A DNA stretch of 21,241 nucleotides from a virus: positions 1 through 21,241 of the IMG/VR virus record IMGVR_UViG_3300020463_002171. The stretch is one strand, 5' to 3'. The translations under genes were made by a program, and so were the position numbers. Below the pieces are notes generated by a model, which made no database searches, was not told where the DNA came from, and was given only the letters and a program-made list of their open reading frames with translations. This document shows positions 1-21,241 of the stretch, piece by piece. The first letter of the stretch is position 1; each line of letters begins with the position of its first letter.

Positions 1-2
1 AA

Positions 3-608
3 GATAGTTTCAATGCGGCTATTAGAGATACGTTTATTGATGAAGCAACCAAACACGGGCATGAAATAGATTTGATTAATTTGTTTGAAGAAAAAGAACA
101 GTTGCCATTTTACAATGCAAACATCAATCCACCACCCAAACTTGTTTTGGATTATAGAAAAAGATTAGAGAACAGCGATGTTATGTTTCTTATTGGATCA
201 TGCCATAATTTAAGGATGCCATCTATATTAGAAAATTGGGTTGATTGGGTGTTGCACCCTAAATGGTTTTTCAGTTACAGGGCATTGGTTCCAGGTAATA
301 AATACTTTAAGAACTACGGTTATCCCGTGCCAGGCGCAATGAATGGCAAGTTAGGATTAATATCAATCACATACGGTGGACCTATGGTTACCTATGTAAA
401 TTTTAGTTTGTTTGATAATATTCCTTACAGAAGGATAAAAAAAGCAGTGTTCAATCTAGGTGGTATGATTACAAGATACATACGTTTCTATTCAGTACTA
501 CCAGGAATGGAACAAAAAGATTTTGATAAACATATGAATAGAGTAAGAAAACTTGCTAGGAGTTTAAATCCTAACAAGAAGAAAAAGATAAATTGGTTTT
601 GGAAATGA
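3..608 (+). CDS. Flavodoxin-fold NAD(P)H:quinone oxidoreductase-like protein, 5' truncated
   Basis: The reading frame is open from base 3, so the gene enters from outside the window. Its first visible residues, DSFNAAIRDTFIDEATKHGH, match the region just after the phosphate-binding loop of the Flavodoxin_2 (NQO1/KefF-like) family, so about 10-15 N-terminal residues are probably missing. A TTG at 72 is internal, not the start. Visible length is 201 residues. Family-like segments include ENWVDWVLHPKWFF (normally a flavin/partner contact region) and GKLGLISITYGGP (the strand and glycine loop after it). The C-terminus is basic (PNKKKKINWFWK). The expected activity is FMN- or FAD-dependent two-electron reduction of quinones or similar acceptors in the cytoplasm. 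The family call comes from motif pattern only; the substrate is unknown. It is followed 10 nt later by the nuclease gene on the same strand. Confidence 0.7.
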   Translation, partial: DSFNAAIRDTFIDEATKHGHEIDLINLFEEKEQLPFYNANINPPPKLVLDYRKRLENSDVMFLIGSCHNLRMPSILENWVDWVLHPKWFFSYRALVPGNKYFKNYGYPVPGAMNGKLGLISITYGGPMVTYVNFSLFDNIPYRRIKKAVFNLGGMITRYIRFYSVLPGMEQKDFDKHMNRVRKLARSLNPNKKKKINWFWK

Positions 609-618
609 AAGCAACTAA

Positions 619-1296
619 ATGACACTAATAATTAACAAGTATGACTATAAAGAAATAAAAAAGAAGAGCGTGGATGGACGCAGGTTATACGCATGTCCTG
701 ATGGTAATTCGGTAGCAAGTGTAACAACTATACTTGATGCCACCAAAGATAAAACACATCTGATTGCCTGGCGTAAACGAGTTGGTGACATAAAAGCAAA
801 AGAAATTACAACAGAAGCGGCAGGCGTAGGAACACGTATGCACAAGTATTTGGAAGATTATGTGGAATCAGGCGAATGGACAAAACCAGGATCTAATCCA
901 TATGCTAAACAGGCACACAACATGGCATTACAGATAAAAGAAAATGTAATGAATGATATAGAAATATGGGGGAGTGAAGTTCAGTTATATCATCCTAAAA
1001 TTTATGCTGGCACAACTGACCTAGTAGGAACCTACAAAGGACAACCAGCTATAATGGACTTCAAGCAAACTAACAAGCCAAAAAAGAAAGAATGGGTAGA
1101 AGATTATTATCTACAACTTACTGCTTATGCTCTAGCTCATAATGAATTATATGGAACAGACATAAAAGAAGGCCATGTGTTCATGTGTTCGAGAGATCTA
1201 CAATACCAACAGTTTGATCTATGGCCTGATGAATTTCCAAACTGGGAATCCAAATGGTGGGACAGAGTATATCTGTATTATGACAAGCACTATTGA
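619..1296 (+). CDS. PD-(D/E)XK exonuclease, MGME1/RecB-like
   Basis: A 225-residue protein with the ordered motifs of the PD-(D/E)XK nuclease superfamily: GTRMHKYLEDYV (H75), a Glu at position 120 (WGSE), D134 in AGTTDLVG, the core D147-F-K149-Q in AIMDFKQTNK, and the QLTAYALA helix (Q166, Y170). Together they give the D...DxK...QxxxY signature of RecB/Cas4/MGME1-type exonucleases, which need divalent metal. In marine T4-like phages such proteins are usually annotated as exonucleases and thought to act in DNA recombination or degradation; that role is inferred here. The ATG at 619 lies 10 nt after the upstream stop and has only a weak ribosome-binding site. The last 17 nt overlap the next gene if that gene starts at 1280. 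Confidence 0.85.
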   Translation: MTLIINKYDYKEIKKKSVDGRRLYACPDGNSVASVTTILDATKDKTHLIAWRKRVGDIKAKEITTEAAGVGTRMHKYLEDYVESGEWTKPGSNPYAKQAHNMALQIKENVMNDIEIWGSEVQLYHPKIYAGTTDLVGTYKGQPAIMDFKQTNKPKKKEWVEDYYLQLTAYALAHNELYGTDIKEGHVFMCSRDLQYQQFDLWPDEFPNWESKWWDRVYLYYDKHY

Positions 1297-1885
1297 AATG
1301 CAGAAACTATATCATTTCACACATAACATTACAGGTAGGAAATATTTAGGACAAACAACACGTGACCTAAATGTATATCAAGGATCAAGCAAAGGTTGGT
1401 TGGAACATATCGAACAATACGGAAACAACTATGAGATAGAGATATTGTTTGAAAGTAATAATCAAGATAGATTCAAAGAGGTTTGCCAATATTTCAGTGA
1501 CAAGTTTGATGTGACGAACAATCTAGAATATTTTAACATTGTTGCCGAACGTGGAGGAAGTATGGGAGGTAATGCCAATCCCATGTTTAAGACAGGAAAA
1601 TATACAGGACGCTTAGATAATCCTGGATTATACAAGAAGTTGGACAGGCAAAAACATGCTGAAAGTTGGGAAGCTAACAGAGAACGCACTCATCCTAGAA
1701 TGAACTTTTTTTATCATAAACGTAAAGGTAACAGAGAACGTGCTGAATACTATTGGAACAAATGGTATAGCATGGCTCCTAAGAACAGTAATAACAGACA
1801 AGCGTTATGGCCAACAGATACGTTTGAAATGTGGTACAATCGCAAGGGCAACGACTTGGACTTCAGGCATAAATACACTATATAG
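1280..1885 (+). CDS. GIY-YIG family endonuclease, possible homing endonuclease
   Basis: A 201-residue protein. Residues 10-25 (LYHFTHNITGRKYLGQ) hold degenerate GIY (LYHF) and YIG (KYLG) elements. They are followed by VYQGSSKGWLEHIEQYG, the Y-x-GSS/GSG...H segment common in phage-encoded GIY-YIG proteins. A likely catalytic Glu sits in RFKEVCQYF (about E67), and GGNANPMFKTG (97-107) resembles the NUMOD3 DNA-binding motif of homing endonucleases. Starts are possible at ATG 1280 or 1298; 1280 is chosen because it overlaps the previous stop, as is usual in this genome. The frame stays open further upstream to 1175, but that stretch lies inside the nuclease gene and looks non-coding. It sits immediately before the tail-fibre gene. 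Free-standing mobile endonucleases are common in T-even-like phages; activity is not proven. Confidence 0.65.
   Translation: MTSTIEMQKLYHFTHNITGRKYLGQTTRDLNVYQGSSKGWLEHIEQYGNNYEIEILFESNNQDRFKEVCQYFSDKFDVTNNLEYFNIVAERGGSMGGNANPMFKTGKYTGRLDNPGLYKKLDRQKHAESWEANRERTHPRMNFFYHKRKGNRERAEYYWNKWYSMAPKNSNNRQALWPTDTFEMWYNRKGNDLDFRHKYTI
1869..1875 (+). promoter_or_regulatory. T4-like late promoter box (ATAAATA) before tail fibre
   Basis: ATAAATA followed by CACTATA, 21 nt before the GTG start of the tail-fibre gene and inside the end of the GIY-YIG gene. In T4-type phages the late sigma factor gp55 recognises TATAAATA as a -10 element with no -35. The position would give a leader of about 15 nt holding the ribosome-binding site at 1884. 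The function is inferred from motif and placement. Confidence 0.5.
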
Positions 1886-1895
1886 GAGTTTAGCA

Positions 1896-3515
1896 GTGGC
1901 AGTCGTACAGATATCTAGAATACAAGTAAGAAGAGGACAAAAGAACCAAGGCTCTGGTATTCCGCAATTAGCAGGTGGAGAGTTTGGTTGGGCTGTAGAT
2001 TCAAGAGAACTTTATATCGGAAATGGATCTGTAGCAGAAGGTGCTCCAGCAGTTGGTAACACAAAATTAATTACACAACATGACGACTTGTTTTCATTAG
2101 CAGATACGTATACATATTTGGCCGGAGAAACAGTTCAAACAGGCGGAACACCAACATCTCCAATTAAAAGAACACTACAAGCGGCACTAGATGAAGTGGT
2201 TTCAATTCGTTCTTTCGGAGCCTTTGGTGATGGTACTGATCAAACAGTAGCAATACAAAGAGCTATTGATCAATTATATATTAATTCTAGCACAAAAGGC
2301 ACTGAACAAAGCAGGGTGAAATTACACTTTCCTGCTGGAGTATACACTATTACAAGCACAATTTTTGTACCAGCATTTGCTAGTTTAATTGGAGAAGGCT
2401 CTGACAAAACAAAATTCAGTATTACAAATAATGTAATTGCTTTTCAAACAGTAAATGATTCTAGCACACCGGGAACATACGCAGATGATAGTTCAAGCAC
2501 AAGTTTGAATCAGGCTAGAAAATTACATCTGGAAGGATTTACTATAGCAACTACCTCAACAACATTGCCAGCATTGGTATTACAAAGTTGTAAAATGAGC
2601 AACATAGCAGATATTAAATTCACTGGTCCTTGGACAACAGGAACATCAATCACAAATACAAATGCGGCAATCAAACTAGGATCATTAAGTTCTATAGTAG
2701 GTACACAACAAAACAAATTTGACCATATAATGATTGACGGATTCAGCGTAGGAATTTACAGCGATGATGATGTATACAATAACCATTTTCATTGTAGCTA
2801 TTGGGACAACTGCGGATACGGTGTAATGTTTGGAGAGAATTCTGTAATTGGATCTCAAGGACAAGTAACAGGTCCTTGTAAAAATAAAATTAGTAACAGC
2901 CAATTCAAAGATATTGACAGAGAAGCTATCAAAATTAAAAATGGTAAAGATAATTTTAGTATTGCTAATAATTTTGAAAGTGTTGGTAATGTTGGCGGGA
3001 CAGAAGGTAACGCTCAATATTCTGTAATTGATTTTGAAAATCCAGGAAACACATCCTCGGAGGATACTTTTACTAGAACAGCTGAGTTATCATACAATCA
3101 AACTTACATATCAGCATTTCCTTACGTATCAGAAATAAAAGGATATGTAAATGCTACATTAGGAGGCTTTCATTCGTTGGAAGTATCCGAAACTTCAAGT
3201 TACACATACTTTTTTAGGCTACCAGGCGACTATACAAGGACTTATGAAGTAGATTATTTTTACAATAGCTCACTAGTCAATGCTCAAAGAAGCGGAAAAA
3301 TGACTATACAACTAGATGCTACAACCAATACCTTAAACTTTAATGATGAATATGACTATCAGGGTGATGCTAATTACGAATCATCACTGCAGTTCCAAAC
3401 ACAAATGGTAAACACAGATGGACAAATATCGGTTGACACAATCATAGTTTCTGTGTTAAACTCTATTGTAAATGACAGCGGAAGGTTCACTTTCAAAATC
3501 AAAGTTATAGGTTAA
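1896..3515 (+). CDS. Tail fibre/tailspike protein with pectate-lyase-like beta-helix
   Basis: A 539-residue structural protein. The N-terminal part (about 5-60: SRIQVRRGQ...LAGGEFGWAVDSRELYIGNGS) matches the short repeat seen at the start of many marine phage tail fibres and tailspikes. Residues about 101-180 (SIRSFGAFGDGTDQTVAIQ, LHFPAGVYTITSTI, SLIGEGSDKT) are the beginning of a Pectate_lyase_3/GH55-type right-handed beta-helix. The middle is rich in N/G/D turns, as expected of helix coils, and the C-terminus looks like a beta-sandwich. No catalytic residues can be assigned from sequence, so it may bind or cleave host surface glycan. The start chosen is GTG 1896, with GGAG 8 nt upstream. 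The frame is open back to 1740, but those upstream residues lie in another gene and do not fit the fibre family. A likely late promoter precedes it. Confidence 0.8.
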   Translation: MAVVQISRIQVRRGQKNQGSGIPQLAGGEFGWAVDSRELYIGNGSVAEGAPAVGNTKLITQHDDLFSLADTYTYLAGETVQTGGTPTSPIKRTLQAALDEVVSIRSFGAFGDGTDQTVAIQRAIDQLYINSSTKGTEQSRVKLHFPAGVYTITSTIFVPAFASLIGEGSDKTKFSITNNVIAFQTVNDSSTPGTYADDSSSTSLNQARKLHLEGFTIATTSTTLPALVLQSCKMSNIADIKFTGPWTTGTSITNTNAAIKLGSLSSIVGTQQNKFDHIMIDGFSVGIYSDDDVYNNHFHCSYWDNCGYGVMFGENSVIGSQGQVTGPCKNKISNSQFKDIDREAIKIKNGKDNFSIANNFESVGNVGGTEGNAQYSVIDFENPGNTSSEDTFTRTAELSYNQTYISAFPYVSEIKGYVNATLGGFHSLEVSETSSYTYFFRLPGDYTRTYEVDYFYNSSLVNAQRSGKMTIQLDATTNTLNFNDEYDYQGDANYESSLQFQTQMVNTDGQISVDTIIVSVLNSIVNDSGRFTFKIKVIG

Positions 3516-3940
3516 TGCTTGGACTAAAGTTTGAAGATAAGATAAGATTCTGGAAAGATCTCAGGGAACAATTAGAAACACACCCTAGACCTTTTGATAT
3601 TCTCGTACAGTTCACAAACAAACTACCTATAACAGCAAGGAAGATAAATCCTTGGGATCCAGAGAGCATGGTTGAACCTTGGCATTTGATTGAACAGGAG
3701 GAGTTTTCAGAGCATGAAATCGCACAACTAACCGCCTATACTTTACAGTTAACAGATCGGTTTAGTAGTGCTAACATAGAGATACATATCAGTAAGGATA
3801 ACTTAAAAGACAAATTGGTTTTCCTTGTATATCTAGACAAAGGTATAGTTTTAGGATACGAAAATGAAGCAATTACTACTAACGAATTACCAGCACATGT
3901 TATCTCACAAAGGATTTACAAGCTACCCCCGCTTCACTAA
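3515..3940 (+). CDS. Conserved-looking phage protein of unknown function
   Basis: A 141-residue soluble protein that I do not recognise. Its ATG overlaps the tail-fibre stop by one base (TAATG), which implies translational coupling. The first half has aromatic and proline-rich stretches (KINPWDPESMVEPWHLIEQEEF). The second half has alternating beta-like segments (NIEIHISKD, KLVFLVYLDKGIVLG). There is no signal peptide or membrane segment. The coupling to the fibre gene makes a role in fibre assembly, attachment or as a chaperone possible, but nothing in the sequence proves it. Confidence 0.75.
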   Translation: MLGLKFEDKIRFWKDLREQLETHPRPFDILVQFTNKLPITARKINPWDPESMVEPWHLIEQEEFSEHEIAQLTAYTLQLTDRFSSANIEIHISKDNLKDKLVFLVYLDKGIVLGYENEAITTNELPAHVISQRIYKLPPLH

Positions 3941-3968
3941 ATAATTTTTATTATACGAAGGAAAGAGA

Positions 3969-6305
3969 ATGAAAGAAGGAATACAGATCATTAAAAGAGA
4001 TGGTAACAAAGAACCATTAGACATACAAAAAATTCATAAAGTTGTTAATTTTGCTTGTGAAACATTGGCTGGCGTAAGTAGTAGCCAAATACAAATGAAC
4101 GCAGGCATCCAATTTGCTGACGGCATGTCAAGCAGAGAAGTACAGGATCTACTTGTTAGATCAGCTAATGATTTAATTTCTTTAGAAAGCCCTAATTATC
4201 AATATGCGGCGGCAAGATTATTGCTGTATGGAATCTATAAAGATGTGTTTGGTGGTTTTGAAAAAGTATCTCTGTATGATATGGTTGAAAAAAACATTGA
4301 AAGAAAAGTATATGATTCACAGATACTTGATATGTACACTGAAGAAGAATTTGAAAAACTAGAAAGTTATATTAGACATAACAGAGATGAAAACTTTACC
4401 TATGCTGGATTAAGACAAATTGTTGACAAGTATCTTTGTCAGGACAGAAGCACAGGCGAAATTTACGAATCACCGCAACACATGTACATGATGATTGCGG
4501 CGACACTGTTTGCTAACTATCCAAAAGAAGATAGAATGCATTATGTAAGGAGATATTATGATGCGACCTCCCTTTTTAAAATCAATATCCCAACGCCAGT
4601 CATGGCCGGTGTCAGAACACCTATTAGACAGTTTGCTTCGTGTGTCCTTGTTGACAGTGATGATACCCTTGATAGTATCTTCGCAAGTGATATGTCGATT
4701 GGTAGATACACGGCACAAAGAGCAGGGATCGGAATCAACTCAGGACGTATCAGAGGAATCAACTCAAAGATCAGGGGAGGAGAAGTAGCACACACTGGTG
4801 TCATTCCTTTCCTTAAAAAGTTTGAAAGTACTGTACGTTGCTGTACACAGAATGGTGTACGTGGTGGTAGTGCTACTGTCCATTTTCCGTTTTGGCATCA
4901 AGAGATTGAAGACATACTTGTTTTGAAAAACAACAAAGGTACTGAAGATAATAGAGTACGTAAGTTAGATTATTCTATTCAGCTTAACAAAACTATGTAT
5001 GAAAGATTATTAACACAAGGCAATGTTACTCTTTTCTCGCCACATGATGTTCCAGGATTATATGAAGCATACTTTGGCGATGCTGATGAATTTAAAACCC
5101 TATATGAGAAATATGAAAAAGATCCTAAAATCAAAAAAAGTATTTTACCAGCAATGACATTATTTTCTGCTCTCGTAAAGGAAAGAGCTGAAACAGGACG
5201 TATCTATATTATGAATGTTGATCATGCTAATAGCCATAGTTCGTTCAAAGACAAAGTATATATGAGTAACTTATGTCAAGAAATTACATTACCTACCAAA
5301 CCGTTAAATCATATTGATGATGAGGAAGGTGAAATAGCATTGTGTATTTTATCAGCAATCAATGTAGGTTTAATTAAAGAACTAGATGACCTGGAAGAGC
5401 TTTGTGATCTTGCTGTAAGAGCACTAGATGAAATAATCGATTATCAAAAATATCCAATCAAGGCGGCTGAGATCAGTACAAAAGCTAGACGTTCTTTAGG
5501 AGTAGGATATATTGGTTTAGCACATTATCTAGCTAAGAATCAAGTATCGTACGGAGATAAAAAAGCACTTACAAAAGTACACGAGCTAACTGAAGCCTTT
5601 CAATATTATTTGTTAAGAGCAAGTAACAAATTAGCAAAAGAAAAAGGTAAATGTGATTATTATGACCGCACTAAATATAGTGATGGTATACTACCAATTG
5701 ATACATACAAAAAGGAACTAGACGAAGTTTGTTCAATCACGTTAAAATATGACTGGGATGATCTTCGCGAGGACATTAGACTTTACGGTCTACGGCACAG
5801 CACATTGTCCGCACAGATGCCTTCGGAGAGCAGTTCCATTGTGTCGAACGCAACAAACGGAATAGAGCCACCTAGAGGATTCTTGTCCGTTAAGAAAAGC
5901 AAAAAAGGGCCTCTTAAGCAGATTGTACCACAGTATCAAACGTTAAAAGCCCACTACACTCTACTATGGGATATGCCTAGTAATGATGGTTACATAAACA
6001 TAGTAGGAGTAATGCAAAAGTTCTTTGATCAAGCAATCAGCGGTAATTGGAGTTATAACCCAACACACTTTGAAAACAACGAGGTACCAATGAGTGTAAT
6101 GATTAAAGACTTGTTAAATACTTATAAATATGGTTGGAAAACATCATATTATCAAAACACTTATGATTACAAAACAGATGGTGAAGAAGAGCCACAACAC
6201 AATCTGGGTTGGCATGATAATGTAAAAGAAAACCCTGTTGAACGTGATGAATTCAACGGAACAGATAAAGAATATGAAGAATATTGTGACTCCTGTGCGA
6301 TTTAA
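3969..6305 (+). CDS. nrdA: Class Ia ribonucleoside-diphosphate reductase, alpha subunit
   Basis: A 778-residue catalytic subunit that reduces ribonucleoside diphosphates to deoxy forms with the NrdB radical subunit. An ATP-cone domain occupies about residues 4-92, so dATP/ATP activity control may be kept. The active-site pieces are complete and almost in E. coli register: C225 (FASCVLVDS), N434-L-C436-Q-E438, C459 (IALCILSA), QMPSESSSIVSNATNGIEPP in the barrel, the radical-transfer tyrosines in KTSYYQNT, and a C-terminal CDSC pair (C-x2-C rather than E. coli's C-x4-C) that is re-reduced by a redoxin. The ATG at 3969 follows AAGGAAAG. A weak CTAAATA late-type box lies at 3937. It is followed by nrdB and a glutaredoxin in one direction. 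Confidence 0.97.
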   Translation: MKEGIQIIKRDGNKEPLDIQKIHKVVNFACETLAGVSSSQIQMNAGIQFADGMSSREVQDLLVRSANDLISLESPNYQYAAARLLLYGIYKDVFGGFEKVSLYDMVEKNIERKVYDSQILDMYTEEEFEKLESYIRHNRDENFTYAGLRQIVDKYLCQDRSTGEIYESPQHMYMMIAATLFANYPKEDRMHYVRRYYDATSLFKINIPTPVMAGVRTPIRQFASCVLVDSDDTLDSIFASDMSIGRYTAQRAGIGINSGRIRGINSKIRGGEVAHTGVIPFLKKFESTVRCCTQNGVRGGSATVHFPFWHQEIEDILVLKNNKGTEDNRVRKLDYSIQLNKTMYERLLTQGNVTLFSPHDVPGLYEAYFGDADEFKTLYEKYEKDPKIKKSILPAMTLFSALVKERAETGRIYIMNVDHANSHSSFKDKVYMSNLCQEITLPTKPLNHIDDEEGEIALCILSAINVGLIKELDDLEELCDLAVRALDEIIDYQKYPIKAAEISTKARRSLGVGYIGLAHYLAKNQVSYGDKKALTKVHELTEAFQYYLLRASNKLAKEKGKCDYYDRTKYSDGILPIDTYKKELDEVCSITLKYDWDDLREDIRLYGLRHSTLSAQMPSESSSIVSNATNGIEPPRGFLSVKKSKKGPLKQIVPQYQTLKAHYTLLWDMPSNDGYINIVGVMQKFFDQAISGNWSYNPTHFENNEVPMSVMIKDLLNTYKYGWKTSYYQNTYDYKTDGEEEPQHNLGWHDNVKENPVERDEFNGTDKEYEEYCDSCAI

Positions 6306-6308
6306 CAC

Positions 6309-6337
6309 TTGACACAGGCACATAGATATGTTACACT
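6309..6337 (+). promoter_or_regulatory. Sigma70-like promoter for nrdB
   Basis: TTGACA at 6309-6314 and TACACT at 6332-6337 with exactly 17 bp between them, in the 70-nt gap between nrdA and nrdB. A second TACACT at 6347-6352 arises from a tandem duplication. This would let nrdB and the redoxin gene be transcribed separately from nrdA. Confidence 0.65.
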
Positions 6338-6353
6338 AAGATATGTTACACTA
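6324..6353 (+). repeat. 15-bp tandem duplication covering the -10 region
   Basis: AGATATGTTACACTA occurs twice head to tail, at 6324-6338 and 6339-6353, with no mismatch. Each copy holds one TACACT -10-like hexamer. Only the first copy has correct spacing from the TTGACA at 6309. Confidence 0.9.
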
Positions 6354-6375
6354 AAGGTATGGAGGAATTAGAAAG

Positions 6376-7479
6376 ATGGCAAAAACAGTATTTAATAAAG
6401 AAAAAATAGATTTTACAAAGAGCACAATGTTCTTTGGACCAGATCAAAATACACAAAGGTATGATGTGTTTAAGTTTCCAGAGTTTGATAAACTTAATCA
6501 AACAATGCTTGGTTACTTTTGGCGCCCTGAAGAAGTTAGTTTACAAAAAGATAGGTCAGACTTTGCCAACTTTAGACCAGAACAAAGACACATTTTTACT
6601 GCCAATTTAAAATATCAAACTCTTTTAGATAGTGTTCAGGGACGTGGTCCTAGTTTAGCTTTCTTACCATATGTATCTTTGCCAGAGCTTGAAGGTTGTA
6701 TTGTTACTTGGGACTTTTTTGAAACAATCCATTCACGTTCTTATACACACATTATCAAAAATGTTTATCCAGATCCTAGTGAAGTATTTGATACAATATT
6801 AGATGATAAAGAGATATTGAAACGAGCTCAATCAGTAACAAAAAATTATGATGCGTTTACACTTGCGGCAGATGATTGGTTCCAACGTAAAGTAGGAACA
6901 CTTCGCGATGTGAAAAAGAAAATGTTCCTAGCAATGATGAATGTAAACATCCTAGAAGGATTAAGATTTTATGTATCGTTTGCTTGTACCTTTTCTTTCG
7001 CTGAATCCAAAAACATGGAAGGTTCAGCAAAGATTGTATCGCTCGTGGCAAGAGATGAAGCAACGCATTTAAATCTTTCAACACACGTTTTGAAGAATTG
7101 GATCAAAGGAAATGATGATCCAGACTTCAAGAAGATTGCGGCAGAATGTGAAGACGAAGTAGTCGAAATGTGGAAAACTTGTGTTGATGAAGAAAAGGCA
7201 TGGGCAAACTATTTGTTTAAAGACGGAGCAATCATTGGTTTAAATGAAGAACTTTTACACCAGTATGTAGAGTTTATTGCTAACAAAAGAGTGAAAGCAC
7301 TTGGATACAAACCAATCTATGATCGTCCTTTAAATACTAATCCTCTGCCTTGGACACAACATTGGCTATCAAGTGCTGGACTTCAAGTGGCACCACAAGA
7401 AACAGAAGTTGAAAGCTACATTATCGGGGGCATTAAACAAGACGTAGACGAAGATGTACTGAAAGGATTTACTTTATGA
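6376..7479 (+). CDS. nrdB: Class Ia ribonucleoside-diphosphate reductase, beta (radical) subunit
   Basis: A 367-residue diiron subunit that holds the tyrosyl radical used by NrdA. All metal ligands and the radical residue are present, one position off E. coli numbering at the N-terminal side: D85 (LLDSVQGR), E116 and H119 (FETIHSRSY), Y123 as the radical tyrosine, then the Glu in LEGLRFYVSF and the Glu and His in ARDEATH. Because the radical Tyr is kept, this is an ordinary class Ia protein and not the radical-free type. Its ATG at 6376 has GGAGG about 10 nt upstream. The stop overlaps the glutaredoxin start (ATGA), so redox partner and reductase are translated together. Confidence 0.97.
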   Translation: MAKTVFNKEKIDFTKSTMFFGPDQNTQRYDVFKFPEFDKLNQTMLGYFWRPEEVSLQKDRSDFANFRPEQRHIFTANLKYQTLLDSVQGRGPSLAFLPYVSLPELEGCIVTWDFFETIHSRSYTHIIKNVYPDPSEVFDTILDDKEILKRAQSVTKNYDAFTLAADDWFQRKVGTLRDVKKKMFLAMMNVNILEGLRFYVSFACTFSFAESKNMEGSAKIVSLVARDEATHLNLSTHVLKNWIKGNDDPDFKKIAAECEDEVVEMWKTCVDEEKAWANYLFKDGAIIGLNEELLHQYVEFIANKRVKALGYKPIYDRPLNTNPLPWTQHWLSSAGLQVAPQETEVESYIIGGIKQDVDEDVLKGFTL

Positions 7480-7751
7480 TGAACATCACAATTTACAGTA
7501 AACCAATGTGTCCTAGTTGTGTAAAGGCAAAAAATGTTTTTAAAAATTTACAACTAGAATACACTGAAAAAACAATAGGATCTGATATTCAGCCTGCGGA
7601 GTTAATGAAACTTTTTGAAGACAAAGGTTTACCTGCTCCGAGAACTGCTCCCCAGATCTTTATAGGTGATCAACACATTGGTGGTTACGAGTCTCTTGTG
7701 TCGTATATAGAAGACACAGGATTCAACGGAACCGGGAGGTCGACAGGCTGA
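7476..7751 (+). CDS. Glutaredoxin
   Basis: A 91-residue thioredoxin-fold redoxin. The active site is CPSC (residues about 12-15, after MNITIYSKPM), a variant of the usual glutaredoxin CPYC. The cis-proline loop is RTAPQIFI, and GGYESL is the glutathione-binding GG-D/E region. Starts at ATG 7476 (ATGA overlap with nrdB) or ATG 7479 are both possible and differ by one residue. Its position directly after nrdB argues that it re-reduces the CxxC tail of NrdA. The C-terminal tail, GFNGTGRSTG, is glycine-rich and probably disordered. Confidence 0.93.
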   Translation: MMNITIYSKPMCPSCVKAKNVFKNLQLEYTEKTIGSDIQPAELMKLFEDKGLPAPRTAPQIFIGDQHIGGYESLVSYIEDTGFNGTGRSTG

Positions 7752-8044
7752 TGTTAATAGAAAAACCATATAGTGTCGGCGATACCGTCACGTTCAAAAC
7801 TGTAGCTGGAGAAGAAGTAGTATCCAGAATTACAGAAGTTAAAGACGATTCTATAAAGATTAAGAAGCCTATGGTTTTAACCATGACAGAAAAAGGGATT
7901 GGAATGGTTCCGTTCGCTTTGACTGTGAGCATGGACACAGAAATGCTAATTAATCTAGGAAACGTTGTATTCATTGCTAAGACTAGCGAAACGACAGCGA
8001 AGCAATATATAGAATCAACAACTGGACTCAAAGTAGTCAATTAA
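7751..8044 (+). CDS. Small phage protein, possible SH3/Sm-like beta-barrel
   Basis: A 97-residue protein without membrane segments. The first half, SVGDTVTFKTVAGEEVVSRITEVKDDSIKIKKP, has the strand-turn-strand pattern and GEE(V/I)V segment of small Sm/SH3-like barrels. GIGMVPFALTVSMDTEMLINLGNVVFI follows, and the C-terminus looks helical (SETTAKQYIESTTG). Similar short proteins occur in marine T4-like phages from memory, but I know no assigned function. Its ATG overlaps the glutaredoxin stop (TGATG), so it is part of the nrdB operon. Confidence 0.75.
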   Translation: MLIEKPYSVGDTVTFKTVAGEEVVSRITEVKDDSIKIKKPMVLTMTEKGIGMVPFALTVSMDTEMLINLGNVVFIAKTSETTAKQYIESTTGLKVVN

Positions 8045-8056
8045 AGGAGAATAACT

Positions 8057-8236
8057 ATGTCAGACATACACGAACAAATTAAGGCTCATTACGAAGCATA
8101 CTTGGCAGAAGCAGAGTCATTTGATACCAAAGGTGTAAAAGCCTCAGCCGCAAGAGCAAGAAAAGCTCTTGGCGAGATGGGTAAATTGGCAAAAGCTAGA
8201 AGAGCTGAGATCCAAGAAAAAAAGAATAATATGTAA
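8057..8236 (+). CDS. Histone H1-like (Hc1-type) DNA-binding protein
   Basis: A 59-residue gene. It begins MSDIHEQIKAHYEAYLAEAE and continues through FDTKGVKASAARARKALGEM to a lysine-rich end (AEIQEKKNNM). The K-G-x-KA-A-x-RARKAL...KLAK...R.EIQE pattern is that of the Hc1 histone H1-like family, found in chlamydiae and in many phages. There it binds DNA or RNA through its basic helices. AGGAGA lies 9 nt before the ATG. It is followed by another nucleic-acid-binding gene (cold-shock protein). It may condense phage DNA or act on the host nucleoid; this is inferred. Confidence 0.8.
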   Translation: MSDIHEQIKAHYEAYLAEAESFDTKGVKASAARARKALGEMGKLAKARRAEIQEKKNNM

Positions 8237-8242
8237 TAAATA
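8236..8242 (+). promoter_or_regulatory. T4-like late promoter box (ATAAATA) before cold-shock gene
   Basis: ATAAATA followed by CAC, overlapping the last base of the Hc1 stop codon and 57 nt before the cold-shock start. It has the same core and the same following C as the boxes at 1869 and 8902. Function is inferred from motif and place. Confidence 0.45.
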
Positions 8243-8248
8243 CACAGT

Positions 8249-8277
8249 TAGGGGTGCTACATGGAGTGGCTCCCCTA
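8249..8277 (+). promoter_or_regulatory. Hairpin in the 5' leader of the cold-shock gene
   Basis: TAGGGG (8249-8254) pairs with CCCCTA (8272-8277). Inside, CTAC (8257-8260) pairs with GTGG (8266-8269, one G-U) around an ATGGA loop. There is no U-run after it, so it is not an intrinsic terminator. It lies between the late-type box and the cold-shock start at 8299, so it would sit at the 5' end of that mRNA and could affect stability or translation. Confidence 0.5.
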
Positions 8278-8298
8278 CTAAGAAGGGCAATCCAAAAT

Positions 8299-8517
8299 AT
8301 GGCACAACAAGGTAAACTTAAATGGTACAATCATGTAAAAGGCTACGGCTTTTTATCACGTGAAGAGTCTGATAAAGACATCTTCGTACATATTTCTGAA
8401 TTTAGAAAATCAGGAATAAAAACTGTTAAACAGGACATGATTGTAGAATACGAAATTTCAGATCATAACGGTAAACCAGTAGCAGTCGATATAAAAGTAG
8501 TTCACATTCCAGAATAG
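8299..8517 (+). CDS. Cold-shock domain protein (CspA family)
   Basis: A 72-residue single cold-shock domain. GKLKWYNHVKGYGFLSREES holds RNP1 (KGYGFLS, usually KGFGFI) and DIFVHISEF is RNP2 (usually DVFVHFS). The rest, VEYEISDHNGKPVAVDIKVV, completes the five-strand barrel. It would bind single-stranded RNA or DNA and melt secondary structure. The start is ATG 8299, after AAGGG. The open frame extends to 8254, but those residues lie in the leader hairpin and do not belong to the fold. The length is typical of CspA (about 70). Confidence 0.93.
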   Translation: MAQQGKLKWYNHVKGYGFLSREESDKDIFVHISEFRKSGIKTVKQDMIVEYEISDHNGKPVAVDIKVVHIPE

Positions 8518-8526
8518 GAGAAGTAA

Positions 8527-8895
8527 ATGGCGGAAGCCATGTTGTTATTCATGCTAGTAGTAAAACACGCACTAGCAGACCTAGTTCTACAAAGTCGGCT
8601 TACATCTGGAGATAAAAGTAATTTAAAAAGTTTGAAAGGTTATATACACGCCGGAGATCACGCGGTTTGTACCTTTATAGTCTTGCTGTTTTTTACATCC
8701 TTTCAAAATTCTGTTCTGATAGCAATGCTAGACTATGTTCTACATTTCATCATTGATTTTACAAAAACAAAACTTATGCGATATTATGATATCGAAACAA
8801 ACTCCAAAAAGTTTTGGATATTCCAAGGCGTTGATCAAATCGCCCATTATACTTGTTACTTTATTTACGTTCTTCTCTTGACAAACCTATTATAG
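8527..8895 (+). CDS. DUF3307 integral membrane protein
   Basis: A 122-residue membrane protein of the DUF3307 family. The conserved polar residues fall inside hydrophobic helices: KHALADLVLQ near the start, GYIHAGDHAVCTFIVLLFF, LDYVLHFIIDFTKTK, and FWIFQGVDQIAHYTCYFIYVLLL. Three to four transmembrane helices with buried His and Asp are expected. The biochemical role of the family is unknown. The ATG at 8527 follows GGAGAAGTAA. The coding end overlaps the -35 of the tmRNA promoter (8878). Confidence 0.8.
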   Translation: MAEAMLLFMLVVKHALADLVLQSRLTSGDKSNLKSLKGYIHAGDHAVCTFIVLLFFTSFQNSVLIAMLDYVLHFIIDFTKTKLMRYYDIETNSKKFWIFQGVDQIAHYTCYFIYVLLLTNLL

Positions 8896-8908
8896 TATGT
8901 TATAAATA
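8878..8908 (+). promoter_or_regulatory. Composite promoter for tmRNA-hemC-hemE
   Basis: TTGACA at 8878-8883, 17 bp, then TATAAA at 8901-8906 make a near-consensus sigma70 promoter. The same -10 is the start of TATAAATA (8901-8908), the exact T4 late-promoter consensus. Transcription would begin near 8913, at the expected 5' edge of the tmRNA acceptor piece. The site could therefore be used by host polymerase early and by the phage-modified polymerase late. Confidence 0.75.
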
Positions 8909-8972
8909 CACTACAATGTTGAAGCAATTCAAACACTGGACAGGACCTGGGGGCAGTACCCAGCAGGTCCAC

Positions 8973-9040
8973 CATAAACACTTTGTAGTTACCAGAACCT
9001 GATGGTACCCACAAGTAAGGACAGACGCAAAGTGTTTATG
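8973..9040 (+). other. Spacer hairpin between the two tmRNA pieces
   Basis: CATAAACACTTTG (8973-8985) and CAAAGTGTTTATG (9028-9040) are a perfect 13-bp inverted repeat. They stack on the acceptor stem and close the intervening sequence that must be cut out to give two mature pieces. The repeat begins in the CCA end itself. A smaller hairpin (TACCA/TGGTA) lies within the loop. In host tmRNAs this segment is removed by nucleases that mature tRNA ends. Confidence 0.85.
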
Positions 9041-9130
9041 ATGGGCCTGAACTAGGATCGACTGACAGAATAGTAGAAGCGTGGAGTTGTCCGGATGTAA
9101 GCTCGGTTAACGCGAACAAACGTTATAAAT

Positions 9131-9220
9131 GCAAACGATAATGCATCTAACGTATTTTCTTTCGTGGATTTTTCCAATGCGAGAAAGTACGTGAATGAGG
9201 ATTTCGCCTTAGCGGCGTAA
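9131..9220 (+). other. tmRNA proteolysis-tag reading frame, 29 codons
   Basis: The resume codon is GCA at 9131. The frame begins ANDNASNVFSFVDFSNARKY and ends VNEDFALAA before TAA at 9218-9220. The start (ANDN) is typical of alphaproteobacterial tags, and the hydrophobic ALAA end is the ClpXP/ClpAP degradation signal. Most bacterial tags have about 8-15 residues, so this one is about twice as long, with a central FSFVDFSNARKY segment not seen in standard tags. The reading frame is inferred from the end motif and the resume context. Confidence 0.85.
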
Positions 9221-9277
9221 TCGCTCGGGGTTGGCGGCTTACCTAGCAACAGAAAAGTCGCACTACATGGAGGCTGT

Positions 9278-10105
9278 ATGAAGTTAGGTGTTAGAAGTAG
9301 TAAATTGGCAATAGCCTATGCTAACAAAGTAATAGATGCTCTCCTCTTTCCCGATATAGAAATTGCTCCTATTGTAACTGAAGGTGATGTCAAAAGTAAT
9401 ACATCCATACAGGAGATAGGTGGCAAAGGTGTATTTGTTTCTGAAATAGAAAAACATTTATTAGAAGGCACAATCGATATTGCTGTTCATAGTTTTAAAG
9501 ATTTGCCAGCACAAATGGATGATAAACTTACCATTAGTGCCGTTCTAGAAAGAAATGATCCAAGAGATTGCTACATTGGTAGGCTTTTTCCTAAAGCCAG
9601 AGTAGGCACAGGATCTCCTAGGCGAATAGCACAACTAAAAAATAATTTTACTGTGGACTTTGATATCTTGCCTATTAGAGGAAATATAGATACAAGATTA
9701 CAAAAACTGGATAATGATCAATATGATGCTATAATTTTAGCAGTGGCTGGTTTAGAAGCCTTAGGCTTGGAAAATAAAATTACAAAAATTTTGCCGTTTG
9801 ATAAAATGCTTCCTTGCGTAGGACAAGGTACAATCGCTATCCAAACAAGGAAAGATTATGAATGGCATGATAAGATACAGTCTATATGCCATATGCCCAC
9901 TTACTACTCCGTTATGGCTGAACGAGAAGTACTAAAAGTAGTAGACGGAGATTGTCACACTGCCATAGGTGTGATATCAACATTGGTGGGTGATTGTATT
10001 ATGATCCGAGCATATAATTATGAAAATGATAAGGAATATGCTAACATGTCCAAAAGAACAGATTACATAGAACTTGGTAGGGAAGTGGGTAACAAAATTA
10101 AGTGA
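9278..10105 (+). CDS. hemC: Porphobilinogen deaminase (hydroxymethylbilane synthase)
   Basis: A 275-residue enzyme that joins four porphobilinogens into hydroxymethylbilane in tetrapyrrole synthesis. Catalytic Asp75 is in HSFKDLP (E. coli D84). Substrate arginines are in VGTGSPRR and IRGNIDTRLQKLDN. YDAIILAVAGLEALGL follows, and Cys226 in VDGDCHTAIGV is the thioether anchor for the dipyrromethane cofactor (E. coli C242). All key residues are kept, so it is probably active. The protein is about 35 residues shorter than the usual 310, mostly by trimming in domain 3. The ATG at 9278 has GGAGG 4 nt upstream. Only about 15 nt separate it from the tmRNA 3' end, so the two are probably cotranscribed. 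Its GTGA stop/start overlap couples it to hemE. A tetrapyrrole enzyme of this kind is rare in phages. Confidence 0.95.
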   Translation: MKLGVRSSKLAIAYANKVIDALLFPDIEIAPIVTEGDVKSNTSIQEIGGKGVFVSEIEKHLLEGTIDIAVHSFKDLPAQMDDKLTISAVLERNDPRDCYIGRLFPKARVGTGSPRRIAQLKNNFTVDFDILPIRGNIDTRLQKLDNDQYDAIILAVAGLEALGLENKITKILPFDKMLPCVGQGTIAIQTRKDYEWHDKIQSICHMPTYYSVMAEREVLKVVDGDCHTAIGVISTLVGDCIMIRAYNYENDKEYANMSKRTDYIELGREVGNKIK

Positions 10106-11076
10106 ACAAAAAATTTACTAATGCCTGTGATAGAATACAACAAAAAACTCCTCCTATTTGGTTCATGCGTCAAGCAGGCAGATATCATTCCCATTATAGA
10201 GATTTAAAACAAAAATACACATTTGAATATCTTTGTAAAACTCCTGAACTAGCTGGAGAAGTTGCGTTAGGTCCAATAGTAGAATTTGATTATGATGTGG
10301 CCATCTTGTTTTCTGATATTCTTTTTCCATTAGAAGGCTTAGGTATGAATCTTAGATTTGATCCTGGTCCTAAGTTTCAATTTCATCTAAACGAAAGCAA
10401 TGCTAATCAATTAGATGACATCAGTAAAGCAATTAATTTTATGTCTTTCCAACGAGATGCTTTACTGACAACTAGGACTATGCTGTCCAAAGACAAAAGC
10501 CTAATAGGATTTATAGGAGGACCTTGGACACTTATGAATTATGCCTGTGGTGATAGCAAAGTTTCAGATGAGTTTAAATTAAAATATATGGAAACAGTAT
10601 TAATCCCTTTGCTACAAAAAAATATTGAACTACAAATCAAGGCTGGTGCTGAAAAAGTTATGATCTTTGATAGTGGTTTACAAAACATGTCTACAAGATT
10701 TTTTGATGCTAAGTATTTTCCGTTGCTTAAAAAACTATCTTCAAAAGATACAGCTTACTATAGTAGGAACCTACCACGAAAATGTATAGGCACAATTCTT
10801 CAAACTGAATGGGGTGGTATAGGAGTAGACAGTAAGTTAGACATTGCTGATTGCTTAGAAACAGTTGACACCGGATTTGTACAAGGAAATTTTGACGAAA
10901 AAAAGATGTTATTACCTAAACACAAATTCATGTATGCCATAGAAAAATATTGTGATGATATTTTAAAAACTGATAGGACTGGCTGGGTATGTGGATTGGG
11001 ACACGGAATAGATAAGACAACTCCTGAAGAACATGTTCATTTGTTTATAGAAACAGTTCGTAACAGATTATCTTGA
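10102..11076 (+). CDS. hemE: Uroporphyrinogen decarboxylase
   Basis: A 324-residue enzyme that removes four carboxyl groups from uroporphyrinogen to give coproporphyrinogen. The family signature PPIWFMRQAGRYHSHYR carries R23 and R27. D72 in LFSDILFPLEGLG is the key acid that holds the pyrroles. GFIGGPWTLMNYACG carries Y147, F189-D-S191 fits the F-x-S loop, and GLGHGIDKTTPEEHV carries H301. All match the R37/R41/D86/Y164/S219/H339 set of the human enzyme. It is about 30 residues shorter than usual, with a compact region near 212-235. The start is GTG 10102, overlapping the hemC stop (GTGA). Its last 9 nt overlap the convergent minus-strand gene. HemD, which acts between HemC and HemE, is not in the window. 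Confidence 0.95.
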   Translation: MNKKFTNACDRIQQKTPPIWFMRQAGRYHSHYRDLKQKYTFEYLCKTPELAGEVALGPIVEFDYDVAILFSDILFPLEGLGMNLRFDPGPKFQFHLNESNANQLDDISKAINFMSFQRDALLTTRTMLSKDKSLIGFIGGPWTLMNYACGDSKVSDEFKLKYMETVLIPLLQKNIELQIKAGAEKVMIFDSGLQNMSTRFFDAKYFPLLKKLSSKDTAYYSRNLPRKCIGTILQTEWGGIGVDSKLDIADCLETVDTGFVQGNFDEKKMLLPKHKFMYAIEKYCDDILKTDRTGWVCGLGHGIDKTTPEEHVHLFIETVRNRLS

Positions 11077-11202
11077 TCTTTTTTTGCCCATGCCCATGTA
11101 ATGTTCAGAAGGTTCGTAGTTCCAACGCTTGCCGTGATGTCCACGGATATCAGCATACCACATTCTTAACTTTACAATAAACTTTCTCATACCTAAGCTC
11201 AT
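11068..11202 (-). CDS. Small basic protein, 44 residues, unknown function
   Basis: On the minus strand, ATG at 11202-11200 to TAA at 11070-11068. The protein begins MSLGMRKFIVKLRMWYADIR and ends YMGMGKKRSR. It is rich in K, R, H and aromatic residues and has no clear membrane segment. The start overlaps the stop of the upstream minus-strand gene (TAATG), and AGGAAG lies just before it, both good signs of real translation. Its stop end overlaps the end of hemE by 9 nt in convergent orientation. I do not recognise the family. Confidence 0.65.
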   Translation of the reverse strand: MSLGMRKFIVKLRMWYADIRGHHGKRWNYEPSEHYMGMGKKRSR

Positions 11203-11405
11203 TATCTTCCTAACTTTTTTTTACGTCCTATTGGTAATTGTATTTCTTTAGACATTTCCTTGCCCTTTTTACCAATCCAACTAACAACTGTGTTTGTTAC
11301 TTTAGCAGTGCTTTGAAAGCTCTTTACAGCTCTTCTCCAGCCTAATGCTGTAACTTCTTTTATTTCTTCACCGTCAGTGAATTTAAATATTCTATTCTTA
11401 GACAT
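11202..11405 (-). CDS. Small basic protein, 67 residues, unknown function
   Basis: Minus strand. The start chosen is ATG at 11405-11403 because AAAAGGAAA sits right before it. The open frame runs further upstream to 11504 but without a good ribosome-binding site and across the divergent promoter region. The protein begins MSKNRIFKFTDGEEIKEVTA, continues LGWRRAVKSFQSTAKVTN and ends PIGRKKKLGR. It is positively charged and probably a compact helical or nucleic-acid-binding protein. It forms a two-gene minus-strand operon with the 44-residue gene, the only minus-strand genes found in this window. The family is not recognised. Confidence 0.7.
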   Translation of the reverse strand: MSKNRIFKFTDGEEIKEVTALGWRRAVKSFQSTAKVTNTVVSWIGKKGKEMSKEIQLPIGRKKKLGR

Positions 11406-11422
11406 AAATTTCCTTTTGGCTG

Positions 11423-11445
11423 TATTTAGTATTTTACGATAAATA
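11423..11445. promoter_or_regulatory. Divergent late-type promoter pair
   Basis: On the plus strand, ATAAATA at 11439-11445 (GATAAATATA) lies 24 nt before the ATG at 11469, with AGGAG between. On the minus strand, CTAAATA (complement of 11423-11429) lies about 18 nt before the ATG at 11405. The two boxes face away from each other and would drive the minus-strand pair and the plus-strand run of small genes. The minus box is one base from the consensus. Confidence 0.45.
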
Positions 11446-11468
11446 TACGTATATAATAGGAGAGTGAT

Positions 11469-11618
11469 ATGGCTAAAATGAAATTTAGTGCTGTGCATAT
11501 ACATGAGCCAATAATAAAAAAGACAAGCATAGGTGGCAGAAAATCTATGGTCAAAACAAGCTCAATGAATAAGCATAAACGCAGAAGTTATAAACCATAC
11601 ATAGCACAGGGGAGATAA
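11469..11618 (+). CDS. Very basic small phage protein, 49 residues
   Basis: ATG at 11469, 7 nt after AGGAG, to TAA at 11616-11618. The protein begins MAKMKFSAVHIHEPIIKKTS and ends HKRRSYKPYIAQGR. The second half is dense in K, R, H and S with no acidic residues. Short proteins ending in a K-H-K-R-R...K-x-Y-x-x-Q-G-R-like tail recur in T4-like marine phages from memory, without known function. The charge suggests RNA or DNA binding. It is the first gene after the divergent promoter region. Confidence 0.7.
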   Translation: MAKMKFSAVHIHEPIIKKTSIGGRKSMVKTSSMNKHKRRSYKPYIAQGR

Positions 11619-11620
11619 AA

Positions 11621-11815
11621 ATGAGTAAACCCGATGACCAGGGTAAGCTAGAAGTGGCTGTGAGAGTCCTTGGAAATGAATTAATAGCACTCAAAATGAC
11701 TGTAGACGATTTCAAAATGAAATGGTTAGTTTTAGGAGTAGTAACTATTTGTGCCTTAGGTTGGGCGGCCAGTGTATTTGGGCCTGAACTAATGAGTATG
11801 TTCGATGCTGAGTAA
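11621..11815 (+). CDS. Small single-pass membrane protein, 64 residues
   Basis: The N-terminal half is polar and probably helical (KLEVAVRVLGNELIALKMTV). One transmembrane helix follows at about 36-55 (WLVLGVVTICALGWAASVFG), with a short acidic tail (PELMSMFDAE). The start is 3 nt after the previous stop, and the GGGGAG in the previous gene's end serves as ribosome-binding site. Its end overlaps the next start by 11 nt. Candidate roles are an accessory lysis or superinfection-exclusion protein, but no family is recognised. Confidence 0.7.
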   Translation: MSKPDDQGKLEVAVRVLGNELIALKMTVDDFKMKWLVLGVVTICALGWAASVFGPELMSMFDAE

Positions 11816-12002
11816 ACCATGTAAACTACACTTAGAAGAAGTTGGCGAAACAGGCTTCCAACACATGAAAAAGGCTTTGAAAACAGCAGTGAAGTTACAA
11901 CTGTTGGTTCCAGTACTTATTATCCATTCAGTTGCTCCTAGATTTTTTACAAAAACCGCAACTAATGTTTTGAAAGATATATTGGAAGAGCGAAATGAGT
12001 AA
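11805..12002 (+). CDS. Small membrane protein resembling DUF6356
   Basis: A 65-residue protein. LEEVGETGFQHMKKALKTAV leads into LQLLVPVLIIHSVAPRFFTK, a pattern close to the short DUF6356 family: a conserved HxxxAL helix followed by a hydrophobic segment with an I-H-S-x-x-P turn. One membrane segment is expected at about 30-48. The function of that family is unknown. The ATG overlaps the previous stop region by 11 nt, and its own stop overlaps the next start (TAATG), so four membrane or basic genes appear to be translated as a coupled set. Confidence 0.65.
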   Translation: MLSKPCKLHLEEVGETGFQHMKKALKTAVKLQLLVPVLIIHSVAPRFFTKTATNVLKDILEERNE

Positions 12003-12394
12003 TGATATACGACGAGGAATGGGAGCGTAAACGCAAAGAACGTGTCAAACGGTTTAAAGAACGATTTAGAAAATGGTTTAACGCAGATAACATCATAGAT
12101 GCCACTGTTGACTTGTTCTTGATATTATTTGATGTATTATCATCGCCTATCTTAATTGTAATGAGATTGGCTAGATATTTCGTAGGCAAGTATATGTTAG
12201 GCGGAGTAAAAAACAAAATAAAGAAAGTAGCACATTGGACAGCAGGCAAACATATAGTAATAAAAATTTTAGTTTGGATATTATTAATATGTATAGGAAT
12301 AGTAATCCTTACACTTATGTGGCTCTTCGGAACAGCATTTGGAGAGTGGATAATGGAAGAATGGGGTTATCAAGCATTAAACTTAGATGAATAA
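12002..12394 (+). CDS. Membrane protein with basic N-terminus, 130 residues
   Basis: The first 30 residues are highly charged (YDEEWERKRKERVKRFKERF). A hydrophobic, probably membrane-dipping segment lies at about 36-58 (TVDLFLILFDVLSSPILIVM). A strong transmembrane helix follows at about 86-112 (IKILVWILLICIGIVILTLM), and the tail is acidic. No family is recognised. It is translationally coupled to the previous gene. It could be a holin-like or membrane-remodelling protein, but neither is shown by the sequence. Confidence 0.7.
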   Translation: MIYDEEWERKRKERVKRFKERFRKWFNADNIIDATVDLFLILFDVLSSPILIVMRLARYFVGKYMLGGVKNKIKKVAHWTAGKHIVIKILVWILLICIGIVILTLMWLFGTAFGEWIMEEWGYQALNLDE

Positions 12395-12406
12395 AAGGAG
12401 AGTACC

Positions 12407-12850
12407 ATGTATGAATATAAATGTAAAATATTAAGAGTAGTTGACGGCGATACGGTTGATATAGATATTGACTTAGGGTTTGGCATGTGGATGCACAAGG
12501 AACGTGTTAGAATGATGGGGATAGACACACCCGAATCAAGGACAAGAGACAAAGTTGAGAAAAAGTTTGGATTAGCTTCAAAAGCAAGATTGAAAGAACT
12601 AATGCCAGTGGGATCAAAGCAAATACTAAAGACAGAAATTGATAGAAGTGGTGAAGACAGTCGTGGCAAGTTTGGGCGTATATTAGGAGATTTCTTTGTG
12701 GACCAAAACGGAAAAGATTCTAGAGCTACAGAGATACTTATTAGTGAAGGGTATGCTGTTGCATATCATGGACAGTCTAAAGACGATGTTAAAGAAGCAC
12801 ATCTTAAAAATCGCGATAGACTAATATCGGAAGGTAAAGTAACTTTATGA
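12407..12850 (+). CDS. Staphylococcal-nuclease-like (thermonuclease) protein
   Basis: A 147-residue SNase domain. RVVDGDTVDIDIDLG carries the calcium-binding Asp (D15). ERVRMMGIDTPES carries R35, D40, T41 and E43, the same catalytic and metal residues and even the same numbering as mature staphylococcal nuclease. FGRILGDFF carries the second arginine (R91, equal to R87). It should cut DNA and RNA with Ca2+. There is no signal peptide, so it probably acts inside the infected cell, for example on host nucleic acid. AAAGGAG stands before the ATG at 12407. The stop overlaps the next gene (ATGA). Confidence 0.92.
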   Translation: MYEYKCKILRVVDGDTVDIDIDLGFGMWMHKERVRMMGIDTPESRTRDKVEKKFGLASKARLKELMPVGSKQILKTEIDRSGEDSRGKFGRILGDFFVDQNGKDSRATEILISEGYAVAYHGQSKDDVKEAHLKNRDRLISEGKVTL

Positions 12851-13137
12851 AAACAGTGGTGGTAATATTTTTAGCAACATTAATATATGCTGATGATCCA
12901 GACAGGTCAGAGAATTTGTACAGTTGGCAAATGCAGTTTCCAACATTTGAAAAATGTCAACTTTTTTATCAAGAATATGAAGCAAATCTATTAAATGGTT
13001 TGCTAGATCATTCAAAACAAAAATATAAAGCACAATTGAATATAGACTATGTATCTTGTGCTTTAGTTGAAATGGACATGGCACAGAAAGATCCTAAAGT
13101 TATTGGACAAAAAATTATGTATCAGAAAGAAAAATAA
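12847..13137 (+). CDS. Small exported protein with two cysteines (copy 1 of a tandem pair)
   Basis: A 96-residue protein with a short signal-like N-terminus (KTVVVIFLATLIYAD), then a mixed alpha/beta domain. The two remaining cysteines are 34 residues apart (KCQLFY and VSCALVE), which would suit a disulfide in the periplasm. The start overlaps the thermonuclease stop. The next gene has the same layout: signal, FxxPT(F/Y) segment, Cys, helix, Cys. So the two look like diverged duplicates. Function unknown. Confidence 0.65.
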   Translation: MKTVVVIFLATLIYADDPDRSENLYSWQMQFPTFEKCQLFYQEYEANLLNGLLDHSKQKYKAQLNIDYVSCALVEMDMAQKDPKVIGQKIMYQKEK

Positions 13138-13398
13138 ATGAAATTTTTTATTGTTGTATTATTTGCTGTCAACGTAGGCTCATTCGATGGAAGCAGAGAC
13201 ATGTTTGTGTTTACTGAGCCAACTTACACCGACCAAACCCAATGTGAAGCGGATATAACCGATCCACAAGTTATCCCAGGACTAGTCCAAAAACTAGTTT
13301 TGGAATATAGGCAAGTCAAAAGAATTGAATCTGTAATTTGTATTGAAGAAAAAGAATTACGCCGAGCTTTACAAGGTATTAAAGAATCACCAGCATAA
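13138..13398 (+). CDS. Small exported protein with two cysteines (copy 2 of a tandem pair)
   Basis: An 86-residue protein starting directly after the previous stop. The signal-like start KFFIVVLFAVNVGSFDG is followed by FVFTEPTYTDQTQCEADI, a helix (PGLVQKLVLEYRQVKRI) and ESVICIEEKEL. The two cysteines are 32 residues apart, against 34 in the preceding gene, and the order of features is the same, so a tandem duplication is likely. No function can be assigned. It ends 36 nt before the next promoter. Confidence 0.65.
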   Translation: MKFFIVVLFAVNVGSFDGSRDMFVFTEPTYTDQTQCEADITDPQVIPGLVQKLVLEYRQVKRIESVICIEEKELRRALQGIKESPA

Positions 13399-13434
13399 TA
13401 TCTCCAAAACATTAATCCTACCTAACCAAAACAG

Positions 13435-13463
13435 TTGACAAATAATATAACTTATTATATAAC
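13435..13463 (+). promoter_or_regulatory. Sigma70-like promoter for the HTH gene
   Basis: TTGACA at 13435-13440 and TATAAC at 13458-13463, spaced by 17 bp. Transcription would start near 13470, about 70 nt before the ATG at 13542. The intervening leader contains the terminator hairpin at 13502. Confidence 0.75.
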
Positions 13464-13501
13464 TGTATTATTATGTTTATAAAAGATAGACTAGAAACAA
13501 C

Positions 13502-13526
13502 AAGAGCTCTTTTGAGCTCTTTTTTT
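13502..13526 (+). terminator. Intrinsic terminator/attenuator in the HTH gene leader
   Basis: AAGAGCTC (13502-13509), loop TTTT, GAGCTCTT (13514-13521), then a T run to 13526. The 8-bp stem and U-tract fit a Rho-independent terminator. It lies after the promoter at 13435 and before the gene at 13542, so it would end most transcripts after about 55 nt unless read through. This makes it an attenuator or a short-RNA terminator and not a gene-end terminator. Confidence 0.7.
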
Positions 13527-13541
13527 AATAAAGGAGGCCAT

Positions 13542-13799
13542 ATGGCAACAATTAACAAAGGTTCAACTTATTACAGAGTAGGTTCACAGAATCAACAAAT
13601 CCTAGCAAAATACTGGGGTACAGGTAAAACTTTCACATTAGAAGGTTTGACAGACAAACTTGACGCTATGTCACCTGGTGCTAGAATCTCTGAATTAAGA
13701 GATAATGGTTTTAATGTTAAATCAAAACCAATCTACACTGGTATGGTAGGAAGACCTGCTAACGAATACTCAATCTCTAGAAGAAGAGTATTTGCGTAA
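13542..13799 (+). CDS. Helix-turn-helix DNA-binding protein (HTH_39-like)
   Basis: An 85-residue protein. QNQQILAKYWGTGKTFTLEG through LTDKLDAMSPGARISELRDN and GFNVKS follow the winged-helix pattern of a small phage HTH family (Pfam HTH_39-like): a helix ending in G, T-x-x-x-L, a recognition helix with A-R-I-S-E-L-R, then G-(F/Y)-x-(I/V). It ends in a basic tail (SRRRVFA). The start is ATG 13542 because GGAGG lies 4-5 nt upstream. An in-frame ATG at 13473, 3 nt after the probable transcription start, would add 23 residues encoded by the terminator hairpin and is less likely. It is a candidate regulator of phage or host transcription. Confidence 0.8.
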   Translation: MATINKGSTYYRVGSQNQQILAKYWGTGKTFTLEGLTDKLDAMSPGARISELRDNGFNVKSKPIYTGMVGRPANEYSISRRRVFA

Positions 13800-13817
13800 T
13801 TAATCTACCAAATTAAC

Positions 13818-13846
13818 TTGACATCTGTGCCTTCTCCTGTTATAAT
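13818..13846 (+). promoter_or_regulatory. Consensus sigma70 promoter
   Basis: TTGACA at 13818-13823 and TATAAT at 13841-13846 with 17 bp between them, a perfect match to the sigma70 consensus. It lies 31 nt before the ATG at 13877. It would be one of the strongest host-type promoters in the window and probably drives the small gene and the cell-wall hydrolases. Confidence 0.85.
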
Positions 13847-13876
13847 AAACATTATAATTAGGCAGGAGTAGGCACA

Positions 13877-14338
13877 ATGACAATGAGTTTAGTACGTGGC
13901 ATGACCACGCTCAATACAAAAAAGCCCAAGAAGAAGAAACTTACCTTGGCACAAATTTCCAAATATCAAGAAGACATGCGAAAGCATAACAAGTACATGA
14001 AGAAGATTGGTGCGGCTAATCTACAAATGAATCTTGAACAATATATTGCTTATGTTAGAGGTGAACACAAGCCTAGAACTAAGCCAGTGGCAACACAGAA
14101 CAATTACACACATGATAGTGCGGTATGGCAACGTCCCACAGAAGAAGCCCCAAGTCTTAATTCAGAACAATCTTTTGCTCCATGTACAAAGAAAGAATCT
14201 TTACAGTATACAGGTAAACGTAGGCTTGTGGGTATTGCTACAATGCACAAGTCTAATATGGTTCCTGTGTTTGCTGATGAAGATGATAAAACTGGTTCAA
14301 AACAAGCTACCGAGATAGCAACAATGAGGAGGAACTAA
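13877..14338 (+). CDS. Phage protein of unknown function with lysine-rich N-terminus
   Basis: A 153-residue protein. The N-terminus has a lysine cluster (KKPKKKKLTLAQ), then a helical segment (YQEDMRKHNKYMKKIGAANL) and MNLEQYIAYVRGE. A polar linker follows, and the end is LVGIATMHKSNMVPVFADED through ATEIATMRRN. The GIATMHKSNMVPVF segment and the A-x-x-I-A-x-MRR tail resemble, from memory, a small protein found in many marine T4- and T7-like phages with no known role. The stop overlaps the next start (TAATG). A perfect promoter stands just upstream, which suggests early, strong expression. Confidence 0.75.
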   Translation: MTMSLVRGMTTLNTKKPKKKKLTLAQISKYQEDMRKHNKYMKKIGAANLQMNLEQYIAYVRGEHKPRTKPVATQNNYTHDSAVWQRPTEEAPSLNSEQSFAPCTKKESLQYTGKRRLVGIATMHKSNMVPVFADEDDKTGSKQATEIATMRRN

Positions 14339-14958
14339 TGTTGGAGTATAAGTTTTTGTGGAACCGCTTTAAATATTATATGAGGATTTTGTTCAGCCTC
14401 ATTTTCACAGTAGTATCGGTCTTCTGTATAGTGCCGATATCATATGCTGGAGCGATTACCCTCCAGAATGCTGTCGAAGGTGAGTTATACACGGAATCGA
14501 GCCAGCCAGAATTGTACTGCCTTGCCATGAATACCTATTTTGAGGCAAAGTCAGAACCTATAGCTGGACAATATGCGACAGCAGACGTAGTGCTGAATCG
14601 CGTCAACGACGCCAGATATCCTAACACTATTTGCAAGGTTGTATTACAAGGACCTACTCGTGAAAGTTGGAAGACAAAACAACACGCAAACCTTCCTGAT
14701 GATGAAAGAAAGTATAATCCTGTCAAACACAAATGCCAATTTTCTTGGTACTGTGACGGCAAGGCAGACACAGTCAGAGACGGCGATGCTTGGCGCAAAG
14801 CACAAGAAATTGCTTATAGAATTGTTTTTGAAAAAAAGTATAGAGGTATAACAGAAGGAGCAACACACTACCATGCGACTTATGTGAGTCCTAATTGGGC
14901 ACCTCAACTTGACCTTGTTGGTAGAATAGGAACACATATTTTTTACAGATGGCCATAA
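14338..14958 (+). CDS. SleB-like cell wall hydrolase (Hydrolase_2 family)
   Basis: A 206-residue protein. A signal sequence spans about 15-38 (MRILFSLIFTVVSVFCIVPI, SYAGA), so it is sent to the periplasm through the Sec route or anchored. The SleB domain follows: LAMNTYFEAKSEP with the likely catalytic E69, TADVVLNRVNDARYPNTICKV, CQFSWYCDGKAD, and GATHYHATYVSPNWAPQL with TH-FY near the end. This domain cuts peptidoglycan glycan strands as a lytic transglycosylase or amidase-like enzyme. AGGAGG lies just before the ATG. It overlaps the next hydrolase gene by 10 nt; the pair probably forms the lysis cassette. Confidence 0.9.
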   Translation: MLEYKFLWNRFKYYMRILFSLIFTVVSVFCIVPISYAGAITLQNAVEGELYTESSQPELYCLAMNTYFEAKSEPIAGQYATADVVLNRVNDARYPNTICKVVLQGPTRESWKTKQHANLPDDERKYNPVKHKCQFSWYCDGKADTVRDGDAWRKAQEIAYRIVFEKKYRGITEGATHYHATYVSPNWAPQLDLVGRIGTHIFYRWP

Positions 14959-15623
14959 AACTTTGGACAAAGATCCCAATCAATATTAGACGGTGGATCA
15001 TAGGTATTTTATTTTGGATAGTATCAATACTGTCAGCATTTGCTATAGGCACGATGTACCCAAACAAGTGGGTGCTGACAGACTTTGAAAAAAGTATTAC
15101 ACACAACATACAAGAAGAATGGAAAGAATACGGATTCTTCGAGCCTGAAATGAAATATAACGATAACAAAACATTTATCGAAGCAGTTAATAAATGTATT
15201 AGTTATGTTAATCTTACTACACCTCCAGCAGAAAGAGTTTCCAGTGAAATAATAGTTGCTATGGCAATATTAGAAACAGGTTACGGGAAGAGTAGATTCG
15301 CACTTCAAGGCAACAATCTATTTGGTATAAGAACTTGGAACAAGGATGATGCTCAACTTAAACCAAAAGACAATCCTGGTGTAGAATGGGGAGTAAAAAC
15401 CTATATCACAAAATGCCAATCTGTAAAAGACATGGTTAGAATCATAAACAACTATCATGCCTATGAAGGTTTTAGGATTAAAAGAGCAGAACAGTTTGAA
15501 TCTGGACAAATAGATATTTTCAAATTGATAGAAGAACTTTCTAAATGGAGTACCAATCCAAAGTATACAAGTCTTGTAAAATCAAAGGCTAAAAAAGTTC
15601 AAAATTTAATTTCATCAAATTAA
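14949..15623 (+). CDS. Bax-like glucosaminidase (GH73-type) with N-terminal membrane anchor
   Basis: A 224-residue protein. A transmembrane or signal-anchor helix spans about 15-35 (WIIGILFWIVSILSAFAIGT). The catalytic domain begins near residue 80: VAMAILETGYGKSRFALQGN, with E109 as the likely acid, NLFGIRTW, then GVEWGVKTYITKCQSVKDMV and the NPKYTSLV segment of the family. The ILETGYGKSRFA..GNNLFGI block matches Bax/GH73 endo-beta-N-acetylglucosaminidases. The substrate is peptidoglycan. The anchor could tether it to the inner membrane facing the wall. It starts within the end of the SleB-like gene. Confidence 0.9.
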   Translation: MAIKLWTKIPINIRRWIIGILFWIVSILSAFAIGTMYPNKWVLTDFEKSITHNIQEEWKEYGFFEPEMKYNDNKTFIEAVNKCISYVNLTTPPAERVSSEIIVAMAILETGYGKSRFALQGNNLFGIRTWNKDDAQLKPKDNPGVEWGVKTYITKCQSVKDMVRIINNYHAYEGFRIKRAEQFESGQIDIFKLIEELSKWSTNPKYTSLVKSKAKKVQNLISSN

Positions 15624-15633
15624 CCAAAAACAC

Positions 15634-15662
15634 TTGACATTTACAAATAATCGTAGTATAGT
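15634..15662 (+). promoter_or_regulatory. Sigma70-like promoter for the lipoprotein cluster
   Basis: TTGACA at 15634-15639 and TATAGT at 15657-15662, spaced by 17 bp. The start of transcription would be near 15669. The leader has a small hairpin (CGTTC/GAACG near 15679-15692) and AAGGAGG before the ATG at 15710. Confidence 0.75.
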
Positions 15663-15709
15663 GTAACTATGTTAAACACGTTCAGTAGAACGCAATCAAG
15701 GAGGCTTTA

Positions 15710-16228
15710 ATGAAAGGCATTTTTAAATTAGGCGCATTAGTAACGGTAGTAGGAATGTTGAACGCATGTTCTTCATACACAACCATTGCTGAAAGAGAAG
15801 AGTACGCCCAACCTAAATGGTATGCTAATTGCGTAGAAACAGGTTCTAAGGGCTGGTTCTGGTGGAAACAAGATTATGTGTTTGCCTGTGGAGCAGGTGA
15901 AAGCATTTTCCAACAAGCCGCAGAAGAACAGATGTATGCGATAGCAATGAATAACTTCGCAAAACGTATCAATAGTGAAGTTAATTCTAACACTCAGCTA
16001 CAGTTCAAAGGCAATAACGGAGCAGAGACAAAGAGCACAAATACTGTAATTAGTTATGTGGTCAAGAATACAACTATCCGTGAGCACATTGCTAAAGAAA
16101 CTGGTACATTCAAATATCAAGGTAAAATGTATACCTTTGTAAAACTAAGAATGAACAGAGAAATATTTGATCAACTTATTGCGGAGGCTAAAAATGCCAA
16201 AGTTGCTGAGTTACAACAATCTAATTAA
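15710..16228 (+). CDS. LPP20-like lipoprotein
   Basis: A 172-residue protein. The signal peptide KGIFKLGALVTVVGMLNAC ends in the lipobox LNAC with the modified Cys at 20, so it is lipidated and held in the inner or outer membrane. The mature part has PKWYANCVETG, ACGAGESIFQQAAEEQMYAI and AMNNFAKRINSEVNS, a pattern like the LPP20 family (G-x-G followed by an alanine-rich helix). KLRMNREIFDQLI closes it. The role is unknown. A phage lipoprotein could change the infected cell's surface or support lysis. The last 35 nt overlap the next gene. Confidence 0.8.
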   Translation: MKGIFKLGALVTVVGMLNACSSYTTIAEREEYAQPKWYANCVETGSKGWFWWKQDYVFACGAGESIFQQAAEEQMYAIAMNNFAKRINSEVNSNTQLQFKGNNGAETKSTNTVISYVVKNTTIREHIAKETGTFKYQGKMYTFVKLRMNREIFDQLIAEAKNAKVAELQQSN

Positions 16229-16553
16229 AACAACTTTAATTGCTGGAGCAGTCATGATGAGTGCCTGCTCTTCGCATAACAATAAACCTGTTATGGCACA
16301 GTTCCAACCACAATACTGTCACACAGATAGTCAACATACACTGGAGAATGGAAATAAAGCAAATAGCAGAGTGGATGTCAGATGTACTGATAATCCTAAA
16401 GATAAACACTTTTTAGCATACAGTGGTATGGCAAAAACATGTAGGGAGCATTACTATGATATTTGGCTTAATGGAAAAGCAGTTACGCAACGTGGTTTCG
16501 TTTGTCAAAAGATCGACGGCAGTTGGGAAATCGTTAATCATCCTTACAATTAG
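16194..16553 (+). CDS. Small lipoprotein, 17-kDa-antigen-like C-terminus
   Basis: A 119-residue protein. The start at ATG 16194 is chosen because GGAGG lies 8 nt upstream; an open frame from 16167 has no ribosome-binding site. The signal peptide (LLSYNNLIKTTLIAGAVMMSAC) ends in lipobox MSAC with Cys25. The C-terminal part has KTCREHYYDIWLNGKAVTQR followed by GFVCQKIDGSWEIV, resembling the C-R-x-Y...G-x-x-C-x-x-x-D-G-x-W end of the rickettsial 17-kDa antigen family. It overlaps the genes on both sides, by 35 nt before and about 80 nt after. Confidence 0.8.
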   Translation: MPKLLSYNNLIKTTLIAGAVMMSACSSHNNKPVMAQFQPQYCHTDSQHTLENGNKANSRVDVRCTDNPKDKHFLAYSGMAKTCREHYYDIWLNGKAVTQRGFVCQKIDGSWEIVNHPYN

Positions 16554-16953
16554 TATTGGTCTTACATCCTGTGGTTCTACGGGATACCAGTTTCATACTA
16601 GCGAAAGCACCTATGCTAGTACAGAACAATATTATCATCCGGCTAATAGCACCGCAACAGTATTGTTGAATTCTATGAAATGGAGCACTCACAAGATGAA
16701 TGACTATGATAGACAGCAACAACAAAATGCCGTTTTCTTTGCTTTAAATAATCTACAAAATGGAGAAACTACTAGATGGTTTAATGGTAATACAGGTGCT
16801 AGAGGTGCCGTACGTGTAGCAATGACATATCCACAAGGAAGTGGTTATTGTAGGGTAATTATGAGTCAAATTGTGTACAAAGGTAAGCATAGGGACTTTA
16901 AAGAGACCGCTTGTATTAACAGTACTGATAACACCTGGCGTTTCATACGATAA
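16471..16953 (+). CDS. Lipoprotein of the 17-kDa surface antigen type
   Basis: About 160 residues from ATG 16471. A GTG at 16492 would give a more typical 27-residue signal, and neither start has a clear ribosome-binding site. The signal STAVGKSLIILTISIGLTSC ends in lipobox LTSC. The mature part has DYDRQQQQNAVFFALNNLQN, GETTRWFNGNTGARGAVRVA and GYCRVIMSQIVYKGK through ETACINSTDNTWRFIR, the order of the 17-kDa surface antigen C-terminal domain (Gly-rich W-x-N, C-R, AC...D...W). The N-terminal third is read in a different frame over the end of the previous gene. So three lipoprotein genes overlap in a row. Confidence 0.75.
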   Translation: MEKQLRNVVSFVKRSTAVGKSLIILTISIGLTSCGSTGYQFHTSESTYASTEQYYHPANSTATVLLNSMKWSTHKMNDYDRQQQQNAVFFALNNLQNGETTRWFNGNTGARGAVRVAMTYPQGSGYCRVIMSQIVYKGKHRDFKETACINSTDNTWRFIR

Positions 16954-16956
16954 ATA
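16950..16956 (+). promoter_or_regulatory. T4-like late promoter box (ATAAATA)
   Basis: GATAAATATTAC at 16949-16960, overlapping the stop of the last lipoprotein gene, 19 nt before the ATG at 16975. It has the same core as the other late-type boxes in the window. It implies late expression of the large membrane coiled-coil gene. Confidence 0.5.
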
Positions 16957-16974
16957 TTACATCAAAGGAATAGT

Positions 16975-18849
16975 ATGGCATTAGGTATTTTAGTTTTATT
17001 ATCTGCTTTAAGTATTTCAGCAGTAGCAATTTATTATTCAATAGCAGGACTCGTCGCGATATTTGCCGCGGCGGCTGTTCCTATTATGATTATGGGAACT
17101 GCCTTAGAAGTAGGTAAGTTAGTCACTGCCGTTTGGTTACACAGATATTGGTCCCAAGCAAAATGGTGGTTACGTTACTATCTAGCGATAGCGGTTGCTG
17201 TCTTAATGTTTATAACAAGCATGGGTATCTTTGGATACCTATCCAAAGCACACATAGAACAAACTTCTGCCAGTATAGAATCTGTTGAAAAAATATCTCA
17301 ATTAGAAACAGAAATAGATAGGTACAAAGGGATTATCACTAGAGCTGAAGAAAAGATAGAATCAGCAGAAAACCAAGGTGCTAACAATAATGATGTAATA
17401 CAGGATCAAATTGATAGAGAACAAAAGAGAATTGATACTGCTTACGATAGAATACAACCTCTTGTTACAGAACAACAACAAATTATCCAACAAGAGATAG
17501 AACGCAAAGATAAGAAGATTGTGCCTTATCTAGCACAAGTTTCAAATATTGATGCTGACCTACAAACACTATCTGACTTGCTTAATAGACGAGATGGTGA
17601 AAGTATTAGACGTCTACAGAGTATCGTTGGCACTAGAGTAGATGGTACATACGGAAGTAGAACTGCCAAACAAGTAGAAAATTATCGTGATGGGCTAATT
17701 GCTAAACGTGAAAGCATACTCAAAACTATTTCACAAATAGAAGAAAAAGAATCTCCTATTATAAAAGCGGCCAACGAAGAAATAAAACGCCTACGTGACA
17801 TAGCACAAAATGAGATAAACGAATCAAACAAGGTGATTAACAAGCTACGTGAGGAAATAGGTAGCACAGTTGTCACTGACAATAACACAGTAATTATAGA
17901 AGAGAACCTACTTAAAATTAAAAATGCTAACAATGAAATAGATATATTGACAGAAGAAAAATATACTATCGAAGCTGAGTATAGAAAATTAGAAGCAGAA
18001 GTAGGACCGATCAAATACATAGCTGAATTTATCTACGGCGAAGAAGCAGATAGAGATATGCTTGAAGAAGCAGTTCGTTGGGTAATCATACTAATCATAT
18101 TTGTTTTTGATCCGTTGGCTGTCCTTTTGTTAATAGCTAGCCAATATACATTTGACTTTGCTAGAGGCAACAATAGGGGGTCGGCCTGGCGCAAATATGA
18201 ACAAGCAAGAGCACAAAAAATAGTAGAAAATTCTCAACAACAAGAGGAGCAACATAATGACGGGGAGCATAGTCTGGCTGAGAGCGATGGAGATAATAAA
18301 CAAGAAGTCCCAGAACAAGTCAAAGAAGAAAAAGAACAAGAAGAAGTCAAAGAGCCTGCTACAAAAATTGAAGAGTCTGTTTCAGTCCAAGAAGCCCTTG
18401 AGTCAGAAGAACCTAAAGAAGTAGACGTCGAAAAAAAAGATTCCGAATCATCGGTAGAATCAAAAAGCGATCTTGACAGCTGGAACGAATGGGTAGAAGC
18501 GGCAAATGCCGAAGCAGAAGCAGAAGCAAAAGCTGAAGGCGTCTTGTTCGGTGAAGACAATCTAAAGAAACAAGAAATCAAAGAAAGAGCTAATCTAGTA
18601 AAACAATATGAAACAGATAGCGAATGGAAAAAAGCTAAACAAAAATGGAAAGAAGCAAATCCTGAAGGCAACATTAAAGATTGGAAACAAGCATTTATTT
18701 CAGGTAGAATCCATGAGCTACCTTGGGCACAACTAGTAGAAGAAAGAGTCAAGCCTGACTTGACAGAAGTAATTGAACCTAACTATCAACAAAATGCTGA
18801 ACAAAGTGAAAATTCAGTTTGGAGCAAGATCCGTAACGATGACCAGTAA
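16975..18849 (+). CDS. Large membrane protein with long coiled coil and peptidoglycan-binding-like motif
   Basis: A 624-residue protein. Three hydrophobic segments lie at about 3-21, 22-45 and 68-90. A long charged, heptad-like coiled-coil region spans about 92-345, and one more strong membrane helix about 368-390. The tail, about 395-624, is extremely charged (many E, K and Q) and ends in aromatic-rich repeats (ADSEWKKAK-like, KQAFISGR). Inside the coiled coil, residues 208-237 (GESIRRLQSIVGTRVDGTYG, SRTAKQVENY) look like the PG_binding_1 motif, I-x-x-L-Q...G..VDG.YG..T...V..Y. This would suit a loop in the periplasm that touches peptidoglycan. A late box precedes it. I recognise no named family; a structural, envelope-spanning or lysis-timing role is possible. 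Confidence 0.8.
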   Translation: MALGILVLLSALSISAVAIYYSIAGLVAIFAAAAVPIMIMGTALEVGKLVTAVWLHRYWSQAKWWLRYYLAIAVAVLMFITSMGIFGYLSKAHIEQTSASIESVEKISQLETEIDRYKGIITRAEEKIESAENQGANNNDVIQDQIDREQKRIDTAYDRIQPLVTEQQQIIQQEIERKDKKIVPYLAQVSNIDADLQTLSDLLNRRDGESIRRLQSIVGTRVDGTYGSRTAKQVENYRDGLIAKRESILKTISQIEEKESPIIKAANEEIKRLRDIAQNEINESNKVINKLREEIGSTVVTDNNTVIIEENLLKIKNANNEIDILTEEKYTIEAEYRKLEAEVGPIKYIAEFIYGEEADRDMLEEAVRWVIILIIFVFDPLAVLLLIASQYTFDFARGNNRGSAWRKYEQARAQKIVENSQQQEEQHNDGEHSLAESDGDNKQEVPEQVKEEKEQEEVKEPATKIEESVSVQEALESEEPKEVDVEKKDSESSVESKSDLDSWNEWVEAANAEAEAEAKAEGVLFGEDNLKKQEIKERANLVKQYETDSEWKKAKQKWKEANPEGNIKDWKQAFISGRIHELPWAQLVEERVKPDLTEVIEPNYQQNAEQSENSVWSKIRNDDQ

Positions 18850-18857
18850 ATATACGG

Positions 18858-19244
18858 ATGTCTGACACAATAATAAATTTAATTACTGCTCCTGATAAAT
18901 TACTGAATAATAATCCTAGCCTATTATTGATTAACCCAAGCGATGATTTAAAAACCAATTTTAACACTATAGCACAGGAAATTAAGCATCCAATTAATCT
19001 ATATCTTCACGAAAATAATGAAGCAAATACAGGTTGGTTGTTGGATTGTATCAGCACTGTTGATCATATAATTTTGGATATTGATAACACAAAGGTAGAA
19101 CAATGGTTAATTGGTTACATTTTAAGTTTTGGAAAGACTTTTTACTTGACAAACTTACCAGATAGATTGTATAATGTAGTTAATGTTAATAGGATATACG
19201 AAATCAAACAATTTATGGAAGGAGTAAAATATTTTGAGATATAA
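18858..19244 (+). CDS. Unknown protein, alpha/beta type, 128 residues
   Basis: A soluble protein starting 8 nt after the previous stop with a poor ribosome-binding site. It begins MSDTIINLITAPDKLLNNNP. SLLLINPSDDL suggests a first strand and turn of an alpha/beta sandwich, and VDHIILDIDN, GYILSFGKTFYLTNL and NRIYEIKQFM continue the alternation. No catalytic motif can be named. It carries a perfect promoter for bS21 within its 3' half (19146-19175) and overlaps the bS21 start by 11 nt. Its length and layout suggest a phage-specific family of unknown function. Confidence 0.7.
   Translation: MSDTIINLITAPDKLLNNNPSLLLINPSDDLKTNFNTIAQEIKHPINLYLHENNEANTGWLLDCISTVDHIILDIDNTKVEQWLIGYILSFGKTFYLTNLPDRLYNVVNVNRIYEIKQFMEGVKYFEI
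19146..19175 (+). promoter_or_regulatory. Sigma70-like promoter inside the gene before bS21
   Basis: TTGACA at 19146-19151, 18 bp, then TATAAT at 19170-19175: both hexamers match the consensus exactly. The transcript would start near 19182, about 50 nt before the TTG start of bS21. It lies inside coding sequence, so some match could be chance, but both hexamers and the spacing agree with the other promoters here. Confidence 0.6.
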
Positions 19245-19503
19245 TAAATTTAACAACAACAGGAGACGTGATCATAGACAGACTGAATCACCAAAGGGTT
19301 TGACTATAGAAGTAAGAAACGGTGATGTTAATAAAGCATTAAGAATTTTCAAAAAGAAAGTTCAAGAAGAGGGTATATTACAGGAATACAAAGAGAGACA
19401 ACATTACGTGAAGCCTAGTGAAAAAAGAAGAAAAGCAAAGGCGGCAGGTAAAAAACGTTGGGAAAAGAAACAAGAAAAAGCAAGGTTAGATAGAGGATAC
19501 TAA
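19234..19503 (+). CDS. rpsU: Ribosomal protein bS21
   Basis: An 89-residue protein. After a basic N-terminal extension of about 21 residues (RYNKFNNNRRRDHRQTESPK) comes the bS21 core: LTIEVRNGDVNKALRIFKKK, VQEEGILQEYKERQHYVKPS, EKRRKAKAAGKKRWEKKQEK. The K-P-S-x-K-R-R-x-K-A segment is the family signature. bS21 sits near the anti-Shine-Dalgarno end of 16S rRNA and helps initiation. Phages, including pelagiphages, are known to carry bS21, where it may replace the host copy on ribosomes. The start is TTG 19234, supported by GGAAGGAG at 19218-19225; no in-frame ATG fits. The extension is unusual compared with the 70-residue host form. Confidence 0.92.
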   Translation: MRYNKFNNNRRRDHRQTESPKGLTIEVRNGDVNKALRIFKKKVQEEGILQEYKERQHYVKPSEKRRKAKAAGKKRWEKKQEKARLDRGY

Positions 19504-19507
19504 AAAT

Positions 19508-20083
19508 ATGTCGCTTACGGTTGAAGCGTGGTTCCCCCAACTTATTTGGTCTGGCCTGTTAGAAAATATAGATAATGAGAAACTTACGGAATTTGCTTAC
19601 GAAAGAAAGAAGCAAACAGAAGGCGTAAAAGCATCTAATTATATAGGTTGGCAAAGTAGTAATATCCATTACAAAGACAACGATACATTTGATAAGTTAG
19701 TAGAAACTATTACAGGTCATATAGAAGATTGTAGAGATCTAGTAAAACTGCCTCCATTACAACTGTATAATATTTGGATCAACGTAAATGGTCCAGGAGC
19801 ATATAATCATTTACATAATCACCCAATGGCTTTACTAAGTGGTGTGTATTATGTAAAAAGCACACAAGAACAGGGCAACATATTTTTTGAAAGAAGTGAT
19901 GGTGCTGAATATTTTTTACCTCCGGTACAAGAAGGCAATCACTTTAATGGTTCGGCAACATCTTATAAATCAGTAACTGGTGCTTTATACATTTTTCCTG
20001 GTTGGCTTAAACATAGTGTGGAACCAAACACAACAGAAGAAAATAGAATATCAATATCATTTAACTACGGAGTGACCAAATGA
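19508..20083 (+). CDS. 2-oxoglutarate/Fe(II)-dependent oxygenase
   Basis: A 191-residue protein of the 2OG-FeII_Oxy_5/TIGR02466 type. It has NVNGPGAYNHLHNHPMALLS with GVYYVKS (iron His in the H101-H105 cluster), then IFPGWLKHSVEP with the distal His169 and ENRISISFNYG with R180 for binding 2-oxoglutarate. The H-x-H...H...R-x-S-x-S-x-N order is typical. It would hydroxylate or otherwise oxidise a substrate using O2 and 2-oxoglutarate; the substrate is unknown. Such genes are common in marine T4-like phages. The stop overlaps the guaC start (ATGA). Confidence 0.9.
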   Translation: MSLTVEAWFPQLIWSGLLENIDNEKLTEFAYERKKQTEGVKASNYIGWQSSNIHYKDNDTFDKLVETITGHIEDCRDLVKLPPLQLYNIWINVNGPGAYNHLHNHPMALLSGVYYVKSTQEQGNIFFERSDGAEYFLPPVQEGNHFNGSATSYKSVTGALYIFPGWLKHSVEPNTTEENRISISFNYGVTK

Positions 20084-21129
20084 GAATAGAACACGATATC
20101 AAATTGGATTATCAGGACGTTCTTTTTAAACCAAAACGTTCTACACTGACATCTAGAAAAGATGTTGATCTAAAACGTACATTCAAATTTTATAATAGTA
20201 AAAAAGAATGGACTGGTATTCCTATAATGGCATCTAATATGGATGGCGTAGGTACTTTTGCCATGGCAAAAGTATTACAAGAAAGAAAGATGATTACTGT
20301 TTTAAGGAAACATTATACACTAGAAGATTGGAAAAATGCTATCGGTAATGGTGTAAAAATGAAATATCTAGCAGTTTGTACAGGAACTGGCGTCATATGG
20401 GATCCTGACGCTAAAGACTATGCTACAATGAAAGCAGTTCTTGAAATGTATCCTGATATACCTTTTATCTGTGTAGATGTAGCAAATGGCTATTTTGAAA
20501 ACTACGGAGAATTTATAGAACGCCTTAGAGAAACTTACCCAGAGAAAATTATTATTGCTGGAAATGTGATCACAGGTGAAATGACTGAAGAACTTATTTT
20601 ACGTGGAGCGGATATTGTTAAATGCGGAATAGGTCCAGGGTCAGTCTGTACAACACGACTAATGACAGGAGTAGGTGTACCACAACTTTCCGGGATCATT
20701 GAATGTACAGATGCCGCGAACGGTGTTGGTGGACATGTGATTGCTGATGGTGGTTGTATACATCCAGGAGATGTGGCCAAAGCATTTGGAGCAGGAGCTC
20801 ACTTTGTAATGTTAGGCGGTATGTTAGCAGGTCATGATGAATCAGAAGGTGAAATAGTAGACGGCAAAGTTCAGTTCTATGGAATGAGTTCAAATGCGGC
20901 TATGTCAAAGCACGGAAGCAGAAAAGATGGTTATAGAGGTGCTGAAGGTAAAGTGGTACAAATACCGCATAGAGGTCCTGTTGAAGGCACACTTACAGAA
21001 ATACTTGGAGGTGTAAGAAGTGCGGCTACGTATATTGGTGCGAAACGTATTAAGGACATGCCAAAATGTACAACATTTGTCCGTGTCAATAATGTAGTAA
21101 ATCAGGTGTTTAAACCGTTTGAAGCATAA
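20080..21129 (+). CDS. guaC: GMP reductase
   Basis: A 349-residue enzyme that converts GMP and NADPH to IMP, ammonia and NADP+. It begins MRIEHDIKLDYQDVLFKPKR, as in E. coli GuaC (347 residues). The catalytic Cys190 is in GIGPGSVCTTRLMTGVGVPQ, followed by the phosphate-binding HVIADGGCIHPGDVAKAFGA and FVMLGGMLAGHDES. There are no CBS domains and no IMP-dehydrogenase flap, so it is GuaC rather than GuaB. The start overlaps the oxygenase stop (ATGA). It would shift host guanine nucleotides towards IMP and AMP, sensible for an AT-rich phage that needs more A than G. A promoter follows its end. Confidence 0.95.
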   Translation: MRIEHDIKLDYQDVLFKPKRSTLTSRKDVDLKRTFKFYNSKKEWTGIPIMASNMDGVGTFAMAKVLQERKMITVLRKHYTLEDWKNAIGNGVKMKYLAVCTGTGVIWDPDAKDYATMKAVLEMYPDIPFICVDVANGYFENYGEFIERLRETYPEKIIIAGNVITGEMTEELILRGADIVKCGIGPGSVCTTRLMTGVGVPQLSGIIECTDAANGVGGHVIADGGCIHPGDVAKAFGAGAHFVMLGGMLAGHDESEGEIVDGKVQFYGMSSNAAMSKHGSRKDGYRGAEGKVVQIPHRGPVEGTLTEILGGVRSAATYIGAKRIKDMPKCTTFVRVNNVVNQVFKPFEA

Positions 21130-21146
21130 ATTGGTAAAAAAATCTA

Positions 21147-21175
21147 TTGACTTTTAACCTTTTTATGCTTATATT
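21147..21175 (+). promoter_or_regulatory. Sigma70-like promoter reading out of the window
   Basis: TTGACT at 21147-21152 and TATATT at 21170-21175, 17 bp apart. The gene it serves lies beyond the right edge. ATAAATA at 21188-21194 follows at once, so early-type and late-type elements are again side by side, as before the tmRNA. Confidence 0.65.
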
Positions 21176-21187
21176 AGTATTAGTATG

Positions 21188-21241
21188 ATAAATACTATTG
21201 TTGAAGATATGCCAGGGTTGGGTATTTTCAATAGGGCATGT
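21188..21241 (+). promoter_or_regulatory. Late promoter box (ATAAATA) and leader at window edge
   Basis: ATAAATA at 21188-21194 followed by CTATTGTTGAAG. The last 30 bases contain ATGCC...GGCAT, a 5-bp inverted repeat with a large loop. No open frame with a ribosome-binding site can be judged before the window ends. Confidence 0.4.

Follow-up and report, generated by a model that had tools for sequence, protein, structure and literature searches.

The question raised by this locus is whether a virus carries its own ribosome-rescue RNA and, if it does, what that RNA might do during infection. The window, by which we mean the whole stretch of DNA analysed, is an IMG/VR-type virus record of 21,241 bases with 36% G+C and T4-like phage genes, a 21-kb fragment. 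A sequence-only reading had proposed that it holds a phage-borne, permuted two-piece tmRNA with the alphaproteobacterial layout, a proposal to be checked against the Rfam covariance models. Both models score the locus above threshold: RF01849 (alpha_tmRNA) matches 8869-9264 with 105.2 bits (E 3.7e-28, gathering score 50) and RF04321 (tmRNA_permuted) matches 8913-9220 with 93.7 bits (threshold 47). ARAGORN also calls a permuted tmRNA, at 8882-9311. Positions 8913-9261 are an alphaproteobacterial-type, circularly permuted, two-piece tmRNA that is phage-borne, with the following parts.

8913-8974 (5' end approximate), plus strand: acceptor piece, with the 5' strand of the long-range helix, T-arm, acceptor 3' strand, discriminator and CCA (direct reading, covariance model, alignment)
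8947-8951/8959-8963, plus strand: T-arm, spanning 8947-8963 of the acceptor piece
8964-8970, plus strand: acceptor 3' strand CAGGUCC, within the acceptor piece
8971 and 8972-8974, plus strand: discriminator A, then CCA, in the acceptor piece
8975-9042, plus strand: 68-nt spacer, excised in the proposed maturation (direct reading, fold)
8975-8985/9028-9038: 11-bp spacer stem stacked outside the acceptor helix, absent from the sequence-only reading
9043-9262, plus strand: coding piece, opening with the acceptor 5' strand GGGCCUG at 9043-9049 (covariance model, alignment)
8964-8970/9043-9049: acceptor helix of seven pairs, the third a G·U (U8968·G9045)
8935-8938/9066-9069 plus 8941-8943/9062-9064: long-range helix
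9131-9220, plus strand: tag reading frame ANDNASNVFSFVDFSNARKYVNEDFALAA, 29 aa, stop TAA (ARAGORN; absent from the sequence-only reading)
9228-9261, plus strand: 3' H-type pseudoknot after the tag, 9228-9231/9241-9244 interleaved with 9234-9240/9255-9261

The CCA lies before the GGG that starts at 9043, which is the permuted order, and the fold of 8913-9262 has a z-score of -4.3 against shuffles. The acceptor helix with its third-position G-U pair, the T-arm, the second long-range helix and the 3' pseudoknot had all been drawn from the letters of the window, and all are borne out, most of them by covariation. We gathered 69 sequences by their shared tag tail (the window and 68 viral contigs), pairing not being a criterion, and aligned 38 distinct long-tag members that were chosen by the tag tail and TCCACCA, again not by pairing. 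All seven acceptor pairs form in 38/38 of these sequences, and the third is an invariant G·U; double-sided changes occur in three of the seven, for example A-U, G-C, C-G and U-A at 8965/9048. The long-range helix covaries across the long-tag relatives, as does the second stem of the pseudoknot (GGCGACUU/AAGUCGC, GGCAACUU/AAGUUGC, UGGUCC/GGACCA, GGCCACUU/AAGUGGC), and the first pseudoknot stem is present in the alignment fold. Another set, of 162 phage tmRNAs picked by regular expression, contains 16 different acceptor combinations and a G·U third pair throughout, in a search that itself required pairing and a U at the 3' side of the third pair.

The tag opens at a resume-codon context common to alphaproteobacteria, with a resume alanine codon, and closes with the Clp-type C-terminus ALAA. 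Tags in the long-tag viral relatives have 29-31 residues; most viral permuted tmRNAs examined have tags of 9-15, and the commonest length in the tmRNA database is 10 (PMC11915505). Across relatives the dN/dS of the tag is 0.25-0.36, and the closest group shows 9 synonymous and 2 non-synonymous changes where 21% would be expected to be synonymous (p = 3e-5). By these codon-level measures, the tag is under protein-level purifying selection, and because its 29 codons are so maintained the locus reads as a working tagging RNA. A scan for the tail pattern VNED[F/Y]A-x-AA-stop matched 68 viral contigs and 1 of 84,980 cellular species genomes, the sole cellular match being an unrelated one-piece tmRNA of the ordinary kind, from a member of the Synergistaceae, whose tag has 9 aa. 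The long tag therefore looks virus-specific, as judged by this single tail pattern, and the 29-aa sequence has no match among named phages. What appears to be new is a virus-only tmRNA lineage with unusually long, selected tags of 29-31 aa.

The immediate surroundings of the gene add a promoter and a conserved neighbourhood.

8527-8895, plus strand: DUF3307 membrane protein gene, upstream neighbour (PF11750, 5e-10; phrog_2470)
8878-8908, plus strand: promoter, TTGACA at 8878-8883, a 17-nt spacer and TATAAATA at 8901-8908 (direct reading; predicted start about 8913-8915)
9278-10105, plus strand: hemC, porphobilinogen deaminase, directly downstream (PF01379, 4e-65; closest solved structures are porphobilinogen deaminases)
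10102-11076, plus strand: hemE, uroporphyrinogen decarboxylase (PF01208, 2e-57)

The 3' end of the DUF3307 gene lies within the promoter. TTGAC-N16..18-TATAAATA occupies a fixed place, ending 65-72 nt before the CCA, in 89/155 distinct phage permuted tmRNAs, against a background of 11 chance occurrences elsewhere in these loci (4.2 Mb, 0.0026 per kb). This is good evidence for a predicted dedicated promoter of the sigma70 type ahead of the phage tmRNA, and a fixed TTGAC-N17-TATAAATA promoter before most phage tmRNAs would be a new feature. A consensus promoter scan did not report 8878-8908, because that scan accepts only -10 boxes with T as their sixth base. The sequence-only reading had described a composite promoter; the promoter is real and conserved, and its T4-late half is a candidate. 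In a 78-kb relative TATAAATA is rare (7 copies, about half inside genes), was not found upstream of structural genes, and does not occur in the 20-kb piece L280, which has the largest ORFs, including tail-fibre matches. TATAAATA may be a T4-type late promoter or simply a -10 box.

The gene order nrdA-nrdB-grx-phrog_527-csp-DUF3307-tmRNA-hemC-hemE recurs in nine related contigs, with hemC detected in 8/9. Such conservation bears on the idea that the gene was copied from a host ssrA and has no present role. Its architecture is alphaproteobacterial and the gene therefore came from a cell at some point, and acquisition through prophage excision has been discussed (PMC9004378). A copy with no role is nevertheless very improbable because of the selection signals, namely compensatory changes in several helices and purifying selection on the tag. 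Moreover, promoter and syntenic position are conserved across divergent contigs, and no cellular genome was found with a tag like it (one tail pattern, 84,980 genomes). In marine T4-like phages, then, the tmRNA is a gene that the virus maintains, with a promoter and a selected tag of its own, rather than a stray host copy.

We favor the reading, to which we give a probability of roughly 80%, that a T4-like marine myophage here carries a functional ssrA gene, whose product tags stalled chains via host SmpB during infection. The sequences themselves show the architecture of the RNA, its alanine identity pair, a tag frame under selection, the promoter and the lack of SmpB in the records searched; that the RNA is transcribed, processed, charged and used for tagging, to the benefit of the phage, we infer. 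The strong sigma70-type promoter would yield a single precursor made up of the acceptor piece, the stem-closed spacer and the coding piece. Host tRNA-processing enzymes would excise the spacer, the likely ones being RNase P, cutting at 9043, and tRNase Z, cutting at the CCA end; pairing in the acceptor and long-range helices would keep the two pieces together. In Caulobacter a two-piece tmRNA is functional, and RNase P and tRNase Z are the presumed enzymes that cut its precursor (PMC3985003). Host AlaRS, recognising the G3·U70 pair, would charge the phage tmRNA, which host SmpB and EF-Tu would deliver to ribosomes stalled on broken mRNA, of which a nuclease-rich infection should yield much. 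The ribosome would append the phage's 29-residue tag, ending ALAA, and the chain would pass to Clp proteases. This model assumes that the phage RNA and its tag are compatible with the SmpB, AlaRS and SspB of the host.

A search of 27 related records, the complete Melnitz genome included, turned up no SmpB gene, and host SmpB would thus be needed. The sequence-only reading had allowed that the phage tmRNA replaces host ribosome rescue; since SmpB is absent from these records, full replacement is unlikely, and it is plausible that the phage RNA supplements the host system. That the phage brings no SmpB would also suit an RNA whose main effect is to titrate the host protein and thereby inhibit host trans-translation. 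The reported precedent, cited in PMC4131195 and PMC11915505, is mycobacteriophage DS6A, whose tRNA-like domain is tag-less. Titration needs no tag, however, and here the tag frame, the ALAA end and the amino-acid sequence are kept by selection and the alanine identity pair is invariant, making it distinctly unlikely as the main role. A further proposal, suggested for Melnitz (PMC9004378), is amino-acid recycling, in which the phage tag would direct host proteins to degradation. The strong promoter, the phage-specific tag and clpP in several relatives are consistent with such a use, yet tmRNA acts on any stalled chain and no mechanism for selecting host proteins is visible apart from host-mRNA cleavage; we consider this use unlikely. 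Whether the phage redirects stalled proteins is now testable.

Under the favored reading, tagging of stalled chains through host SmpB, the tagged chains might also meet phage-encoded proteases. ClpP is found in several relatives with its catalytic residues in place. The 78-kb relative (G001) has a long-tag tmRNA together with full-length ClpA and ClpP (L281 12819-15080 and L297 1462-2046), with the catalytic S-H-D residues present in ClpP and both Walker A motifs and the IGF loop in ClpA. G027 likewise has ClpP, full-length ClpA and a permuted tmRNA. Neither a ClpP nor a ClpA gene was seen in the window itself, a 21-kb fragment. A phage-private tag-and-destroy route, in which the full genome would supply, besides the viral tag, a Clp unfoldase and a Clp protease specific to that long tag while the host would lend only SmpB and ribosomes, is a tentative and rather doubtful extension. 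An association of ClpA and ClpP with the tmRNA is not established, because G028 and G036 have both proteins with no permuted tmRNA match in the fragment and Melnitz has a tmRNA without either; since the records are fragments, these counts are not frequencies. In G001, a DnaJ-like ORF (L281 11918-12763) precedes clpA.

A phage-borne two-piece tmRNA is in itself an already known kind. Buchholz et al. 2022 (PMC9004378) described two-piece tmRNAs in Melnitz and Mosig and in some 50 further phages, most of them marine, and in a 2021 phage database 53/133 distinct tmRNA structures were two-piece by ARAGORN, 50/53 of them marine or aquatic (PMC9004378). Our permuted tmRNA pattern scan found at least 120 viral stretches, and a 2025 database holds 79 phage tmRNA sequences (PMC11915505). 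The earlier view of phage tmRNAs as rare, with known examples mainly one-piece, is wrong as to rarity, given the two-piece share and the scan. Melnitz (MZ577095-98) and Pelagibacter phage Mosig (PMC9004378) resemble the present case in being T4-like marine phages with a phage-borne, alpha-type, permuted, two-piece tmRNA, and Melnitz also has a TTGAC-TATAAATA promoter visible upstream and lacks SmpB. Melnitz is the sole DNA match to the tmRNA itself among named phages, but about 31% of the window tmRNA aligns, at 78% identity, and its tmRNA neighbours are PDDEXK/late-coactivator rather than DUF3307/hemC. Melnitz was reported with a glutamine riboswitch (PMC9004378), whereas none was found in the window, where an Rfam search of the whole sequence (E<=1) returned tmRNA models alone. 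The alphaproteobacterial two-piece tmRNA (Caulobacter, RF01849) shares the piece order, acceptor and T-arm, the resume-codon context AUAAAUGCAAACGA, the ANDN start and ALAA end of the tag, and the 3' conserved element, and differs in that the window tag has 29 residues. The one-piece tmRNAs of mycobacteriophages and Bacillus phage G (PMC4131195) are also phage-encoded ssrA, in an unpermuted gene of a different lineage. We found no publication on the long viral tag or on genes in tmRNA spacers in the part of the literature covered.

The source is most likely a T4-like marine myophage related to the pelagimyophages. HemC and HemE align with solved enzymes over almost their full length, and HemC retains its cofactor cysteine and key arginines. 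Relatives of the window were reached via the tmRNA and HemE; a single-protein pattern search confirmed no close relative of the window HemC, hemE is present in 16 viral contigs, and the sole hemC/hemE matches among named phages are probable bacterial contamination. The 1.2-kb region has no direct DNA relative among named phages. PMC7029224 reports a pelagimyophage type of the deep ocean that carries GMP reductase and porphobilinogen deaminase, and since the gene content of the window fits this type, the analogy suggests, without proving, a SAR11-type host.

The spacer of the window has no ORF of at least 20 codons. In relatives, an ATG frame spans at least 60% of the spacer in 45/138 distinct spacers, 39 of them with a Shine-Dalgarno-like motif. 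The following relatives carry spacer ORFs.

L039 3799-3987, L140 6812-7003, L126 12139-12306, L154 4365-4532: spacer ORFs in relatives
L006 8744-8935, L062 1736-1843, L113 2123-2356, L181 (Melnitz): spacer ORFs in relatives

The spacer ORFs of phage permuted tmRNAs are of many unrelated kinds, mostly with Shine-Dalgarno-like motifs. Two homologous pairs had diverged enough for dN/dS, L062/L015 (dN 0.16, dS 1.55) and L006/L069 (dN 0.09, dS 1.0); with ratios near 0.1 in both, these ORFs are clearly under selection as proteins. We thus regard selected small protein genes with putative ribosome-binding sites, in the spacers of other members and not in the window, as a new feature. Two kinds have free-standing homologues: the L006/L069 ORFs encode DUF6356, and the L039 family is nested in 22 contigs and free in 58. 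In the nested L039 type, an AAGGA motif falls inside the precursor stem and the stop codon comes 4 nt short of the presumed RNase P site; in other spacer ORFs, Melnitz included, the frame crosses that site. This arrangement suggests that translation and maturation may compete. Whether the tmRNA precursor can double as mRNA for a spacer-encoded small protein is open to test in relatives. In L126, L131 and L141, the spacer is filled by a 55-aa, strongly basic, cysteine-containing ORF with no family match in Pfam or PHROGs. The window has a free-standing DUF6356 gene at 11805-12002 and, at 12847-13398, a neighbouring pair of small ORFs that begin like signal peptides and contain cysteines, alike in kind to the L039 spacer ORF.

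Follow-up and report, generated by a model that had tools for sequence, protein, structure and literature searches.

Tags encoded by tmRNA are usually regarded as short degrons, and 10 residues are given as their most frequent length in PMC11915505. The viral locus described here and its relatives depart from this picture, which raises the question of why a phage tmRNA gene should encode a tag of 29 residues and whether the extra part acts as RNA, as peptide or as both. The window, by which we mean the whole stretch of 21,241 bases analysed, is an IMG/VR virus record in which ARAGORN called one tmRNA, of the permuted type, at 8882-9311. The reading that we favour, with some reserve, is that the phage encodes a two-piece tmRNA, probably a functional one, in which a single in-frame stem-loop module lengthens the degradation tag.

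The tmRNA gene and its tag

Two Rfam covariance models recognised the gene with scores far above their gathering scores. RF01849 (alpha_tmRNA, gathering score 50) matched positions 8869-9264 over the full model (1-355) with 105.2 bits and an E value of 3.7e-28, which makes the gene a member of this family, and RF04321 (tmRNA_permuted, gathering score 47) matched 8913-9220 with 93.7 bits. The gene spans approximately 8.87-9.26 kb and is of the permuted, two-piece alphaproteobacterial type, with the elements listed in Table 1. Its acceptor stem is formed by GGGCCTG (9043-9049) and CAGGTCC (8964-8970) and has a G-U wobble as its third pair (9045/8968); together with the encoded CCA, this constitutes an alanine-type acceptor stem as read from the sequence. 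Such a wobble at the third pair is a marker for alanine.

Table 1. Features of the tmRNA locus and its neighbourhood, with positions in the window.
Feature	Position	Strand	Basis
DUF3307 membrane protein, upstream gene	8527..8895	+	PF11750, E 5e-10
Probable sigma-70 promoter of the tmRNA: TTGACA (8878-8883), 17 nt, TATAAA (8901-8906)	8878..8906	+	read from sequence
Acceptor piece: T arm, 3' half of the acceptor stem, encoded CCA (8972-8974)	8942..8974	+	Rfam alignments
Intervening segment, lost on maturation, 68 nt; paired ends TAAACACTTTG (8975-8985) and CAAAGTGTTTA (9028-9038)	8975..9042	+	
Coding piece of the tmRNA, 3' end approximate	9043..9261	+	ARAGORN, Rfam; 3' segment ACCTAGCAACAGAA conserved in relatives
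Tag reading frame, 29 sense codons and TAA (9218-9220)	9131..9220	+	ARAGORN
ANDN, N-terminal part of the tag, putative SspB dock	9131..9142	+	pN/pS 0.10
In-frame 48-nt module, 16 codons, NVFSFVDFSNARKYVN, with internal hairpin; stem ACGTATTTTCT (9150-9160) and AGAAAGTACGT (9182-9192)	9149..9196	+	folding, recoding, covariation, absence in L114
P5-type hairpin covering EDFALAA and the stop codon, separate element	9197..9226	+	consensus fold
Porphobilinogen deaminase (HemC), downstream gene	9278..10105	+	PF01379, E 4e-65

The probable promoter sits within the 3' end of the DUF3307 gene, and similar hexamers occur in L140-L142, L146, L149 and L150; it was not caught by a consensus promoter scan, the rule of which demands a T as the sixth base of the second hexamer. 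Concerning the genomic surroundings, hemC and hemE adjoin each other 3' of the tmRNA (9278-11076), and a gene for IMP dehydrogenase/GMP reductase is located at 20080-21129. The ribonucleotide reductase large subunit has its nearest relatives in marine T4-like cyanophages (68-69% identity). A close isolate of the phage was not found by a DNA search of INPHARED and further searches, and HemC used as bait recovered no relatives.

According to ARAGORN and Rfam, a resume codon, a tag frame and a hydrophobic AA end are all present in the tmRNA. The tag reads ANDNASNVFSFVDFSNARKYVNEDFALAA and comprises 29 residues, and the original prediction of an unusually long tag of 29 codons at 9131-9220 was confirmed by the agreement of both programs and by its family-wide occurrence. 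A resume codon located elsewhere, which had been considered as an objection, does not apply: the resume region, AUAAAU followed by GCAAACGAUAA, aligns with the conserved resume region of both Rfam models and has GCA (9131-9133) as the resume codon. Since the Rfam alignment assigns 51 nt of the tag region to an insert state, the extra length is real, and the estimate of roughly twice the usual length holds when compared with the 13-15 residues that are usual in related marine phage tmRNAs.

Distribution of the long tags

The long tag of the window is not a chance product, because the family tag was found in 60 places (the window, 55 other viral contigs and four contigs met twice) with 25 distinct DNA sequences that encode 17 peptides of 29-30 residues. 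Their consensus is ANDNA[LS]xNVxFV[DN]F[SG]xxxxx[VL]NEDFALAA; all 17 peptides end in A[LI]AA, and ANDN is kept except for ANDK in one peptide (five contigs). A broad scan for tags of this length, taken together with the earlier loci, yielded 71 long-tag places in 84 loci, composed of the 60 members of the window family, 10 places in three further families and the doubtful L320, while the 12 other matches stand outside this count and represent two 14-residue tags (L280, L316) and otherwise unrelated frames. The three further viral families (ANDNAFDFTAMSFTGNTVANDSKFALAA, ANDNFVRNEQIAQSIVVRDRDLVAA and ANDNFAPEAFTSLDLSMDRELIAA; located in L124, L133, L138 and L139, in L130, L134, L136 and L137, and in L292 and L325) exhibit no hairpin signal. 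Among the matches listed for a short-tag pattern, which come from at least 120 viral contigs, the tags called by ARAGORN have 13-17 residues. A call of seven residues in L015 proved to be an error, as this locus reads ANDNFAPSGFALAA, and a candidate for a still longer tag from one contig of the scan reads as a 13-residue tag.

The additional segment as RNA

A relative that lacks the additional segment delimits it. L114 encodes the tag ANDNFASEDYALAA, i.e. the window tag minus its extra part, in a similar tmRNA, and is syntenic with the long-tag contigs L306, L293 and L318 (aligned stretches of 1.1-3.4 kb are 73-76% identical at the DNA level). The flanks are the same, with GCATCT followed by GAGGATTACGCC in L114 and GCATCT followed by 48 nt and GAGGATTTCGCC in the window, and one Phe codon differs; the 48 nt missing from L114 correspond almost exactly to the hairpin (9149-9196). 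L146 has the 14-residue tag ANDNFAIEDYRVAA next to an upstream DUF3307 gene that is 75% identical to that of the window, and L143 and L144 carry the DUF3307 gene with no recognisable tmRNA after it. Judged by their sequences, comparison of these phages shows a module that is situated between the tag start (ANDN) and the P5 hairpin (EDFALAA and stop codon) and is present in some relatives and absent from others. Two aspects had been overlooked in the original prediction, namely that related phages occur both with and without the extra segment and that this segment, besides encoding peptide, forms a conserved RNA hairpin.

The tag region had a folding z of -3.99 against dinucleotide shuffles. 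When the peptide was kept fixed and codons were drawn from the usage of the window itself (500 synonymous recodings per variant), the insert exceeded the recoding mean in stability for every one of the 17 peptide variants (mean z -3.14); these variants are related sequences and do not provide 17 independent tests. Recodings of equal stability amounted to no more than 3.8% in 16 of the variants and to 6.4% in L267, and 66 control windows from the ORFs of the window gave a mean z of -0.10 (sd 1.12, lowest value -2.69). In the SAPVTA subgroup (six sequences), the hairpin varies in only four columns, which make up two compensatory pairs (U-A/A-U and U-A/C-G) with exclusively synonymous changes; the chance of obtaining two pairs from four random third-position columns is approximately 0.03, even before matching bases are required. 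RNAalifold did not recover the central hairpin from the mixed alignment of 17 sequences, and the hairpin is visible within subgroups; the consensus hairpin of the window-type subgroup is weak (-4.1 kcal/mol), with one pair broken in some members. In the separate P5 hairpin, a U-A/C-G exchange was observed at columns 78/90 (eight and six of 17 sequences, with the pair broken in three). These data indicate that the module is constrained as RNA, as far as this can be read from folding and covariation.

A hairpin as a general need of long tags was ruled out, given that four of five other viral long tags (z -0.44 to -0.93; L320, -2.85) and 27 of 29 cellular ones (mean z -0.42; L263 and L265 below p 0.05) were without a clear signal in the recoding test. 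Likewise, a repeated or mobile hairpin was rejected, as a search that allowed up to three mismatches located the 20-nt arm at a single place in the window. Full-text literature searches, considered at the level of titles and abstract openings, retrieved no published description of a hairpin inside a tmRNA tag.

The additional segment as peptide

Over the 25 sequences, pN/pS was 0.10 for ANDN, 0.27 for the core (residues 10-15), 0.74 for residues 16-21 and 0.15 for the C-terminal nine residues, in line with the earlier view that both tag ends look functional. Residues 5-9 showed an overall value of 1.13, with 0.23 and 0.38 within two subgroups, and the whole insert reached 0.62. For residues 5-15, pN/pS was 0.57 in frame and rose to 1.05 and 1.50 when the two other frames were read. 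The core FV[DN]F[SG] is kept across subgroups and its third positions vary: variable columns within residues 10-15 numbered three, one and six (of six each) at the first, second and third codon position. Because RNA and codon constraints overlap, pN/pS is not clean evidence for a peptide, and we take these values as support for peptide constraint, not as proof. With this qualification, peptide constraint acts on the module core NVxFV[D/N]F and on both tag ends. Residues 16-21 are free to vary and the insert as a whole has a value of 0.62, and therefore a large part of the additional residues could be neutral filler. The C-terminal VNEDF was considered as a repeat of the ANDN dock, after the manner of the cellular tags with a doubled ANDN; this idea is weak, as LSEDF and VTEEL stand at this place in two family peptides.

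It could be argued that the module matters as RNA only, with the hairpin serving the geometry or stability of the tmRNA or causing the ribosome to pause, and with the additional residues being tolerated as a by-product. The strong recoding signal in 17 of 17 variants, the compensatory synonymous changes and the free variation of residues 16-21 would all fit this explanation, but the conservation of the FV[DN]F[SG] core across subgroups despite third-position variation and the dependence of pN/pS on the reading frame argue against it, and we regard it as rather doubtful.

Tags of possible hosts

The original prediction had also suggested that the phage could copy a long host tag and that the ssrA genes of SAR11 and other alphaproteobacteria should be compared. 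Cellular tags were read at 90 loci (the best 30 by score among 385 members of the class, and 60 small genomes selected by size), and 76 of these loci yielded an ARAGORN tag, most commonly of 12 residues (36 of 76) and of at least 20 residues in 14. AT-rich genomes of 1.2-1.5 Mb, for which the label SAR11-like refers to size and base composition only, have tags of 9-12 residues such as ANESYALAA, ANDNEMALAA and ANDNYFEARLAA, none of which is like that of the window. A pattern fitting the tag of the window matched 20 long tags in genome_contigs (84,980 species genomes), none of them similar and none with an FVDF-type core. In one order, 14 of 105 genomes matched a similar pattern, and 13 of these 14 loci encode a tag of 21-29 residues in which ANDN is doubled, again none of them similar.

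That the phage simply mimics a long tag of its host is consequently disfavoured on the present data and appears improbable. Tags of 20-32 residues do exist in some alphaproteobacteria, but neither the identical tag nor a similar one was present among the cellular tags examined in this non-exhaustive search, all the cellular long tags read being different.

Among the cellular long tags, those of Micavibrio-like alphaproteobacteria (L153-L172, L331-L344) have 21-25 residues with a doubled ANDN, e.g. ANDNFAVAANDNFAVEYAAAA. Some alphaproteobacteria with reduced genomes (L215, L223, L233, L248, L249, L255, L263-L265) have Arg/Lys-rich tags of 23-31 residues, several of them with repeated AN.N-like motifs.

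SspB was present in 37 of 50 cellular genomes searched (8 plus 42) and not detected in 13, and tags starting with ANDN were found in 19 of the 37 SspB-bearing genomes versus two of the 13 without SspB. The genomes without a detectable SspB (L207-L266, genomes G008-G378) have tags lacking ANDN in 11 of 13 cases, e.g. ANESYALAA and AKSDYAEYALAA. This co-occurrence agrees with ANDN acting as an SspB dock, and suggests an SspB-bearing host. Searches for SmpB and SspB in 18 related viral records, all of which are possibly fragments, recovered neither, and the host must therefore supply both proteins.

Protein genes in the tmRNA spacer

The intervening segment of the window contains no long ORF. Spacers of its relatives, the delimitation of which is approximate, reach 518 nt (97 distinct segments); 40 of the 97 are at least 110 nt long, and an ORF of at least 25 codons is present in 38 of these 40. 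In frame, pN/pS of such ORFs was 0.02-0.37 in eight of nine pairs, which belong to about three ORF families with shared members and are not independent, and the ninth pair (L149/L127, 0.67) was uninformative. The spacer of L096 contains an ORF of 151 residues that matches the homing endonuclease family PHROG 655 (E 1.7e-11) and Pfam HNH at a sub-threshold level. Many of the spacer ORFs have a Shine-Dalgarno-like sequence, and those other than L096 encode small membrane-like proteins (L110, L090, L112, L045/L089, L149/L127/L123/L292/L325, L270/L283/L290, L131/L146, L018/L025 and L051/L068/L084/L106/L108). The permuted tmRNA gene thus seems to be a cargo site, where related phages keep protein genes in the excised precursor segment. 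One tRNA gene in such a segment is reported as unique in PMC11915505, and full-text literature searches (titles and abstract openings) yielded no published description of protein genes in a tmRNA spacer.

Proposed role of the module

According to the reading favoured here, host SmpB would load the phage tmRNA, the ribosome would translate through the hairpin, and the ALAA end would deliver the tagged unfinished proteins to host ClpXP, assisted by an SspB-type adaptor docked on ANDN. The hairpin may compact the enlarged mRNA-like loop, so that the remaining tmRNA would keep its shape. The added peptide could provide a longer tail for ClpXP to grip or a second contact, and the second signal is the less certain step of the two; the aromatic core of the peptide may resemble in kind the internal signals of tags recognised by Lon.

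A tentative extension, to which we give limited credence, is that the insert represents a second address made by the phage. The stem-loop, also translated into a conserved aromatic peptide, would equip tagged proteins with a contact that host-tagged proteins lack, for instance to a Lon-type protease or to a host or phage adaptor, and the phage would re-route the products of ribosome rescue during infection. One phage group possesses a removable tag module that is read both as RNA structure and as peptide, and the natural module-free version in L114 allows a direct test of whether the phage alters the fate of rescued proteins.

A role in protease avoidance, in which the added segment shields the proteins or slows their degradation so that ribosomes are released without losing the proteins, is very unlikely: the tag of the window is unlike all cellular tags read and a long segment parts ANDN from ALAA, as would be expected in this case, but the ALAA end, i.e. 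the contact to ClpX, is kept throughout the family. T4 gene 60 is a precedent for ribosome bypass, and a hop over the hairpin from the Asn codon AAC (9149) to the Asn codon AAT (9194), which bound it, would leave ANDNASNEDFALAA with the usual length of 14 residues; such a programmed bypass is the least credible explanation, as the skipped part would need neither the peptide core nor the reading frame, yet both are conserved, and the flanking Asn codons are missing in some members (ANDKALDNVSFVNFGEQKDVRLSEDFALAA, ANDNALNNVTFVNFGKQKSVVTEELALAA).

Comparison with known systems

An extended tag of Mollicutes that is read by Lon is reportedly the subject on which Ge and Karzai 2009, by its title, bears. 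The tag of Mesoplasma florum (mf-ssrA) is a precedent for unusual protease signals; its C-terminus is NYAFA and its host has no active ClpXP, and the excerpted text of PMC9382460 makes no mention of an internal hairpin. The window shares with mf-ssrA a tag longer than usual, but its tag ends in ALAA, and all 17 family peptides have A[LI]AA in place of a C-terminal NYAFA. The long tags of Micavibrio-like and reduced-genome alphaproteobacteria resemble that of the window in their length of 20-32 residues and, in many cases, in an ANDN-type start. In contrast to the window, many of them repeat ANDN or AN.N, and they have no FVDF-type core and no general folding excess.

A closer relative is the OM43 phage Melnitz, described in PMC9004378 as a marine T4-like phage carrying a two-piece tmRNA of the alphaproteobacterial type. 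It was the only meaningful match in the DNA search of INPHARED, the others being short chance matches, and the sole isolate recovered through tmRNA similarity. Its ssrA (MZ577097) is 77.9% identical over 28% of the query, whereas its tag ANDNYVPVDYALAA has 14 residues and the module is absent. With the alphaproteobacterial permuted tmRNAs of RF01849 and RF04321, the tmRNA of the window has in common the order of the pieces, the third-pair G-U, the CCA, the resume region and a P5 hairpin over the stop codon; it differs from them by approximately 15 extra codons, which form an additional conserved hairpin upstream of P5.
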